A DNA stretch of 64,000 nt, taken from Thermaerobacter subterraneus DSM 13965 (lineage in GTDB: Bacteria > Bacillota > Sulfobacillia > Thermaerobacterales > Thermaerobacteraceae). Shown here piece by piece: positions 1 to 64,000 of the stretch. Below the pieces are notes generated by a model. The model made no database searches. It was not told the origin of the DNA and saw nothing but the letters and a program-made list of their open reading frames with translations. The position numbers and the translations under genes are program-made. The DNA is taken from NCBI RefSeq assembly GCF_000183545.2, contig NZ_JH976535.1, forward strand, positions 1,985,837-2,049,836, written 5' to 3'. Positions within the stretch are counted from its first letter, which is position 1. Each line of letters starts with the position of its first letter.

Positions 1-1068
1 CGGTATGCCGGCCGCCGGCGGTACGCCGAGGCCGTGGAGTCCTATCGCCTGGCCCTCGAACTGCTCCAGCACGAGGACGACTCGCCACTCCTTCTGGCGG
101 TGCACGTGGAGCTGGCCTACGCCCTGGCCTCCGGGAACCGGCCGGACGACGCCGGCCAGCACCTGTTTGCCGCCCTCCAGCTGCTGCCCCGCGTCCCCCT
201 GGACCGCTGCCCGCCCGGGACGGCCTTCCGTCTCCACTACACCCGGGGCAAGCTGGCCTTCCAGCGGGAGGAACTGGCCGTGGCCGCGGAGGCCTTCCGG
301 CTGGCCGCGGCGGCGGCCAGCCGCCCGGCCGACCGGGTCCGCGCCCACGTGGCCCTCGGCAGCACCCTGTTCCGCCAGGGGGCGTACGAGGAGGCCGCCG
401 CTGCCTATGCCGTGGGCCTGCCCGGGGGGCCGGCCGGTGCCGGAGGAACCGGGCCGGCGGGCGCAACCGCGGCTCCCGCCGGGTGTGCCGCGGAGCCCGC
501 CGCGCCGCGGGACTGGACCGGACCGGCCGGCCCTCTTGCACGGACCGCCCCGCCGCCGGTGGCGCTTCCGGTGCCGGTACCGGTACGGGGCCTGCCGCGC
601 AGCCTGGTGGCGGCTTGCCATCACGGTCTCGGCTGCTGCTGCTGTGCCCTGGGCCGGCTGGACCTGGCGGCCTACCACCTGGAGCGGGCCATCCGCCTGT
701 ACCGAGGACGGGACCCCGAACGGCTCCTCCTGGCCCACCACGACCTGGCCCTGGTGCAGATCCGGCAAGGGGCCTTCCGGGCAGGCCGCCGGCGGCTGCT
801 CGACTGCCTGCGGGCCTACCGGCGGGCGGGGCGGGCCGACGGGATCGCCAGCGCCCTGACGGACCTGGCTTCCCTGGAACTGGCGGCCGGCCGGTACCGG
901 CGGGCCCTGACCCTGGCCCGCGCGGCCCGCAGCCGGGCCCGGCAGGCGTTGCAGGCCCGGCTCTATCTCAGCGCCATGGACGTGGAGGCGCAGGCCCTGG
1001 CGGCGCTCGACCCCGCCACTGCCCGGACCCTGGACGGCGTGGTCCGGGACCTGCGGGCGCTTGGCTAA
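1..1068 (+). CDS. TPR-repeat protein, 5' end outside the window
   Basis: The reading frame is open from base 1 and ends at TAA 1066-1068, so the start lies upstream. The visible part is about 355 residues of amphipathic helical pairs typical of tetratricopeptide repeats, for example RYAEAVESYRLALELL near the start and RYRRALTLARAARSRARQAL near the end. A Gly/Ala/Pro-rich stretch (roughly residues 140-190) interrupts the repeats. TPR arrays bind proteins; in Gram-positive bacteria they often form the C-terminal part of HTH regulators, but no DNA-binding domain is visible here because the N-terminus is missing. No partner can be named. The next gene starts 150 bases downstream, and nothing recognisable lies between. 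Confidence 0.75.
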   Translation, partial: RYAGRRRYAEAVESYRLALELLQHEDDSPLLLAVHVELAYALASGNRPDDAGQHLFAALQLLPRVPLDRCPPGTAFRLHYTRGKLAFQREELAVAAEAFRLAAAAASRPADRVRAHVALGSTLFRQGAYEEAAAAYAVGLPGGPAGAGGTGPAGATAAPAGCAAEPAAPRDWTGPAGPLARTAPPPVALPVPVPVRGLPRSLVAACHHGLGCCCCALGRLDLAAYHLERAIRLYRGRDPERLLLAHHDLALVQIRQGAFRAGRRRLLDCLRAYRRAGRADGIASALTDLASLELAAGRYRRALTLARAARSRARQALQARLYLSAMDVEAQALAALDPATARTLDGVVRDLRALG

Positions 1069-1218
1069 GGGGCGCCATGCCGCCCGGACCGGGAAGGCAG
1101 GCCGCACCCGCCTCGGGCGGCCCCGCCGCCCCGGCAAGCGTGGCCGCACCATCCGGGCCGCCCCGGCGTATGGTGCGGTAGCGGCCGGCACCCCGGCCGC
1201 CCGAAGGGTGAAGATCCC

Positions 1219-2409
1219 GTGCCCGCGGCCTCGACTCCCGCCCCCACGACCGGCCACCCGCCCCGGCAGCCGGACTCGCGCCAGGGCCTGCTCGGAGCAA
1301 CCCTCGGCCTTCTGGCCGTCGCCCTTTTCAGCCTGACGCTGCCCGCCACCCGGCTGGCCCTCGAGGTCCTGCCGCCGGGGCTGGTGGGACCCGGCCGGGC
1401 CGCGGGCGCCGCGGTGCTGGCCGCCCTGGCGGCCGGGATCCTGACGGGCCGGAGTCCCGGCCACCGGCGGAAGGCCCGGAACACCCCGAATCCTGGGACG
1501 GCCCGGCAATGCCCCGGCGGCCGCAAACCCTGGGGGCCGGTGTGGCCGCCCCGGGACGACTGGCCGGGGGTGCTGCTGGTGGCCTTCGGCACCGTCACCG
1601 TATTTCCATGGTTTTCTACCCTGGCCCTGACCCGCCTTCCGTCCGCCCACGGCGCCGTGCTCCTGGGCCTGCTCCCCCTGCTAACCTCGGGCTTCGCCAC
1701 GTGGCGGGCCGGGGAGCGCCCGTCGGGCCGCTTCTGGATGGCCGCACTGGCGGGCAGTGGAGTGGTCACGGGATTTGCGGTCTACATGGGCGCCGGCAAG
1801 CCCCGGCCGGCCGACCTTTGGATGCTGGCGGCCATCGTGGCGGCGGCCGCCGGCCACGCCGCAGGCGGCCGCCTGGCCCGCCGCCACGGCGGGTTCCTCC
1901 CCATCGCCTGGGGGTTGTGGGTGGCCCTGCCCGTCACCCTGGCCGCCACGGCCGTCATGACCGCCCTCCCCGGCGCCGCCGGCGCCGCAGGGCCGGTGGC
2001 CGGACCGCCAGCAGGACCGGTACCAGGACCGGCGGCAGGACCGCCGGCAGGTCCGGCTGCAGCCGCCGGCGGGGTCCTCCCCTCCCCCGCACCGGTGCCC
2101 TGGGACAAGGCGGTCCTCGCCTGGCTGGCGTGGATGTACATCACCGGGGTGACCCAGCTGGCCGGGTTCGTCCTGTGGTACCGGGCCATGGCCCTGGCCG
2201 GCGTGGCCCGCACCAGCCAGCTCCAGCTGCTGCAGCCCTTCCTGACCCTGCTGGCCGCCAGGGTGGGCCTGGGTGAGCCGGTGGGCGGCATCACGGTGCT
2301 GGCGGCCCTGGCGGTGGCGGCCGTGGTGGCCGTGGGCCGCCGCGCCCCGGTGGACGTGGTGCCCGGCCCCGCTGCGCAGGGAGAGGCGCGCCTGCTGGCG
2401 AAGGGTTAA
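1219..2409 (+). CDS. EamA/DMT-family permease
   Basis: A 396-residue hydrophobic protein with the spacing of about ten membrane helices, in two similar halves as in the EamA (drug/metabolite transporter) family. It probably moves a small metabolite across the membrane; the substrate cannot be read from sequence. The GTG start at 1219 is favoured by a purine-rich GAAGGGTGAAG just upstream. Two insertions break the normal layout: a hydrophilic stretch around residues 78-115, and a low-complexity Gly/Ala/Pro segment around 252-292 that would sit in a loop between helices. Such insertions recur in this window. The family assignment rests on overall pattern and the helix-rich C-terminal half (LWYRAMALAGVARTSQLQ, LLAARVGLGEPV). 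Confidence 0.75.
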   Translation: MPAASTPAPTTGHPPRQPDSRQGLLGATLGLLAVALFSLTLPATRLALEVLPPGLVGPGRAAGAAVLAALAAGILTGRSPGHRRKARNTPNPGTARQCPGGRKPWGPVWPPRDDWPGVLLVAFGTVTVFPWFSTLALTRLPSAHGAVLLGLLPLLTSGFATWRAGERPSGRFWMAALAGSGVVTGFAVYMGAGKPRPADLWMLAAIVAAAAGHAAGGRLARRHGGFLPIAWGLWVALPVTLAATAVMTALPGAAGAAGPVAGPPAGPVPGPAAGPPAGPAAAAGGVLPSPAPVPWDKAVLAWLAWMYITGVTQLAGFVLWYRAMALAGVARTSQLQLLQPFLTLLAARVGLGEPVGGITVLAALAVAAVVAVGRRAPVDVVPGPAAQGEARLLAKG

Positions 2410-2521
2410 ACTGCATTAGACTGCATTCATGTCTTGGCGGTTTGCAACGGGTTCGCAAGCCGGCCGGTGGTGCACGCTCGCCGGCCGCACACCAGCGCAC
2501 ACCACGCCAGGAGGCGCAGCG

Positions 2522-3751
2522 ATGGAGGCCATCGAACCGGCCCGCGTCCAGCGGGCTTTGCAAGCTTTTGTGGGAGCACCGGTCTACCTGCACCTGGAGA
2601 CGACCCACGGGGCCTACACCCGGGGCGGATTCGGCGCCTTCGCCCGAAACGTGCAGGTCCAGTTGGAGGACGCCGCCCTGCGCGGTGCCGGCCCCTTCCG
2701 GGCCGGGCTGCGGGTGGCCGGCGGGTGGGTCTACGCCGAGGGGCTGACCCACTGGCAGGAAGAACCGGGGCGGCTGATCCTGGAGGGGCACGACGACGAG
2801 GGACGGCTGACGGTGGTCCTGGAACTGAGCCGGAGCCCGTTCCCCCTGGCCACCCCCGGGGATGCCGTCCCCGCCGGTGAAGGGGGGGTGGAACCGGCTT
2901 CCCCTACCGCCCCGGAGGGGGTGCCGGCGGGCCGCACCGTCCCTGCGGGCCGGAGCGCACCGGAGGCACCGTCTGCAAGGGATGGCGGTGCCACCATCGC
3001 CGCCGGCCCGCCGGCCGAACCGGTGCCCGCACCGGTCCCGGCCCCCTGGGACCGGCATCTGGTGGTGGTCCTGGCCCATCCTGACGACGAGTCCTTCGGT
3101 GCCGCGGGCACCATGGCCCTGGCCGTGCGGCAGCGCATCCCCGTGACCATGGTCTCGGTCACCGCCGGGCAGATGGGCCGCCGGGTCGGCCAGCCGCCCC
3201 TGGCCACGCGGGAAGGGCTGGGGCCCCTGCGCATCGGCGAACTGCGGCAGGCCATGGCCGCCGTGGGCGTCGGCGACGTCCGGGTCCTGGGGGTCTGGGA
3301 CAAGACCGTGGAGTTTCAGGACCGCAGCCGGCTGGCCGCCCGGATTCGGGGGATTCTCGAGGAAACGGGCGCGACCACCGTCATCACCTTCCACCCGAAG
3401 CTGGGCGGGCACCCCGACCACAACGCCACCGGCGCCGCCACCGTGGAGGCCGTCATGGGCATCCCCCCGGCCCAACGGCCGCGCCTGCTGTGCGTGCGCG
3501 GCCCGGTGCGCGATGCCGACCCCGGCCTGCCCCTGGTCACCGTCCCGGTGGAGGCGGTCCGGCCCCAGAAGGAGGCGGCCTTCCGGGCCCACCGCTCCCA
3601 GACCTACGGCTGGGAGGAGCGCATGGAACAGGACCCGGAGATGGCCCGGCGCTTCGCCCGGCTCTTCACCGAAGAGACCTTCTGGGTCTACTGGCCCGGC
3701 CCCGCCGGCCGGAAGGGCGGGGAGCCGGCCAGCGCCCAGGGCGATTCCTGA
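2522..3751 (+). CDS. bshB2: YojF-BshB2 fusion: bacillithiol-type PIG-L deacetylase
   Basis: A 409-residue protein joining two proteins that are separate neighbours (yojF-yojG/bshB2) in Bacillus. Residues 1-107 match YojF (DUF1806): VYLHLETTHGAY, GWVYAEGLTHW, GRLTVVLELS. Residues 108-178 are a Pro/Ala/Gly linker. Residues 179-409 are a PIG-L/LmbE zinc deacetylase with HPDDE at 186-190 and HPDH at 297-300 for zinc binding and catalysis, plus DKTVEFQD as in BshB2. BshB enzymes remove acetyl from GlcNAc-malate in bacillithiol synthesis, and BshB2 can also act on bacillithiol conjugates. The ATG at 2522 is preferred over 2429 because GGAGG lies 7-11 bases upstream and YojF homologues begin there. 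A 10-bp direct repeat (ACTGCATT, 2410 and 2420) lies in the AT-rich upstream stretch. The bshA and bshC genes are not in the window. Confidence 0.85.
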   Translation: MEAIEPARVQRALQAFVGAPVYLHLETTHGAYTRGGFGAFARNVQVQLEDAALRGAGPFRAGLRVAGGWVYAEGLTHWQEEPGRLILEGHDDEGRLTVVLELSRSPFPLATPGDAVPAGEGGVEPASPTAPEGVPAGRTVPAGRSAPEAPSARDGGATIAAGPPAEPVPAPVPAPWDRHLVVVLAHPDDESFGAAGTMALAVRQRIPVTMVSVTAGQMGRRVGQPPLATREGLGPLRIGELRQAMAAVGVGDVRVLGVWDKTVEFQDRSRLAARIRGILEETGATTVITFHPKLGGHPDHNATGAATVEAVMGIPPAQRPRLLCVRGPVRDADPGLPLVTVPVEAVRPQKEAAFRAHRSQTYGWEERMEQDPEMARRFARLFTEETFWVYWPGPAGRKGGEPASAQGDS

Positions 3752-3908
3752 AGGCCCGTCCCTGGCCCCGGCCTCGGACCCTGATCTCACCTCTCCCGGC
3801 AGGAACCGGCCGGGACCCCACAACCCAGTGCTGGCGGCCCCCCACGACGGAAGAACCGGCCGGCCCGTGGCGGCCACCCAGCAAAGCCCCGTGCCGGCCA
3901 CCCAGGAA

Positions 3909-3941
3909 AGCAAGGAGGCGCCCATTGGGCGCCTCCTTGCT
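3909..3941. terminator. bidirectional hairpin terminator
   Basis: A perfect inverted repeat with 16-bp arms (AGCAAGGAGGCGCCCA and its complement) around one central base lies between the converging bshB2 (+) and subtilisin (-) genes. It can form the same hairpin in both transcripts. There is no long T-run. The rest of the 295-base gap between the two genes shows nothing else recognisable. Confidence 0.7.
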
Positions 3942-4046
3942 CCTCAGCCTCAGGCCTTCGCGGCGGCCACCCGGGGACCTCGGAGTGCCGCCCCCGTCCC
4001 GAGTGCGGGTCCGCCGCCTTCACGGCCCCGGCGGGGGTCCCGGTCC

Positions 4047-6281
4047 TTACGGCTTGGCCTCACGGTTCACCCGCAGCCACCAGGGTGCCCGCATCACCTT
4101 GCCGCCGCAGTCCAGGACCAGCTCGCCGTCATAGTCGCCACTGGGCAGCCGGTCGCTGCGGCCACCCTCCATGCTCACCGTCAGGGTCGCGGTGGCGCCC
4201 GCCGCCAGGGTGACCTGCTCCGCCGACACGGTGACGGCCGGGTCGGCCGCATCCCGAACCACCGTGACCGTGCAGGTCTGGGTGGAGCTGCTGACGTTGT
4301 GCAGGGTGATGTCCTGGCGGCCTCTGACCGGTGCGTTGCCGTTGAAGTAGCCGAAGCTCACGCTGACCGGGTCCAGGGTGAGCGGAGTGGCATGCCGGGT
4401 CAGGTCGATCCGCCCGCCCCCGCGGGCCAGCACGCCGGGATCATACATGGCCTTCACCGGGTCCTTGACCACGCGGGCCGCCGTGTTGACCAGGGCCGAC
4501 TTGACGTCGGCGGGCGACCAGCCGGGGTGCAGCTGGAGCAGCAGGGCGGCCGCACCCGCCACATGGGGCGTGGCCATGCTGGTCCCCTGGAACATGGCCC
4601 ACTGGCCGTCGAAGACCGACGAGTAGATGTTGACCCCCGGCGCCGTGACATCGGGCTTGATCAGGTACGTGTAGGGCGTGGGACCACGGGACGAGAACCC
4701 AGCCAGGATGTCGCCAGAGCCGGTGCGGATCTCCGTCTCCACCGTCCCGTCGATGGTCACCGTGGCCTGGGGATCGGCAGCCAGCAGGTCGATCAGGAAC
4801 TGGCCGTCGGCCATGGACACCATGGCGGCAGGGATGGTGGGTGCCGGCGCCGTCCCGTCGCTCCCCGGGGCGACGGGATCACCCGCCACGTTGTTGATGA
4901 TCAGCACCCCCGTGGCACCGGCGGCTTCGGCATTGCGCACCTTGGTGGTGAAGGTGCAGCTGCCGCGCTTCACGAGGGCGATCTTGCCCCGCACCTCCGC
5001 CCCGTTCACCAGCGGGTAGCAGGCTTCCTCGGGCCGTGCCGAGCCGTCCCGGGCCAGTGCGTAGGGCGAGGTCACCCTGCCGAAGGGTGAGAAGTCGCCC
5101 GTGGCGGCGCCGAAGTCACGCCCCCCGGCGCTGACCGGGATGCCGATGTAATGGGCGTTGGTGGTCGCCCCCACGGTGATGGCCCGCGCGGCGCTGCCCG
5201 GCGATTCCACCGTCATGTCGCCCGGCCCCGAGTTGCCGGCCGCCACCACCACCACCACGCCGGCGTCCACGGCCGCGTTGACCGCCTCGGCCAGGTAGTC
5301 GTGGGGCCCCTGGACCCCGCCGCCCAGGCTCATGTTGACCACGTCCATGCCGTCCCGCACCGCATCTTCCAGGGCGGCGGCGATGTCGTGGCTGAAGGCC
5401 GAGCCCCCGTAGGCCACCCAGCCGGCGCCGAAGCCGGGGAACACGTTGTAGTCGTACAGCCGGGCCGCCGGTGCGATGCCGCTCAAGGTGTCCCGAACCG
5501 GCCCCTGCTGCAGGGTCGTCACGCAGCCGGCGATGGTCCCGGCCACGTGGGTGCCGTGGTCGCTCACCAGCACCTGGGAGGGATCGCCCGCGACGCCGCT
5601 GGCGTACACCTTCGACGGGATGTCCTGCTCGTCCACGTCCCCGTCGCCGTCGTAGTCCTTGCACCGGAAGAAGGGGTGGGTCCGGTCGATCCCCGAATCG
5701 ATGACCCCCACCTTGATGCCCTCGCCCGCGCGGGCCCGGCCCTGGTCCATCTGGCCGTCGCCCAGCTTGGTCCAGAGGGCACCGGCCCCGGTCAACCCGG
5801 CGCTGACGTTCATGGCGGGCCGGTAGAGCCAGCTCTCGCTCACCCGCTTGACGCCCCGGATCCCCGCCAGCTGGCCCGGATTGTGGCCGTTCAACTCCAC
5901 CACCAGGGCGTTGCCCGTCAGGAAGAACTCCCGCACCACCCGGGCCTTGGGGGCGGCCGACCGCATCGCCGCCTTGATCTGCTCGTGCCGGTCGCGCAGG
6001 TATTGCACATACGCCTGCACATCCCGGCTGTTGGCGTCCAGCTTCTTGCCCGGGGCAGGCTTGGTGGCCTTCAGCTTGCCGATGCCGCCCGTATACGAAG
6101 CGGCCGGCGGGTCGACCAGCTCCACGATGGCGTACCCCGTGCCGCCAACCGCCGGCTGCCCGCCCTCCTCCGTGAAGTCGTGACGGGGATCCGCCGCGAC
6201 CCCTGCCGCCACGTTGCCGGCCAGGGCCAGGATCAGGAGCCCTGCCAGCAACGCGGGCACGTAACGCCTCCACCGCTCCAT
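4047..6281 (-). CDS. Secreted S8 subtilisin-like serine protease with PA domain
   Basis: A 744-residue exported protease. Residues 1-30 form a signal peptide (basic MERWRRY, then a hydrophobic run). An inhibitor I9-like propeptide follows to about residue 150. The peptidase S8 triad is Asp195 (IDSGID), His242 (HGTHVAG) and Ser568 (GTSMATPHVAG), with the oxyanion Asn in AAGNSGPG. An EF-hand-like acidic loop (DYDGDGDVDEQD) sits between Asp and His and probably binds calcium. A PA (protease-associated) domain is inserted at about 405-515, and a beta-rich C-terminal domain follows the catalytic Ser. The second of two nearby ATGs (6281) is chosen because GGGAGG lies seven bases before it but directly abuts the first (6287). 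It should be processed and act outside the cell. Confidence 0.9.
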   Translation of the reverse strand: MERWRRYVPALLAGLLILALAGNVAAGVAADPRHDFTEEGGQPAVGGTGYAIVELVDPPAASYTGGIGKLKATKPAPGKKLDANSRDVQAYVQYLRDRHEQIKAAMRSAAPKARVVREFFLTGNALVVELNGHNPGQLAGIRGVKRVSESWLYRPAMNVSAGLTGAGALWTKLGDGQMDQGRARAGEGIKVGVIDSGIDRTHPFFRCKDYDGDGDVDEQDIPSKVYASGVAGDPSQVLVSDHGTHVAGTIAGCVTTLQQGPVRDTLSGIAPAARLYDYNVFPGFGAGWVAYGGSAFSHDIAAALEDAVRDGMDVVNMSLGGGVQGPHDYLAEAVNAAVDAGVVVVVAAGNSGPGDMTVESPGSAARAITVGATTNAHYIGIPVSAGGRDFGAATGDFSPFGRVTSPYALARDGSARPEEACYPLVNGAEVRGKIALVKRGSCTFTTKVRNAEAAGATGVLIINNVAGDPVAPGSDGTAPAPTIPAAMVSMADGQFLIDLLAADPQATVTIDGTVETEIRTGSGDILAGFSSRGPTPYTYLIKPDVTAPGVNIYSSVFDGQWAMFQGTSMATPHVAGAAALLLQLHPGWSPADVKSALVNTAARVVKDPVKAMYDPGVLARGGGRIDLTRHATPLTLDPVSVSFGYFNGNAPVRGRQDITLHNVSSSTQTCTVTVVRDAADPAVTVSAEQVTLAAGATATLTVSMEGGRSDRLPSGDYDGELVLDCGGKVMRAPWWLRVNREAKP

Positions 6282-6933
6282 GCACATCCCTCCCGGGGAC
6301 GGTATGGGGCCCGACCCGCCCGCCCGGCCGCGCTGGGCTGGGGGACGATGCGGGGATCGTCCACCTCAAGACGTACAAGAGGTGCAAGAACAATTCGGGG
6401 CGGCCGAGCCAGTTCCTGCCAGGCGGCGCCGAACAGATCGCCCCCGGCGAGCTTGCTCCCGCCCCCGCCGCCGCGTTTGATTGTGCCCCTGCCTCCGCCG
6501 GGCCTGTCCGCCTCCGCTTTGAATGACATTTTTGACCTTGCACAAGACCGCAGCATTCTTATAATATTGGCAACACAAATCCAATCTGGCAGGCCGAAGC
6601 CCCCTCCGGGGGCGCGGGGGAACCGTCTTTGGGGCGAATTCCCGGCCGCCGCGGCCCGGCCAGCGTTGGAACCCCTGCCCAAGCGGCACGGCGCCCGCTG
6701 AACGGCGCCAGGCGGCGGGCGGTAGGGTCCACCGCGCGGGCCACCGCGGCGACTCCGGGATAGGGCAGCCCGGCCCGAGCCCGCCAGCTAACCCCGTAGG
6801 CACGCGGGCGTTGGCATGTACGCCACATCCTGCCTGCTCTTTCCCCCTTGCGGCGGGGTTCCACCACCCCGGAAGCACCCGTCGTGTTCCTTCCCCCGCG
6901 TCCCCGCGGCCTGCCGCGGAGGGAGGTCGTTGC
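6282..6933. other. Divergent intergenic region with AT-rich promoter island
   Basis: About 650 bases separate the divergent protease and betaine-transporter genes. Most is GC-rich and featureless, but 6511-6590 is markedly AT-rich and contains the promoter listed separately. Reading the other strand, TTGGAT followed 15 bases later by TATAAG could serve the protease gene, but this is weak. A frame open from 6811 is only an upstream extension of the transporter gene. Confidence 0.4.
6538..6565 (+). promoter_or_regulatory. Putative sigma-A promoter of the betaine transporter operon
   Basis: TTGCAC (6538-6543), a 16-base spacer and a perfect TATAAT (6560-6565) lie in an AT-rich island in otherwise very GC-rich DNA. 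Transcription would start near 6572 and leave a leader of about 360 bases before the first gene at 6934. TTGACC at 6532 is spaced too far away to be the -35. Confidence 0.55.
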
Positions 6934-8052
6934 GTGAACACCGCGGCATGGCGGGCGGCGGACGGCCGCCGGCGCGCCCCGCGGGTCCGAACGTGGGCCC
7001 TGTCCCTGTTGACCCTGGTCCTGTTTCTCTTCACTGCAGCGTGCGGCAACGGCGCCCGCGGCAGCGGCAACACCGGTGACGCCCCACCGGCCGCCGGGGA
7101 CGGCAACGGCGGGGGTGCCGCTGCCGGCGACAAACCCACCCTGGTCTTCGGCGACTTCAGCTGGGACAGCGTGCAGGTGCACAACCGCATCGCGGGCTTC
7201 ATCATCGAGCACGGCTACGGCTACCCCGTGGACTACAAGTTTGGCGACACCATCCCGATCCTCCAGGGCCTGCAGGACGGCAGCGTCCACATCACCATGG
7301 AGATGTGGCCGGACAACATCCGCGAAGCCTGGCAGAAGGCCCTGGATTCGGGCAAGGTGCTGGACCTGGGCCAGAACTACCCCGAGTCCCCCCAGGGCTG
7401 GTACGTGCCCGCGTATGTCATCAAGGGCGACCCCGAGCGCGGCATCGAGCCCATGGCGCCGGATCTGCGCTCGGTACAGGACCTGGAGCGCTACTGGCAG
7501 CTCTTCGAGGATCCCTCCGAGCCCGGCAAGGGCCGGTTCTACAACTGCCCGACGGGCTGGGTCTGCTCGGACATCAACGCCCAGAAGCTCAAGGCCTACG
7601 GCCTGGACGACCACTTCACCGCCTTCAACCCCGGTTCGGAAGCGGGTCTCAACACGTCCATCACCACCGCCTACCGGCAGGGCAAGCCGTGGGTGGGCTA
7701 CTACTGGGAGCCCACCTGGATCACCGGCAAGTACGAGCTGATCCGGCTGGAAGAACCGGCCTACAGTGAGGAGTGCTGGAACTCCGGCAAGGCCTGTGCC
7801 TACCCGCCCAGCCAGGTCCTGGTGGCGGCCAACAGCCGCCTGCAGGACATGGCGCCGGACGTCGTCGAGTTCCTCAAGAAGTACGAGACCACCCTGGACC
7901 AGACGGCGGCGGCCCTGGCCTACATGGAAGAACAGGGCGGCGACCCCGCCGGCGCGGCCCACTGGTTCCTCAAGACCTATCACGACTGGGAACAGTGGGT
8001 GCCCGCGGAGGTGCACCAGCGGGTGAAGCAGGCCCTGGAGGAGGTGAACTGA
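6934..8052 (+). CDS. Glycine betaine-type ABC transporter substrate-binding lipoprotein
   Basis: A 372-residue OpuAC/ProX-family (PF04069) solute-binding protein. The N-terminus has a basic stretch (RRRAPRVR), a hydrophobic run and the lipobox-like FTAAC, so it should be anchored to the outer face of the membrane by a lipidated Cys. A short Gly/Ala/Asp linker precedes the binding fold, which contains HITMEMWPDNIREAW and many aromatic residues of the kind that cage quaternary amines. The GTG at 6934 is chosen because GGGAGG lies seven bases upstream and the signal peptide begins just after it; the frame is open further upstream to 6811. It is followed at once by an ATPase and a permease, so this is a complete importer. 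Betaine, proline or choline are all possible ligands. Confidence 0.88.
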   Translation: MNTAAWRAADGRRRAPRVRTWALSLLTLVLFLFTAACGNGARGSGNTGDAPPAAGDGNGGGAAAGDKPTLVFGDFSWDSVQVHNRIAGFIIEHGYGYPVDYKFGDTIPILQGLQDGSVHITMEMWPDNIREAWQKALDSGKVLDLGQNYPESPQGWYVPAYVIKGDPERGIEPMAPDLRSVQDLERYWQLFEDPSEPGKGRFYNCPTGWVCSDINAQKLKAYGLDDHFTAFNPGSEAGLNTSITTAYRQGKPWVGYYWEPTWITGKYELIRLEEPAYSEECWNSGKACAYPPSQVLVAANSRLQDMAPDVVEFLKKYETTLDQTAAALAYMEEQGGDPAGAAHWFLKTYHDWEQWVPAEVHQRVKQALEEVN

Positions 8053-8053
8053 C

Positions 8054-9304
8054 GTGACGGCATCTCCGACCGGAGGAACGGGCCGGGCGGGCGGCGGGCC
8101 CGGCGGCCGGGGGCCGGCCCCATCCCGCCCGGGCGGCGGGTCCGGTAACCGCGAACCGGGGTCTTCCCGCTCCGATGCCGGGTTGGGAGGCCGGGGGCCC
8201 GGACCGGCCCGCCCCGACGCCACCACCGGCCATCGGGGCCGCGGCCGCCCGGGCCGGGATGAAGCCGCCACCCCGAGCCCCGTGCTGCTGGCCGTCCAGG
8301 ACCTCTGGAAGATCTTCGCCCGCCGGGACAAGGACATCGATGTCCATGATCCCGAGGCCGTGGCCCGGGCGGAGGCGCGGGGCGCGGTGGTGGCCGTGCG
8401 GGAAGCCAGCTTTCGCGTCCGGCGCGGCGAGATCTTCGTGGTGATGGGTCTCTCCGGCAGCGGGAAGTCGACCCTGGTCCGCTGCCTGCTCCGCCTGGTC
8501 GAGCCCACGGCGGGCCGCATCCTCTTCGACGGCGAGGACGTCACCGCCATGTACGCCCGCCAGCTCACGGCCTTCCGCCGCACCCGGGTGGCCATGGTCT
8601 TCCAGCACTACGGCCTGCTCCCCCACCGGACGGTGCTGGAGAACGTGGCCTTCGGCCTGCGCCTGCGGGGCGAGCCCCGCCCGGTGCAGGTGGAGCGGGC
8701 CCGGGAGGCCCTGGCCCGGGTGGGCCTGGAGAAGTGGGCCGGCCGCTACCCGGCCGCCCTGTCGGGCGGCATGCGCCAGCGGGTGGGCATCGCCCGCGCC
8801 CTGGCCCGGGACGCCGACCTGCTTTTGATGGACGAACCGTTCAGCGGCCTGGACCCCCTGATCCGGCGGGAGCTGCAGGACGAGCTGCTGCGCCTGCAGG
8901 AGGAGCTGCACAAGACCATCGTCTTCATCACCCACGACCTGCAGGAAGCCCTGCGCCTGGGCGACCGGCTGGCCATCATGCGGGCGGGGCGCATCGTCCA
9001 GGTCGGGAGGCCCCGGGAGATCATCCAGGCTCCTGCCGACGACTACGTCCGCCGGTTCGTCCGGGACGTGCGGGAGGCGGCCGCCCTGGCGGCGGGACCC
9101 CTGCGGGCCGCCGTGCCGGATACCCTTCCCGCGGCCGCCGGCGAGCCGCGGTGGGCCGCCGGGGAATCCTTCCGGGCCGTGGCAGCCGAACCGGCCGCGG
9201 GCGGGCTGGCGGAACCCCTGGCGGACACCCTGCTCTCGCCCACCCTGGAGGCAGGAAAGGCCGGCTGGGGTCCGGGCCGGAGGGGATCGGACCTTGTTCC
9301 CTGA
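8054..9304 (+). CDS. Glycine betaine-type ABC transporter ATP-binding protein
   Basis: A 416-residue ProV/OpuAA-type ATPase that powers betaine uptake at the cytoplasmic face. Walker A GLSGSGKST is at 132-140, the Q-loop at about 184, the signature LSGGMRQRV begins at 236, Walker B LLLMDE is at 256-261 and the switch His at 294. The insert between strand 1 and Walker A (DIDVHDPEAVARAEARGAVV) is typical of the ProV subfamily. Two things are unusual. The first 75 residues are a Gly/Pro/Arg-rich extension, and the C-terminus after about residue 345 is low complexity with no CBS-domain pair, which in OpuA-type systems senses ionic strength. The GTG start lies one base after the upstream stop. The 3' end overlaps the permease gene by 11 bases. 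Confidence 0.9.
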   Translation: MTASPTGGTGRAGGGPGGRGPAPSRPGGGSGNREPGSSRSDAGLGGRGPGPARPDATTGHRGRGRPGRDEAATPSPVLLAVQDLWKIFARRDKDIDVHDPEAVARAEARGAVVAVREASFRVRRGEIFVVMGLSGSGKSTLVRCLLRLVEPTAGRILFDGEDVTAMYARQLTAFRRTRVAMVFQHYGLLPHRTVLENVAFGLRLRGEPRPVQVERAREALARVGLEKWAGRYPAALSGGMRQRVGIARALARDADLLLMDEPFSGLDPLIRRELQDELLRLQEELHKTIVFITHDLQEALRLGDRLAIMRAGRIVQVGRPREIIQAPADDYVRRFVRDVREAAALAAGPLRAAVPDTLPAAAGEPRWAAGESFRAVAAEPAAGGLAEPLADTLLSPTLEAGKAGWGPGRRGSDLVP

Positions 9305-10151
9305 AGCGCTGGAATTCCACGTGGCGCCGTGGATCCAGCACGGCCTGGCCTGGCTGGTGGACCGCGGTGGCGGGTTCTTCCACGGCATCTCCGTGGCCAT
9401 CACCCGCTCGCTGAACACCATCGAAGCCGGCCTTCTGGCCGTGCCCTGGTGGGTATGGATCGGCGGGGTGCTGCTGGCCGGCTGGGCCATCACCCGGCGG
9501 CCCCTGACCGCCCTCACCCTGGCGGCCCTGATGCTGGCCATCGGCGCCTTCGGCTACTGGGAGGCGGCCATCGAGACCCTGGCCATGGTGATCGTGGCCG
9601 TGGCGCTGGCGGTGGCCATCGGCCTGCCCCTGGGCATCGCTATGGCCGAGTCGTGCCGGGTCCACGCCCTGGTGATTCCCGTCCTGGACGCCATGCAGAC
9701 CATGCCCAGCTTCGTGTACCTGATCCCGGTGATGATGCTGTTTCAAGCCCTGGGACCGGTCCCCGGGACGCTGGCCACGGTGGTCTACGCCCTGCCGCCC
9801 GTGGCGCGGCTGGTCGACCTGGGCATCCGGCAGGTACCCGCCGACGTGCAGGAAGCGGCCCGGGCCTTCGGCGCCACCCGCTGGCAGCTGCTGGCCCAGG
9901 TCCGGCTGCCCCTGGCCCTGCCCAGCATCATGGCCGGGATCAACCAGACCACCATGATGGCCCTGGCCATGGTGGTGATCGCCAGCATGGTCGGCGCAGG
10001 GGGCGTGGGCGAGGCCGTGATGCGGGCCATCCAGCGGGTCGACCCCGGCGCGGGGTTCGAATCGGGCTTCACCATCGTGGCCCTGGCCATCGTGATGGAC
10101 CGGCTGTCCCAGGGACTGGCCCGGCGCTGGCAGGTGCCCCGCACCGGCTGA
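9294..10151 (+). CDS. Glycine betaine-type ABC transporter permease
   Basis: A 285-residue integral membrane subunit of the ProW/OpuAB type. It has about six helices and the coupling-helix (EAA) motif EAARAFGATRWQLLAQVRLP, which docks on the ATPase. Other family marks are DAMQTMPSFVYLIP and MVGAGGVGEAV. The start is read as TTG at 9294, overlapping the ATPase gene by 11 bases, because GGAGGGG lies eight to nine bases upstream and this gives the usual N-terminus. The three genes form one operon with the binding protein. The 268 bases after this gene show no recognisable element. Confidence 0.9.
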   Translation: MFPEALEFHVAPWIQHGLAWLVDRGGGFFHGISVAITRSLNTIEAGLLAVPWWVWIGGVLLAGWAITRRPLTALTLAALMLAIGAFGYWEAAIETLAMVIVAVALAVAIGLPLGIAMAESCRVHALVIPVLDAMQTMPSFVYLIPVMMLFQALGPVPGTLATVVYALPPVARLVDLGIRQVPADVQEAARAFGATRWQLLAQVRLPLALPSIMAGINQTTMMALAMVVIASMVGAGGVGEAVMRAIQRVDPGAGFESGFTIVALAIVMDRLSQGLARRWQVPRTG

Positions 10152-10419
10152 AACGGGCAACGCCCGACCGGCGGGCGACGGAACCCCGGCAGCCAACGCG
10201 GCGGGCGGGCGGTTGGACGGCCGGGGCCCGGCTCCACCCGGCGGTGCAGGCCGGCGGGCCAGCTGGTGCGGCGGCAAGGCGGGCCCGCAGGCACCGGCCC
10301 GGGGGCCGCCGGGGCCCGGGCCGGAGAACCAGGAGCCCTCGGATCCCGGGGCGAAGGGCTGAGGGTAACGGGAGCAGCCTCCGGTGAGGCTCCCATGAGG
10401 AAGGAGCACGGCCTGGGTC

Positions 10420-11775
10420 ATGGGCTGGTACCTGCGCAAGAGCTTCCGCCTGGCCCCTGGAGTGCGGCTCAACCTGTCCCGCTCCGGTCTGGGGGTGTCG
10501 GTGGGCACCCGGGGCGCCCGCATCGGCGTCGGCCCCCGAGGAGCTTACGTCCACGCCGGCACCGGCGGGATCTATTACCGCAAGACCCTGGCTCCCCCCG
10601 CCCGGCGCCGGGGCCGCCGCCACCGGGAGGCGGCGCAGGCTGCTCCCGCCACGACCGTGCGGTCGTTCCCCGACGGCCGGGTGGACGGCGGGCCGGCCAC
10701 CGGCGCCCTGGGCTGCCTCGGCCTGGTGCTGCTCCTGGTGGCCACCGGCGTACCGTGGCTCTGGCCGCTGGCCGTGGGCACCCTGGCGGCCGCGCTGTTC
10801 TTGTCCTGGAAGGACGGGCAGCTGGTGCGCACCTGGCAGCAGGCCGCCGCAGCCTGCCAGGCCGGGCGCTGGGAAGAGGGCCGGCGGCTGGTGGAACCCC
10901 TGCTGTCCCGGCATCCCGAGGAGGCGGACCTGTGGCTGCTCTGGGGTCTCATCCTCTGGCAGGCCGGGCAGGAGGCCGAGGCCGCCGGCGCCCTGCTGCG
11001 CATCGACGCCTGCCCCGACACCCTGGGACGGCTGGCCGGGCGCACCCGCACCGCCTGGGAGGTGGAGTTCCGGCCCTGGCCCTTGCGGGTCGAGCTGCCG
11101 TCGGCACCGGGCGTCGACCTGTTGCAGGCGTACCTGCTGGCACGCACCGGCCGCCATGCCGAAGCCCTGGCCCAGCTGGACGGCGCTCTGGCCCTGAACC
11201 CCGGGTTTCATGCCGCCCGGCTGCTCAAGGCCCTGATCCTGGTGGAAGGGCACCGGGGCCGCGAGGCCACGGGTAGCGGGCCGGCCGGTTCGTCCCCCGG
11301 TGCCGGAGCCGCCGCCGGCCCCGGCGCCGGGGCCGGCGACGCCCTGCACCAGGCCGTGGCCCTCTTGCAGGACATCCCCCGGGACGATGCCCTCTATCTA
11401 TGGGCGGTGGCGATCATGGGCCAGGCCTTCCGGGAAGCCGGCCACCCTGACCTGGCGGTGGCCACCCTGAGGACCGCGACCCGCTTCCGGCGCGACCCGG
11501 AGGCATTGAAGGCGATCCGCTACCAGATGGCTCTGGCCTACCGCGACCTGGGCGATCTGCGCCGGGCGAGGGAACAGCTGGCCCGAATCGTCACCGAAGA
11601 CATCGGCTACCGGGACGCCCGGCAGTTGCTCGAACGATGGGGCGGGACCGCCCGGGGCGGCCGGGATCCCAGGCCGGGAGGAGGCGGCCGGGGAGGGCGG
11701 CCCGCCCCGGCCCGCGTCCCTGGCCGGCAAGAACCGGGCGCTGGCCAGGACGAGCCCGCGTCCCGGGGCAGCTGA
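10420..11775 (+). CDS. DUF4236 domain protein with TPR-like repeats
   Basis: A 451-residue protein. Residues 1-60 match DUF4236: MGWYLRKSFRLAPGVRLNLS, SRSGLGVSVGTRGARIGVG and TGIYYRKTL-like endings. A hydrophobic hairpin at about 90-130 (LGLVLLLVATGVPWLWPLAV) probably inserts in the membrane, and a helical TPR-like region runs from about 135 to 415, ending in a Gly/Arg-rich tail. DUF4236 has no known biochemical function; it is often fused to other modules. The ATG at 10420 follows GGAAGGAG at 10400-10407, a somewhat long 12-base spacing. The gene sits between the betaine transporter and trehalose synthase, which suggests a link to osmotic or envelope stress, but that is only context. Confidence 0.75.
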   Translation: MGWYLRKSFRLAPGVRLNLSRSGLGVSVGTRGARIGVGPRGAYVHAGTGGIYYRKTLAPPARRRGRRHREAAQAAPATTVRSFPDGRVDGGPATGALGCLGLVLLLVATGVPWLWPLAVGTLAAALFLSWKDGQLVRTWQQAAAACQAGRWEEGRRLVEPLLSRHPEEADLWLLWGLILWQAGQEAEAAGALLRIDACPDTLGRLAGRTRTAWEVEFRPWPLRVELPSAPGVDLLQAYLLARTGRHAEALAQLDGALALNPGFHAARLLKALILVEGHRGREATGSGPAGSSPGAGAAAGPGAGAGDALHQAVALLQDIPRDDALYLWAVAIMGQAFREAGHPDLAVATLRTATRFRRDPEALKAIRYQMALAYRDLGDLRRAREQLARIVTEDIGYRDARQLLERWGGTARGGRDPRPGGGGRGGRPAPARVPGRQEPGAGQDEPASRGS

Positions 11776-11821
11776 ACCCCCCAGAGGGCAGCCGGCCCGG
11801 AATCCCGAGGAGGTGGTGGCG

Positions 11822-13309
11822 GTGTCCCTGGTGGTGGTGGCGAACCGCGAGCCCCTCCGGCGGGAGGGCGACGGCTGGGTCCCGGCCGTAGGGGGCCTGG
11901 CCACGGCCCTCCTCCCCGTCCTGGAGCGGCGGGGCGGGGCCTGGGTCGCCTGGGGTGAGAAGGACGCCGGCTCCCTGCCCCTTCTCCACTATCCTCCCGC
12001 GGCACCCCGCTTCGCCGTGCACCGGCTCTTCCTGCCGCCGCGGGAAGTGGCCGGCTCGTACCACGGCATGGCCAACCGCACCCTGTGGCCCCTGGCCCAC
12101 TACCTGCTGGACCGGGTGGAGATCCGCCGCGACTTTCTCACCGCCTACCGGTCGACCAACCGCCGCTTCGCCGAGGCCGTGCTCTCCCTGTGGGACGATC
12201 CCCACATCCCCGTCTGGGTGCAGGACTACCACCTGATGCTGGTCCCCGCCCTGCTGCGCGCCGCCCGGCCCCAGGGTCGCATCGGCTTCTTCTGGCACAT
12301 CCCCTGGCCGCCGCCCGAGGTGTGGCAGGTCTTGCCCTGGCTGGAGGAGCTGCTGGCCGGCGTGCTGGGCGCCGACCTGGTCGGCCTTCACACCGCCGAG
12401 TACGTGGACAACTTCCTCGCCACCTGCCGCCTGCTGCCCGGTGCCGTGGTGCGGGGCCAGCGGGTGCTCTGGCAGGGGCGGGCCGTGCGGGTGGAGGCCC
12501 ACCCCATCGGCATCGACACCGCCCGGTTCCGCCGGTGGGCCGCCGAGCCCCGCATCCGGGAGCGGGCCGCCCGCCTTCGCCGTGCCGCCGGCGGCCGGTT
12601 CGTCCTCGTGGGGGTCGACCGGCTGGATTACACCAAGGGCATCCCAGAACGCCTGGCGGCCTGGGAGCGGCTGCTGGAGCAGCACCCCCAGTGGCGGGGC
12701 CAGGCCACCCTGTACCAGATCGCCGTGCCCAGCCGGACGCGCCTGGAGTCCTACCGCCAGCTGAAGCGGCGGGTCGACGAGCAGGTGGGCCGGATCAACG
12801 GGGCCTTCATGCAGGACGGGTGGCTTCCCGTCCGCTACCTCTACCGGGCCTTCCCGCCCCAGGAGCTGGTGGCCTTCTACCTGGCCGCCGACGTCGCCCT
12901 GGTCACGCCCCTGCGGGACGGCATGAACCTGGTGGCCCAGGAGTACGCCTGGGTGACGGAGAATGGGGTACTGGTGCTGTCGAACCTGGCCGGGGCGGCG
13001 GCGGTATTGCCCGAGGCCCTTCGGGTCAATCCCTATGACGTCGACGGGCTGGCCGAGACCCTGCACGGCATTCTGGCGTCGCTGGCGGAGGGGCGCGGCC
13101 GCCGCACCTGGGAGGCGCGGCGGGCCGCCTTGAAGGAGCGGGTGGCCGCCCTGGACGTGCACGGCTGGGCGGCGCGGTTCCTCGCCTCCCTGGAACAGGC
13201 GCCGGCGGTGCCCGCGGGCCCGCCCCGGCGGAGTGCGGCGGCCCCTGGGGCAGCGACGGCGGCCCCGGAAGGCCCCCTGGGCGGCGGCTCCCCGGGCGGT
13301 TCCGCATGA
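11822..13309 (+). CDS. otsA: Trehalose-6-phosphate synthase (GT20)
   Basis: A 495-residue GT20 glycosyltransferase that joins UDP-glucose and glucose-6-phosphate to give trehalose-6-phosphate. Family motifs are present in order: [10 protein letters not shown] and VGGLATAL at the N-terminus, [42 protein letters not shown] (phosphate and nucleotide binding), and [14 protein letters not shown]. The GTG at 11822 is preferred to 11813 because AGGAGG lies eight bases before it while it overlaps the upstream codon. The length is near the family norm plus a short Ala/Gly tail. No otsB phosphatase is nearby. The related glucosylglycerol-phosphate synthase cannot be fully excluded. With the betaine importer upstream, this points to compatible-solute accumulation. 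Confidence 0.88.
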
Positions 13310-14424
13310 GAAAGGAGCATTTCCCCTTGCCCAGGACTCCGGACCAGGACGCCCCGTTCCACCCTCTTGGGACCCCGCCGGGGACGCCACCGGCCCCTGC
13401 CCAGGAAGCGACGATCCCATCACCCCAGGAGCCGGACACGAACCGCCGGCCGGCGGGCGGGCGCGCACCCGTGGTGGTGGCCGGCGGCGGCATCGCCGGC
13501 ACGGCCGTGGCCTTCGCCCTGCAGCCCCATGGGCCCGTGCTCCTGGTCGACGACGGCGAGTTCCCGGGTCTGGGCGAAACCCGCACGGCCGTGGGGGTGC
13601 TGAAGGCCGTGGCGGGTCATCCCCTGCTGGACGGGTGGGCCCGCACCACCTGGGATTTCGCCCTGGCCCAGCACCACCACCCCCGCTCCCCCATCCGCCT
13701 GACCTTCGCCGCCCTGAACGGGCGGCCGGATCGCGCCGCCTTCCTGGACCACCTCCTGTTCCTCGACGCCATGCTGCTTTTGGCCCGGCGCAGCGGCCTG
13801 CAGCTGCTCACCCGCGCCCGGGTGGTGGAACCGGTCCTCCGGGGCGGCCGGGTGGTGGGGGTGCGGGTCCAGCGGCCCGGCGGCCCCTGCGAAGCCATCC
13901 CGGCCGCCGCCCTGGTGCTGGCGCCCGGCCCGCGGCCGGACAGCCTGGCCATGGACGGCCTGCCCGGCGGGTTCGCCAGCCGGTTCGTCCGGGTGAAAGA
14001 TGTGGTGATCCCCTTCCGGCTGCCGGAGGGCAGCCGGGCCGAGCCCGCCGTGTACACCCGGCGCTCCCTCATCTGGCAGTTCGTCCTGGGGCCCGAGCCC
14101 CGCGCCCTCCTGGCCGCTGCCCGCCTGGAAGGCGACTGGGCGCCCCCCTCCTTCGACCAGCTGGTGGCCCTGGTGGACGATCTGGTGACCCGCTTCGACC
14201 TGCCGGGCGAGGCGGAGCTGGACCGGACCCGCACCCTGATCGACCTGCGGGGTCCCGGCGGCCTGCCCTTTGCCGGCCCCGTGGCTCCCCTGGGCGGGGC
14301 CGAGGGGCTCTTCGTCCTGGCCGGGCTGGGGCTGGAGGGCCTGTCCCTGGCCCTGGGCGCCGCCCGCCAGGTCGCCGCCGCGGTGACCGCCTACACCGGC
14401 CTGGCCCCATCCCCCATGCGGTAA
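13306..14424 (+). CDS. FAD-dependent oxidoreductase (DAO-like fold)
   Basis: A 372-residue flavoprotein. After a Pro-rich leader of about 50 residues comes the dinucleotide-binding strand VVVAGGGIAGTAVAFAL with a GxGxxG-type loop (GGGIAG, about 60-65). A C-terminal FAD-contact segment (LFVLAGLGLEGLSLALGAA) is also typical. The overall plan is that of glycine oxidase/D-amino-acid oxidase-like enzymes, but the substrate cannot be assigned. Its ATG overlaps the otsA stop in an ATGA arrangement, so translation is coupled to otsA. That is odd, since a trehalose-phosphate phosphatase would be expected here. The true start could be a little downstream of the low-complexity leader. Confidence 0.7.
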   Translation: MRKEHFPLPRTPDQDAPFHPLGTPPGTPPAPAQEATIPSPQEPDTNRRPAGGRAPVVVAGGGIAGTAVAFALQPHGPVLLVDDGEFPGLGETRTAVGVLKAVAGHPLLDGWARTTWDFALAQHHHPRSPIRLTFAALNGRPDRAAFLDHLLFLDAMLLLARRSGLQLLTRARVVEPVLRGGRVVGVRVQRPGGPCEAIPAAALVLAPGPRPDSLAMDGLPGGFASRFVRVKDVVIPFRLPEGSRAEPAVYTRRSLIWQFVLGPEPRALLAAARLEGDWAPPSFDQLVALVDDLVTRFDLPGEAELDRTRTLIDLRGPGGLPFAGPVAPLGGAEGLFVLAGLGLEGLSLALGAARQVAAAVTAYTGLAPSPMR

Positions 14425-14987
14425 GGGCAGCAGGGGCAACCGGCGCTCGGTCTCCTCTGCATCGGGGCCGGCGGCACCGGCGCCCATCGCCCGCCGGACC
14501 CGGCGCCCACCGCCGGCCTCATACCCCACCCACTCCCCGTCGGCCCCCCACCTGCCGACCGTTCGGTCCCACCCTGTCCCGCCCGCCCTCGGCCACCTCC
14601 CCTCCGGTCACCCCGCCACCGCCCGGCGGCACCACCGCCGCCCGCCCGACCCTCATAAGGCCGGTCACCCGACCGAATCCGCTTAGTGAACCGTTCTGGG
14701 GGAACGGCGTCAACCACCCACCGCCACCGCGACCACCCTCGGCACCCAACGGTGGGCACCCGTCCCGACCGGCCGGTCGGTCGAACCGGCCGGCCGGGTG
14801 GCTGCACCCATCTCAGGCCGGCGGCCGTGCACCCCGGTGCCCGGCCGCTGCCTCCGGCCGGGCCGCCGCGGAGGCCTTCGAGGCGAGACCGGCGAGGGGC
14901 AAGGGCACCACCGGGATGCGGCCCGCCCCGTCGCCCGTCCTTTCCCCCAGAAGCGGGCCATCCTGCGGGAGAAAGGAGGGTGACAGC
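14425..14987. other. Noncoding GC-rich stretch
   Basis: The 563 bases between the oxidoreductase and the next gene contain no convincing gene. They are extremely rich in C and G, with several short overlapping inverted repeats (for example CGGTCACCCGACCG near 14661, and GGCCGG repeats around 14770-14800). The only AT-richer spot is near 14680 (CTTAGTGAACCGTTC). A Shine-Dalgarno sequence AAAGGAGGG at 14972-14980 serves the next gene. I could not match the leader to a known riboswitch. Confidence 0.4.
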
Positions 14988-16619
14988 GTGGACAACGCCC
15001 GCATCGCCGGCCGGGGCCACCGGCCCGCCGTCCCGCCCAACCCCGGCGCCCCGGGCGGTACCGGCGCCGCCTGCGTTCCCGGCCGGTCGCCGACGGCCGG
15101 CACCGCCGGCGGCCTTTCGCCCGGCACGGCGCCCGGCCGCCGGGTTCCCCGGTACCGGTGGCGCCGCCGGTGGCAGCCGGCCCTCCCCGCCCTGGCGCTC
15201 CTGCTGGTGATCCTTGCGCTGGTGGCCGCGGGACCTGCCGGTGCCGCCAGCCCCGGGCCCGCCAGCCTGGAAGACCTTCTCGTCCCCGATCGCTACTTCA
15301 TCGTGACCGCCGACGAGATGGTCGGGCGGGGGGCCAGCGTCATGCCCGTGACGGAACCCGGCGCCGGGCCCTTCGAGGTGATCGTGCGGTTCGAGTCGGC
15401 GGAGATCCGCAACCTGGCGCTAACCCAGGATCTCAGCCAGGGCTCTCCCCTGTACCTGCAGATCACCAGCCAGGGGGTGGCCCGGGTGACCGGCACCGCC
15501 ATGCGCACCGACCTCCTGTCCCTGATCGGCACCATCCCGGGGGCTGCCCAGTCCGCCGACCCCATCCGGTTCGTGCTGGACCTCCTGGAAAGCGGCGGGC
15601 AGGTCACCCTGCGCGTGCGCGACATGGGCATGCGGGCCACCTGGATGCACACCGGCACCGCCGTGCTGCCGGGATCGGTCCTGCGCTTCGTCACGGACCC
15701 GGCCGAACTGGCCCAGCGGGACCGCATCCAGCGGGTGGAGCGGCAGGCGGCGGCGCTGCACGGCAGGTACCGGAACCCGGACGACCTGCGCCGCGATGGG
15801 CAGCGGCAACAAGCGGGGACAGGATCCGCCCTGCCGCTACCTTTGCCGAACCTGCCCTTGCCCCAACGGCCCGGACCCGAGATCCCGTCGGCGCCCCTTC
15901 CGGACCTGCCGCTGCCCAGGCCGCGGATTCCCGTCCCCGATGTGCCCGGCGTGCCGCTGCCGCCTGAGACCCGGGAGCTGGTGAACTGCCTGGAAGAGGC
16001 GCTGGACCGGGATCCGCTGTCCCTCCTGGACCTGGAGGCGCTGCGGCAGGGGGATCTGGCGGCGGCCCTTAAGCCCCTGCGCCACCTGGATCCCCAGGCC
16101 GTGGCGGGTTGCCTTGGGGAGGAACCGGCCCCAGAGGCCGGCTCGCCAGGGGCGCCGGGTTCGGGCCCGACCCGGCAGGGTTCCAAGCCGGCCCTTTCAC
16201 TGCCGGTGCAGCCCCAGCTTCCCGACCTGACCCCGGCCCTGGCCTGTGTGGCCCAGTCCCTGGACCTCTCGGCCGGTGCCCTCCAGCCCCTGGCCGGCGA
16301 TCCGTCCCTGGCGGCGGCGGAACTGGTGGGCGGCCTGGTCGAGCACCGCCTGGTGGAACCGGAGGAGCTGGGTCCGGTCACCCTGCAGCTGGCCCGGGAT
16401 TGCGGCCGCTACTGGCCTGACCTGGATCGCCTGGTCACCAGCCTGCTGGGAGGAACCGGCTCGTCCGGCCCGGAGGCAGCGGGTCAGGACGGGACCGCCC
16501 ATACCAGCGGAACCGGTTCAGGAACCCCAGCCGGCGACGGCCAGGGCGGCCTGCTGCCCCTGCTAGGAGGTCTTCTGGGCTCGGCGGGGCTGGGTGGACT
16601 GCTGCGCAAGGGGCCGTGA
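14988..16619 (+). CDS. Membrane-anchored or secreted protein with a DUF6230-like region
   Basis: A 543-residue protein. A cationic Pro/Gly-rich N-terminus (1-62) leads into one hydrophobic segment (about 63-87, ALPALALLLVILALVAAG) that is a signal peptide or anchor. Residues about 98-245 resemble the neighbouring DUF6230 protein: GxGxxxMPVT, then NLALTQDL, LQITSQGVARVTGTAM, and a final VLPGSVLRFVTD. A Pro/Leu-rich stalk (about 280-325) follows, then two helical segments each with a conserved-looking Cys (LVNCLEEALDRDPLSLLDLE; LACVAQSLDLSAGALQPLAG) and a Gly/Leu-rich C-terminus. The GTG at 14988 is set by AAAGGAGGG eight bases upstream. The function is unknown. The pair with the next gene suggests a two-component surface structure. 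Confidence 0.65.
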   Translation: MDNARIAGRGHRPAVPPNPGAPGGTGAACVPGRSPTAGTAGGLSPGTAPGRRVPRYRWRRRWQPALPALALLLVILALVAAGPAGAASPGPASLEDLLVPDRYFIVTADEMVGRGASVMPVTEPGAGPFEVIVRFESAEIRNLALTQDLSQGSPLYLQITSQGVARVTGTAMRTDLLSLIGTIPGAAQSADPIRFVLDLLESGGQVTLRVRDMGMRATWMHTGTAVLPGSVLRFVTDPAELAQRDRIQRVERQAAALHGRYRNPDDLRRDGQRQQAGTGSALPLPLPNLPLPQRPGPEIPSAPLPDLPLPRPRIPVPDVPGVPLPPETRELVNCLEEALDRDPLSLLDLEALRQGDLAAALKPLRHLDPQAVAGCLGEEPAPEAGSPGAPGSGPTRQGSKPALSLPVQPQLPDLTPALACVAQSLDLSAGALQPLAGDPSLAAAELVGGLVEHRLVEPEELGPVTLQLARDCGRYWPDLDRLVTSLLGGTGSSGPEAAGQDGTAHTSGTGSGTPAGDGQGGLLPLLGGLLGSAGLGGLLRKGP

Positions 16620-16727
16620 GGCACCGGGCAGAGGAAGCCGTCCCTGCCCGGCCCCCCGCCCCGGCATGACGAAGCCTGGACGGCAGGGTGAGCGGATCAG
16701 TACGTGGCATCAGGGAGGGGAAGACCC

Positions 16728-17282
16728 ATGTCGTATGCCGTGACCACCGGGACCTTCTCCCGGCGCCGTTTCTGGGTCACCTTCGGCATCTCCATGGCCG
16801 TGTTGGGCGCCATGCTGTTCGTCATGATGTCCCAGGGCATCGCCCTGGCGGCCCCGCTGGCGGGAATCGGCGGGGTCATGCTGGAGTTCGACCGGCTGGA
16901 AGGCACGGGCTTTCAGATGTTGCCCGTCACCAACGACACCGACAAGGCGGCGGGCGTGCCCATGGCCCGGGCCAAGATCGACCACCTGGTGATCACCAAC
17001 CTGCACCTGTACAAGGACCTCAACGTGGGCGGCAAGACGGTGCGGGTCTCCATCACTGCGTCGCCGGTAGAGATCAGCGGGCTGGTGCAGGACATGACCT
17101 ACCAGGAGGCCGGCTCCATCTCCTTCAACCAGCAGACGGTCGACGAGCAGCGCGGCAGCAGCCCGCTGTCCATGACCGCACCCGATGTGGTGATCGAGGA
17201 CGCCAGGATCGTCGCCCACTACCTGTTCCAGAACAAGGCCAAGCTGCCCGGGATGAAGCTGGAGGTCAAGGTGATCGACTGA
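16728..17282 (+). CDS. DUF6230 family protein
   Basis: A 184-residue protein with one N-terminal hydrophobic segment (residues about 12-40, FWVTFGISMAVLGAMLFVMM) and a compact beta-rich domain outside. Conserved stretches such as MLEFDRLEGTGFQMLPVTND, IDHLVITNLHLYKDL and KLPGMKLEVKVID match the DUF6230 family, otherwise known mainly from actinobacteria, where it sits beside DUF6114 membrane proteins. The function is unknown. The ATG at 16728 is preferred over GTG 16704 because GGGAGGGG lies eight bases upstream. It follows the 543-residue gene by 108 bases and is probably co-transcribed. A hairpin terminator (17345-17385) closes the unit. Confidence 0.75.
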   Translation: MSYAVTTGTFSRRRFWVTFGISMAVLGAMLFVMMSQGIALAAPLAGIGGVMLEFDRLEGTGFQMLPVTNDTDKAAGVPMARAKIDHLVITNLHLYKDLNVGGKTVRVSITASPVEISGLVQDMTYQEAGSISFNQQTVDEQRGSSPLSMTAPDVVIEDARIVAHYLFQNKAKLPGMKLEVKVID

Positions 17283-17344
17283 CGGGCGAGCCACCATCGG
17301 CCATCCAGGCGGGCCACCGGTGGAGCCGCCCCTCAACCCCCTGC

Positions 17345-17385
17345 AAGGCCGCGGGCCGGAGCATGATGCCCCGGCCCGCGGCCTT
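17345..17385. terminator. Hairpin terminator between convergent genes
   Basis: Perfect 15-bp arms (AAGGCCGCGGGCCGG and its complement) flank an 11-base loop. The hairpin lies between the DUF6230 gene (+) and the molybdenum hydroxylase operon (-) and can serve both. T-runs are short. Confidence 0.65.
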
Positions 17386-17479
17386 CCGCCCTCCCCGGAC
17401 GGCACCGACCACCGGCCACCGCCGGCGACCGGTACCCCCCTGCACCCGAAGGGCCGGTGCCAAGCCCGGCCGCCCATCT

Positions 17480-18388
17480 TCAGTCGGCGGCCATGGCCCC
17501 CTCCCCGCCGGCCCGCTGCCAGGCTTCTTCCAGCGCCCGGCGGGTGTACACCCGGGCCAGATGGGCCCGGTACTCGGCGGAGGTCAGGGCGTCCCCGTCC
17601 ACGTCCACGCCTTCCACCGCCCGCTGGGCGGCCTCCGCCAGAAGCTCCGCCGTGGGGACCCGGCCCGTGAGGTGCTCTTCCACCGCCGACGCCCGGTAGG
17701 CCGCCCCCGTCACCCCGTTCAGGGCCACCCGGACCGCGGCCGCAGCCCCCTCCCCGTCCCGGGCCACGGCGGCGGCGACGCCCACCAGGGCAAAGTCGGA
17801 AGCCCGGCGGGCCATCTTCAGGTAGCGGTACCCCCAGCTCCATCCCCGGTCCCCGCCGGCAGCCGCCGGAATGCGGACGGCCGTCACCACCTCATCCGGC
17901 TGCAAGGCGGTGATGAAGGGGCCGAAGAAGAACTCCCCCGCCGGGATCGTCCGCCCCCCGCCGGGCCCGGCCACTTCGATCTCCGCCTCGAGCGCCAAGA
18001 GGGCCGCGGGGTAGTCGGCCGCAGGGTCGGCGTGGGCGATGCTGCCGCCCAGGGTGCCGCGGTAACGCACCTGCATGTCGCCGATCACCCCGGCCACTTC
18101 GGACAGCAAGGGCGCATGCCGGCGGATGGTGGCGTCCGTCGTCACCTGGTGGTGGGTCGTCAGGGCCCCCAGGCGCAGGGCGCCGTCCGGTTCCACCGAG
18201 ATCCCGGACAGTTCCCGGACCCGGCCCAGGTCGATCAGGACCTGGGGCTGGGCCAGGCGCAGCTTCATGGCGGGCAGCAGGCTGTGCCCGCCCGCCAAAA
18301 GCTTGGCCCCGTCGCCGTACTGCGCCAGCAGCCGGAACACCTCATCCAGGCTTTCCGGCCGGTGATAGGCGAAGGCGCTGGGGATCAC
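17480..18388 (-). CDS. Molybdenum hydroxylase FAD subunit (CoxM/XdhB-like)
   Basis: A 302-residue FAD-binding middle subunit of the xanthine dehydrogenase/CO dehydrogenase family. The FAD loop appears as KLLAGGHSLLPAMKLRLAQP near residue 30, and the second FAD contact as RGTLGGSIAHADPAADYP near 105. The GTG start at 18388 overlaps the large-subunit stop by four bases (GTGA) and follows a GGGAGGGG site. It would pass electrons from the iron-sulfur subunit to an external acceptor. Last gene of the S-L-M operon; length is normal for the family. Confidence 0.88.
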   Translation of the reverse strand: MIPSAFAYHRPESLDEVFRLLAQYGDGAKLLAGGHSLLPAMKLRLAQPQVLIDLGRVRELSGISVEPDGALRLGALTTHHQVTTDATIRRHAPLLSEVAGVIGDMQVRYRGTLGGSIAHADPAADYPAALLALEAEIEVAGPGGGRTIPAGEFFFGPFITALQPDEVVTAVRIPAAAGGDRGWSWGYRYLKMARRASDFALVGVAAAVARDGEGAAAAVRVALNGVTGAAYRASAVEEHLTGRVPTAELLAEAAQRAVEGVDVDGDALTSAEYRAHLARVYTRRALEEAWQRAGGEGAMAAD

Positions 18389-20775
18389 CGCCCCTCCCCC
18401 CCTTCCGCGGCCGCCGCCGCTTCCTGGGCCTGCTGGATGGCCCGCCACACCCGCTCGGGCTTGCAGGGCATGTCGATGTGCCGCACGCCCAGGTGCGAGA
18501 CGGCGTCGACGATGGCGTTGACCACCGCCGGCGTGGCGGCGATGGTGCCCGCCTCCCCGATGCCCTTGACGCCCAGCGGGTTGACCGGCGACGGCGTGCA
18601 GGTGAAGTGCGACTCGAAGGACGGGAGCTCCGCCGCCGTCGGCACGGCGTACTCCATCAGCGAGGCGTTGACGGGCTGGCCGTTCTCGTCGTAGACCAGC
18701 TCCTCGAACAGCGCCTGGGCGATGCCCTGGGCGATGCCGCCGTGGACCTGGCCCTCGGCCAGCAGCGGGTTGATCACGTTGCCGCAGTCGTCCACGCAGA
18801 CGTACCGCAGGATCCGGGTGCGGCCGTCCTCGGTGTCCACCTCCACCACGCACACGTGGGTGCCGAAGGGGAAGGTGAAGTTCTCCGGCTGCCAGAAGGC
18901 CGTCTCCTCCAGCCCCGGCTCCAGGCCCGGCGGGAAGTTGATGTGGGACGCCAGGTTGGCGGCGGCGGCGATCTGGGTGAACTTCAGAGCCCGCTGGGGC
19001 GCCCCCTTGACCCGGAACTCGCCGTCCACGAACTCCAGGTCCTCGGGGCTGCACTCCAGCTGGTGCGCCGCGATCAGGGCGGCCTTCTTCTTCACCTTCT
19101 GCAGGGCGTGGTAGAGGGCGATGCCGCCCACCGCCGCCGAGCGGCTGCCGTAGGTCCCCAGGCCGATGGGCCCGCGGCCCGTGTCGCCGTGGAGCACCTC
19201 CACGTCTTCCGGCGGGATGCCCAGCTCGCTGGCGACGATCTGGGACCAGGCGGTCTCGTGGCCCTGGCCGTGGGCCGACGAGCCCGTGTAGACCGTCACC
19301 TTGCCGGTGTGGTGGACCCGCACCTGGGCCGACTCGAACAGGTTGCCCCCGTAGAAGGTTCCCGCCAGGGCCGCCGACGGCGCCAGGCCGCAGGCCTCGA
19401 TGTAGCTCGAAATCCCGATGCCCAGCTGCAGCCGGTCGCCCCGCCGGCGCCGCTCGGCCTGTTCCCGCTTGAGCTCCTCGTACCCTACGGCCTCCAGCGC
19501 CTTGTCCAGGGCGGCATGGTAGTCGCCGGAGTCGTAGGTGATGCCCACCGGGTTGGTGTACGGGAACTCGTCCTTGCGCACGAAGTTCTTGCGCCGGACC
19601 TCGGCCGGATCCAGGCCGAGTTCGTCCGCCAGCCGGTCGATGGTCCGCTCCAGGAAGTGGGTGGCCTCGGGCCGGCCGGCGCCCCGGTAGGCGTCGGTGG
19701 GCGTCTTGTTGGTGAAGACTCCGGTGATCTTGATGGCGTGGTGCTTGTGGCGGTAGGGTCCGGGCGAGACGATGAGTCCCAGGATGGGGATGTAGGGCGT
19801 GTTCAGCTGGTTGTAGGCCCCCAGGTCGCAGATCCAGTTGATCCGCATGCCCAGGATCTCGCCGTCGCGCCGGGCGGCCACCTCCACGTCGATGATGCCC
19901 TCCCGCCCGTGGATGGTGGCGACGAAGTTCTCCCGGCGGTCCTCCACCCACTTCACGGGGCGCCGCAGCCGGCGGGCCAGGAAGGGGACGATGACCTCCT
20001 CCGGGTAGACGTTGAGCTTAGCCCCGAAGCCGCCCCCGACCTCCGGGGCGATCACCCGCATCTGGTGCTCGGGGACGCCCAGGATCCCGCAGAGGTTGAT
20101 CTTGAGCAGGTGCGGGATCTGGGTGGTGCTCCAGACGGTGAGCTCGCCCGTGGCCGGGTGGCAGTCGGCCACCACCGCCCGGGGCTCCAGGGCCATGGGC
20201 ACCAGCCGCTGCTGCAGGTGCCGCTGGCGGATCACCACGTCGGCTTCCCGGAACGCGGCCTCCACGTCGCCGCCGGCCGCCTCCCAGGTGTAGGCCACGT
20301 TGCTGTCGAACTCGGCGTGGACCCGGGGGGCGCCCGGATCCATGGCCCTCTCGGGGTCGACCACGGCCGGCAGCGGCTCATAGTCGACCTCCACCAGGGC
20401 CGCGGCGTCCCGGGCCGCCGCCCGGGTCTCCGCCACCACCACGGCCACCCCCTCGCCCACGTGGCGCACCACGTCGATGGCCAGGGGCCAGTGGGGCGGG
20501 TTCTTCAGCCCCTCGTACAGCCACGCACAGGGCAGGGGCGCCTGCAAGCCCTGCTTCAGCTCCTCGCCCGTCAGCACCGCCACCACACCCGGTGCCGAGC
20601 GGGCCGCGGCGGTATGGATCCCCCGGATCCGGGCATGGGCATGGGGGCTGCGCACCACGGCCACGTGGACCATACCGGGCAGCTTGATGTCGTCGGTATA
20701 TGTGCCCGAGCCCGTGATCAAGCGGGGGTCTTCCTTGCGCTTGAGCCGCGCGCCAATGCCTGCAACCGGCACCAT
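18385..20775 (-). CDS. Molybdenum hydroxylase large subunit, form II CoxL type
   Basis: A 796-residue molybdopterin-binding subunit of the xanthine oxidase superfamily. The active-site loop reads [10 protein letters not shown], the form II signature, and not the AYXCSFR of true form I CO dehydrogenase. So CO oxidation should not be assumed, and purines, aldehydes or other heterocycles are equally possible. Other family marks are [29 protein letters not shown] and [20 protein letters not shown] near the C-terminus with the catalytic Glu. The ATG at 20775 is preferred to GTG 20781 because a GAGGGGGG site sits at better distance. The small-subunit gene is just upstream. No maturation genes (coxDEF, xdhC) are in the window. 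Confidence 0.88.
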
Positions 20776-20802
20776 CTTCACCCCCCTCGCCGGCGGCCGG
20801 GA

Positions 20803-21324
<522 letters not shown>

Positions 21325-21831
21325 GACGCCGCCCGACCTCCTTTCACGGGCCCGCGCCCGCTATGGCATTCCGGCTCCCGGCACCGGCACGGGGAACCGG
21401 GACCGAAGCTGGGGGATGGGTGCCGTACCACGGCACGTGCGGCTCGCGGGGTAGCCGGTGCGTGCCGCCCGGCTTGGGGCGGGCCGGTGCGGGGACGAAC
21501 CGGCCCCCTGCCGTGCCTGGCACCGCCGGCCACCGTGACCGGAGACCGGTGGAAGGGCGAAAAGTGGCACGATGGGTGCTGGCGAGTGGCTGGAACCGCG
21601 ATGCATCCCCCGTTAGGCAATGGAATACGGCGGACAGGTTCCAACTCCTGCCGGACCCCGGGCGCCCCGGCGAGCGCTCGTCCCCGGTCAGCCCCTTGCG
21701 TCGGCCCCTTGCGGGAGCGCGGGCGGCCGGGGGCGGGGGCGGGCGGTCACGGGTCGCCCTCGCCTGCGGCGGGGCTCGCGCTTGAGCGCGGGAAAGGGCA
21801 AGGCCGCCGGGCGGGCTGGTACAATGGCGGT
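21325..21831. other. Divergent intergenic region
   Basis: About 500 bases separate the molybdenum hydroxylase operon (-) from the uracil-DNA glycosylase gene (+). The stretch around 21600-21650 is less GC-rich (GTTAGGCAATGGAATACGGC) and could hold the hydroxylase promoter, but no clear -35/-10 pair is visible. No known riboswitch, including the Moco type, could be matched. The glycosylase promoter is listed separately. Confidence 0.35.
21817..21825 (+). promoter_or_regulatory. Extended -10 promoter, apparently leaderless
   Basis: TGGTACAAT is an extended -10 element (TGn plus TACAAT at 21820-21825) that ends six bases before the ATG at 21832. Transcription would start at or next to the start codon, and there is no Shine-Dalgarno sequence in between. 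No good -35 is seen, as expected for an extended -10. Confidence 0.5.
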
Positions 21832-22794
21832 ATGAACGGTTCCCAGCGGCAACCCGGGACGGTGCCCGCGGCAGCCGCCGTGCCCCCCTGCGATCCCGTC
21901 GCGGCGGCGGGGGACGCGGCCGCCGCCATCGCCCGCATCCACCAGGACATCGTCGCTTGCCGGCGCTGCCCCCGCCTGGTGGCCTACACGGCCCAGGTGG
22001 CCCGGACCCGGCGCCGGGCCTACCGGGACTGGGACTACTGGGGCCGGCCTGTGCCCGGCTTCGGCGACCCCCAGGCCCGGCTGCTGGTGGTGGGCCTCGC
22101 CCCGGCCGCCCACGGCGCCAACCGCACCGGCCGCATGTTCACCGGCGATTCCTCGGGCGACTGGCTCTACCGCGCCCTGTACCGGGCCGGCTTCGCCAGC
22201 CAGCCCACGGCCACCCACCGGGACGACGGCCTGCGGCTCCACGGCGCCTATATCACCGCGGCCTGCCGCTGCGCTCCCCCGGACAACAAGCCTTCCCGGG
22301 AGGAGCTGGCCGCCTGCAGCGCCTTCCTCCGCCGGGAGCTGGACGTCCTCTGGCCCGGGGTCCGGGTCATCGTGTGCCTGGGGCAGATCGCCTTCGATGC
22401 CGTGCTGCGGCAGGTCCGGGATCGGGGCCTGGGCTGGCCTGTGGAGGTTCCGCCCGGAGCCGGTGCCCTGGCCGGGACGAACCGGCCCCGGCCGGTTCGT
22501 CCCCGCTTCCGCCACGGGGGCGAGTACCGCTGGCCGGCGCCTTCCCGGGTCCCCACCGCGGAAGACTCGGGGGACCCGGGGGACCCGGCGACCCCTGGGG
22601 AGCGTCCCCCGCTCCCCCTGCCCGTGCTGCTGGCCAGTTATCACCCCAGCCGCCAGAACACCCAGACCGGCCGGTTGACGGAAGCCATGTTCGATGCCGT
22701 CTTCCGCCGGGCCCGGGAGCTGGTGGACGGCGGGTACCTGCCGGCAGCCCCCGCCCCGGCCGCGCCGGGCGAGAGCCGGAGGGAAGGCGCATGA
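21832..22794 (+). CDS. Family 5 uracil-DNA glycosylase (UdgB-like)
   Basis: A 320-residue repair enzyme that removes uracil, and in this family also hypoxanthine or other deaminated bases, from DNA. Motif A reads GLAPAAHGANRTGR, lacking the usual catalytic Asp/Glu as is characteristic of family 5. The second motif is HPSRQNTQTG. Four Cys for a 4Fe-4S cluster are visible: CRRC near residue 43 and two in ACRCAPPDNKPSREELAAC. An inserted Pro/Arg/Gly stretch (about 215-265) separates the core from the last motif. The ATG at 21832 is the only sensible start. It lacks a Shine-Dalgarno sequence and appears leaderless. Such enzymes are common in thermophiles, where cytosine deamination is fast. The next gene overlaps by four bases. 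Confidence 0.88.
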   Translation: MNGSQRQPGTVPAAAAVPPCDPVAAAGDAAAAIARIHQDIVACRRCPRLVAYTAQVARTRRRAYRDWDYWGRPVPGFGDPQARLLVVGLAPAAHGANRTGRMFTGDSSGDWLYRALYRAGFASQPTATHRDDGLRLHGAYITAACRCAPPDNKPSREELAACSAFLRRELDVLWPGVRVIVCLGQIAFDAVLRQVRDRGLGWPVEVPPGAGALAGTNRPRPVRPRFRHGGEYRWPAPSRVPTAEDSGDPGDPATPGERPPLPLPVLLASYHPSRQNTQTGRLTEAMFDAVFRRARELVDGGYLPAAPAPAAPGESRREGA

Positions 22795-23972
22795 CGCCCG
22801 GGGCCATGCAGCGCGGCCCGTTCAACGCCATCACCGACGTGGCCGGCGTCCGGGTGGGCCACGCCACGGTGATCCGCGGCGAGGGCCCCTTGCGGGCGGG
22901 CCAGGGGCCGGTGCGAACGGGCGTCACCGTGATCCTGCCGCCCGGCGACCTGCGCTCCATCTACGACGGCAAGTTCACGGCCGCCGCCCACGTGATCAAC
23001 GGCTTCGGCAAGGCCCTGGGCCTGGCCCAGGTCACCGAGCTGGGCCGGCTCGAGACACCCATTCTCCTGACCAGCACCCTTTCGATCTGGCGGGCCGCCG
23101 ACGCCCTGCTGGATCACATCCTGGCCGCCCACCCTGACATCGGCATCACGGCCCCCACGGTCAACGTGGTGGCGGGCGAGTGCAATGACGGCTGGCTGAA
23201 CGACATCCGCGGCCGTCATGTGGGTCCGGCGGAGGTGGCGGCGGCGCTGGCGGGGGCCGCCGGCGGCCCGGTGGCGGAGGGCAGCGTGGGCGCGGGGACG
23301 GGCGTGGTCTGTTACGGCTTCAAGGGGGGAATCGGCGGCGCCTCCCGGAGGTGGCGGGCCGCCTTGCCCGGTGCCGGCGAGGTGACGGTCACCCTGGGCG
23401 GCCTGGTGCTGGCCAACTTCGGCCGCCGGCGCGATCTCACCATCGCCGGGGTCCCCGTGGGCCGGCTGCTGGCCGGCCCCGACGAACCGGCCGCCCGGCC
23501 CCGGCCGGGCGGCCAGGCTTCCCGGCCGGCCCCTGCCCGGCTCGACCCGGGGCCGGAGCCCGCCGGGCAACCCGGGCCTGGGGCCGGCGAGGGGGGCTCG
23601 GTGGTGGTGATCCTGGCCACCGACGCCCCCTTGAGCTCGCGCCAGCTGGGCCGCATCGCCCGGCGGGCCGCCGCGGGCCTGGCCCGGACGGGCACCGTCT
23701 ACTGGCACGGCAGCGGCGATTTCGTGCTGGCATTCAGTACGGCCCGCGGCTACCCGCCCTACCTGCCCGACGAGGGCGCTTACCTCAACCCCTTCTTTGA
23801 GGCCGCCGCCGCCGTCACGGAGGAGGCGGTGATCCGGGCCCTGGTGGCGGCCCGGCCGGTCACGGGACGCGACGGCCACCGGGTACCGGCCCTGCCCGTC
23901 GACCAGGTGCGCCGCCTTCTGGAAGAACGCGGCATCGCCTGGGACTACGGCCCCGAGCCGGAGGGTGCCTAG
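22791..23972 (+). CDS. P1 family peptidase (DmpA/BapA-like, S58)
   Basis: A 393-residue N-terminal nucleophile hydrolase of the P1/DmpA family, which cleaves D- or beta-aminopeptides after self-processing. Motifs are NAITDVAGVRVGHATV, VVAGECNDGWLND and EGSVGAGTGVVCYGFKGG (residues about 163-180). The autocleavage site is Gly269-Ser270 in GGSVVVILATDAPLSSRQL, where Ser270 becomes the N-terminal nucleophile. A low-complexity Pro/Gly/Arg insert (about 231-267) precedes it. The ATG at 22791 overlaps the glycosylase stop (ATGA), so the two genes are translationally coupled without an obvious functional link. Confidence 0.87.
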   Translation: MTPGAMQRGPFNAITDVAGVRVGHATVIRGEGPLRAGQGPVRTGVTVILPPGDLRSIYDGKFTAAAHVINGFGKALGLAQVTELGRLETPILLTSTLSIWRAADALLDHILAAHPDIGITAPTVNVVAGECNDGWLNDIRGRHVGPAEVAAALAGAAGGPVAEGSVGAGTGVVCYGFKGGIGGASRRWRAALPGAGEVTVTLGGLVLANFGRRRDLTIAGVPVGRLLAGPDEPAARPRPGGQASRPAPARLDPGPEPAGQPGPGAGEGGSVVVILATDAPLSSRQLGRIARRAAAGLARTGTVYWHGSGDFVLAFSTARGYPPYLPDEGAYLNPFFEAAAAVTEEAVIRALVAARPVTGRDGHRVPALPVDQVRRLLEERGIAWDYGPEPEGA

Positions 23973-23995
23973 GGGCATCCCGCCGCCGGCCCGCC

Positions 23996-25390
23996 TCAAG
24001 ACCAATCCGCCGTCCCCGGCGGCACGGTCGCCTTCTCTCCGGCCCCTCCAGCGGCCGCGGTGGTGCCGGCCGGGGGGGCCGCTGGGGCCGCCACCGCCCC
24101 CGGCCGGGACCCCGCCCCGGCCATCCGCCGCACCAGCACCGCGTACATCCCCACCACCGGCAACAGGAAGGCGGCGCTGGCCACCAGGCCGGCTTCCACG
24201 GCGATGGCTGCCGCGATGCCGCCCAGGACGGGACCGCCGATGATCTCGCCGAAGGAGTGAAACTGCTCCACCATCGACAGCACGGTGGCCCGGGCCCGGG
24301 GATCGAGGCCCTGGTTGACCCAGGCCACCTGCAGGGGATCGTAGGTTTCGCGCAGCAGGGCGGTGAGCCAGTAAAAGCCGGTGGCCGCGGCCAGGGACCC
24401 GGCCAGGCCGAAGCCGGCCACACTGGGCACCAGCAGCATGCTGATGGCCAGAAGCATCCGCCCCACCCTGGCAGGGTCGCCCACCCCCCGCCGGCGGACG
24501 ACCTCCGCAGCAGCCATGCTCAGCAGCATGGCCCCGGCGGTCAGCAAGCCGATCCAAACCACCGCCCCGGTGCCCGCCGGGCCCGCCGCCCCGCCCGCCG
24601 CTTCCCCCAGCTGGGGGAAGCGGGTCAATAGGTGCAGTTGCCAGAGACGGTCGAATCCCTCGCTGGCCAGCCCGTAGAAGATCCCGATGGCCAGCAGCAG
24701 CCGCAGGCCGGGCCGGCCCTGCACAGCCCGCCACCCGTGCCGCCAGGTCCCCCCCACCCCCTGCCAGAGGGAGTCGCCCGGTCGCCACCGGGGCCGGTAC
24801 CCCCGTTCGGACATCATCAGAGCCAGCACCAGGGCCAGCACCCACATGCCGGCCCCAGCCACCCGCAGGGGCAGGTTCAGCCGCAGGCTGCCCAGTGCCA
24901 CGCTGGCACCAATGCCCAGCAGCGTGGCCGCCTGGGCGGCCTGGGCACCGCGCACGTACAGGTAGCGGGCTCGTTCCTCCCCCACCTCGTCGGCGATCCA
25001 GGCGGCGTCGGCGCCGCTCGTGAAGGTGTAGCCCAGTCCCCAGAGTACCTGGCCCAGCATGATGGCCGGCAGGGCGGGCACCGCGCCTTCCACCAGCAGG
25101 CCGGCCCCGATGGTGGCCAGGCCCAGGAGGACCGAGGCTCGGCGCCCGTAGAGGTCGGCGACCACGCCCGTGGGCACCTCGCAGAGGGTGACGGTGATCT
25201 CCAGGACGGTGCCCACCAGTGCCAGTTCCAGGGGCCCCAGACCGGCCTGCTGGATGCGATAGAGGGCGGCCACGGTGTGGGCCGTGGTGAGAAGGAAGGC
25301 CATGCCGAAGCGATACGCCACGTACACCGATGCCGGGTCGCCCCCCACCGACGGGAGGGGAGGCCGGCGATCACGCCGCCACCATTCCAT
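23996..25390 (-). CDS. MFS transporter
   Basis: A 464-residue major facilitator protein with about twelve helices. The loop between helices 2 and 3 carries GVVADLYGRRASVLLG, the family's G-x-x-x-D-R/Y-x-G-R-R/K type motif, and a proline-rich amphipathic linker lies between the halves (about 215-235). The substrate is unknown; drug or metabolite export is the usual role. Start ATG at 25390 with a weak GGTGGG upstream. It lies 126 bases after argH on the same strand and could be read from the arginine operon, but a separate promoter is possible. The C-terminus is Pro/Ala-rich. Confidence 0.8.
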   Translation of the reverse strand: MEWWRRDRRPPLPSVGGDPASVYVAYRFGMAFLLTTAHTVAALYRIQQAGLGPLELALVGTVLEITVTLCEVPTGVVADLYGRRASVLLGLATIGAGLLVEGAVPALPAIMLGQVLWGLGYTFTSGADAAWIADEVGEERARYLYVRGAQAAQAATLLGIGASVALGSLRLNLPLRVAGAGMWVLALVLALMMSERGYRPRWRPGDSLWQGVGGTWRHGWRAVQGRPGLRLLLAIGIFYGLASEGFDRLWQLHLLTRFPQLGEAAGGAAGPAGTGAVVWIGLLTAGAMLLSMAAAEVVRRRGVGDPARVGRMLLAISMLLVPSVAGFGLAGSLAAATGFYWLTALLRETYDPLQVAWVNQGLDPRARATVLSMVEQFHSFGEIIGGPVLGGIAAAIAVEAGLVASAAFLLPVVGMYAVLVRRMAGAGSRPGAVAAPAAPPAGTTAAAGGAGEKATVPPGTADWS

Positions 25391-25516
25391 GGGCCCACCC
25401 CGGTCCGGCGCCGGGTGGGACCTTCCGGACCGGTCCCCACGGAGGAGCGGCCCGCGCCGCCCCGCCGGCGCCCCGCAATGCCAGTGCCCCCATCATAGAG
25501 GGGCATCGGGCCGACG

Positions 25517-27154
25517 TCACGGGGCCGGGGAGACCTCCCCGCCTGCAACCGCGCCCGGGCCCCCTTCTCCCGCGCCGCCTCCACCGGCCAGGCCCTGTCC
25601 TGGACTCGCCGGTCCTGTGAACCCGTCCCGTGCCGCCTGCTCTGCCGCAGCGGCCAGGATGGCCCGGGCTTCCGCCAGCTGCCGCTCCACCGCCTGGCGG
25701 GCCGTGCCGCCGTACAGCTTCCGGGCTTCCACCACCGCCCGCGGCGAAAGCCGCCCCGGGGCCTCGGGGCCGAACAGGGGGCTGTGGGCCCGCAGGTCGT
25801 CCAGGGTCAGGTCCTGCAGCCGGCGGCCGGCCCGGATGCAGTGCAGGACCAGCTCGCCCACGATGCGGTGGGCCTCGCGGAAGGGGACGCCGCGTTCGAC
25901 CAGGTGGTCCGCCAGGTCGGTGGCGGCGGAGAAGTCGCGCTCCAGGGCGGCTGCCATGCGGTCTGCCCTCACCCTCATGGTGCGGATCATCCCGGCGCAG
26001 AGGGGCAGGGCGGCCTCCACGGTATCCAGGGCAGCGAAGACGCCGGCCTTGTCTTCCTGCAGGTCCCGGTTGTAGCTCAGGGGCAGGCCCTTGAGCACCG
26101 TCAGCAGGCCCACCAGGGCGCCGTAGACCCGGCCGGTCTTGCCGCGGATCAGCTCGGCCACGTCGGGGTTCTTCTTCTGGGGCATGATGCTGGAGCCCGT
26201 GCAGTAGGCGTCGTCCAGCTCGATGAAGCCGAACTCCTCCGACGACCACAGCACCAACTCCTCGCACAGCCGGGAGAGGTGCATCATCAGGATGCTGGCC
26301 GCCGCCAGGAACTCCAGCAGGTAGTCGCGGTCGCTGACGGCGTCGATGCTGTTGGGGTAGATCCGGCCGAACCCCAGCTCCCGGGCTACCTGCTCCCGGT
26401 CGAGGGGAAAGCCCGTGCCCGCCAGGGCGGCCGCCCCCAGGGGGCACCAGTCCGCCCGCCGACGGGCATCGGCCAGCCGGCCCGCGTCCCGTTCCAGCAT
26501 CCAGAAATAGGCCAGGAGGTGGTGGCTGAAGAGCACCGGCTGGGCCCGCTGCAGGTGGGTGTAGCCGGGCATGATCACGTCCAGGTGCGCCTCGGCCTTC
26601 TCCACCAGCGCCTGCTGCAGCTCCCGCACCGCCGCCTCCAGCCGGTCCAGGGCTTCCTTCATGTAAAGGTGCATGTCCGTGGCCACCTGGTCGTTGCGGC
26701 TGCGTCCCGTGTGAAGCTTGCCCGCCACCGGACCCACCACCCGGCCCAGCAGGTGCTCCACGTTCATGTGGACGTCCTCCAGGGCGGGGTCCAGGCGGAA
26801 GGTGCCCTCTTCCAGGCGGCGCCGCACCTCGGCCAGCCCCTCCACCAGGGTCCGGGCTTCTTCCGGCGGCAGGACACCGCAGGCCCCCAGCATCCGGGCG
26901 TGGGCCTGGCTGGCCCGGATGTCCACCTCCAGCAGCCGGCGATCCACGTCGATGGAGGCGGTGAAGGCCTCCACCGCCCGGTGGGTAGCGGCGGTGAAGC
27001 GGCCGCCCCAGGGCTTGGCGTTGGACGGAACGCCCGGCTTGGCGCTGGCCGGGGGTTCGGGCCTGGCGTTGACCGGGGTTTCGGGCCAAACCTCGCCGGA
27101 GCGGGCCTGGTGCGGCAACGGAAGCTCGCCGGGTGCGGGCCCGGTTGCGGGCAC
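25517..27154 (-). CDS. argH: Argininosuccinate lyase
   Basis: A 545-residue enzyme that splits argininosuccinate into arginine and fumarate, the last step of arginine synthesis. The superfamily signature GSSIMPQKKNP is present, as are KLHTGRSRNDQVATD and GYTHLQRAQPVLFSHH. The core (about 46-505) matches the normal 460-residue enzyme; the first 45 residues and the last 40 are low-complexity Pro/Ala/Gly extensions. The GTG at 27154 follows AAAGGAGG by nine bases. It closes the arginine operon, separated from argG by a MOSC gene. Confidence 0.95.
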   Translation of the reverse strand: MPATGPAPGELPLPHQARSGEVWPETPVNARPEPPASAKPGVPSNAKPWGGRFTAATHRAVEAFTASIDVDRRLLEVDIRASQAHARMLGACGVLPPEEARTLVEGLAEVRRRLEEGTFRLDPALEDVHMNVEHLLGRVVGPVAGKLHTGRSRNDQVATDMHLYMKEALDRLEAAVRELQQALVEKAEAHLDVIMPGYTHLQRAQPVLFSHHLLAYFWMLERDAGRLADARRRADWCPLGAAALAGTGFPLDREQVARELGFGRIYPNSIDAVSDRDYLLEFLAAASILMMHLSRLCEELVLWSSEEFGFIELDDAYCTGSSIMPQKKNPDVAELIRGKTGRVYGALVGLLTVLKGLPLSYNRDLQEDKAGVFAALDTVEAALPLCAGMIRTMRVRADRMAAALERDFSAATDLADHLVERGVPFREAHRIVGELVLHCIRAGRRLQDLTLDDLRAHSPLFGPEAPGRLSPRAVVEARKLYGGTARQAVERQLAEARAILAAAAEQAARDGFTGPASPGQGLAGGGGAGEGGPGAVAGGEVSPAP

Positions 27155-27203
27155 GGGCGGTCGCCTCCTTTATGGTGTGGCATGACTCGGGTGATCAAGG
27201 TGA

Positions 27204-27698
27204 TCACGCTGCGGGAAGGGGGCCGGGGTCGTCTTCCGGACCGGCGGCCACCACCGGGTCGCCGGTGCAGATCCACCCCGTGGTGAGGATCCGCGCCCGC
27301 AGGCCGCCGCGGCCGGCCAGGGCGGCTTTGAGCCCCGGGGCGACCCGCCCCTCCAGGTAACCGCAGGGATCGCAGGGTCGCACGCCCTCCACCCAGACGG
27401 CACCCAGGCGGAAGCGACGGCCTATCAGGCCGGCCAGGCGGACGCCGCGGGTCACCACGTTGCGCCGCAGGTCTGCGGGGTGCAGGGGCCGGCCCAGGGC
27501 CTGGGCGACGGCCGCCACCACCTCTTCTTCGATCAGCGTCAGCTGGACATCGGGCCAGCCCAGCCACGTCCCCGTCCCGAGGAAGTAGCGGTCGCCCTCC
27601 AGGCCCCGGCCGGCCACGGCCCGGGCCGCGGGCACCGTCACCACCGGCGCCCCGCCCGCCGGGGCAAGGCAAAGCAGCACCACCCGGCCGCCGGGCAT
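27204..27698 (-). CDS. MOSC domain protein
   Basis: A 164-residue MOSC-domain protein (the C-terminal domain of Moco sulfurases; stand-alone forms such as YiiM bind the molybdenum cofactor or handle sulfur). Core features are GLEGDRYFLGTGTWLGWPD, DLRRNVVTRGVRLAGLIGRRF, and the Cys-bearing ECVRPCDPCG-like segment (here VRPCDPCGYLEG) with the probable active Cys. The ATG at 27698 is chosen because GGGAGG lies ten bases upstream; an ATG at 27716 would add six residues. It sits between argG and argH in the arginine operon, where it has no known role. A second MOSC gene begins at 63853. Confidence 0.85.
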   Translation of the reverse strand: MPGGRVVLLCLAPAGGAPVVTVPAARAVAGRGLEGDRYFLGTGTWLGWPDVQLTLIEEEVVAAVAQALGRPLHPADLRRNVVTRGVRLAGLIGRRFRLGAVWVEGVRPCDPCGYLEGRVAPGLKAALAGRGGLRARILTTGWICTGDPVVAAGPEDDPGPLPAA

Positions 27699-27717
27699 GG
27701 TCCGGTCGCCTCCCATG

Positions 27718-28977
27718 TTACGCGCCGGGCGCAGCCGCCGGGCTGGCTTCGACCGCAGCACCGGCGCCTCCTGCCCCGGGTGCCCCCGGGCCGTGGACCG
27801 CCGCATGAACCCGCGTGGGCAGCCCCCACAGCTGGATGAACCCCACGGCCGCCCGGTGGTCGAACCGGTCACCGGGGGAGTAGGTGGCCAGCTCGTGGCG
27901 GTAGAGGGAGTAGGGCGAGCGCCGCCCCACCACCGTGGCGGTCCCGCGGTAGAGCTTGATCCGCACCTCCCCCGTGACGTGCCGCTGGGTCTCGGCCACG
28001 AAGGCGTCCAGGGCCCGCTTGAAGGGCGAGAACCAGAGGCCGTTGTAGATCACCTGGGCCACCTGCTGCTCGATGACCGGCTTGAAGTGCAGCACCTCCC
28101 GGGGCAGGCAGAGGGCCTCCAGGGCCCGGTGGGCCTCCACCAGCACCACCGCCGCCGGGGCTTCATAGACCTCCCGGGATTTGATCCCTACCAGCCGGTC
28201 TTCCACCATGTCGATCCGGCCCACGCCGTGCCGGCCGGCCACCTGGTTCAGCCGTTCGATGAGCTGGACCAGCCCCAGGGGCTCGCCGTTCAGGGCCACG
28301 GGCACGCCGGCCTCGAAGGCCAGGGTGATGGACTCGGGCTCGGCCGGCGCCCGTTCGGGGGCCACCGTCATGGCGTAGGCCTCCTCCGGCGGCTCGGCCC
28401 AGGGGTCTTCCAGGACCCCTGCCTCGCAGCTGCGGCCCCACAGGTTGGCGTCGATGGAGAAGGGGTTCTCCTCGGTCACCGGGATGGGGATGCCGTGCCG
28501 GCGGGCGTAGGCGATCTCCTCGTCCCGGGACCAGGCCCACTCCCGCACCGGGGCCACCACCTTTAGGTCGGGAGCCAGGGCCGCCACGGAAACGTCGAAC
28601 CGTACCTGGTCGTTGCCCTTGCCGGTGCACCCGTGGGCCACGGCGGTGGCGCCGTACTGCCGGGCGGTCTCCACCAGCAGCTGGGCGATCAGGGGCCGCG
28701 AAAGGGCGGCCGAAAGGGGGTACCGCCCCTGGTAGAGGGCATTGGCCTGGAGGGCCGGCAGCACGAAATCCCGGGCGAAGCGTTCCCGGGCGTCGACCAC
28801 CACCGCCTCCACGGCCCCCACCTGCAGCGCCTTCTGCCGGATGAAGTCCAGGTCCTTGCCCTCGCCCACGTCGGCCGAGAGGGCGATCACGTCATAGCCG
28901 TAGGTTTCCTTGAGCCAGGGAATGGCCACGGAGGTGTCCAGGCCCCCCGAGTAGGCCAGCACGATCTTCTCCGCCAC
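27718..28977 (-). CDS. argG: Argininosuccinate synthase
   Basis: A 419-residue ATP-dependent enzyme that joins citrulline and aspartate. The N-type ATP pyrophosphatase P-loop [15 protein letters not shown] is at residues 8-22. Further signatures are [14 protein letters not shown] and [20 protein letters not shown]. Length is about normal (400) plus an Ala/Gly-rich tail of about 25 residues. The GTG at 28977 has GGAGGGACGCC upstream. It follows argF by 25 bases in the operon. Confidence 0.96.
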
Positions 28978-29002
28978 GGCGGCGTCCCTCCATCTCGTCC
29001 CG

Positions 29003-30004
29003 TCAGGCCAGAAGAGCCAGCAGAATGGCTTTCTGCGCGTGCAGCCGGTTTTCCGCCTGGTCCCACACCACCGAATGGGGACCGTCCAGCACGCCGGAAG
29101 TCACTTCCTCCCCCCGGTGGGCCGGCAGGCAGTGCATGAAGATGTAATCCGGGGCCGCGTGGGCCACCAGCTGGGCGTTCACCTGGTACGGGGCGAACGC
29201 CCGGCGGCGATCCTCTTCCTCGCCTTCCTGCCCCATGCTGGTCCAGACGTCGGTGTACACCACGTCGGCGCCCCGGACGGCGGTCACCGGGTCGTGGCCC
29301 ACCTCCACCGTGGCGCCCGTGCCCCGGGCCAGGCTGGCGGCCAGGGCCAGGATCTCCGGGTGGGGCTCGTACCCCGGCGGGCAGGCCAGCCGCAGGTGCA
29401 GGCCCAGCAGGGCCGCGCCCAGCAGCCAGGTGTGGGCCACGTTGTTGCTGTCGCCGACGTACGCCACCCGGATCCCCCGCAGCCGGCCCTTGTGCTCGCG
29501 GATGGTGAGCAGGTCGGCCATGACCTGGCAGGGGTGGTAGAGGTCCGTCAGGCCGTTGATCACGGGGATGGTGGCCGCCGCGGCCAGTTCCTCCACGGTG
29601 GCGTGGGAGTAGGCCCGCACCATCAGGGCATCGACATAACGGGACAGCACCCGGGCGGTGTCGGCCAGGGTCTCGCCGCGGCTCAGCTGGAGTTCCCGGG
29701 GGCTCAGGTTGAGCACGCGGCCACCCAGCTGCTGCATTCCCACCTCGAAGGAGACCCGGGTGCGGGTGGAAGGCTTCTCGAAGATCATGGCCAGGGTCTT
29801 GCCGTAGAGGGGTTCACCGCCCCGGCCCGCCTGCCAGTCCTGCTTGAGGGCGGCCGCCAGGTCCAAGAGGCCCACCAGCTCGTCGGGGGTGAAATCACCC
29901 AGCGTCAGGAAGTCCCGCCCGGCCAGGGCGGGCACAGGCTGGGGCGTACCCGGCGCCGGCATGGCCAGCGGTCCGGCCCCTCCTGCCTTCGTCCACGGGT
30001 TCAC
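29003..30004 (-). CDS. argF: Ornithine carbamoyltransferase
   Basis: A 333-residue transcarbamylase that makes citrulline from ornithine and carbamoyl phosphate. The carbamoyl-phosphate site [15 protein letters not shown], the middle [12 protein letters not shown] motif and the ornithine-binding [11 protein letters not shown] are all present, so this is OTCase and not aspartate transcarbamylase. The first 28 residues are extra relative to the family. The GTG at 30004 has GGAGGGAGCGC directly before it. carAB, which would supply carbamoyl phosphate, is not in the window. Confidence 0.95.
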
Positions 30005-30053
30005 CGCGCTCCCTCCCGTCTCCGTCCAGACCGGGGCCCATGGGGGCCCCTCC

Positions 30054-31532
30054 TCAGACCGTCGCCGCGGTCACCCGGGCCAGGGCCCGCTCCAGTCGCT
30101 CCACCGCCTGATCCAGCTCATCCACCGTGATGGTCAGGGGCGGGAGGAACCGGACCACGCGGCCTCCTGCCACGGTCACCAGCAGGCCCTCGGCGAAGCA
30201 GGCCTCCACCACCGGGGCTGCCGGGCCGTCCAGCACCAGGCCCAGCATCAGGCCCCGGCCCCTGACCTCGCGGCAGCCGGGGTAGCGCCGCGCCAGCTGG
30301 GCCAGGCGGGTGCGGAGATACTCCCCCAGGTCTGCCGCGCGGGCCGGCAGGTTCTCCCGCTCCAGCACGTCCAGGGTGGCCAGGGCGGCGGTGGCCGCCA
30401 GGGGGTTGCCCCCGAAGGTCGACGCATGGGTCCCCGGTCCCAGGAGCTCGGCCAGCCGGCCGCTGGCCAGCATGGCCCCGATGGGCACGCCGTTGGCCAG
30501 CGCCTTGGCCAGGGTGACCACGTCGGGCCGGACCCCTTCCCCCTGCATGGCCAGGAAGGTGCCCGTGCGGCCGCAGCCCGTCTGGACCTCGTCGGCGATC
30601 AGGAGCAGCCCGTGGCGGTCGCACAGCTCCCGCAGCCCCGCCAAAAACCCGGGAGCCGGGGGCACCACACCGCCCTCCCCCTGGATGGGTTCCACCAGGA
30701 TGGCGCAGGTGCGGGGCGTGATGGCGGCCGCCACCGCCTCCAGGTCGTTGAAGGGAACGTGGCGAAAGCCGCCGGGCAGGGGGCCGAACCCCTCGTGGTA
30801 GTGGGGCTGGCCGGTGGCCGCCAGGGCGCCCAGGGTGCGGCCGTGGAAGCTGCCGCTGAAGGCGATGATCTCCGGGCCGTCGCCGCCCTCGCCCGCCGCG
30901 GCGGGACCCGCGCCCGAAGCCGCGGCGGAGCCGCCGCCCCGGCGCAACCACCCGTACCTCCGGGCCAGCTTGATGGCCGCCTCGTTGGCCTCGGCCCCGC
31001 TGTTGGCGAAGAAGGCGCAATCCAGGCCCGTGAGCCGGGCCAGGCGGCGGGCCAGTTCTTCCTGCTGGGGGATCCGGTACAGGTTGGAGCAGTGCAAGAG
31101 CTGGCCGGCCTGGTGCCGGATGGCCTCGGTCACCGCGGGGTGGGCGTGGCCCAGCACGGTGACGCCGATGCCGCTGGTGCAGTCGAGCCAGGCCCGGCCC
31201 TCCTGGTCATAGAGCCACGCCCCCTGGCCGCGGGCGAAGGCCACGGGCAGCCGCCGGTAGTTGGGGAAGAGATGCGACCCCGGCACGGATCCCGTCGGTG
31301 CCACCTCCGACGCCACCGCCGCCGGGGCTGCGGGCAGTGCCGCCGCCGGCGCCGCGGCAGAAGTGGCCGGTACGCCCTCTGGTGCCGCCTTCGCAGTTGC
31401 TGCTGCCCCTCCGGCAGCGGCCCCTGGTGCCGCCCCCACGGCCCGTTCCGCCGCCGCCGCGGTCCCCGCAGCCGCTTCCGGTGCCCCCGCGGCCGGCCCT
31501 GCGGCCGCCGCGCCCGCTTCCTCCACCGTCAT
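30054..31532 (-). CDS. argD: Acetylornithine aminotransferase
   Basis: A 492-residue class III PLP aminotransferase that converts N-acetylglutamate semialdehyde to N-acetylornithine. Core motifs are NSGAEANEAAIKLAR, GSFHGRTLGALAATGQ, LIADEVQTGCGRTGTF and the PLP lysine in VTLAKALANGVPIGAM. The first 85 residues are almost pure Ala/Gly/Pro and unrelated to the enzyme, which otherwise is of normal length (about 400). A short Gly/Ala insert also lies near 175-195. The ATG at 31532 overlaps the argB stop (ATGA) and is preceded by a GGGGAGGAG site. Confidence 0.95.
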   Translation of the reverse strand: MTVEEAGAAAAGPAAGAPEAAAGTAAAAERAVGAAPGAAAGGAAATAKAAPEGVPATSAAAPAAALPAAPAAVASEVAPTGSVPGSHLFPNYRRLPVAFARGQGAWLYDQEGRAWLDCTSGIGVTVLGHAHPAVTEAIRHQAGQLLHCSNLYRIPQQEELARRLARLTGLDCAFFANSGAEANEAAIKLARRYGWLRRGGGSAAASGAGPAAAGEGGDGPEIIAFSGSFHGRTLGALAATGQPHYHEGFGPLPGGFRHVPFNDLEAVAAAITPRTCAILVEPIQGEGGVVPPAPGFLAGLRELCDRHGLLLIADEVQTGCGRTGTFLAMQGEGVRPDVVTLAKALANGVPIGAMLASGRLAELLGPGTHASTFGGNPLAATAALATLDVLERENLPARAADLGEYLRTRLAQLARRYPGCREVRGRGLMLGLVLDGPAAPVVEACFAEGLLVTVAGGRVVRFLPPLTITVDELDQAVERLERALARVTAATV

Positions 31533-32674
31533 GCTCCCCGCTCCTCCCCCTGGGCTACCACCATGGTCCCGACCCCCTCGCTGGTGAAGAGCTCCACCAG
31601 CAGGGCGTGGGGCCGCCGGCCGTCGATGATGTGCACACTGCCCGCACCCGCCGCCAGAGCCCGCAGCCCTGCCTGCACCTTGGGCACCATGCCGCCGCGG
31701 ATCTCCCCGCGGGCGATGAGTTCCCGGGCGGTGGCGGCGTCCAGGCTGGAGAGGGTTTCCGGTCGGCCGTCCCCGTCCCGGTCGGCCATCACCCCCGGCA
31801 CGTCGGTCAGGAAGACCAGCTTTTCCGCGCCCAGGGCGCCCGCCACCGCCGCGGCGGCGTCGTCGGCGTTGACGTTGTACCGCACGCCTCCCTCCCCCAC
31901 CGCCAGGGGCGCGATCACCGGGACGAACCCGGCCCCCAGCATCTGTTCCAGGAAGGCCGTGTTCACCGCGACGATCTCGCCGACGAAGCCGATGTCCCGG
32001 CCGCCGGGCCGCTTGGGGCGGGCCTGGAGGAGCCCGGCATCGCAGCCGGACAGGCCGACGGCCAGCGGCCGGCCGGCGGCCTGGTTGAGCCCCGTCACCA
32101 GCGCCTTGTTCACCTGCCCGGCCAGGACCATCTCCACCACCGCCAAGGTGGCGGCGTCGGTCACGCGCAGGCCGTCGACGAACCGGGCGGGCAGGTCGAG
32201 CCGGTCGAGCCACGCGGTGATGGCCTTGCCCCCGCCGTGGACCACCACCGGCCGGACCCCCAGGGCCCGCAGCATGGCGATGTCCTGGAGGACGGCGTCG
32301 CCTCCGCAGATGGGGACAGCGGGGATGGTCGCGGCCCCCTCGGGCACGGGCGCCCGCCCCGGCCCCGCGGCCCCTGACCCGCCCGGGGCTTGCTCCCAGC
32401 CGGAAGGGCGACCCGGCGCCCACCCCGGGCCGGCAGCTTCCCGCCCCGGGCCAGGACCGCTTCCGGGCACCGGCTCCCGGCCCGGGGCGGGACCCAGGGT
32501 GGAGCCCCCGTGCTTGACAACGACAATCCGGCCGGCGAAGCGCTGTACCCAGGGCAACACGTCGGTCAGGACGGCCGCCTTGACCTCCGCCGGCAGACCG
32601 GGGGCAGCCAGGCCGGCCGGGCCGCCGCCGCCCGCCTGCTCCACCGTCCCTTCCTGAAGGGCCTCCAGGGCCAC
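31529..32674 (-). CDS. argB: Acetylglutamate kinase with large internal insertion
   Basis: A 381-residue amino acid kinase that phosphorylates N-acetylglutamate, usually the controlled step. The ATP site VVVKHGGSTL (about 51-60), the substrate loop PVVVHGGGK, FVDGLRVTD, NVNADDAAAAVAGAL and GGMVPKVQAGLRAL are all recognisable. The normal enzyme is about 260-300 residues. Here a Pro/Gly/Ala-rich insert of roughly 55 residues (about 61-118) sits directly after the GG loop, before DAVLQDIAMLRALG. The final residues show no N-terminal arginine-sensing helix motif that I can recognise. The GTG at 32674 follows GGAGGGAGGAA. It overlaps argD by four bases. Confidence 0.93.
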   Translation of the reverse strand: MALEALQEGTVEQAGGGGPAGLAAPGLPAEVKAAVLTDVLPWVQRFAGRIVVVKHGGSTLGPAPGREPVPGSGPGPGREAAGPGWAPGRPSGWEQAPGGSGAAGPGRAPVPEGAATIPAVPICGGDAVLQDIAMLRALGVRPVVVHGGGKAITAWLDRLDLPARFVDGLRVTDAATLAVVEMVLAGQVNKALVTGLNQAAGRPLAVGLSGCDAGLLQARPKRPGGRDIGFVGEIVAVNTAFLEQMLGAGFVPVIAPLAVGEGGVRYNVNADDAAAAVAGALGAEKLVFLTDVPGVMADRDGDGRPETLSSLDAATARELIARGEIRGGMVPKVQAGLRALAAGAGSVHIIDGRRPHALLVELFTSEGVGTMVVAQGEERGA

Positions 32675-32708
32675 GGCTGGGTTCCTCCCTCCCCCGCCGC
32701 TCGACCGC

Positions 32709-34010
32709 CTAGGTGCGGTAGCTGGCGTTGATGTGCACGTAATCCGGACTCAGGTCGCAGCCGTAGGCCCGGCCCCGGCCCGGCCCGGCACCCAGCCGCA
32801 GCCGGATCCGCACCTCGGTCGAGCGCAGGTAGTCCGCAGCGGCCGCCTCGTCGAAGGGCACCCCCAGGCCTCCGCGGCAGACCGGCACGGGGCCGAGGTC
32901 GATGTCCACCCGGGAGGGATCGAGGTCAACCCCCGAGCGGCCGGCGGCGGCGAGAATCCGGCCCCAGTTGGCATCGGCCCCGTGCACCGCCGACTTGACC
33001 AGCGGTGAGGAGGCCACCGTACGGGCCACCTGCCGGGCCGCGGCGTCGTCGGGGGCGCCTTCCACCTCCACGGTGATCAGGCGCGTCGCCCCTTCGCCGT
33101 CGGCGGCGATCTCCCGGGCCAGCCGGTCGCAGACGGCCTCGGCCGCCGCGGCCCAGGCCTCCCAGCCCGGAAGGCCCGGCGCCAGGGGCGGCCCGCCGGC
33201 CCGGCCGCTGGCCAGCACCACCACCATGTCGTTGGTGCTGGTGTCGCCGTCCACGGTGATGCAGTTGAACGTGCGCTCGGTGGCCTGGCGCAGCCAGGCC
33301 TGCAGCGCTTCCGGCTCCACCGCCGCGTCGGTGGTGATGAAGGCCAGCATGGTGGCCATCTGGGGGTGGATCATCCCCGACCCCTTGGCGGCCCCGCCGA
33401 TGCGGGCGAACCGTCCCTCCCCAGATCCCGGCAGGTGGCAGAGGGCGCCCCACTGCTTGGTGCGGGTGTCGGTGGTGAGGATCGCCTCGGCAAAGGCGTC
33501 GCCGCCCGCCGGCCCCGTCACCGCCGGCAAAGCCGTCAGCCCCTGGCGCACAGCCGCCATGGGCATGGGCTCGCCGATGACCCCCGTCTGGGCCACCGCC
33601 ACCAGCTCGGGCGCCACGCCCAGCACCGCGGCCGCCAGCGCCTGGATCTCCACCGCGTCGGCGGCCGCCCGGGGCGTGCAAACGTTGGCGTTGCCGCTGT
33701 TGCACACCACCGCCTGCAGGTACCCGCCCGACGCCGCCAGGGCATCCCGGGTCACGTCCAAGCAGGGGGCGTGGACCCGGTTCCGGGTATAGACGGCCGC
33801 CGCCGCACAGGGCGCATCGGCCACGATCCAGCCCAGGTCGGGCTTGCGTTTCTTGATGCCGCAGTGCAGGCCGCCGGCCCGGAAGCCGGCGGGCGCCGTG
33901 ACACCCCAGCCCGGCTGCAGGGCATACCCGCCCGCCGCCGGCACGGGGACCGGACCCGGCCCGGCCGCCGGCATGGCCGTGGAGGTGGCCACCCCATCCT
34001 GCTGGTTCAT
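32709..34010 (-). CDS. argJ: Bifunctional ornithine acetyltransferase / N-acetylglutamate synthase
   Basis: A 433-residue ArgJ that recycles acetyl from N-acetylornithine to glutamate and may also use acetyl-CoA. It self-cleaves before the Thr of KGSGMIHPQMATML, Thr220 here, which becomes the nucleophile of the beta chain. VVCNSGNANVCT and AQTGVIGEPMP form the oxyanion region, and ADANWGRILAA lies near the C-terminus. The extra N-terminal 30 residues are Pro/Ala/Gly-rich. The ATG at 34010 follows GGAG by seven bases. ArgJ makes a separate argA/argE unnecessary, so the operon is a self-contained cyclic pathway. Confidence 0.95.
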   Translation of the reverse strand: MNQQDGVATSTAMPAAGPGPVPVPAAGGYALQPGWGVTAPAGFRAGGLHCGIKKRKPDLGWIVADAPCAAAAVYTRNRVHAPCLDVTRDALAASGGYLQAVVCNSGNANVCTPRAAADAVEIQALAAAVLGVAPELVAVAQTGVIGEPMPMAAVRQGLTALPAVTGPAGGDAFAEAILTTDTRTKQWGALCHLPGSGEGRFARIGGAAKGSGMIHPQMATMLAFITTDAAVEPEALQAWLRQATERTFNCITVDGDTSTNDMVVVLASGRAGGPPLAPGLPGWEAWAAAAEAVCDRLAREIAADGEGATRLITVEVEGAPDDAAARQVARTVASSPLVKSAVHGADANWGRILAAAGRSGVDLDPSRVDIDLGPVPVCRGGLGVPFDEAAAADYLRSTEVRIRLRLGAGPGRGRAYGCDLSPDYVHINASYRT

Positions 34011-34115
34011 CCCCGAACTCCTTCCCGGCCCTTCACCCGGTGCCCGCCCGGCCCGCCCCGGGGACGCCCTGGGCCGGCGGCCCGCGGGAGCCCGGCACGG
34101 CCCGGCGCCGTGCCC

Positions 34116-35297
34116 TCAGGGGAAGAGGGGCACCAGGTCGAGGCCCGTGGTCTCATCCCAGCCGGCCATGAGGTTGAGGTTCTGCACCGCCTGGCCGGCC
34201 GCACCCTTGACCAGGTTGTCAATGGCGGCGAACACGGTGATCCAGCCGGTGCGCGGGTCGTAGTGCAAGCCGATGTCGCACAGGTTCGAACCCTGCACGT
34301 GCTTGATGGCCGGCACCTGCCCCGGCGGAAGAACCCGCACGAAAGGCTTGCCGGCGTAGAAGGACCGGTACAGGCCGTAGAGGGCCTCGCCCGGATCGCC
34401 GGCCGCCTCCGCTAGCGGTTCCTGGCCCGCCGCCGCCTCGCCGCCCGGGCAGCCCCGTTCCTGCCCCGGCGGCCGGGTCCCCTGGCCCCCGGCCCGGCCA
34501 GGGCCGGACCGGGGCTGCCAGCCCGCCGGCGGCCGCACGTAGCAGGTGGCCAGGATGCCGCGGGTGACCGGCAGGAGGTGGGTGGTCAGCAGCACCGTCA
34601 TGTCCCGGCCGGCCAGCCAGCCCAGCACCTGTTCCACCTCGGGCGTGTGCTGGTGCCGCCCCACCTTGTAGGGCGCGAAGTTTTCGTTCACCTCGGCGAA
34701 GGCCGTGGCCAGGGAGGCGCTCCGCCCGGCGCCGGAGACGCCGCTCTTGGCGTCCACCACCACCTGGCCCCCGGCCAGCGCTCCCGCCACCGCCAGGGGC
34801 GCCAGGGCCAGGAGGATGGCCGTGGGGTAGCAGCCGGGGTTGGCCACCAGCCGGGCCGTGCGGATCCGGTCAGAAAACAGCTCGCTCAGGCCGTACACCG
34901 CCTCCGCCTGGAGGGCAGGATCGGCGGCGGGCCGCCCGTACCAGGCCTCGTAGGACTGGCGGGGCAGGCGCAGGTCCCCGCTGAGGTCGATCACTCGCAC
35001 CCCCCGCTCCCGGGCGGGCGGGAAGACCTGCGGCAGCAGCGCCGCCGCCTGCCCGCTGGGCAGGGCCAGGAAGACAAAGTCGGCCTCCAGCCGGTCCCAG
35101 AGGTCGGGGCGGGCGGCGTCGGCCAGGTCCAGGGACACCAGGCCCCGCAGGTGGGGGAACACCGCCGCCATGGGCTCGCCCGCCCGGGACGAACCGGCCA
35201 CCGCCACCAGCTCGACCCGAGGGTGGCGCGCCAGCAGCCGCACCAGCTCCCCACCCGCGTACCCGCTTGCCCCCAGCACCGCAACCCTTGCTGTCAC
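34116..35297 (-). CDS. argC: N-acetyl-gamma-glutamyl-phosphate reductase
   Basis: A 393-residue NADPH-dependent reductase, first gene of the operon. The nucleotide-binding start is VAVLGASGYAGGELVRLLA; the catalytic Cys is in VANPGCYPTAILLALAPL; VDAKSGVSGAGR and HQHTPEVEQ are conserved. The usual length is about 345; the excess is a Gly/Pro/Glu-rich insert around 270-310. The GTG at 35297 follows GAAGGAGAGG. The frame is open far upstream in this GC-rich DNA, but the Rossmann strand begins five residues after this GTG. A promoter with an ARG-box-like site lies about 215 bases upstream. Confidence 0.95.
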   Translation of the reverse strand: MTARVAVLGASGYAGGELVRLLARHPRVELVAVAGSSRAGEPMAAVFPHLRGLVSLDLADAARPDLWDRLEADFVFLALPSGQAAALLPQVFPPARERGVRVIDLSGDLRLPRQSYEAWYGRPAADPALQAEAVYGLSELFSDRIRTARLVANPGCYPTAILLALAPLAVAGALAGGQVVVDAKSGVSGAGRSASLATAFAEVNENFAPYKVGRHQHTPEVEQVLGWLAGRDMTVLLTTHLLPVTRGILATCYVRPPAGWQPRSGPGRAGGQGTRPPGQERGCPGGEAAAGQEPLAEAAGDPGEALYGLYRSFYAGKPFVRVLPPGQVPAIKHVQGSNLCDIGLHYDPRTGWITVFAAIDNLVKGAAGQAVQNLNLMAGWDETTGLDLVPLFP

Positions 35298-35509
35298 CGC
35301 TGGCCTCTCCTTCCCCGCATTCCCCGCCGCCGGCACCCCGGCCGGGCGGGGCCGTCCCCGCGGCGGGCCCGCCGGCCCGCTACCGGCCGTCCCACCGCCG
35401 GGGCGCCCGGGCCGGGAGGTGCCTGCCGGAACCGGGCCGGTGCCCGCGGGTGCCCCGGTGGCCACGCCAGCCGGGTCCCCCGGGCGAACCGGTCCGGCAC
35501 TTGTGTATG

Positions 35510-35538
35510 AGTATACGTCCGTATGTATATTAATGCAA
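35510..35538 (-). promoter_or_regulatory. Promoter of the arginine operon
   Basis: On the minus strand TTGCAT (35538-35533), a 17-base spacer and TATACT (35515-35510) form a near-consensus sigma-A promoter inside an AT-rich island. Transcription would start near 35503, giving a leader of about 200 bases before argC. That leader shows no recognisable element. Confidence 0.7.
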
Positions 35539-35540
35539 TC
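35521..35540 (-). promoter_or_regulatory. Putative ARG box (ArgR/AhrC operator)
   Basis: ATGTATATTAATGCAAT (within 35521-35540) resembles the ArgR/AhrC box of Bacillota, whose core is TGAATAAAAATGCA-like. It overlaps the -35 and spacer of the arginine promoter, where bound repressor would block RNA polymerase when arginine is plentiful. A weaker second half-similar copy (TGTATGAGTATAC) lies over the -10. The match is by eye. Confidence 0.5.
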
Positions 35541-35620
35541 CGTTGCGGAGGCTTCCTTACCGTGGGGGAAGGGATGGGTACCACAGGAGGTGGGCTTCCG
35601 GTTCATTCCTGACGGCTGTA

Positions 35621-35651
35621 TTGTCAATCTAACACTATATAAGGTTGACAA
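35621..35651 (+). promoter_or_regulatory. BirA-type biotin operator
   Basis: TTGTCAATC (35621-35629) and GGTTGACAA (35643-35651) form an inverted repeat with one mismatch and the spacing of about 15 bases between core half-sites typical of BirA operators. The right half overlaps the -35 of the bioY promoter, so biotinyl-AMP-loaded BirA would repress bioY. Confidence 0.7.
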
Positions 35652-35673
35652 TGGGCGCGACCCGGGGTAGGCT
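35645..35673 (+). promoter_or_regulatory. Promoter of bioY
   Basis: A perfect TTGACA (35645-35650), a 17-base spacer and TAGGCT (35668-35673) precede bioY. The -35 lies inside the right half of the BirA operator. The start site would be near 35680, about 80 bases before the ATG. Confidence 0.6.
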
Positions 35674-35759
35674 GGTACCGTTACCAGCCGGCGCCCGGAG
35701 CAGGCCCATCCCCGGCCTGACCTGCCGGGCCCTGCCGGCCTGCCGAGGAGGGACGGACC

Positions 35760-36593
35760 ATGCCATCCCAGCCCCCGCTGGATGCCCCGGACCGGGGGGC
35801 CCGGGCCGCCCCGGCCGGATCGCCGGCCGGAGAGGCGGCGGGGCCTGCGCCCCTGGCCGGGCCGGCCCACCCCACCCGCCTGGCAGCGGGAGGGAGCCGC
35901 ACCGGCGATCTGGCAGCAGCTTCGGGCAGTACCGCGGCCACCCTGCGCCCGCTGGTCCTGGCCGGCCTGATGGCCGGCCTGACCGCCGTCCTCAGCTACC
36001 TGCGGATCCCGCTCCCCTTCACCCCCGTGCCCATCACGGGGCAGACCCTGGGCGTCATGCTTTCCGGACTGCTCCTGGGCCCGCGCTGGGGCTTCGCCGC
36101 CCAGCTGGCGTACCTCTTGCTGGGCGTCGCGGGCGTGCCCGTCTTCGCCGGAGGCGCGGCGGGGCTCGCCGTGGTGCTCGGCCCCACCGGCGGGTTCCTC
36201 CTGAGCTATCCCCTGGCCGCCGGGCTGACCGGGCTTCTCTTCCGGCCCGGCACCGCCCGCCGCCCCGGGCCGGCCAGTGGCGGCGAAGGGGCCCGGGGCG
36301 GCCCACGGACCACGGCACAGGCGGCGCAGCCGGCCCGGGATCAAGCCGCCTCCCCCGTTCGGGCGCCCGGCTTCGGCCGGGCCTTCGTGGCCAGCGTGGC
36401 GGGCGGCATCCTGCTGGTGTATGCCATCGGTGCACCCTGGCTGGCCGTGGAGACGGGCACCCCGTGGCCGGGGGTGGCAACCGCCGCCGTGCTGCCCTTC
36501 GTCCCGGGCGACCTGGCCAAGGCACTGGTGGCGGCCTGGCTGGCGCCGCGGGTGCTGCGGGCCCTGGGCGGCCGGCTCGCTCCGGGCACCTGA
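35760..36593 (+). CDS. bioY: Biotin transporter BioY
   Basis: A 277-residue S-component of a biotin ECF transporter, an integral membrane protein that binds biotin. BioY marks are IPLPFTPVPITGQTLGVMLS, LGPRWGFAAQLAYLLLGVAG, GGAAGLAVVLGPTGGFLLSYP and the C-terminal PFVPGDLAKALVAAWLAP. Normal length is about 190; the first 60 residues are a Pro/Ala-rich extension and a second insert lies around 165-200 between helices. The ATG at 35760 follows GAGGAGGG by seven bases. The BirA operator upstream supports the assignment independently. The energising EcfAT units are not here. Confidence 0.93.
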   Translation: MPSQPPLDAPDRGARAAPAGSPAGEAAGPAPLAGPAHPTRLAAGGSRTGDLAAASGSTAATLRPLVLAGLMAGLTAVLSYLRIPLPFTPVPITGQTLGVMLSGLLLGPRWGFAAQLAYLLLGVAGVPVFAGGAAGLAVVLGPTGGFLLSYPLAAGLTGLLFRPGTARRPGPASGGEGARGGPRTTAQAAQPARDQAASPVRAPGFGRAFVASVAGGILLVYAIGAPWLAVETGTPWPGVATAAVLPFVPGDLAKALVAAWLAPRVLRALGGRLAPGT

Positions 36594-36634
36594 AAACGCG
36601 GCATACCCCGCCGCCGCCAGGGGCCGCGGGAAAC

Positions 36635-36685
36635 CCGGCGGGCCTGCCCCATCCCAGGCAGGCCCGCCGGCCGCGTCGACCTCTT
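36635..36685 (+). terminator. Intrinsic terminator after bioY
   Basis: Perfect 14-bp arms (36635-36648 and 36657-36670, CCGGCGGGCCTGCC and complement) flank an 8-base loop. A CTCTTTTTG tract lies 10-15 bases after the stem. It also separates bioY from the converging pdxT. Confidence 0.65.
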
Positions 36686-36723
36686 TTTGCCCGCTCGTCA
36701 ACTCCGGCCTGTCCCGCCGCCGC

Positions 36724-37359
36724 TTATGCCGCCAGCAGCGAGAGGAAGAGCCGGGCCACCCGCAGATCCTCACCCAGCTCCGGGTGGAAGGTGCTGGCCA
36801 TGCAGCGCCCCTGCCGTACCAGCACGGGCCGGCCCCGAAAGCGGGCCAGGACCTCCACCCCGGCGCCGGTGGACTCCACCACCGGTGCCCGGATGAACAG
36901 GGCCCGCACGGGGGCATCGCCCAGGGCGGGTACCTCCAGGTCCGCCTCGAAGCTGTCCACCTGGCGGCCGTAGCCGTTGCGCACCACGGCCAGGTCCAGC
37001 AGGCCCAGCCGGGGCGGCTGGCCTCCCTCCACCTGCCGGGCCAGCAGGATCAGGCCTGCGCAGGTGCCGAACAGGGCCAGGTCGCCGCGCCGGCTGCGTT
37101 CCGCCACGGCAGCCAGGAGCCCGGCCCGCTCCATCAGCCGGCCGATGGCCGTGCTCTCCCCTCCCGGAAGAACCAGCCCCTCGAGCCCCTCCAGGTCCAG
37201 GGGCACCCGCACGGGCCGCACCGCGGCGCCGGCCCGCCGGAAGTAGTCCAGGTGCTCGCTGACATCGCCCTGCAGGGCCAGGACACCGACGCGGGGCCGG
37301 TCCTCCCCGGCACCGTGCCCCCGGCCGCCGGCGTCGCCACCGCCTGTCCCGAACGCCAC
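36724..37359 (-). CDS. pdxT: Pyridoxal 5'-phosphate synthase glutaminase subunit
   Basis: A 211-residue class I glutamine amidotransferase that feeds ammonia to PdxS. The catalytic triad is Cys100 (ALFGTCAGLILLA), His192 and Glu194 (FHPEL). LPGGESTAIGRLM and FIRAPVV are also family marks. The first 20 residues are Gly-rich and extra. The GTG at 37359 lies just after GGGGAGGGGCGAG. It follows pdxS by 36 bases and is the second gene of that operon. Confidence 0.95.
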   Translation of the reverse strand: MAFGTGGGDAGGRGHGAGEDRPRVGVLALQGDVSEHLDYFRRAGAAVRPVRVPLDLEGLEGLVLPGGESTAIGRLMERAGLLAAVAERSRRGDLALFGTCAGLILLARQVEGGQPPRLGLLDLAVVRNGYGRQVDSFEADLEVPALGDAPVRALFIRAPVVESTGAGVEVLARFRGRPVLVRQGRCMASTFHPELGEDLRVARLFLSLLAA

Positions 37360-37395
37360 CTCGCCCCTCCCCTTTCCGTCGCTCCGGCACCGCCG

Positions 37396-38382
37396 TCAGG
37401 CGCTGCGCTGCTGCATCCGCTGGTCTGCCGCCAGGCTGGCCGCCGCCACCCCGGCCATGGCCTCCCCCAGGCCGCCCGAGATCCGGGCCAGCCAGGCGGG
37501 ATCGTCGTAGTGGGCTACGGCCTCCACGATGGCCCGGGCCCGGGCGGCGGGGTTCTCCGACTTGAAGATCCCCGACCCGACGAACACCCCGTCGGCGCCC
37601 AGCTGCATCATCAGGGCGGCGTCGGCCGGGGTGGCGATGCCGCCCGCCGCGAAGTTCACCACCGGCAGGCGGCCCAGGCGCCGCACTTCCTGCAGAAGCT
37701 CCAGCGGCACCCCCAGATCCCGGGCCAGGACGACCAGTTCCTCGTCCCCCGCGGCGCAGGCCTGGCGGATCTGCTCGTTCATGCGCCGCATATGGCGCAC
37801 GGCCTCGGCCACGTCGCCCGTGCCGGGCTCGCCCTTGGTGCGGATCATGGCCGCCCCCTCGGCGATGCGGCGCAGCGCCTCGCCCAGATCGCGGGCCCCG
37901 CAGACGAAGGGCACCGTGAAGGCATGCTTGTCGATATGGAAGCGGTCGTCGGCGGGGGTCAGCACCTCGCTCTCGTCGATGAAGTCGACCCCCAGGGCCT
38001 CCAGGATCTGCGCCTCGACAAAATGCCCGATCCGGCACTTGGCCATCACGGGAATGGTCACCGCCTCCATGATGGCCCGGATCCGGTCCGGGTCCGCCAT
38101 GCGGGCCACCCCGCCCGCCGCCCGGATGTCGGCCGGCACGCGCTCCAAGGCCATCACCGCCACCGCCCCGGCCTCCTCGGCGATGCGAGCCTGCTCGGGG
38201 GTGGTGACGTCCATGATCACGCCGCCCTTGAGCATGCGGGCCAGGCCCGTCTTCAGGGCCCAGGTGCCCCGCAGGGGCCGGCCGGAGTCCCGGCCGGGTT
38301 CCTCCCCCGTCGCGACCGGCTCCGTCCCTGCCCGGGCCCGGACGGGTTCCCGGACCTCTCCCACCAGCTGGTCGCTGGCCAC
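37396..38382 (-). CDS. pdxS: Pyridoxal 5'-phosphate synthase, PdxS subunit
   Basis: A 328-residue (beta/alpha)8 enzyme that builds PLP directly from ribose-5-phosphate, glyceraldehyde-3-phosphate and ammonia. [34 protein letters not shown], the Schiff-base lysine in VMAKCRIGH, the second lysine in [10 protein letters not shown] and [17 protein letters not shown] are intact. It is about 35 residues longer than usual at the N-terminus. The GTG at 38382 is selected by GGGAGG eight bases upstream. Upstream on the same strand are an intrinsic terminator and an FMN riboswitch with no gene in between, so FMN is predicted to switch pdxST off. No enzyme of this pathway uses FMN. Confidence 0.95.
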
Positions 38383-38431
38383 CGGCTCCACCTCCCACCA
38401 TGCCGCCGGCATCGCCCGCGGGGCCGTTCTG

Positions 38432-38470
38432 AAAAAAGAACCCGGCGCCATCGGGAGGATGGGCGCCGGG
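38432..38470 (-). terminator. Intrinsic terminator before pdxS (riboswitch platform)
   Basis: On the minus strand CCCGGCGCC pairs with GGCGCCGGG around a 12-14 base loop, followed at once by TTCTTTTTTC. It stands about 215 bases downstream of the FMN aptamer and about 50 bases before the pdxS start, where it would stop pdxST transcription. Confidence 0.85.
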
Positions 38471-38687
38471 CAGAGGTTTCCCGCAAGGGTACGGGGGACC
38501 CTTGCCTGGACGGGCGGTGCCGGGCGGAGGGCCGGCGGGCGGATCCCGGCCAGCGGTCGGGCAGCGGCCAGGGACCTGGCAGGCCGCCGCGGCCGGACGG
38601 AGACTCCGCAGGCCGCCGGGGGCTGGCCGGTCTTTCGCCGCTGGGCGGCCACCTGGGAGCCAGCCGTACCGCGCCCGCAACGCCCGG

Positions 38688-38864
38688 GTGCGCCACCTCT
38701 GCCCGTTCGGACTATACCGTCGGCTCCGGATTCTCACCGGATCAACCGCCGAGGCTGGCAGGCTCGTGGGCTGGCCCGCACCCGGGCCGCCCCATCACTG
38801 CCGGTCGGGAATTGGTGCCGGCACCAGGGCCGGCACCTCACCCTGCCCCAAAGGAAAGGCACAC
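38688..38864 (-). ncRNA. FMN riboswitch (RFN element)
   Basis: The minus strand carries the conserved FMN aptamer in order. The 5' arm of P1 is GTGTGCC...CCTTT, then GGGGCAGGGTG, AATTCCCGACCGGC, CCCACGAGCC, GATCCGGTGAGAATCCGGAG and CCGACGGTATAGTCCG, and last the 3' arm of P1, AGAGG.GGCGCAC. P1 pairs as GTGTGCC/GGCGCAC plus CCTTT/AGAGG. P2 carries an extra GC-rich hairpin (GGTGCCGG/CCGGCACC) and P3 an extra GGCCC/GGGCC extension. RFN elements bind FMN and normally control riboflavin synthesis or uptake genes. Here the next gene is pdxS. Confidence 0.93.
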
Positions 38865-38893
38865 CACGTGGCGATGCAGCGTTTGTTATCCCT

Positions 38894-38922
38894 ACCATGA
38901 CGCCGCCGGCGCGATCTGTCAA
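38894..38922 (-). promoter_or_regulatory. Promoter of the FMN riboswitch-pdxST transcript
   Basis: On the minus strand a perfect TTGACA (38922-38917), a 17-base spacer and CATGGT (38899-38894) lie about 30 bases upstream of the aptamer. The -10 is imperfect, but the position fits a start site just before P1. Confidence 0.55.
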
Positions 38923-39074
38923 CGGCCCCCGGGCCGCAAGGGCGGCACCCGGTCCCGGACGCGCCCGCGCCATGGGTTCCGCGCCCGATTGCCTGTGCGA
39001 AGGCCCAAGCTCGGTCCCCGCCCGGGACCTGCCCCCCGCGGCCGGCATACATCGCCGTGGGAGGTGGAACACCG

Positions 39075-40112
39075 ATGGCCCATGACGATGCTCGACCCAC
39101 GGGCGGTGCCGGGGTCGAACCGGACACCCCGGAAGAAACCCGCGCAGCGCAGATTGCCGCCGGCGGCCCCGGTGAACCGGCCGGCGTGACGGAGCAGGCG
39201 GCGGCCAGCGAGGAGGTGGCCGCCGGGGCGGCCGGCGGCCCCATGGCCCCGCAGCTGCCGCCTCCGCCCGCGTGCCCCAACGGGTTCATCTACACGGTGC
39301 AGCCCGGCGACACCCTGTTCCTCATCGCCCAGCGGTTCGGGGTGACGCTGCAGGCGCTGATCGCGGCCAACCCGCAGATCCCCAACCCCAGCCTGATCTT
39401 CCCCGGCCAGCAGATCTGCGTACCCACGGGGGTGACCCTGCCCCCGCCGCCGCCGTGCCCCAACGGGTTCATCTACACGGTGCAGCCCGGCGACACCCTG
39501 TTCCTCATCGCCCAGCGGTTCGGGGTGAGCCTGCAGGCGCTGATCGCGGCCAACCCGCAGATCCCCAACCCCAGCCTGATCTTCCCCGGCCAGCAGATCT
39601 GCGTGCCGGTGGGCGGCCCGCCCCAGGTGCCCACGGTGGAGTGCTGCATGCTGCTCTTCCGCACGGCCAACGTGCCCCGGGGACCGGAGGCCGGCGGGGT
39701 GGCCCGCATCTTCCAGTCGGCCGCGGCGGGCGCCAACGTGCTGATCGGCACCATCGACCTGCCGGCGCCGACCACCTTCGGCGGCAACACCTTCGTGGCC
39801 TGGCTGCGGGGCGTGGCGCCCAACGGCCGCACCGTCAAGGTCCCCCTGGTCCGGACGAACCCGCTGCTGACGCCGCGGGTCTGGGCCGGCTCCCTGGCGG
39901 TGCCGCCGGGCCAGCAGCTGGCGCCCTTCAACGACCTGATCGTCACCGCCGAGCTCAGCGCCGACGTGATGCAGCCCAGCCTGAACCGGATCGTGCTGAT
40001 CGGCCTGTTCGCCCAGTGCCAGCCCCAGCTCCTGTTCGGAGGCAACTCCGGGCCGGCCGCCGGCGGGAGCGGAGGCCAGGGCGGCTCGGGCGGCTCGGGG
40101 TGCTGCGGTTGA
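39075..40112 (+). CDS. Protein with two tandem LysM domains
   Basis: A 345-residue protein. An acidic, Ala/Gly-rich head (1-60) leads to two nearly identical LysM domains (about 66-116 and 127-177; CPNGFIYTVQPGDTLFLIAQ, IFPGQQICVP), which bind N-acetylglucosamine chains of peptidoglycan or spore cortex. A C-terminal domain (about 190-325) begins CCMLLFRTANVP and is unknown to me; the protein ends GSGGSGCCG. There is no signal peptide, as in spore-coat LysM proteins such as SafA, so a spore or wall role is possible but unproven. The ATG at 39075 is set by GGGAGGTGG upstream rather than GTG 39057. The Cys-rich ends may form cross-links. Confidence 0.8.
   Translation: MAHDDARPTGGAGVEPDTPEETRAAQIAAGGPGEPAGVTEQAAASEEVAAGAAGGPMAPQLPPPPACPNGFIYTVQPGDTLFLIAQRFGVTLQALIAANPQIPNPSLIFPGQQICVPTGVTLPPPPPCPNGFIYTVQPGDTLFLIAQRFGVSLQALIAANPQIPNPSLIFPGQQICVPVGGPPQVPTVECCMLLFRTANVPRGPEAGGVARIFQSAAAGANVLIGTIDLPAPTTFGGNTFVAWLRGVAPNGRTVKVPLVRTNPLLTPRVWAGSLAVPPGQQLAPFNDLIVTAELSADVMQPSLNRIVLIGLFAQCQPQLLFGGNSGPAAGGSGGQGGSGGSGCCG
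39272..39604 (+). repeat. Tandem near-identical 150-bp LysM-coding repeat
   Basis: Two copies of about 150 bases (39272-39421 and 39455-39604, period 183) encode the two LysM domains. I find only a two- to three-base difference, around GTGACGCTG versus GTGAGCCTG, plus the copy boundary. Synonymous sites are identical, so this is a recent duplication or is kept alike by gene conversion. Confidence 0.85.
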
Positions 40113-40140
40113 CGGCCTCCGCGCCAGAGGGCGCTCCTTC

Positions 40141-40188
40141 AAGGGCCAGGGGGCCGGGACACCCGGGTGTCCCGGCCCCCTGGCCCTT
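40141..40188. terminator. 48-bp perfect palindrome, bidirectional terminator
   Basis: Two 24-base arms (starting AAGGGCCAGGGGGCC) are exact reverse complements with no spacer. The palindrome lies in the 94-base gap between the converging LysM gene (+) and DHA2 permease gene (-), where a hairpin would end both transcripts. T-tracts are only two or three bases. Confidence 0.65.
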
Positions 40189-40206
40189 CAGCGGCGACCG
40201 CCGCCG

Positions 40207-41898
40207 TCACCGGCCGCCCGCCGGGGAGCGGCCGGCCGCGGCCGGTTCGACCCCCCGGGGCAGGGTGCGGGTGATGGGCAGGACCAGCACCGCCAGGCCC
40301 AGCACCACCGTCATGGCCGCCCGGAAGGCGCCGGCCAGGGCCTGGCGCAGCGCCTCCAGGGCAGCGGGATCCAGGGCGGCCCGCCGCTGGGGATCCAGCA
40401 GCCAGTTGCCGGCATCGGCCCCCAGGCGGGCCAGGCCGGGCTGGCCTGCGGCCAGCAGGGCGCCTTCCAGCCGGGTGTTGATCACCCCGCCCAGCAGGGC
40501 GGCGCCCACGGCGCTGCCCAGCATGCGGGCGAAGGCCTGGGATCCCGTGGCCACGCCCCGCTCATGTCGGGGCACCGACTCCTGGATCGACACGATGTAG
40601 GTCGTCATGGCCAGCCCCATGCTGACGCCCACCAGGAAACAGCCGGCGGCCACCTGCAGCGGCGACCCGTCGGGGCCGGTCAGCCACAGCACCAGCATAC
40701 CGGCGATGCCGAACAGGGATCCCGTCACGGCGGTGGCGCGGAAGCCCCAGCGCATCATCAGCCGGCCGGAGATGGTGCTCGCCAGAGGCCAGCCGATGGA
40801 CAGGGTGGCCACGGCAAAGCCCGCCACCACGGGCGAGCGTCCCAGGACCCCCTGCACGAAGGTGGGGACGGTGGACGACAGCCCCACCAGGATGATCCCG
40901 CCCACCAGCCCGCCCAGGTTCCCCGCCCGGATGACGGGCCGGCCCAGCAGTTCCAGGGGCAGCAGGGGCTCGGGCGCCCGCCGCTCCTGGCGGACGAACA
41001 TCCAGCCCGCGCCGAGCGCCAGGGCCAGCAGGGCCGCCGTGGTTCCCGAGAGCCAGGGCCAGGCGCTGCCTCCCTCCACCAGCTGGACCAGCAGGGCCGA
41101 GACGGCCACCACCATCCAGAAGGAACCGGCCAGGTCGACGGCCACCCGGCCGTGGCGCGGCGGCTCGTGCAGGAACAGCGCCAGGCCCAGGCAGGCCAGC
41201 AGGCCGATGGGCAGGTTGATGTAGAACACCCACGGCCAGCCGGCATACTGGACCAGCAGGCCGCCGGCCGCCGGCCCCACCACCGCCGAGACGCCCCACA
41301 CGCTGGACAGGTAGCCCTGGATGCGCGCCCGTTCTTCCAGCCGGTAGAGGTCGCCGACGATGGTCATGGTGATGGGCTGCACCGCCCCGGCGCCCAGCCC
41401 CTGCAGGGCCCGGTAGGCCACCAGCTGCCCGATGGTGCTGGCCGTGCCGCACAGGGCCGAACCCAGGAGGAACAGGCCGGCGCCGGCCAGGAACACGGGC
41501 TTGCGGCCGTACAGGTCGGCCAGCTTGCCGTAGATGGGCACCGACGCCGCCGACGTCAGAAGAAAGGCCGAGAAGACCCAGCTGAACCGGGCGAAGCCCC
41601 CCAGGTCCGCCACGATGGACGGGATCGCCGTGGCCACGATGGTCCCCTCGATGGCCGCCATGAACATGGCCAGCATGAGGGCCGCCAGGATGAGCCCCTT
41701 GTGGGTGGCGCCCACCTGGGTACCGGCGGAGGCCGCACCCCTGCCGGCCGCGGCCGGTCCGGTCTCGGCCCCCGCGGGTCCTGCCCCCCGCGCCGCGGGT
41801 CCGGGTGTTCCGGACAGGCCGGCCGGGCGGGCCGCCGCCGGTATCCCGGCGCCCCCTGCCGCCCCCGGGTGGCCCGGGTGGCGCCGCCGGTCCTTCAC
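40207..41898 (-). CDS. DHA2-family MFS drug efflux pump (EmrB/QacA-like)
   Basis: A 563-residue MFS protein with about 14 helices. The N-terminal half shows VATAIPSIVADLGGF, GKLADLYGRKPVFLAG (motif A) and LQGLGAGAVQPITMTIVGDL (motif C region) as in DHA2 multidrug exporters. The C-terminal half includes ESVPRHERGVATGSQAFARM. The first 55 residues are low complexity. The start is GTG 41898, overlapping the upstream thiamine-binding-like gene by four bases (GTGA), so the two are translated together. The substrate is unknown. Confidence 0.87.
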   Translation of the reverse strand: MKDRRRHPGHPGAAGGAGIPAAARPAGLSGTPGPAARGAGPAGAETGPAAAGRGAASAGTQVGATHKGLILAALMLAMFMAAIEGTIVATAIPSIVADLGGFARFSWVFSAFLLTSAASVPIYGKLADLYGRKPVFLAGAGLFLLGSALCGTASTIGQLVAYRALQGLGAGAVQPITMTIVGDLYRLEERARIQGYLSSVWGVSAVVGPAAGGLLVQYAGWPWVFYINLPIGLLACLGLALFLHEPPRHGRVAVDLAGSFWMVVAVSALLVQLVEGGSAWPWLSGTTAALLALALGAGWMFVRQERRAPEPLLPLELLGRPVIRAGNLGGLVGGIILVGLSSTVPTFVQGVLGRSPVVAGFAVATLSIGWPLASTISGRLMMRWGFRATAVTGSLFGIAGMLVLWLTGPDGSPLQVAAGCFLVGVSMGLAMTTYIVSIQESVPRHERGVATGSQAFARMLGSAVGAALLGGVINTRLEGALLAAGQPGLARLGADAGNWLLDPQRRAALDPAALEALRQALAGAFRAAMTVVLGLAVLVLPITRTLPRGVEPAAAGRSPAGGR

Positions 41899-42239
41899 GA
41901 CGGGCGGGCCCCGGCGCCCGGAGCCCCTTCACCCTGGGTCGCAGCCAGCCGCCGCTCCACGGCCGCCACCTTGTCTGCCATGGTCTGGGCCCGGTCCCGG
42001 CGGTCGTCGATCTTGATCACCGTGGACACCCGCCGGGCCCCGCCCTCGAACATGGCCTCGTGCATGGCCCGGATCAGGCGCAGGATCTCGTCCAGGTCGC
42101 CCTCCAGGGTGGTGAACATGGGCCCCACCTGGTAACGCACCCGGTCCTGGCCGGCCAGCACCTCAAGGGCCCTGGCCACCCAGGGGCTGACGCTCACCCC
42201 CTCCCCCACGGGAGCGATGCTGACGGCTACGATGGCCAC
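41895..42239 (-). CDS. MTH1187/YkoF-type thiamine-binding-like protein (DUF77)
   Basis: A 114-residue small ferredoxin-fold protein of the MTH1187 family (DUF77), whose members form tetramers and are thought to bind thiamine or a related ligand. Family marks are IVAVSIAPVGEG at the start, YQVGPMFTTLEGD and GARRVSTVIKIDDRRD. It is cytoplasmic, with no signal. The GTG at 42239 follows GGGAGGTGG. It lies just downstream of the M32 peptidase gene and overlaps the DHA2 pump gene, hinting that the pump may act on a thiamine-like compound. Confidence 0.85.
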   Translation of the reverse strand: MAIVAVSIAPVGEGVSVSPWVARALEVLAGQDRVRYQVGPMFTTLEGDLDEILRLIRAMHEAMFEGGARRVSTVIKIDDRRDRAQTMADKVAAVERRLAATQGEGAPGAGARPS

Positions 42240-42270
42240 GGTTCCACCTCCCCCGAATCAGAGCCCGTCA

Positions 42271-43854
42271 TCAGAGCCCGTAGAGCTCTCCGTACTTGCG
42301 GCGGATGTAGCGCAGGAAGGGCTGCTCGCTGAGCTCGGCACCCGTGACCCGGCGCACCAGTTCCAGAGGCTCGTACCGGGCGCCGTGCCGGTGCACGTGC
42401 TGCCGCATCCATTGCAGGACGCCGCCCAGCCGCCCGCGGGCGATCTCTTCCGGCAGGCCGGGTTCGTCCCGCAGGGCCGCCTCCCAGAGCTGCAGGGCGA
42501 TCAGGTTGCCCAGGGCATAGCTGGGGAAATAGCCGAAGCCGCCCCAGGACCAGTGGATGTCCTGCAGCACGCCCTCCACGTCGTGCGCCGGTTCGATGCC
42601 CAGGTAGGCCCGGGTCTTCTCCCGCCAGGCGCCGGGCAGGTCGTCCACGGGCAGGTCGCCCGACAGGAGGGCCAGCTCCAGCTCGAACCGCAGCATGATG
42701 TGAAGATTATAGGTAACCTCGTCGGCGTCCACCCGGATCAGCGACGGGCGCGAGCGGTTGACCGCCCGGTACATCGCCTCGGCGTCCACGCCGGCCAGCT
42801 GCTGCGGGAAACGGGCCTGGACCCGCGGGAAGAAGAAACGCCAGAACTCCCGGGAACGCCCGATCACGTTCTCCCACAGCCGGCTCTGGGACTCGTGCAC
42901 CGCCGAGGAGGCGCCGTCGGCCAGGGGGGTCCGGTGCCAGGCGGCGGGGAAGCCCTGCTCGTACAAGCCGTGGCCGCCCTCGTGCAGGCTGCTGAAGAAT
43001 GCCGGCCCGAAGACGCGGGGGTTGATGCGGGTGGTCAGCCGCACGTCGCCGGTGGCCAGGGGCGCGGTGAAAGGGTGGATGGACCGGTCCTGGCGTCCCC
43101 GCTGGAAATCGAAGCCGATGGCCTCCAGGGCCTCCAGGGTGATCTCCCACTGGGCGGCGTCGGGGTAATCGCCATGGAGGAAGTCGTCCCGCACCCGGTC
43201 CTGCCGCTCGGCGATAGCCTGGACCAGCGGGACCAGGCCTTCCTTGAGGCGGGCGAAGAGCTCCCGCACCTGCCGCGTGCGCATGCCCGGCTCGTGGCCC
43301 TCCAGAAGGGCGTCGTACCGCTCTTCGGGGTAGCCCAGGGCGTCGGCCATCTGGCGGCGCAGCTCAAGCAGCCGGGCCAGGGCCGGGGCAAAGACGGCGA
43401 ACCGCTGCTGGGAGCGGGCCTCCACCCAGGCCTGGTACCCCTGGGACGACGCCCGGGCCAGTTCCGCCACCAGGTCCGGAGGAACCCGGCGCGCCCGCTC
43501 GTAGTCCCGGCGGGTGACCCGCAGGAGGGCGGCGGCGTCGCTCTCCGGGTCCAGCTGGGCTTCCCACCCGGCCAGCTCGTCCAGCCACTGCCCCACCTCG
43601 GGAGCCGTAAAGGCCTCGTGGGCCAGCCGGTTCAGGGTCGCCTTCTGTTCGGCCCGGGCCGCCGCTCCGCCGGGCGGCATGTTGACCTCCTCGTCCCAGT
43701 TCAGCAGGGTGGTCGCCGCGTGAAGATCGCTCACCTGCCCCAGCCGCTCCAGCAGGCGATGGTAGGCCGGCGGCGCGTCCGGCGGCACCAGGCCGGTCGC
43801 CCGGCCCGTTGCGGTCACTCCTCTCGTGGCATCCTGCACCGGCGTCTCTGGCAT
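42271..43854 (-). CDS. M32 family metallocarboxypeptidase
   Basis: A 527-residue thermostable carboxypeptidase of the Taq/Pfu type (M32), which trims C-terminal residues from peptides in the cytoplasm. The zinc motif HEGGH is at 291-295 with the third ligand Glu at about 321 (VHESQSRLWEN). DVRLTTRINPRVF before the zinc site and WSWGGFGYFPSYALGNL near the C-terminus are strongly family-specific. The ATG at 43854 follows AAAGGAG by seven bases. The frame stays open far upstream in GC-rich DNA without homology, so the longer form is rejected. Confidence 0.93.
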   Translation of the reverse strand: MPETPVQDATRGVTATGRATGLVPPDAPPAYHRLLERLGQVSDLHAATTLLNWDEEVNMPPGGAAARAEQKATLNRLAHEAFTAPEVGQWLDELAGWEAQLDPESDAAALLRVTRRDYERARRVPPDLVAELARASSQGYQAWVEARSQQRFAVFAPALARLLELRRQMADALGYPEERYDALLEGHEPGMRTRQVRELFARLKEGLVPLVQAIAERQDRVRDDFLHGDYPDAAQWEITLEALEAIGFDFQRGRQDRSIHPFTAPLATGDVRLTTRINPRVFGPAFFSSLHEGGHGLYEQGFPAAWHRTPLADGASSAVHESQSRLWENVIGRSREFWRFFFPRVQARFPQQLAGVDAEAMYRAVNRSRPSLIRVDADEVTYNLHIMLRFELELALLSGDLPVDDLPGAWREKTRAYLGIEPAHDVEGVLQDIHWSWGGFGYFPSYALGNLIALQLWEAALRDEPGLPEEIARGRLGGVLQWMRQHVHRHGARYEPLELVRRVTGAELSEQPFLRYIRRKYGELYGL

Positions 43855-44342
43855 ATCCCTTCTCCTTTCCTGCCCGCAGCCGGGGCCGGCCCCGAGCCCC
43901 GCCGGCCCCGGCGACACCATGGGCCCGGACCCGGCCGGATCGGTGCGGAGGGGTGGCCGGAGGCGGGGTCTTGCCTGTCCGGGGCCATGGTGCTTTTTTT
44001 GGATATGTTGCGGTTCGGCGGCGGCCCGGTCAAAGCCTGCCAGATCCCGGCGAAGGCGACGGGGGCGGCCCCATGCAGGTCGCCGGATTCCGCAGGGCAA
44101 CGGGAAAGCGGGAATGGAAGGCCGGCCCCCCAGGAAGCCTTTTGATGAAAAGCCGCCGCCGACGAAAGCCACAACCGCCGGTGACAGGATCCCGCCCCGC
44201 CGGACGCGAACCACAAGGCAACCCTGCGGCCCCGGGCAAGGTCCCCTGGCGCTCGTGGGCCAGCCGCGGCCCGGCGGGAGGCGGCGGGATCCCGCCCGGC
44301 CGGCAGCCGCCGGCCGGGCGGCAGCAGGAAAGGGCGTTGACG
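43855..44342. other. Divergent intergenic region
   Basis: About 490 bases lie between the M32 peptidase (-) and the racemase-like gene (+). An AT-rich patch near 43990-44015 (CTTTTTTTGGATATG) suggests a promoter. On the minus strand TTGACC (44033-44028) lies upstream of ATAT-rich bases at slightly long spacing. The purine-rich stretch 44100-44170 contains GAAAGCGGGAATGG and CTTTTGATGAAAAGCC, the latter a small hairpin. I compared it with cobalamin and cyclic-dinucleotide riboswitches and found no match. Confidence 0.35.
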
Positions 44343-45872
44343 GTGGAGCACCATCTCCAGGCCAGCGGCGACGGCCAGGGGCCTGCCGCCGGACCCGCCG
44401 GTTCCGACGGCAAGGGTATCGCCAGCCTGTCTGCGACGGACACGCTGGCCACCTGGCCGGACGAACTGGCGGCGACCCTGGCCCGGGCGCGCATCGAAGT
44501 CGACCTGGACGTGCTGGCCGCCAATCTGGCCGCCGTGCGGCGGTTCCTCCGGCCCGGGACACGCCTCCTGGCCGTGGTGAAGGGCGACGGGTACGGCGTG
44601 GGCGCGGAGATGGCCGCCCGCACCTTCGCGGCCGCCGGCGCCGACGCCCTGGGCACCGCTACCCTGGAAAGCGCCCTGCGCCTGCGGCGGTCCGGCATCA
44701 CGGCGCCCATCCTGGTCTTTCAGCCGCCGGAGCCACCGCTGCTGGACTTCTGGCTGCGGGAAGGCCTGCAGGCCACGGTCCATGACGCCGCGACCCTGCA
44801 CGCCCTGTCCCAGCGGGCTGTTGCGCTGGGAGTGGGCCGCCCCCTGGCGGTCCACCTGGAGGTGGACATGGGCCTGGGCCGCGGCGGGCTGGCGCCCGGC
44901 CAGGTGGCGCCCCTCGTGGCGGGCGCCGCCTCCCTTCCGGGCGTACGGATCGAGGGGCTTTACACCCACCTGCCCACGGCCGCCCGGCCCCGCCTGGCCC
45001 TGCGCCTGCTGGACCGGTTCCTGCGGCTGGTCCGGGACCTGGAAGAACGCGGCCTCCGGCCGCCCCTGGTGCACTGTGCCGAGAGCCACCTGCTGGTCCT
45101 GGCCCCTTACGCCCAGCTGGACATGGTCCGGGTGGGCAACCTGCTCTACGGTTACGCGCCGCGGGCGGCCCGGCGGGCGGGCCTGGCCGTGCGGCCCCCG
45201 TCGCGGCTGGTGGTGCGCGTATGGGCGGTCCACCGGGCCGGCGACATGACCCCCGGCTACCGCGGCGGGTGGGCCCGGCCGGGGACCCCCGTCGCGGTGT
45301 TGCCGGTGGGGCTGGCCGACGGCCTGCGCCCCGCCCGGGAAGCCCGCCACTGGGGCGACCGCATGGTGATCCTGGGCCGCCGGCTGCTGGGCGCCCTGGG
45401 GGCCCGCCAGGTGCTGGGCGCCAGCACCGCACCCCCCGGCCCGCGGGTTCGCGCCGGGCACCGGGAGGTGCCCTTGCGCGGCGAGTTCATGATGAACCAC
45501 TGCCTGTTCGACGCCACGGGTCTCCCCCTCGCCCCCGGCCAGGAGGTGGAGCTGCTGGTCAGCCGGCTGACGGCGCCCGCCCACCTGCCGGTGGTGTACC
45601 TGCGCGGCGGGCGTCCCGTGGCCGTGGCCTGGCCCCAGCGCCAGGTGCTGGAATGCGTCGCGGCCGGGACCGCAACGGCCGGGCCGGGTGGAATGGCCGG
45701 CGGGGACGCACCGGCGGCGGCCGAGGCTCCCGCCGGTGCCGGGGACGGGCAGGAACTCCGGCCGGTGACGGGGGCGGCGAGCCCCGGGGCAGGAGCGGCA
45801 AGCCCGGAAGCTGCGTTGGCCCCTCCTGTGGCCGGCGGCCCGGCGCATCCGGACGAGGAGACGATGGGATGA
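44343..45872 (+). CDS. Alanine racemase-like PLP enzyme
   Basis: A 509-residue fold-type III PLP enzyme. The PLP lysine is Lys80 in RLLAVVKGDGYGVG. VHLEVDMGLGRGGL, LYTHL and a Tyr in PGYRGGW, aligning with the GYGGTW catalytic Tyr of E. coli Alr, support an amino-acid racemase. It departs from typical Alr: the usual HLANSA reads HCAESH, and MVRPGIALYG reads MVRVGNLLYG. The substrate may therefore be alanine or another amino acid. The core ends near residue 435; the tail is low complexity. The start is set at GTG 44343, eight bases after GGAAAGGG; TTG 44337 is possible. Its stop overlaps the FemABX gene, so the pair probably works in cell-wall peptide synthesis. Confidence 0.75.
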   Translation: MEHHLQASGDGQGPAAGPAGSDGKGIASLSATDTLATWPDELAATLARARIEVDLDVLAANLAAVRRFLRPGTRLLAVVKGDGYGVGAEMAARTFAAAGADALGTATLESALRLRRSGITAPILVFQPPEPPLLDFWLREGLQATVHDAATLHALSQRAVALGVGRPLAVHLEVDMGLGRGGLAPGQVAPLVAGAASLPGVRIEGLYTHLPTAARPRLALRLLDRFLRLVRDLEERGLRPPLVHCAESHLLVLAPYAQLDMVRVGNLLYGYAPRAARRAGLAVRPPSRLVVRVWAVHRAGDMTPGYRGGWARPGTPVAVLPVGLADGLRPAREARHWGDRMVILGRRLLGALGARQVLGASTAPPGPRVRAGHREVPLRGEFMMNHCLFDATGLPLAPGQEVELLVSRLTAPAHLPVVYLRGGRPVAVAWPQRQVLECVAAGTATAGPGGMAGGDAPAAAEAPAGAGDGQELRPVTGAASPGAGAASPEAALAPPVAGGPAHPDEETMG

Positions 45873-46975
45873 ACCAGACAGCCAGCCTGAAGGTGGTCCG
45901 CGCCGGCCCCCAGGACCGGGAGGCCTACGACCGAGCGGTGGCCGGGTCCGGGAAGCCCCACTTCATGCAGCTCTGGGGCTGGGGCGAGGTCAAGCGGGCC
46001 ACCGGTTGGGAACCTTTGCGCTTCCTGGCCACCCGGGGCGGCCGGGTCACCGGTGCCATGACGGTGCTGGCCCGGCGCCTGCCCGGGCTGGGGACGGTGT
46101 TCTACGCCCCCACGGGACCCGCCGTGGACTATACCGACCAGGAGACGGTCCGGTCGCTGCTGGCCGCGGCCGCCGAGGAGGCCCGCCGGCACCGGGCCTT
46201 CGTCCTGCGGGTCGACCCCGACATCCCCGCCGGACGGCGCGATGCGGTCGAGCTCCTGACCCGCCTGGGCTTTCGCCGCGGGACGGAGGCCACGGCCTTC
46301 GAGGCCCTGCAGCCGCGCTTCGTCATGCGCCTGGAACTGGCGCCGACCCCGGAAGAGACCCTGGCCCGCTTCGAGTCCAAGACGCGGTACAACATCCGCT
46401 ACGCCGCCCGCCAGGGGGTGACGGCCCGGGCCGCCCGGGACGAGCAGGACCTGGCCGCCTTCTACCGGCTGCTGCAGCTGACGGCGGCCCGGCAGCGCTT
46501 TGCCGTCCGCGCCTTCTCCTACTACGAGGCGCTCTGGCGCCACCTGCTGGTTCCGGGCCATGGCCGCATCTTCCTGGCCGAACACCAGGGCCGGCCCGTG
46601 GCGGGAATCATGGTCTTCCGCTGCGGCGATACGGTCTGGTACCTCTACGGCGGGACCGATTACGAGGCCCGCAAGGTGATGCCCAGCCACGCCGCCCAGT
46701 GGGCGGCCATCCAGTGGGCCATCGCCGAGGGGTGCCGCATCTACGACTTCCGCGGCGTGTCCGGCAACCTGGACCCCTCCGACCCCCACTACGGCCTCTA
46801 CCGGTTCAAGAAGGGTTTTGGCGCCGAGCTGGTGGAGTACGTCGGCGAGTTCGAGCGGGTCTACGCCCCCGCCCGCTACTGGGCCTTCCGCGCCGCCTTC
46901 GCTGCCCGCCGCCGGCTGCTGCGGGCCCTGCGCCGGAGCCGGGGCGGGGCCGCGGCCGCGGGAACAGCGGAGTGA
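45869..46975 (+). CDS. FemABX-type peptidoglycan bridge aminoacyltransferase
   Basis: A 368-residue protein of the FemABX family: two GNAT-like domains that transfer amino acids from aminoacyl-tRNA onto lipid II side chains. Marks are HFMQLWGWGEVKRATGWEP at the start, TVFYAPTGPAVDYTD, ESKTRYNIRYAARQGV, and DFRGVSGNLDPSDPHYGLYR followed by FKKGFGAELVEYVGEF at the end. It overlaps the racemase-like gene by four bases (ATGA). Which amino acid it adds is unknown. The coupling suggests the racemase product may be the substrate or be exchanged in the same peptide. Confidence 0.88.
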   Translation: MNQTASLKVVRAGPQDREAYDRAVAGSGKPHFMQLWGWGEVKRATGWEPLRFLATRGGRVTGAMTVLARRLPGLGTVFYAPTGPAVDYTDQETVRSLLAAAAEEARRHRAFVLRVDPDIPAGRRDAVELLTRLGFRRGTEATAFEALQPRFVMRLELAPTPEETLARFESKTRYNIRYAARQGVTARAARDEQDLAAFYRLLQLTAARQRFAVRAFSYYEALWRHLLVPGHGRIFLAEHQGRPVAGIMVFRCGDTVWYLYGGTDYEARKVMPSHAAQWAAIQWAIAEGCRIYDFRGVSGNLDPSDPHYGLYRFKKGFGAELVEYVGEFERVYAPARYWAFRAAFAARRRLLRALRRSRGGAAAAGTAE

Positions 46976-47108
46976 GGCCGCCGGGGCACCGGTTCCACCT
47001 CTCCTCGGGCTCCAAGGGAGGGACGGGACGGGACGGGATCCGCCGGGGGACGCCGGCAGGGGCGCCGCCCGGGTCCATGGAACTTTCGGCCTACGGAGGT
47101 GGACCGCC

Positions 47109-47894
47109 GTGGATCACACCCTGGTCCAGCTGGAGTGGCCCCAGCCCGAGGTCGCCCTGGTGCGGCTGAACCGCCCGGACCGGCTCAACGCCTTCAACAC
47201 CGCCATGGCGGAAGCCGTGGCGGCCTGCTTCGAAGACCTGCGCCGGGAGGAAGGCTTGCGGGCGGTGGTGCTCTGCGGCGCCGGCGACCGGGCCTTCTGC
47301 ACCGGTGCCGACCTCAAGGAGCGCGCCACCCTGGACGAACAGGCCTGGTTCGCCCAGCACCACGTCTTCCAGCGGATGTTCCGGGCGGTGTCGGAGACGC
47401 CCGTGCCGGTCATCGCGGCGGTGAGGGGGTACTGCCTGGCCGGCGGGTTCGAGATCGCCCTGAACTGCGACTTCATCGTCGCGGCGGCCGACGCCCGCTT
47501 CGGCCTTCCCGAGGTCACCCGGGGCATCATGCCGGGCGGCGGCGCCACCCAGATCCTGCCCCGGGTCGTGGGCGAAGCCTGGGCCAGCCGGCTGATCATG
47601 ACCGGGGAGATCATCGACGTGGAGACGGCCCGGCAGATCGGCCTGGTCACCGAGGTGACCGAACCCGAGCGGGTGGTGCCGCGGGCCCTGGAGCTGGCCG
47701 GGGTGATTGCGGCCAACGCCCCCATCAGCGTCCGCCAGGTCAAGCAGGCCATTCGCGCCACCCGGTCCCTGGGGTGGGAAGAGGGCCGGCGGCGGGAACT
47801 GGAGCTCTACGCCGCCTGCGTCCCCACCGACGACCGCCGGGAGGGGATGCGCTCCTTCGTCGAGCGGCGGCCCCCGGTGTTCCGGGGCCGATAA
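47109..47894 (+). CDS. Enoyl-CoA hydratase/isomerase family protein
   Basis: A 261-residue crotonase-fold enzyme that usually adds water to 2-enoyl-CoA in fatty acid or amino acid breakdown. The CoA and oxyanion loops are AFCTGADLKER and AVRGYCLAGGFEIALNCDF. The catalytic Glu region reads FGLPEVTRGIMPGGGATQ, with the first Glu position occupied by a hydrophobic stretch as in several isomerases and methylglutaconyl-CoA hydratase relatives. The GTG at 47109 follows GGAGGTGG. No other beta-oxidation gene is adjacent, so the pathway is open. Confidence 0.87.
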   Translation: MDHTLVQLEWPQPEVALVRLNRPDRLNAFNTAMAEAVAACFEDLRREEGLRAVVLCGAGDRAFCTGADLKERATLDEQAWFAQHHVFQRMFRAVSETPVPVIAAVRGYCLAGGFEIALNCDFIVAAADARFGLPEVTRGIMPGGGATQILPRVVGEAWASRLIMTGEIIDVETARQIGLVTEVTEPERVVPRALELAGVIAANAPISVRQVKQAIRATRSLGWEEGRRRELELYAACVPTDDRREGMRSFVERRPPVFRGR

Positions 47895-48089
47895 GCGGAG
47901 CCCGCGTCCCTGGACGGATCCGGGTGGCGCCGCCGGGCGCCGGCGGCCCGGGCGGACGGAGACCATCCCGGATGAAGGGCGGGGCCAAATGGCATCCTTT
48001 TCTTTCGGAAGGCGTTTTTCGAAAGGCGGCGAAGGCACCGCCCGCGAGGGGCGCGGTTTGGGGTTTCCGCGACGGCGAGGTGGCTAAGG

Positions 48090-48218
48090 GTGGAAGACCA
48101 CAAGCAAGGCGCCGGCAACGGGGCCGGCGCCACGGCCATTAAGTACGGGGCCTGGATCATCATGCTGCTGGCCGTGCTCTATTTTCTGGCCAACTACGTG
48201 ATTCCCCTATTCCGGTAA
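48090..48218 (+). CDS. Small single-pass membrane protein, 42 residues
   Basis: GTG at 48090 to TAA 48216-48218 encodes a 42-residue peptide. A Gly/Ala-rich, slightly charged head (VEDHKQGAGNGAGATAIKYG) leads to one hydrophobic helix (AWIIMLLAVLYFLANYVIPLF) and ends in Arg. A CGAGGTGG ribosome site lies six bases upstream. The membrane-like run in a region of otherwise lower order supports a real gene. It resembles small membrane proteins of unknown function; it could be an accessory subunit or a regulator. It stands alone between an enoyl-CoA hydratase and the converging serA. The 195 bases before it contain a short CTTTCG/CGAAAG repeat. Confidence 0.6.
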   Translation: MEDHKQGAGNGAGATAIKYGAWIIMLLAVLYFLANYVIPLFR

Positions 48219-48358
48219 GTCCCGCGTGGACCGAACGTCCCCCTGCTCCGGGGCAGGGCAAGCCCTTGGCCGCGAAACGATGGCGAAAGCGGCCCGACCG
48301 CCATCGGCCGGCGCCCTCGGTCCTGCGCGCCAAGGCCAGCCATGCCCGGAGGGTGGGA

Positions 48359-50098
48359 TCAACCCGCCCGCTCCCTCCACACCTGGGCCAATGCGGCTCC
48401 GGGGACCGGCGGGGCATTGGGCTCGTCGCGGCCGGATCCGCCCTTGACACCCCCGTCCGCCCCCTCGCTCGAAAGCCAACGGGATGCGGGCTGCAGCAAC
48501 GTCACCGGCACATGCACCAGCCGCGCCTCCTCCATACCGGGCAACCGGCGGATCTCCGCCAGCAGGGACGGGGGCAAAGGATCGTCCAGGGCCAGGACCA
48601 TGATGGCCTCGCCCCGCACCTGCCGCCGGGCCACCTGCATGGCCGCGATGTTGATCTCCCCCATGCCCAGCAGGCCGCCCACCTTGCCGATCATGCCCGG
48701 CCGGTCGTGATGCCGTGTGAGCAGCAGCCGGGGCGCCGGCACCATGTCCAGGGGCAGCCCGTCCAGGTGGACCAGCCGCGGCAGCCCTTCGGGGCTCAGG
48801 CTCCCGGCCACCGCCCGCCGCGGCCCCCGGCCGCCGGCCAGTTCCACCACCGGGACCGGCAGGTCGGGGTGGCGCTCGCTGCGCCAGCGCAGGGTGATGC
48901 CGCGCCGGGCCGCCAGCACCGCGGCGTTGACGGCGTTCACCGGGCCGTCCACCACCCCGGCCAGCAGGCCCTTGAGAACGGCCCCCGCCAGCAGCTCGAA
49001 GCCCCGCTCCGAGGGCAGGTCCCGGGCCGCCACCCGCAGCTCCAAATCCTCCAGCGGGCCGCCCAGCCCCTCGCGGTAGACCAGGCCCACCAGCTCCGCC
49101 ACCGGCGCCAGGGGCCCGGCCGCGTGCCAGTCCTGATCCGACAGGGGCGGCAGGTTGACGGCGCCCCGCACCGGCTGGCCCTGCAGGGCGCGCAGCACCT
49201 GCTCGGCGATGGCCCGGGCATTGTAGGCCTGGGCTTCCCGGGTCGAACCGCCCAGGTGGGGCGTGGCCACCACGTTGGGCAGCTCCAGCAGGGGGCTTTC
49301 CCCCGGCGGCTCGGTGGCGAACACATCCAGCCCCGCCCCTGCCAGGCGGCCCTCGGTCAGGGCCTGGTAGAGGGCCTGTTCGTCCACGATGCCGCCGCGG
49401 GCGGTGTGGATGAGATAGGCCCCCGGGCGCATGCGGGCCAGGGCCTCGGCATCGATGAGGTGGCGGGTGGCCGGGGTGAGGGGCGTGTGGACGCTGACCA
49501 CGTCGGCCCGGGCCAAGAGGTCGTCCAGGGAGACGGGCTCGGCGCCCAGCTCCCGGATGCGGGCCTCGGGCACGTAGGGATCATAGGCCAGCACGACCAT
49601 GCCGAAGGCCCGGGCCCGCTGGGCCACCTCCTGGCCGATGCGCCCGAAGCCCACCAGCCCCATCACCTTGCCGCGCAGTTCCTCCCCGACGAACCGGTTC
49701 CTCTCCCAGCGCCCCTGGCGCAGGGAGGCGGCGGCCGGCACGAGCCGCCGGACCAGGGCAAGCAGCAGGGCGAAGACGTGCTCGGCGACGGCCACGGTGT
49801 TGCCGTCGGCCACGTTGACCACCACGATGCCCCGCTCGGTGGCCGCCTCCAGGTCGATGTTGTCGACCCCCACCCCCGCCCGGCCGATCACCCGCAGCCG
49901 GGGCGCCGCGGCGATGAGGTCCGCGGTCACCTTGACCCGGCTGCGCACGATCAGGGCGTCGGCGGCGGGCAGGAGATCCCGCTTCAGGGTCTCGAGGTTC
50001 GCCCCCGCGGCGTCGATGAGATGGCAGTGCTCTTCCAGCAGGGTCAGGCCGTCCCGGGGCAAGGGATCGGCCACCACCACCCTGGGCCTCGGGTTCAT
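48359..50098 (-). CDS. serA: D-3-phosphoglycerate dehydrogenase
   Basis: A 579-residue long-form (type I) SerA that oxidises 3-phosphoglycerate, the first step of serine synthesis. The NAD loop is VGFGRIGQEVAQRA. The catalytic Arg, Glu and His are in IGRAGVGVDNID/TARGGIVDE, LDVFATEPP and TPHLGGSTREAQ. The intervening ASB domain (about 320-455) and a C-terminal ACT domain (HHDRPGMIGKVGGLLG) follow, the latter giving serine feedback. The last 40 residues are extra. The ATG at 50098 overlaps the aminotransferase stop (ATGA), and both genes follow a serine-specific T-box leader. Confidence 0.95.
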   Translation of the reverse strand: MNPRPRVVVADPLPRDGLTLLEEHCHLIDAAGANLETLKRDLLPAADALIVRSRVKVTADLIAAAPRLRVIGRAGVGVDNIDLEAATERGIVVVNVADGNTVAVAEHVFALLLALVRRLVPAAASLRQGRWERNRFVGEELRGKVMGLVGFGRIGQEVAQRARAFGMVVLAYDPYVPEARIRELGAEPVSLDDLLARADVVSVHTPLTPATRHLIDAEALARMRPGAYLIHTARGGIVDEQALYQALTEGRLAGAGLDVFATEPPGESPLLELPNVVATPHLGGSTREAQAYNARAIAEQVLRALQGQPVRGAVNLPPLSDQDWHAAGPLAPVAELVGLVYREGLGGPLEDLELRVAARDLPSERGFELLAGAVLKGLLAGVVDGPVNAVNAAVLAARRGITLRWRSERHPDLPVPVVELAGGRGPRRAVAGSLSPEGLPRLVHLDGLPLDMVPAPRLLLTRHHDRPGMIGKVGGLLGMGEINIAAMQVARRQVRGEAIMVLALDDPLPPSLLAEIRRLPGMEEARLVHVPVTLLQPASRWLSSEGADGGVKGGSGRDEPNAPPVPGAALAQVWRERAG

Positions 50099-51522
50099 GC
50101 GCCCCCCTCCTCCCCCGCAACCTGGGCCCAGGCCGCCCGGGCGGCGGCCGCCGCGGCACCGGGCGGCACCGGCCGGCCGGCTTCCGCCAGCATGGGCCCC
50201 AGCACGGCGTCCAGGGCCGTCATGGCCGCCAGGATGTCGGCCGGCTCCAGGGCACCCATGTGGCCGATGCGGAAGGCCCGGTCCTTGAGGGGTCCCTGGG
50301 CGCTGACCACCACCACGCCGTGGTCGTCCGCCAGGCGGCGGATCACCTCTCCGGGCCGCACCCCGGCGGGCAGCGGCACCGCCGTCACCGTGGGAGAGGC
50401 CTCCTCGTCCCGGGCCAGGGGCTCCAGCCCCAGGGCCCGCACCCCCGCCCGCACCATGGCGGAGAGCAGCCGGTGCCGGCGGTAGACGTTCTCCTCCCCT
50501 TCGGCGGCGATCCGCTCCAGGGCCGCCTGCAGCCCGAACCAGAGGGTCACCGCCGGGGTGTAGGGGAAGTCGCCCTCGCCCGCCAGGTAGGGCCGCACGT
50601 CCCAGGTGAACCGGGGCAGCCGGGCCTGTTCCACCGCCTCCAGGGCCCGGGGCCCCAGGGCCACGATGCCCAGGCCGGGCGGCGTCATCAGCGCCTTCTG
50701 GGACCCCGTCACCGCCACGTCGATGCCCCACGCGTCCATGGCCACGGGGACCGCGGCAAAGGAGCTCACCATGTCGACCAGCACCAGCGCCTCGGGCGCC
50801 GCCCGGCGGATGGCGGGCACCAGCTGCTCCAGCGGCAGGAGCGCCCCGGTGGAGGTCTCCGAGTGGGTGAGGAACACGGCCCGGTACGGCCGGCCCGCCC
50901 CGCGACCCGCGGCCTCCAGCCGCTCCAGCACCTGTTCGGTCCGGGGGATCTGGCCCCAGGGCACCTCCAGGCGGTCGACCTCCAGGCCGTAGGCTTCGGC
51001 GACGGCGGCAAAGCGATCGCCGAAGAGGCCCATCACCACCGCCAGCACCCGGTCGCCCGGCGACAGGGTGTTGACCACCGCCGCCTCCAACGCCCCCGTC
51101 CCCGAGCAGGGGAACACCACCACGCGGCCGCTGGTGCGGAACAGCCGCCGCAGTCCTTCCCGCACGGCGGCGCTGACCCGGTCGAACTCGGCACTGCGGT
51201 GCAGCACCACCTGGCGGGCACAGGCCGCCCGCACCTCCTGGGGCACGGCGGTGGGGCCCGGCGACAGGAACACCGGCTCCGGGCGCGCCGGCGCCCCGGG
51301 TGCCGGCGCCTGGGCGGTTCCCAGGGGGGTGCCGGATCCCGGACCGGACGGGGAGGCGGCGTCAAACCCAGGACCCGGTGCCATGCCGGCTCCCTGGGCA
51401 ATTGGGGTCTCGGGGTGGATACCCGAACCCGCGCCCCTGCCCGCACCGGCTGCCAGGGGCGATCCGGCCGCTGCACCGTGACGGCCGGCGACGCCGGGTC
51501 CGATCTCCAGCGGCTGCTGCAT
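50095..51522 (-). CDS. Class V aminotransferase, probable serine-pathway enzyme
   Basis: A 475-residue PLP aminotransferase of the alanine/serine-glyoxylate group (PucG/AgxT-like). After about 80 low-complexity residues come VFLSPGPTAVPQEVRAA, VVLHRSAEF, FPCSGTGALEAAVVN, LVDMVSSFAAVPVAMDAWG and the PLP lysine in TGSQKALMTPPGLGI. Enzymes of this type paired with serA act as phosphoserine or serine-pyruvate transaminases in organisms without classic serC. The ATG at 51522 is set by GGAGGAGGGA. It is the first gene behind a serine T-box and overlaps serA by four bases, so a role in serine synthesis is a good inference. Confidence 0.88.
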   Translation of the reverse strand: MQQPLEIGPGVAGRHGAAAGSPLAAGAGRGAGSGIHPETPIAQGAGMAPGPGFDAASPSGPGSGTPLGTAQAPAPGAPARPEPVFLSPGPTAVPQEVRAACARQVVLHRSAEFDRVSAAVREGLRRLFRTSGRVVVFPCSGTGALEAAVVNTLSPGDRVLAVVMGLFGDRFAAVAEAYGLEVDRLEVPWGQIPRTEQVLERLEAAGRGAGRPYRAVFLTHSETSTGALLPLEQLVPAIRRAAPEALVLVDMVSSFAAVPVAMDAWGIDVAVTGSQKALMTPPGLGIVALGPRALEAVEQARLPRFTWDVRPYLAGEGDFPYTPAVTLWFGLQAALERIAAEGEENVYRRHRLLSAMVRAGVRALGLEPLARDEEASPTVTAVPLPAGVRPGEVIRRLADDHGVVVVSAQGPLKDRAFRIGHMGALEPADILAAMTALDAVLGPMLAEAGRPVPPGAAAAAARAAWAQVAGEEGGA

Positions 51523-51597
51523 GGCGGCTCCCTCCTCCAGGGGGTCTGGCTGCTCCTGACCGATGGCCATGCACCGGGCAAGGCCCCATGGGGTCCA

Positions 51598-51634
51598 CGA
51601 AAACAAAAGAACCCGTCCCCTCCGGGACGGGTTC
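51598..51634 (-). terminator. T-box intrinsic terminator
   Basis: On the minus strand GAACCCGTCCC (51634-51624) pairs with GGGACGGGTTC around a GGAG loop, followed by TTTTGTTTT. It directly follows the T-box sequence, and the left arm is shared with the competing antiterminator. Confidence 0.92.
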
Positions 51635-51998
51635 TCACCCGCGGTGCCACCCCGCTTGACCTCACCCCGATTGCCCGCCGGCGGCGCGCCGGCTCCCCCG
51701 CGTCCGCTGGCCCTCCGTCGCACGCCCACCAGCAGCAGCGCCTCGCGGCGTCGCGCGGAGGTTCCCGTCCCGCGGGAGTACGGAACCAAACCCACGGCGG
51801 CTCTACCGGGGTGAAGCCCGCTTCAGGCCGTTAACGGCGGCCGGCCGGGCCCCTTCCGGTCCGGGCGGACCCTCGGGGCCACCTCCGGGGTGGATTCCCC
51901 TGCCCGCCCCACCGGCTCGCACCATCCGCCGGCTCTCTGGCGGCAGCGTCAGCAGGGTACTAGCCCCTTCAACGGCGCCTCGACCATCGTTCAGGTTT
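51598..51998 (-). ncRNA. Serine-specific T-box leader
   Basis: The minus strand has the whole T-box plan. In stem I, CUAGUACCCUGC pairs with GCAGGGGAAUCCACCCC, leaving a specifier loop with the loop-E AGUA on one side and GAA-UCC-A on the other. UCC (51894-51892) is a serine codon. The distal AGAGAGCCGG and GGUGCGAGCCGG elements are present. The T-box GGTGGCACCGCGG follows (about 51651-51639); its UGGC pairs with an acceptor end GCCA, which fits the G discriminator of tRNA-Ser. Uncharged tRNA-Ser would stabilise the antiterminator and let the downstream serine genes be read. Confidence 0.93.
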
Positions 51999-52005
51999 GG
52001 GCGGG

Positions 52006-52034
52006 ATTCTAGCACAGGCGCCCCGGCCAGGCAA
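52006..52034 (-). promoter_or_regulatory. Promoter of the serine T-box operon
   Basis: On the minus strand TTGCCT (52034-52029), a 17-base spacer and TAGAAT (52011-52006) give a good sigma-A promoter. The start near 51999 matches the 5' end of the T-box leader. Confidence 0.7.
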
Positions 52035-52145
52035 GGCGGCGTCGCGGGGATTTTGCGAATGTTCGTCGGCGTCAGGAATCGATCTTTCGACAGCGCGGCA
52101 TTCGCGGACGTGCCTCCGTAGCTCGCAAGGCCCCGCGTCATCGCG

Positions 52146-52880
52146 TCATCCTTGACGGAGGAACCGCTCGTTCCTCCGGTAGCGTTCGGCCGTCGCCAGC
52201 GCCGCCAGGCCAGCCAGGCCCACCAGCGCCCAGCGGTTCGCGACCAAGGCGGGCGGCAGCGGCTGTCCCAGGGCCAGGGCTTCCACGATGGCAGCGGGAT
52301 CGACCCCGGCCGCGCGCAAGCCGCCACTGGCCGCGAAGAGGTAGAGCGACCCGGTGAGGTCGCCGCGGGTGACGGCCTCCAGCGCCCACCAGGCCACGGC
52401 CGCCCCGGCGCCGGCCACCGGGGTCCGGACGAGCACGGCCACCAAGGCTGCCAGAGCGACGAGCCAGGCCGCGGCGGGCAGCGCGAGGCCCACCGCCCGT
52501 AGGCCGGTCCCCCAGGGGGCTCCCCCGGCTGGGGCCAGCCGGAGAACGGCCACGGTGGTCATCCCGAGGGCGACCAGGAGGTAGGTCGCCAGCGCCAAGC
52601 CGATCCGCTCTAGCACGACCACCGTCCGGCGAAACGGCAGCGCCCGCCAGAGTCCCGGCCGCCGCCCCTCCACGTCCGCCCACAGGGACACGGTCACGGG
52701 CAGGACGGCCAGGACCAGGAACTCCTCGACGAGCCGCAACAGGGTGTGCAGCGCCAGGGGGTGGCCCATCAGCCGCTCGGGCCACACCAACACCGGGACG
52801 AACGCCAAGCCCAACACCGCGGTGACCGCCAGGCCTGGTCGCGCCAAACGGAGGTGCAATCGCACCAGACCGGCGCTCAT
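52146..52880 (-). CDS. ABC transporter permease subunit, six-helix type
   Basis: A 244-residue hydrophobic protein with about six helices (for example FLVLAVLPVTVSLWADVEG and LVALGMTTVAVLRLAP). It has the look of ABC-2 type permeases of export systems. The cytoplasmic loop GRRPGLWRALPFRRTVVVLER resembles the part of ABC-2 subunits that meets the ATPase. The ATG at 52880 overlaps the stop of the 752-residue gene (ATGA). It is the last gene of an ATPase/large subunit/permease operon. The substrate is unknown. Confidence 0.65.
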   Translation of the reverse strand: MSAGLVRLHLRLARPGLAVTAVLGLAFVPVLVWPERLMGHPLALHTLLRLVEEFLVLAVLPVTVSLWADVEGRRPGLWRALPFRRTVVVLERIGLALATYLLVALGMTTVAVLRLAPAGGAPWGTGLRAVGLALPAAAWLVALAALVAVLVRTPVAGAGAAVAWWALEAVTRGDLTGSLYLFAASGGLRAAGVDPAAIVEALALGQPLPPALVANRWALVGLAGLAALATAERYRRNERFLRQG

Positions 52881-55135
52881 CGCCCCAGGACCTCCCTCAG
52901 GTCAGCAGCCGTCAGGGGCCGCTGGGCGGCCATCTCACGCAGTCGGCTCAACCGGGCCGTCACCTCAGAACGGGGGGTGCCGAGGAGCCAGCGCTGCACC
53001 TCTTCGTACCGCGGTCCGTCGGGCAGATTCTCACAGGGTCCCTGCGGCGGCGCCCCCCCGGCCCCCGGGGCGGTCGGCGCGTCGCCGCCGGGGGTCGGAA
53101 ACGGCGGGCCTGCCGGCGTCCGACCTGAGGACGCACCCACCACATCGGCGAGAACGGCGAGCAGGCACCCCTCGGCGTCGCCTGCCACCTCCCGGCGTCC
53201 GTAGAGCACGGCTTGCGCCACCTGTTGCGGAACCAAGATGTTGGAGCCACGCTCGATGACCGTGCCGGTGTCCGGATCGAGGTGGACCCAATGGGCGTCG
53301 CCGCGACCAGGGGGCAGCGTGACCACCCGGGGTCGGACGGTCCGGCCGACCCAGCGGTAGGCCTCGACCAGGTCGCGGGCCCACCGCAGGGCATCGTCGC
53401 GGCTCCCCAAGTCCTCAGGGGAGTACCAGATTTCCGCGCTAGAGTCGTTCGCTTGCACCAGGTGCCCACCTACCAGTTCCAGGAAGGCCGTGGTGCCTCG
53501 CATCACGGTCACCGGTCCCCAGGGCCTCTCCACGGTCTGCAGATTCGACAGCACGGGATACCGACCCGCATGGCGAACCGTCACCTGGAACGATGCCCGC
53601 AAGCTCTCCGGGACGTACGGCGGCCGGGGCGCGGCGACGCCCGCCCACCGGATGGCGCCGGCGGAGGTCCTGTCCGGACCTTCGCCAAACCACCAGACCT
53701 CTTGACCGCCGCCGTCCGGATCAGCACGGGTGGCAAGGACCCGAGCCAAGGTCACCGCTCCCGGCAACGGGTACCAGCCATAGGACGGCGGCAGGCTGAG
53801 GCTGGCGGGCCCCACCTGGGCACCTCGCATGGGTGGCGGCGCGATGGTCATGCCCGCCGTCCGCACCGGCGGGTATTCGAAGGGCAACAACCACTGGTCG
53901 ACCCGTCCCCGGTAGGACAGGGCGACCGTCGCCGCCCCGCGGGGTGGCAAGACCAGGTCTTGGATGCGGATGACATCGCCTTCCTGGGACCAGCGGACGG
54001 CATCGCCGCCCGGCGCCATCACCTCGAGCCGGGTCACGGTGAAGACGTGGCGAAGGGTGAGGACGGGATCTTCCACGGCCTCGCGGCCGCGGTTCTCCAG
54101 GCGGAGCCGGGCATGGACGACGACCTCCGGCGCCCGGCGGGCGTCGACGTCGAGTTCGTAGCGGCTGATGGCGAACGGGGGCGCCGGATCCGGCTCAGGA
54201 CCAGCATAAAGGGAAGCAACCCCGTTCCGGGCGTAGTGCAGCAGCTCAGCACGGGCGGCGTCCGCCTGGGCATACAAGGTGGCGACGAAGCCTGCCGACG
54301 ATGCCAGGGTGAGCAGCACAAGGGCGGCTGCGGTCATTCGCAAGCCCCATCGCACCCGTGTCTTGACCCAACGGCCCCGGCGGTAGGCCAGGGCCAGGGT
54401 CACCACCACGACCCCGGCCGCCGCCAGGTACAGCACCCGATGGGCGACAAACAGGGGCACGTCTTCGGCGAGGGCCGCCAACGCGACGTCCTGCCAATCC
54501 CCAGGGAGCATCCCCGAGCCGGTCCACTGTAGAAGCCACGCCACGGGGATGAAGGGTCTGACGAGAGATTGGAAGACATATGGTCCCACAAGGCCCGCCA
54601 GCCACGTGGCCAGGATCGCCGCGAACAGCGGCAGACCCCGCAAGCCCAGCCCCAACGCGCCGCCGAGGACACCGGCCCACAGCGCTCCCGAAACGATCCA
54701 CAGCGTCAGCAGGCCCCACTCGGCGAGCACGTAACCCCATGGTAGTCCGGCCGACCGGGCCAGTATGGCCATCCGCACTGCCGGCGGCACCACCGCCCCC
54801 AGGGCCGCCAGCAGAGCCAGGGGTGCCGTCCCGGCGAACTTGCCCAGGACCAGGGCCGCCTTGTCCACCGGCCAGGACCACAGCACCGCGGCGCTGTCCT
54901 CATCCCGCTCGGGATCGGCCGCCAGCCCCGCCAGCACCATGACCCCCACCTGGAGGAAGGCGAGGAACTGGGCCGCCTGCTGGAGGACGCCGGCTCCGGT
55001 CTCCGCCACGGTCTGGGTCACGGTCACCAGGCCCGTGGCCAGGCCGCCGGCCGCGGCGGCCGGCAACCACCAGCTGCGCCGCACCCGGGTCCAGGTGAAG
55101 CGGGCCGCCGTCCGGAAGGAAGCGAGCCAGCTCAC
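52877..55135 (-). CDS. Large ABC permease with extracellular peptidase-like domain
   Basis: A 752-residue protein. The N-terminal third (1-400) holds ABC-2 type helices; AADPERDEDSAAVLWSWPVDK in the first loop is characteristic of ABC-2 exporters. A beta-rich domain (about 400-550) shows YELDVDARRAPEVVVHARLR and ILPPRGAATVALSYRGRVDQW-like strands, as in M1-aminopeptidase-like permeases. The C-terminal part (about 560-700) has a helical gluzincin-like layout, but the place where HEXXH would stand reads VPQQVAQAVLYG, so it looks catalytically dead. This homology is inferred from layout, not proven. The GTG at 55135 overlaps the ATPase stop (GTGA), with AAGGAGGTC upstream. Confidence 0.7.
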   Translation of the reverse strand: MSWLASFRTAARFTWTRVRRSWWLPAAAAGGLATGLVTVTQTVAETGAGVLQQAAQFLAFLQVGVMVLAGLAADPERDEDSAAVLWSWPVDKAALVLGKFAGTAPLALLAALGAVVPPAVRMAILARSAGLPWGYVLAEWGLLTLWIVSGALWAGVLGGALGLGLRGLPLFAAILATWLAGLVGPYVFQSLVRPFIPVAWLLQWTGSGMLPGDWQDVALAALAEDVPLFVAHRVLYLAAAGVVVVTLALAYRRGRWVKTRVRWGLRMTAAALVLLTLASSAGFVATLYAQADAARAELLHYARNGVASLYAGPEPDPAPPFAISRYELDVDARRAPEVVVHARLRLENRGREAVEDPVLTLRHVFTVTRLEVMAPGGDAVRWSQEGDVIRIQDLVLPPRGAATVALSYRGRVDQWLLPFEYPPVRTAGMTIAPPPMRGAQVGPASLSLPPSYGWYPLPGAVTLARVLATRADPDGGGQEVWWFGEGPDRTSAGAIRWAGVAAPRPPYVPESLRASFQVTVRHAGRYPVLSNLQTVERPWGPVTVMRGTTAFLELVGGHLVQANDSSAEIWYSPEDLGSRDDALRWARDLVEAYRWVGRTVRPRVVTLPPGRGDAHWVHLDPDTGTVIERGSNILVPQQVAQAVLYGRREVAGDAEGCLLAVLADVVGASSGRTPAGPPFPTPGGDAPTAPGAGGAPPQGPCENLPDGPRYEEVQRWLLGTPRSEVTARLSRLREMAAQRPLTAADLREVLGR

Positions 55136-56160
55136 GGCCTGACCTCCTTCCCGCCGGAGGGCGAACCGGCGCCACGGCTCCCCGTGGCCCCACCGGCGGA
55201 GTCGCCCCCCGCCGTCCTCGCCGGTTCCTCCGCATCCGGCGCTTCCGAACCGGTCACCCGTTGCGGCGGCGGCGCCCCGGCCGGGTCCCCCGGGACCCCC
55301 CGGCGACCGGCCGCCAGGCCCCGCAGCAGGGCCACGTAGCCGTCTTCCACCCGGGGTTCGGCGGGGCGTGCTCCCGGGGGCTCGTGCCACGCCAGTACCC
55401 GCAGCAGGGCAGTGCCCCCCTCCCGGCGGGACGAGACCACCACGGCCCCTTGGGGCGCACTCCCTTCCACTTCCCAGACCAGGCCCGCGGCACAGGCGGC
55501 CAGGTCCTGGGGCGGTCCCAGCCAGCGCAGCCGCCCGCCGGCGATGACGGCCACCTCCTCGCAGGTGGCGGCGATGTCCTCCACCACATGGGTGGAGAAG
55601 ATGACCAGCCGCTCGGGGCCCAGGCCGCCCAGGAGCTGGCGGAAGCGGACGCGCTCCTCGGGGTCGAGCCCCGCGGTGGGTTCGTCCAGCAGGATCAGGG
55701 AGGGATCCCCCAGCAGGGCCATGGCGATGCCCAGGCGCCGGCGCATGCCGCCCGAGAGGCGGCCGGCCCGGACATGGCGCACGTCCAGAAGTCCCACTTG
55801 CTCGAGCCGGTGCTCGATCTCCCGCCGGCGGGCGGCCGAGTCGGCGATCCCCTTGAAGATGGCGGCGAAGTCCAGGGTCTCGTAGACCGTCAGCTGGGGG
55901 AACCAGCCGCCTTCCTGCGGGAGGTAGCCCAGGTGCTGGCGAACGGCGTGCTGGTCCCGGGGCAGGGTCCAGGGCCCGATGCGGACCTGCCCCTGGCTGG
56001 GTTCCACCAGGGTGGCCAGGATGCCCAGCAGGGTGCTCTTGCCGGCTCCGTTGGGCCCCAGAAGACCCAGCACGCCGGGTCCCCAGGACAGGTTCACGCC
56101 GTCAAGGGCTACCTTCCGGCGGCCGTAGACCTTGCTGACACCGGTCAGGTGCAGCCGCAT
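55132..56160 (-). CDS. ABC transporter ATP-binding protein
   Basis: A 342-residue ATPase of the ABC-2 export type. Walker A is GLLGPNGAGKSTLLGIL, the signature RLSGGMRRRLGIAMALLG, Walker B LILLDEPTAGLDPEE and the switch His in FSTHVVEDI. The C-terminal 120 residues end in a low-complexity tail. It drives the two downstream membrane subunits; whether the cargo is a drug, peptide or lipid is unknown. The ATG at 56160 begins the canonical MRLHLTGVSKVYG and follows GGGAGAGGAAA. An in-frame ATG at 56244 also has a GGAGGATGGAGG site and would add 28 residues. Confidence 0.88.
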   Translation of the reverse strand: MRLHLTGVSKVYGRRKVALDGVNLSWGPGVLGLLGPNGAGKSTLLGILATLVEPSQGQVRIGPWTLPRDQHAVRQHLGYLPQEGGWFPQLTVYETLDFAAIFKGIADSAARRREIEHRLEQVGLLDVRHVRAGRLSGGMRRRLGIAMALLGDPSLILLDEPTAGLDPEERVRFRQLLGGLGPERLVIFSTHVVEDIAATCEEVAVIAGGRLRWLGPPQDLAACAAGLVWEVEGSAPQGAVVVSSRREGGTALLRVLAWHEPPGARPAEPRVEDGYVALLRGLAAGRRGVPGDPAGAPPPQRVTGSEAPDAEEPARTAGGDSAGGATGSRGAGSPSGGKEVRP

Positions 56161-56315
56161 GCCCGTTTCCTCTCCCGCGCTGGCCGTGGCAGTCGCCGCG
56201 GGACCGCCCCGGCGCCATGGGGCCTTATGACGGGTCGCGTCCATCCTCCATCCTCCCCGCACCGTCGCTTCCACCCGGAGAGACGGGCGAGATCGCCGGA
56301 CGTTCCCTACCAGCG

Positions 56316-56347
56316 GCACGCCGGCCGGGAGGATCCGGCCGGCGTGC
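56316..56347 (-). terminator. Strong hairpin, possible terminator after the VanZ-like gene
   Basis: Perfect 13-bp arms (GCACGCCGGCCGG and complement) flank a 6-base loop just downstream of the VanZ-like gene on the minus strand. No T-run follows on either strand, so termination would depend on the stem alone. It may instead be an RNA-stabilising hairpin. Confidence 0.4.
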
Positions 56348-56385
56348 ATTGCTCAGCGTCTGCCAGCGTCCATTTCCCATCTCGC

Positions 56386-56880
56386 TCAGGCACGTCTGAA
56401 GCCCAGGCGGGCGACCCGGGCGGCCCCGTAGCCCAGTAAGGCGCCAAGAACGTTGAGCAGTAGATCGTCGACATCCCACGACCCAGTCCCCAGGAAGAAC
56501 TCGGCCGTCTCCAGGATGCCGCTGGCGACCAGGGCGCTGGCGGTTACGAGCCGGGCCGATGCCCGCCGCGGCCAGCACCAGACCCAAAGGAGCCCCCACG
56601 GCACGAAGATCAGCACATTGCCGGCCAGGTTTTGCATTGCTACCCCGGGCGACGGCTCGCCGGCCAGATACCCGGCAATGGTACGGAAAGGAATCAGGTT
56701 AACGGACCAGCGCCAGCGGGCCACGAGCAATTCAGGGTCCAAGCCGTTACGCCACAGCGGCGCCGGAAACTTGAATACCGTCACGCGTAGGAGAACCGCC
56801 AGGTACACCCCAAAGGCGAGTGCCCGCAGCCAGCCCCACCCCGGCCGCCGCCGGGCCTGGTTGCGACGTATGGGTACCAC
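56386..56880 (-). CDS. VanZ-like membrane protein
   Basis: A 164-residue protein with four to five helices and the VanZ-family pattern: VNLIPFRTI in the first loop, NLAGNVLIFVPWGLLW, then GILETAEFFLGTGSWDVDDLLLNVLGALLGY at the C-terminus. VanZ relatives are linked to teicoplanin resistance and, more widely, to cell-envelope homeostasis; the chemistry is not known. The GTG start at 56880 is preceded by GGGGGGACG, a weak site. It may be the last gene of the sigma-factor operon, 103 bases after the ATPase gene. Confidence 0.85.
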   Translation of the reverse strand: MVPIRRNQARRRPGWGWLRALAFGVYLAVLLRVTVFKFPAPLWRNGLDPELLVARWRWSVNLIPFRTIAGYLAGEPSPGVAMQNLAGNVLIFVPWGLLWVWCWPRRASARLVTASALVASGILETAEFFLGTGSWDVDDLLLNVLGALLGYGAARVARLGFRRA

Positions 56881-56983
56881 CGTCCCCCCTGTTTCCTGCT
56901 CCTTATGCCGTTTGCACCGGTGGCCCCGGCGCGGGCCCTGCTCCGGCTGCCGACGCCGGGCGACGGGCGGCGCGGAGCCTCGC

Positions 56984-57667
56984 TCACCGCCCCGGCAGGA
57001 CCAGGCACTGGTCCGCCAGATCGGCCAGCCGCCCCTCGCTGTCGACCACCACCGCCCACACCGGCCGCCCGCCGGCGGCCGCCGCCCGGTATTCCTCCAG
57101 GGCGGCCCGCAAAAGGGTCACGCCGTCATGGTCCAGGCCACGGGCGGGTTCGTCCAGGATCCAGAGGGCCGGGCGCGCCAGCAGGCTCTGGGCCAGCAAC
57201 CAGCGGCGCCACTGGCCACCCGAAAGCTCCTCCAGGCGCTGGCGGGCCGCACCGTCCAGGCCCCACCGCCGGAGGGCCGCGGCCACCGCCTGCCGTGGCT
57301 CGGGCACGGCCCGCAGGGCGGCCAGGTAGGCCAGGGCGGCGGCCACCTTCATCCGCCGGGCCACGCGGCCTTCCTGGGGCACGTATCCGGTGCATCCCCG
57401 GACCGCGGCCAGGGCGCCGGGTCCTGCCCCGGGAAAGGAAACCGGCTCCCCGCCGGGAGCCGGCCAGGGGTAGTGCACCTGCCCCCGGCGAGGAACGGCC
57501 AGCGTCGCCAGCACCCGGAGCAACAGCGACTTGCCCGCCCCCGGCGGCCCTGTGACCAGCACCACCCCTGGTGCCAGCACGGTGTCAGGGACCGCCACCG
57601 GCTGCCGGCTCGGCAGGACCAGCTCCTCCCACGCCAGGCGCCGCACTCCGGCCAGGGTCAGGGCCAT
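56984..57667 (-). CDS. Minimal ABC ATPase
   Basis: A 227-residue compact ABC ATPase: Walker A VTGPPGAGKSLLLRVL, signature ELSGGQWRRWLLAQSLL, Walker B ALWILDEPARGLD. The switch His position reads AVVVDSEGRL, so the usual His is replaced by Asp or Ser. The small size and high divergence resemble CcmA-type heme-export or lantibiotic-export ATPases. The second ATG (57667) is chosen because GGGGAG lies nine bases before it and abuts the first. It follows the 443-residue membrane protein gene by 31 bases. Confidence 0.78.
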   Translation of the reverse strand: MALTLAGVRRLAWEELVLPSRQPVAVPDTVLAPGVVLVTGPPGAGKSLLLRVLATLAVPRRGQVHYPWPAPGGEPVSFPGAGPGALAAVRGCTGYVPQEGRVARRMKVAAALAYLAALRAVPEPRQAVAAALRRWGLDGAARQRLEELSGGQWRRWLLAQSLLARPALWILDEPARGLDHDGVTLLRAALEEYRAAAAGGRPVWAVVVDSEGRLADLADQCLVLPGR

Positions 57668-57698
57668 GGGGTCCATCTCCCCACGCCAGGAGCCCCAT

Positions 57699-59030
57699 TC
57701 ATACGGCCACCTCCCCGGCGCCCGCCTGCTTGGCCAACCCCCGCCCCAGCAGGGCCGCCGCCAGGAGCATGGCCGCCTGCACGGCGACCGCCGGCAAGGG
57801 ACCCGCGGCCAGCGGGTTCCAGGGGCCGAGCCAGTGGCCCCCCAGGGTCACGGCCGTCCACAGGCCGGCGGAGGCCAGCATGGCGCCCAGGGTGCCCGCC
57901 CGCATGTGCCACCACAGGGCCCACGCCGCCGCCAGCCAGAGGGGCGCCAGCCGGGCCAGGATCACCACCAAGGTCCCGCCGAGGGTCCCGGCCGCCGAAC
58001 CGGCGACCGCCCCGGTGGCCGGCCACGCCGGAACGGTGTCTGGGGCGGGACCCCCGGGCGGCAGGCCCATGAACGCCTGCACCGCGGCCGGCTGGATCCA
58101 CCCCGCCACCAGGATGAACAGGGTCGCCAGCAGGCCCGCCACGCCGGCCCGGGCCAGCAGCCGGCTGGCCGCAGGGAACGGCGACAGGGTCTCCAGATCG
58201 GCCCATAGCCGCTGCCGCCGGGGCCAGACGGCCGCCAGCGCCACCAGGGTGCCCAGCCACGGCGCCACCAGGGCGAGGCTGTCGGCGGAGAGCAGGATGA
58301 GGCGCCAGCCGTCCAGCACCGGCCGGCTTGCGGGACCCAGGGCTCCCGCCCCATCCCCTGCCGCACGGAGCGCCGGGGTCCAGTCCGGCATGAGCCCCCG
58401 GGCCGTCTCCACCGCCACCAGGTGCAGCAGCAGGCCGCCGGCCATCAAAAGCAGTTGCAGGGCGAGAAACGGCAGGGGAAAGCAGCGGGCTTCCGCGGCC
58501 AGAAGCCTCAGCAGCTGCACCATACGAGGCCGCACCGTACCGGCCGGGATCAGGGTGTCCCGGTCCAGCGGCCCGCCGCCGGCCCGGGCCGGGACCGGGC
58601 CGGCGGGCAGCGCGGCAACGGGCTCGGGTTCCTCCTGCCCGCCCGCCGTCGCCAGCAAGGCCCGGGTCACCCGGGGCACCAGGTCCTGGGGAACGGGTCC
58701 GGGCTCGGCCCGCAGGGCTGCGAAGTCCGCCCACAGAGCCTTCACCTCCGCCGGGGAGAGGGGATCGTCCCCCTCCCGGCGGGCCCCTTCCGCCGCTTCC
58801 TGCCAGAGCATCTCCCAGGCCTGCGCCGCACCCTGGGGAGCCGCCGTGGCCCCCGCGAGACGGGGGTCATCAGACCCTGCGGCCGGATCGTGGTCCGGAG
58901 CACCGGCCGGGGCCGCGGCGGAGGGGTTGGGCGCAGCAGGCCGTTCTTCCCCAGCCGGTGCGGGCCGATTCGCCGCCGGGGGCTCCCGCCGCTCGCCCTT
59001 GCGGCGAGCCGCCACGTCAGGGCTCGTCAT
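57699..59030 (-). CDS. Multi-pass membrane protein coupled to an ECF sigma factor
   Basis: A 443-residue protein. Residues 1-60 are low complexity. A soluble, acidic helical region (about 66-160; EMLWQEAAEGARREGDDP, KALWADFAALRAEPG) comes next, then at least five or six hydrophobic segments from about 175 to the end. Its start overlaps the sigma gene by 14 bases, the usual place for an anti-sigma factor, but the soluble part lacks the His/Cys zinc motif of ZAS-type anti-sigma factors. It could be both the anti-sigma and the membrane part of the ABC system whose ATPase follows. I do not recognise a named family. Confidence 0.6.
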   Translation of the reverse strand: MTSPDVAARRKGERREPPAANRPAPAGEERPAAPNPSAAAPAGAPDHDPAAGSDDPRLAGATAAPQGAAQAWEMLWQEAAEGARREGDDPLSPAEVKALWADFAALRAEPGPVPQDLVPRVTRALLATAGGQEEPEPVAALPAGPVPARAGGGPLDRDTLIPAGTVRPRMVQLLRLLAAEARCFPLPFLALQLLLMAGGLLLHLVAVETARGLMPDWTPALRAAGDGAGALGPASRPVLDGWRLILLSADSLALVAPWLGTLVALAAVWPRRQRLWADLETLSPFPAASRLLARAGVAGLLATLFILVAGWIQPAAVQAFMGLPPGGPAPDTVPAWPATGAVAGSAAGTLGGTLVVILARLAPLWLAAAWALWWHMRAGTLGAMLASAGLWTAVTLGGHWLGPWNPLAAGPLPAVAVQAAMLLAAALLGRGLAKQAGAGEVAV

Positions 59031-59751
59031 CGCGCGTCACCTCCCCCTGGCCGCCCGCCGGTTCCAACTCCCGGTCCAGCTCTTCAAGTGCCTGGCGCAG
59101 GCTCTTCAGCGCCCGGTGCAGGCGGGACTTGACGGTCCCTTCGGCCACGCCGAGAATGGCCGCCACCTCGGCCACCGGGCGTTCCTCCAGGATCCGCAGG
59201 ACCACCACCTGCCGCCAGGGTTCCGGCAGGGTGCCAAGGGCCGCCCGCAGCCTCTCGGCCCGGGCCGCGTGGCCGGCGCGCCAGGCCACCACCTCCGCCG
59301 GATCGCAGCCGGGGTCGTCCACCGCGGCCCCGTCAGGGGAAGATCCGGCGTGCCAGGGCGGCGGTCCCTCGGGCAAGGCGGCCGCCAGGGCCACCCGCCG
59401 GCGGTAGGCGCTGCGGGCGTCGTCCCGCAGCCGGTTCGTCAGGATGGTGTAGAGCCAGGGGCCCAGGCGGGCGGGCATGGTCCCGGCGCGGAAGCTGCCC
59501 AGCGCCCGCACCAGGGTGTCCTGCACCAGGTCCTGGGCGGCTTCGGGATCCGCTCCCAGCCGGAGGGCATAGCGGTACAGGCGGGGTGCCCAGTGCTCGG
59601 CCAGCCGCTGCAGGGCGGCCGGATCGCCCGCCCGCAGGCCGGCCTCCCAGGAGGCATCCACCTCCGGCTCGCGGAAAGGCGTCCGGGAGGGGGAACCCGC
59701 GCCGGCAAGAGCCCCGGCGTCTCGGATCCCAGGGTCCAAGGTCACCCCCAT
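59017..59751 (-). CDS. ECF-type RNA polymerase sigma factor
   Basis: A 244-residue sigma-70 family protein of the ECF group. Region 2 spans about residues 30-95 (RLAEHWAPRLYRYALRLG, AQDLVQDTLVRALGSFR, LGPWLYTILTNRLRDDARS). Region 4 (about 165-225) has the HTH of RILEERPVAEVAAILGVAEG, then TVKSRLHRALKSLRQAL. A 40-residue Pro/Gly-rich linker joins them. The ATG at 59751 is the first in-frame start with the family's length; the upstream frame is open but has no homology, and the ribosome site is weak. The next gene overlaps by 14 bases, suggesting linked control of the membrane protein and ABC ATPase. Confidence 0.88.
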   Translation of the reverse strand: MGVTLDPGIRDAGALAGAGSPSRTPFREPEVDASWEAGLRAGDPAALQRLAEHWAPRLYRYALRLGADPEAAQDLVQDTLVRALGSFRAGTMPARLGPWLYTILTNRLRDDARSAYRRRVALAAALPEGPPPWHAGSSPDGAAVDDPGCDPAEVVAWRAGHAARAERLRAALGTLPEPWRQVVVLRILEERPVAEVAAILGVAEGTVKSRLHRALKSLRQALEELDRELEPAGGQGEVTRDDEP

Positions 59752-60199
59752 GACGGCCCGTCCGGGAAGCCCGCCCGCCCGTGCGGCGGGGGCTTCGAGC
59801 CGGCCGCCATCCCCTTCCCCGGCCCCGAGCCCTGCGCCGTCAGGGCAGCGGGCGACTGCCGAGTGGCTGCGGGTTCCGGGTTGCCGCGGGGAACGGCGGG
59901 ATCCCAGGCTGCGCAGCCGCCAGGGGATGTCCGCAGCATAGCCGCCGCCGTCCAACGTTGCGATCCTCCTCCCCCACCCGCCGGCCGCCCCCAATCCCCA
60001 GTTCAGCGCCGCCAGCCTGGCGAAGGGCGGCGTGCCGGCCAGGCATGGGGTCCCATCTCGTCAAACAAGACGAACCACCCCCGGCCGGGTTCCCGCCGGG
60101 GGACCGGCCAGAGGGGCAGCCAGATGGCCTGCGCCCTTGGCGGGTGCGCCGCAGGCGCAGGCGGGAATGCGCCCCATCCTTGAGCTGCGCCCCGTTCTC
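59752..60199. other. Intergenic region upstream of the sigma factor gene
   Basis: The 448 bases between the sigma gene and the DUF4260 gene (both minus strand) hold no convincing gene. A 74-codon minus-strand frame at 59840-60064 lacks a ribosome site and homology. The hairpin at 60078-60102 is listed separately. No clear sigma-A or self-recognised ECF promoter is visible before 59751. Confidence 0.4.
60078..60102 (-). terminator. Hairpin terminator after the DUF4260 gene
   Basis: CCCCCGGC and GCCGGGGG (60078-60085 and 60095-60102) form an 8-bp stem with a 9-base loop. Read on the minus strand it is followed by a T-rich tract (TGGTTCGTCTTGTTTG). It lies about 100 bases downstream of the DUF4260 gene. 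Confidence 0.5.
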
Positions 60200-60670
60200 T
60201 CACCAGCGCGGCCGGAGGGGCGCCTCTTCCAGCTGCAGGTGGGTCGACCGCAGGTAGGGGTACAGCTTCAGCCCCCGGCCCAGGGCCCGGTTCAGCCCGA
60301 TGTAGGCCAGCCAGCCCAGCAGGGGCAGGTAGACCCGGCCCGCCAGCCACCATCCCCCAAGGCCCAGGAGCAGCGGCAGCACCGTGCTGTGGGCGGCGTT
60401 GTACAGGAGGAACCAGCGGCGCGGGACCAGCGGTTCGGGCGCCTCTCCCGCCGGGCGCCGGCGGCCGCGGGCCCCCTGGGCCGGGGCGGAGCCCTGCACC
60501 CCATCCCTCTCCAGGCGCCGTGCAGCCCTGCGGAAGGGAATCCCACCGATCACCCCGGGCAGGACGAAGAACGCGGCAAAGGCCACCCAGCCGCCGCCGG
60601 CGGCAGCGTAGGCCGTCACCGCCGCCACGGCCAGCAGCAACCCCTCCAGCCGCAGCCACCACTGGGCCAC
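60200..60670 (-). CDS. DUF4260 family membrane protein
   Basis: A 156-residue protein with four hydrophobic segments. It matches DUF4260 in plan: WLRLEGLLLAVAAVTAY, then FVLPGVIGG, a charged loop enriched in Arg/Pro, LLYNAAHSTVLPLLLGLGG, and WLAYIGLNRALGRGLKLYPY with a final STHLQ. The family is thought to be membrane-embedded and has no known function. The GTG at 60670 has a GGAGGGG site upstream. The frame upstream to 60871 lacks homology and is not included. Confidence 0.8.
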   Translation of the reverse strand: MAQWWLRLEGLLLAVAAVTAYAAAGGGWVAFAAFFVLPGVIGGIPFRRAARRLERDGVQGSAPAQGARGRRRPAGEAPEPLVPRRWFLLYNAAHSTVLPLLLGLGGWWLAGRVYLPLLGWLAYIGLNRALGRGLKLYPYLRSTHLQLEEAPLRPRW

Positions 60671-60891
60671 GGTTTCCCCCTCCCCTCCGCCACCCTCGTA
60701 CAAGCCGCAACCGGCTCCGGAAGGCCAGGCCGCGGGCCGGACCGTCCGCGGGGCGGGCGGCCGGCAAAGCCGCGGGCTCCCCCCGCAGGCGCCGCTCCGG
60801 GCTTGCTTCAGCCGGCGCGTCATTCGGCCGGCCAGCGGACGTCCAGGCGGCACCCTGCGGATGCGGACCACGGGCCGCCGGTGCAGGGCGG

Positions 60892-62058
60892 TCAGCGCCG
60901 GGGCGCCGGTTCGTCCAGCAGGTCCCAGGCCAGCAGTGCCGCCCCCACCAGTCCCGCGTCCTTGCCCAGGGCCGCGGGTACCAGGGTAACCGCCGCCAGG
61001 TTGGCCGGCAGGGCCCGGCGACGCATCTCGGCCTCCATGGCCGGCGCCAGCAACGGGTAGCGGGCCATCACCCCGCCCCCCAGCACCAGCCGGTCGGGGT
61101 TGAACAGGTTGACCGCGCTGGCCAGCCCGATCCCCAGCAGCCGGGCGTATTCCTCCGCCACCGCCCGGGCCCGTTCATCACCCGCGGCCGCCGCGTCCAG
61201 CAGCTCGCGGGCGGTCCAGCGGCCGCCCGGCCGGCCCGGCGGGGGGCCGAGGCGCTCGGTGGCGAGACGCCCCAGGGCGGGCCCGGCGGCCACGGCCTCC
61301 CAGCAGCCCCGGTTGCCGCAGCCGCACGACGGCCCGTCGGGGTCGACGGTGGTATGGCCGATCTCCACCCCGTTGCCGTTGACGCCGCTGAACAGGCGCC
61401 CGCCGATCACCAGGCCGCCGCCGATGCCCGTGCCGACGGTGACGTACACCATGACCTCCGCCCCGCGGCCGGCACCCAGCCGGGCTTCGGCCAGGGCCGC
61501 GGCGTTGGCGTCGTTGTTGACGGCCACGGGCAAGCCGAGGCGTGCGGCCAGCTGGTCCCGCAGGGCGAACCCGTTCCACCCGGGCAGGTTGGGCGTGCCC
61601 GCGAACCGGCCTTCGGGCAGCACCAGGGGACCGGGCGCGCCCACCCCCACCGCCTGCGGCCGGCGGCCGGCCTCTTCCGCCAGGTCCCGGACGGCTGCAG
61701 CGATGCGGTCCATGGCCGCCGCGGGGCCGGAGGGCGCGTCGGTGGGGAGCGTCCGGCCGGCCAGCACCTGGCCCTGGCGGTCGACCAGGCCGAGCGCGAT
61801 CTTGGTACCCCCCAGGTCGATGCCCGCCACCACGGGCTCCTCGCCCGGCCGGGCGGGGGGCGGGGAGGCTGCGGGGGCCGCGCCGTCCTGGGCGGGCCGG
61901 GCGGCGCCCCTGGGGACGCCGGCGGGCCAGGCGCCACCCCTGTCGTTGCCGGCGGTGCCGGCGGCACCGGCACCGCCCCGCGCGTGCGCTCCCGAGGCGG
62001 CACCGCCCCGCGCGTCCGATCCAGAACGGTAAATGTAAATATGGAACGTTCCCGTCAT
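60892..62058 (-). CDS. ROK family sugar kinase, glucokinase-like
   Basis: A 388-residue ROK kinase. The ATP loop GIDLGGTKIALGLVD starts at about 79; VNNDANAAALAEARLGAG carries the catalytic Asp, GTGIGGGLVIGG is the second phosphate loop, and the zinc motif CGCGNRGCWE is complete. ROK kinases of this type in Bacillota are usually glucokinases. No HTH domain is present, so it is not a ROK repressor. The first 75 residues are Ala/Gly/Arg-rich, with an unusually AT-rich start (HIYIYRSGS). GGAACGTTCC, a perfect palindrome at 62043-62052, lies in the first codons, so the real start could be further in. GAGG lies eight bases before the ATG at 62058. Confidence 0.85.
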   Translation of the reverse strand: MTGTFHIYIYRSGSDARGGAASGAHARGGAGAAGTAGNDRGGAWPAGVPRGAARPAQDGAAPAASPPPARPGEEPVVAGIDLGGTKIALGLVDRQGQVLAGRTLPTDAPSGPAAAMDRIAAAVRDLAEEAGRRPQAVGVGAPGPLVLPEGRFAGTPNLPGWNGFALRDQLAARLGLPVAVNNDANAAALAEARLGAGRGAEVMVYVTVGTGIGGGLVIGGRLFSGVNGNGVEIGHTTVDPDGPSCGCGNRGCWEAVAAGPALGRLATERLGPPPGRPGGRWTARELLDAAAAGDERARAVAEEYARLLGIGLASAVNLFNPDRLVLGGGVMARYPLLAPAMEAEMRRRALPANLAAVTLVPAALGKDAGLVGAALLAWDLLDEPAPRR

Positions 62059-62207
62059 CGATCGCGCCTCGCAAACCGGATGGGATCACACACCCCGATG
62101 GGTTCCGCCCTAGAGTTCACCGGGTGGCGCCGGCGGTCCTCTTGGAACCCGTAGCCTCCCGGTCCCTCTGGCGCCCGCCCGTTCCCCTGGCACCCCGTCA
62201 TCCGTAG

Positions 62208-62213
62208 TACAAT
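62208..62213 (+). promoter_or_regulatory. -10 element next to the UPF0104 start codon
   Basis: TACAAT (62208-62213) ends nine bases before the ATG at 62223, so transcription would begin within two or three bases of the start codon. There is no Shine-Dalgarno sequence. The same hexamer stands in the same place before the uracil-DNA glycosylase gene. No clear -35 is visible. Confidence 0.4.
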
Positions 62214-62222
62214 GCGGTTGTC

Positions 62223-63197
62223 ATGACCCCCATGCGCGTTCCCGTCCTCCGCTCCACCGCCCGGCCCGGGCCCGCCGCCCGCTACGGGCTCCTGGCCCTG
62301 CGCTTGGCCTTGCTGGCCGGGCTGGTGGCCGTGGCGGCGCGGGTGATACGGCCCGCCGACCTGGCCACGCTGGGCCGGTTCCTCCGGGACGAACCGGCCC
62401 CGGCCCTGGCAGCCGTGGCCGCGTACGCCGCCGCCTTTGCCCTGCGGGCCTGGGCATGGCAGGTGCTCCTGCCGCCGGGGGGCCGCCGGCCGCCCTTCTT
62501 GCTGCTCTGGCGCCTCACCCTGGCGGCCAACCTGGTCAACCACCTGGCGCCGGGCAAGCTGGGTGAAGTCGCCCGCATCGCCCTGGCGGCGCGAGCCGGC
62601 CTGCCCCGGGCGGAAGCCCTGGTGTCGGTGGTGCAGGCGCGGGCCGTGGACACGGCCGCCTTGCTGGCGGTGGCGGCCGCCGCCCTGTTCCTGTCGCCCG
62701 CCCAGGCGGCCGCCGTGCCGGCGGTGGCCCTGGGTCTCGCCGTCCCCGTGGGGCTGGCGGCGGGAGCCCGCCTGTCGCCGCGCCTGGCCCGGCGCTGGCC
62801 CCGCCTGGCACCGGTGGCCGGCGCCCTGGCCGCCGTCTCCGGGCGCCGGCTGGCCCTGGCGTGGCTGCTCTCGGCCCTCAGCTGGCCCCTGGAGGCGGGG
62901 ATCCTGGTGGTGGTGGCCCGGGGGCTTGGCGCGCCCCTGGACCCGGCCGCCGCCCTCACCGCCACCCTGGTGGCGGTGGCCGGCCAGGTCCTGGCCATCA
63001 CCCCGGGCGGCCTGGGCACCTACGAAGCGAACATGACCCTGGCGCTCCAGCTCTACGCGGTGGAACCCGCCGCCGCCTTCCGCATCGCCCTGGCCACCCA
63101 CCTGGCCAAGTACCTCTTCGCCTTCGCCGCCGGGCTGGAGCCCGCCTGGCGGCTGGCGGGAGGCCCGATACGCCTGCTGGGCCGGTTGCGGGAGTGA
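62223..63197 (+). CDS. UPF0104 / lysylphosphatidylglycerol synthase TM-like protein
   Basis: A 324-residue integral membrane protein with about eight helices of the LPG_synthase_TM/UPF0104 (flippase-like) family. Marks are AANLVNHLAPGKLGEVARIALA near 100, VVQARAVDTAALL, and QVLAITPGGLGTYEANMTLAL near 265. These proteins are the lipid-flipping half of MprF, or stand-alone transporters in cell-envelope lipid metabolism. The ATG at 62223 is the only good start although it lacks a ribosome site. It diverges from the ROK kinase gene; the 164-base gap holds only the -10 element. Confidence 0.87.
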   Translation: MTPMRVPVLRSTARPGPAARYGLLALRLALLAGLVAVAARVIRPADLATLGRFLRDEPAPALAAVAAYAAAFALRAWAWQVLLPPGGRRPPFLLLWRLTLAANLVNHLAPGKLGEVARIALAARAGLPRAEALVSVVQARAVDTAALLAVAAAALFLSPAQAAAVPAVALGLAVPVGLAAGARLSPRLARRWPRLAPVAGALAAVSGRRLALAWLLSALSWPLEAGILVVVARGLGAPLDPAAALTATLVAVAGQVLAITPGGLGTYEANMTLALQLYAVEPAAAFRIALATHLAKYLFAFAAGLEPAWRLAGGPIRLLGRLRE

Positions 63198-63265
63198 CGG
63201 GACAGGGACGCAAACTCGAGATACGTTTTGCGGATTCGTGAATGCGTCCTTGCGTGAGGACTTCG

Positions 63266-63664
63266 TCAATGCGGCCCGGTGTGATGCCGCCGGTTATCCT
63301 CGCTCTTCAGCCAGTACCGGATTCCCTTGCCGGCCAGGGGCTCGTCCCGAAAGCGCGGGATCACATGCAGGTGAGCATGCATGATGTGCTGCCCGGCGGT
63401 GGGACCGCAATTCCACCCAAGGTTGTACCCATCGGGACGGCATTGCTCGTCGAGCAGCCGCTTCACGTCCTGTAGCAACGAAAAAGTGGCCGCCCACTCC
63501 TCCTCGGTCAAGTCCAAGACCGTCTCCCGGTGCTGCTTCGGGACGATCACGCCAGACCCGATCAGAACCTTTTGCGGCTTTTGCAGGAAGAGACAATGCT
63601 CGTTCTGCAGCACGACCCGTTGTTCCGGGTCAATGGCCAGGTGACAAAACGGGCACCGTTCCAC
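63266..63664 (-). CDS. HIT family nucleotide hydrolase/transferase
   Basis: A 132-residue histidine-triad protein. The triad HAHLH is at about 96-100 in QHIMHAHLHVIPRF and catalyses phosphoramidate or dinucleotide hydrolysis through a nucleotidyl-His. CPFCHL near the N-terminus is a possible zinc site, as in Hint/Fhit-like proteins. ESGVIVPKQHRETVLDLTEEE-like residues (here GSGVIVPKQHRETVLDL) are typical. The GTG at 63664 has GAGGAGGATC upstream. It converges on the UPF0104 gene with 68 bases between; that gap has short repeats but no strong terminator. Confidence 0.93.
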   Translation of the reverse strand: MERCPFCHLAIDPEQRVVLQNEHCLFLQKPQKVLIGSGVIVPKQHRETVLDLTEEEWAATFSLLQDVKRLLDEQCRPDGYNLGWNCGPTAGQHIMHAHLHVIPRFRDEPLAGKGIRYWLKSEDNRRHHTGPH

Positions 63665-63852
63665 GCAGATCCTCCTCGTCCCCGCCGCTTCGTCTTCGTC
63701 GCCCAATGACCGCCGTCGCCGGCGTCGCCGCCGCGGGTTGAGGCTGCTGGGCAGGAGTGGTACAAGTACAGGCATCAACGGACAGCGCCTTGACCGGCGC
63801 CCTACCGCCCATAACGCCATTCTGACATGCCCTCCGGATGGGAGGAAACACC

Positions 63853-64000
63853 GTGGCCGTCGTGCTGACCACCCGCGTTGAGGCCGTACTAGGAGCCTGG
63901 GATGCCGGAACCTTCGTGACACAGCGGGTTGAGGCGGTGGAAGTGGATTTCGGCGGCATCCCCGGCGACCGCCACCACGGCCTCACCCGCCCGGCGGGCA
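63853..64000 (+). CDS. MOSC domain protein, 3' end outside the window
   Basis: The last 148 bases open a gene with GTG at 63853, a GGGAGG ribosome site seven bases upstream, and a readable start: residues 1-20 include VLTTRVEAVLGAWDAGTF. VEAVEVDFGGIPGDRHHG and LTRPAG follow near residues 27-49. The GIPGDRHHGLTRPAG element is the hallmark start of MOSC domains, which bind Moco or sulfur-carrier groups. Only about 49 residues are visible. A possible promoter, TTGACC (63790-63795), 16 bases, TAACGC, stands upstream. It is the second MOSC gene of the window. Confidence 0.75.
   Translation, partial: MAVVLTTRVEAVLGAWDAGTFVTQRVEAVEVDFGGIPGDRHHGLTRPAG

Follow-up and report, generated by a model that had tools for sequence, protein, structure and literature searches.

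Two questions are raised by the leader that precedes an aminotransferase gene and serA in Thermaerobacter subterraneus DSM 13965: which amino acid does it sense, and which reaction does the aminotransferase catalyze? An earlier note, made from the sequence alone, had proposed that a serine-specific T-box drives the two genes as an operon and that the aminotransferase serves serine synthesis, probably replacing SerC. We examined these proposals in the window (the whole stretch of 64,000 nucleotides that was analyzed) and in related genomes; the features of the locus are collected in Table 1.

A T-box leader upstream of the aminotransferase and serA genes

The AGUA motif and GAA-UCC-A specifier segment described in the earlier note were both located, and the covariance-model alignment yields the same UCC as the specifier. 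The overlap claimed for the terminator and antiterminator also holds, the two having 13 nt in common (positions 51636 to 51624). The leader carries what characterizes members of RF00230, namely a Stem I with an AGUA motif and a GAA-NNN-A specifier loop and, in competition with an intrinsic terminator, an antiterminator containing a UGGN T-box. A search of 4.2 kb gave a single promoter-like site, TTGCCT-17-TAGAAT, compared to 0.1 expected from shuffled sequences.

Table 1. Features of the aminotransferase-serA locus (window coordinates)
Feature	Position	Strand	Evidence or remark
Sigma-70-like promoter TTGCCT-17-TAGAAT, extended -10 TG	52034-52006	(-)	Core kept in three congeners
T-box Stem I	51975-51882	(-)	RF00230, 53.1 bits, model 7-103; covariation in relatives
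AGUA motif	51961-51958	(-)	
GAA-UCC-A specifier segment	51897-51891	(-)	
Specifier codon UCC (Ser)	51892..51894	(-)	Covariance-model alignment; invariant in four congeners
Expanded Stem III, long structured loop between strands	51658..51819	(-)	5' strand ~51819-51806, 3' strand ~51670-51658
105-nt insertion in Stem III loop	51686..51790	(-)	Congener alignment
T-box/antiterminator region	51652-51624	(-)	RF00230, 21.4 bits, model 188-215
T-box UGGC	51649-51646	(-)	Predicted partner of tRNA-Ser NCCA end, discriminator G
Intrinsic terminator, 13 pairs	51636-51607	(-)	Isolated hairpin, -25.9 kcal/mol
AGXT-type aminotransferase of class V, predicted to form phosphoserine	51522-50095	(-)	His-Arg at residues 108-109
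serA, 3-phosphoglycerate dehydrogenase with ACT domain	50098-48359	(-)	TIGR01327; PF02826, PF00389, PF01842
Terminator-like hairpin 3' of serA	48108..48131	(-)	Probable operon end

A per-region E-value search with RF00230 matched Stem I (53.1 bits; E 1.3e-10) and, as a separate piece, the T-box/antiterminator region (21.4 bits; E 0.019), leaving the UCC specifier unchanged. Both pieces fall below the family's gathering score of 93, which is an annotation threshold and not a feature of the RNA, and we counted this against the T-box reading; a scan of the whole window at gathering thresholds returned no Rfam matches. The match is split into two parts that each score below the threshold because approximately 230 nt lie between Stem I and the T-box. 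In two relatives, L064 and L074, the RF00230 match reaches 98.3 and 97.8 bits, respectively. A Stem I model built in this analysis located Stem I in 24 of the 28 related leader loci supplied, with pairing in 95.5% of cells and changes of both partners at 14 of the 15 pairs; this covariation lies far above both controls, and none of 500 shuffles reached its value. The presence of a T-box leader upstream of the aminotransferase and serA genes is confirmed.

We consider it highly probable that a serine T-box here controls a non-SerC phosphoserine aminotransferase together with SerA, the sequence itself showing the leader anatomy, the codon, the T-box base, the matching tRNA, the operon order, the lack of a SerC by model, and the phylum-level linkage. 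In the mechanism that we propose, the leader would act as a transcriptional riboswitch sensing tRNA-Ser(GGA), with the UCC of the specifier loop pairing with the GGA anticodon. Uncharged tRNA-Ser, whose GCCA end is free, would pair there with the UGGC bulge, and this pairing would stabilize the antiterminator and let RNA polymerase pass the terminator into the two-gene operon, whereas charged tRNA could not pair with UGGC and the terminator would form. The leader would thus bind tRNA and respond to serine starvation. SerA would convert 3-phosphoglycerate to 3-phosphohydroxypyruvate, from which the class V AGXT-type aminotransferase, in place of SerC, would form phosphoserine.

Function of the serA-linked aminotransferase

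The start of serA overlaps the stop of the aminotransferase gene by 4 nt, and the linkage recurs in relatives, in keeping with the T-box-controlled operon that had been proposed. In a search of 31 genomes, a T-box core was present at 12 of the 14 aminotransferase loci with an adjacent serA and at none of the 13 loci without one. In a wider sample of the phylum, for which the best-scoring 27 new loci were taken up, serA lies directly downstream and a His-Arg pair is present in the aminotransferase in all 27, and 23 have a T-box core (UGGC in 22).

The aminotransferase belongs to class V (PF00266, 88.6 bits against a cut-off of 21.5) but not to the SerC family, scoring 21.7 bits with TIGR01364, for which the cut-off is 443.6. 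Counting against a phosphoserine role, its best solved relative is the serine-glyoxylate aminotransferase 6pk1 and its best NCBIfam model is the aspartate-glyoxylate aminotransferase BhcA (NF045640), although at 315 bits it falls well short of that model's cut-off of 650. Its His-Arg pair aligns by hhalign with H41-R42 of Escherichia coli SerC, residues which we take to bind the substrate phosphate. The pair is missing from all 10 unlinked paralogues and from a further paralogue in the T. subterraneus genome. Counting against the association, two other loci encode the His-Arg pair with no serA within the stretch examined.

The earlier note had advised looking for a separate serC. With TIGR01364, none of 31 genomes (this one and 30 relatives) has a SerC scoring above the cut-off, and in this genome the window enzyme is the sole match when E values as high as 10 are allowed (22.5 bits against 443.6). 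Neither this search nor the specifier alignment refuted the proposal. Models of serC other than TIGR01364 were applied to the window protein alone. From the regulation, the linkage, and the His-Arg motif, we infer that this enzyme forms phosphoserine; the proposed role in serine synthesis is supported, and the enzyme very probably stands in for the absent SerC.

An alternative is that the serine T-box is correctly read but the aminotransferase makes serine from hydroxypyruvate, or shuttles amino groups among serine, alanine, and glyoxylate, in a nonphosphorylated route with SerA acting on glycerate. The nearest solved structures, which are of the serine-glyoxylate and serine-pyruvate types, would fit such a route, as would the result for SerB, whose highest score in the genome is 33.8 bits and so below the cut-off of 144.15. 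However, SerA exceeds the cut-off for phosphoglycerate dehydrogenase (TIGR01327, 558.2 bits against 454) and falls below that of the glyoxylate reductase model, and those serA-linked enzymes that were read retain the SerC-like His-Arg, in place of which the AGT-type enzymes 4cbs and 1vjo have other residues. The genome also encodes a histidine phosphatase that is closest to the phosphoserine phosphatase 4ij5 (101.1 bits, against 93.4 for other phosphatases); with this slight margin it is a candidate that may complete the serine pathway. We regard the nonphosphorylated route as unlikely and retain the phosphoserine aminotransferase reading.

Stem III insertion and amino acid specificity

The 105-nt insertion in Stem III is missing from the closest congener, and it could be asked whether it broke the leader in this species, as the Rfam match split by the long leader might also suggest. 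Decay of this kind is very improbable, since the Stem III arms still pair, the specifier, the T-box, nearly all of Stem I, the terminator, and the promoter are unchanged across four congeners, and other congeners have loop expansions of their own. A genomic-repeat origin of the insert was not supported, a search of the same genome giving only short GC-rich matches.

Stem III also encloses a gene elsewhere in this genome. In the T-box leader of leuS, outside the window, an entire tRNA-Ala(GGC) gene lies within it, a nesting that is seen again, with a CUC specifier, in leuS leaders of several phyla. The arrangement is present in the leader DNA; that tRNA-Ala is processed from the leader would be a further step. 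We lean toward the view that Stem III serves as an insertion port in this lineage, as with the species-specific 105-nt insert and tRNA-Ala, and that the leuS leader, even when terminated, may double as a tRNA-Ala precursor and so couple alanine-tRNA supply to leucine sensing. If experimentally true, this would be a more surprising result than the serine switch.

For the aminotransferase-serA leader, a serine specifier, a matching discriminator, and a cognate tRNA were all found. The genome encodes tRNA-Ser(GGA) with discriminator G, as the fit to UGGC suggested in the earlier note requires, and its serS leader has the identical UCC/UGGC pair. The specifier is UCC in all 10 relatives' leaders with an alignment listed (11 leaders matched), and among 24 wider relatives, 18 have UCC or AGC at the specifier position. 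The remaining six have GGC, a glycine codon, with UGGC, which counts against the serine reading; this tally is from the covariance alignment and excludes a weak second Stem I match at one locus (15.6 bits, E 0.44). The specifier register is itself inferred from the alignment, and a one-base shift would give the proline codon CCA, but this reading is scarcely credible and was rejected, because all three tRNA-Pro read in this genome have discriminator A and UGGC therefore excludes it, the serS leader shares the UCC triplet, and the serine codons predominate as above.

Comparison with known systems

The AGXT-type class V aminotransferases 6pk1, 2dr1, 1iug, and BhcA (NCBIfam) belong to the same sequence family as the window enzyme, with the PLP lysine motif and approximately 350 to 380 residues aligned. 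The His-Arg pair is common to the window enzyme, 2dr1, and 1iug, with other residues in 4cbs and 1vjo. Unlike those AGXT-type relatives, the window enzyme is linked to serA under a serine T-box. It probably catalyzes the same reaction as SerC, with which its His-Arg aligns, but is not a member of that family. In the Methanococcales, phosphoserine is made by a non-SerC class V enzyme; that enzyme is likewise outside the SerC family, but it is archaeal and is not known to be under a T-box.

The locus illustrates how a tRNA-sensing leader can assign a role to an enzyme, in this case a class V aminotransferase with poor annotation. Together, the serine T-box, the serA linkage, and the SerC-like His-Arg suggest that one AGXT-type family supplies the phosphoserine aminotransferase in a group of 31 genomes in which the SerC model finds none above its cut-off.

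Serine T-boxes with a UCC specifier on serine genes are already known, and the switch in the window is a further example. PMC8002221 describes a serine-specific T-box on serA of Paenibacillus polymyxa, with specifier AGC, and cites UCC as the codon reported for the serC genes of two other species, Clostridium thermocellum and Desulfitobacterium hafniense. The serine-specific members of RF00230 (serS, P. polymyxa serA, and these two serC genes) share with the window leader Stem I, specifier, UGGN, competing terminator and antiterminator, serine specificity, and association with serine-synthesis genes, the window leader differing from that of P. polymyxa serA in reading UCC instead of AGC (PMC8002221). 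The window further differs from these members in two respects: its two-gene operon pairs serA with the gene of a non-SerC aminotransferase, and Stem III carries a long insertion.

The serine leader and its specificity

The leader, the class V aminotransferase gene and serA lie in a complete transcription unit on the minus strand. A serine T-box had been read earlier from the primary sequence, with AGUA opposite GAA-UCC-A in the specifier loop and a terminator sharing bases with the antiterminator. Both features held: the covariance alignment to the Rfam T-box family RF00230 places AGUA on one strand side of the loop and GAA-UCC-A on the other, giving the specifier UCC, and terminator and antiterminator do overlap. 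The RF00230 search matched Stem I and the antiterminator, each below the gathering score of 93. When folded in isolation, the terminator hairpin (-25.9 kcal/mol) is more stable than the antiterminator stretch (-14.8 kcal/mol), as a default-off switch requires. Compared with its shuffles, the full-length leader gains just a little stability (z of -2.26), which is unsurprising given its G+C content. The case for a T-box here rests on homology and covariation, and Stem I pairs covary strongly among relatives.

Features of the serine operon (window positions) and the leuS leader
Feature	Position	Strand	Basis
Transcription unit	52034 to 48108	-	
Promoter-like site TTGCCT-17-TAGAAT	52034-52006	-	sole such site within 4.2 kb; shuffles expect 0.1
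Stem I	51975-51882	-	RF00230, 53.1 bits
105-nt insert, Stem III loop	51790-51686	-	alignment with closest congener, G002, which lacks it
T-box/antiterminator	51652-51624	-	RF00230, 21.4 bits
Terminator	51636-51607	-	13 nt common to antiterminator
Aminotransferase N-terminal extension	51522-51283	-	
leuS T-box leader (outside the window)	L001:1501-1800 = G000:C1:311375-311674	+	own-genome T-box search, 87.4 bits

The T-box sequence is UGGC, which the earlier note had matched to a G discriminator in tRNA-Ser, and the tRNA genes of this genome agree. ARAGORN found tRNA-Ser genes with anticodons GGA, CGA, GCU and UGA. All four have G as discriminator, by computation in three cases and by eye for the GCU gene, which was called one base early. 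The discriminator is A in the three tRNA-Pro genes and U in the tRNA-Gly(GCC) tested, so UGGC fits serine. GAA-UCC and UGGC recur in another leader of this genome (L003), which lies upstream of serS (named from sequence) and is an internal control for the serine reading. UCC is also the specifier in all 10 relatives' leaders with Rfam alignments shown.

The G002 aminotransferase is 96% identical to the window enzyme. The leaders of two other congeners, G001 and G003, have separate Stem III expansions of their own. An own-genome search did not support a genomic-repeat origin for the 105-nt insert, its matches being short and GC-rich.

Linkage to serA and leader variation

Among the loci of the 31-genome search, a T-box core was present at 12 of 14 with serA adjacent to the aminotransferase gene and at 0 of 13 without, separating the two groups. 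Locus L063 begins at a contig end and L067 showed no T-box; L084-L086 gave no aminotransferase match and were left out of these counts. In the phylum sample, the search (E up to 1e-60) hit 94 of the 119 genomes. The 27 loci taken were the best-scoring and are thus not a random sample; all have serA next and the His-Arg pair (residues 108-109 of the window enzyme), and 23 have a T-box core. Two of them, L257 and L258, nearly duplicate each other.

Sixteen leaders were used to build a covariance model of Stem I; run on 28 loci, it detected Stem I at 24, where the specifier, read by eye from the alignment, is UCC in 16, AGC in 2 and GGC, a Gly codon, in 6. These six (L245, L247, L248, L250, L253 and L260) belong to aminotransferase-serA operons and all keep UGGC. 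In G042, a GGC-specifier genome, the discriminator is U in tRNA-Gly and G in tRNA-Ser, so glycine and serine readings each fail one contact. At L074 (position 1377), UCC is accompanied by UGGU rather than UGGC. L073 has T-box cores at 1276 and 1378, 102 nt apart, ahead of a single aminotransferase-serA operon; these are possibly tandem antiterminators.

tRNA-Ala genes within leuS leaders

The Stem III loop of the leuS leader (gene named from sequence; specifier CUC) encloses a complete tRNA-Ala(GGC) gene, the sole Ala(GGC) among 45 tRNA matches with an anticodon read (46 in total). In 14 of 31 relatives, a match takes in the tRNA as well as the Stem I side. Scanning the genome collection for the pattern gave at least 80 loci, with a tRNA directly ahead of the T-box in at least 50; among the matches listed, 48 of 50 were Ala(GGC), and record titles included Bacillota or Firmicutes, Chloroflexi, Coprothermobacterota, Caldisericota, Armatimonadetes, Actinomycetota and others. 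Among these same listed matches, the nested Stem I-tRNA order recurs in several phyla, since 47 of 48 Ala(GGC) loci also contain a Stem I match (E up to 0.1); CUC (Leu) is the specifier in all 47 tails read by eye (pattern typing caught 27); and of 56 loci, 55 carry leuS in the same orientation, at most 900 nt away in 48. The tRNA flanks, again among the matches listed, pair at a mean of -11.2 kcal/mol versus -7.2 for mismatched partners, and better in 40 of 56. No description of a tRNA-Ala nested in a leuS T-box leader was found in the literature searched.

The aminotransferase and known serine switches

SerA scores 558.2 against the PGDH model (cut-off, 454) and has an ACT domain. The aminotransferase exceeds the Pfam Aminotran_5 cut-off and no NCBIfam cut-off. 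The earlier note took this enzyme for a probable SerC replacement and proposed looking for a separate serC. None was found in this genome with the SerC model TIGR01364, for which the sole match at E up to 10 was the window enzyme, weakly, although the genome has nine class V matches. Across the 31 genomes, TIGR01364 exceeded its cut-off in none and matched weakly in 12. When 13 serA-linked aminotransferases are aligned, H108 and R109 do not vary, and hhalign places them on H41-R42 of Escherichia coli SerC, which are phosphate contacts. Pointing toward other activities, the closest solved chain is a serine-glyoxylate aminotransferase (6pk1), then 1iug and 2dr1, with 6pk1 and 2dr1 at the top of the profile search of solved structures; also, no SerB was found over cut-off in this genome. 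Its single PF00300 match is a histidine phosphatase, closest by a small margin to phosphoserine phosphatase 4ij5.

The N-terminal extension of the aminotransferase, ~80 residues rich in Pro, Gly and Ala, is common to G002 and not alignable in most relatives.

No paper on the aminotransferase-serA-T-box combination was found in the literature searched, which mostly leaves out subscription journals. In PMC8002221, serA of Paenibacillus polymyxa is placed under a Ser(AGC) T-box by mutation and reporter, and the serC genes of C. thermocellum and D. hafniense are cited as having predicted T-boxes of the Ser(UCC) type. Judged by that paper, PMC2494555, PMC3766115 and PMC7778990, the window switch belongs to an already known type.
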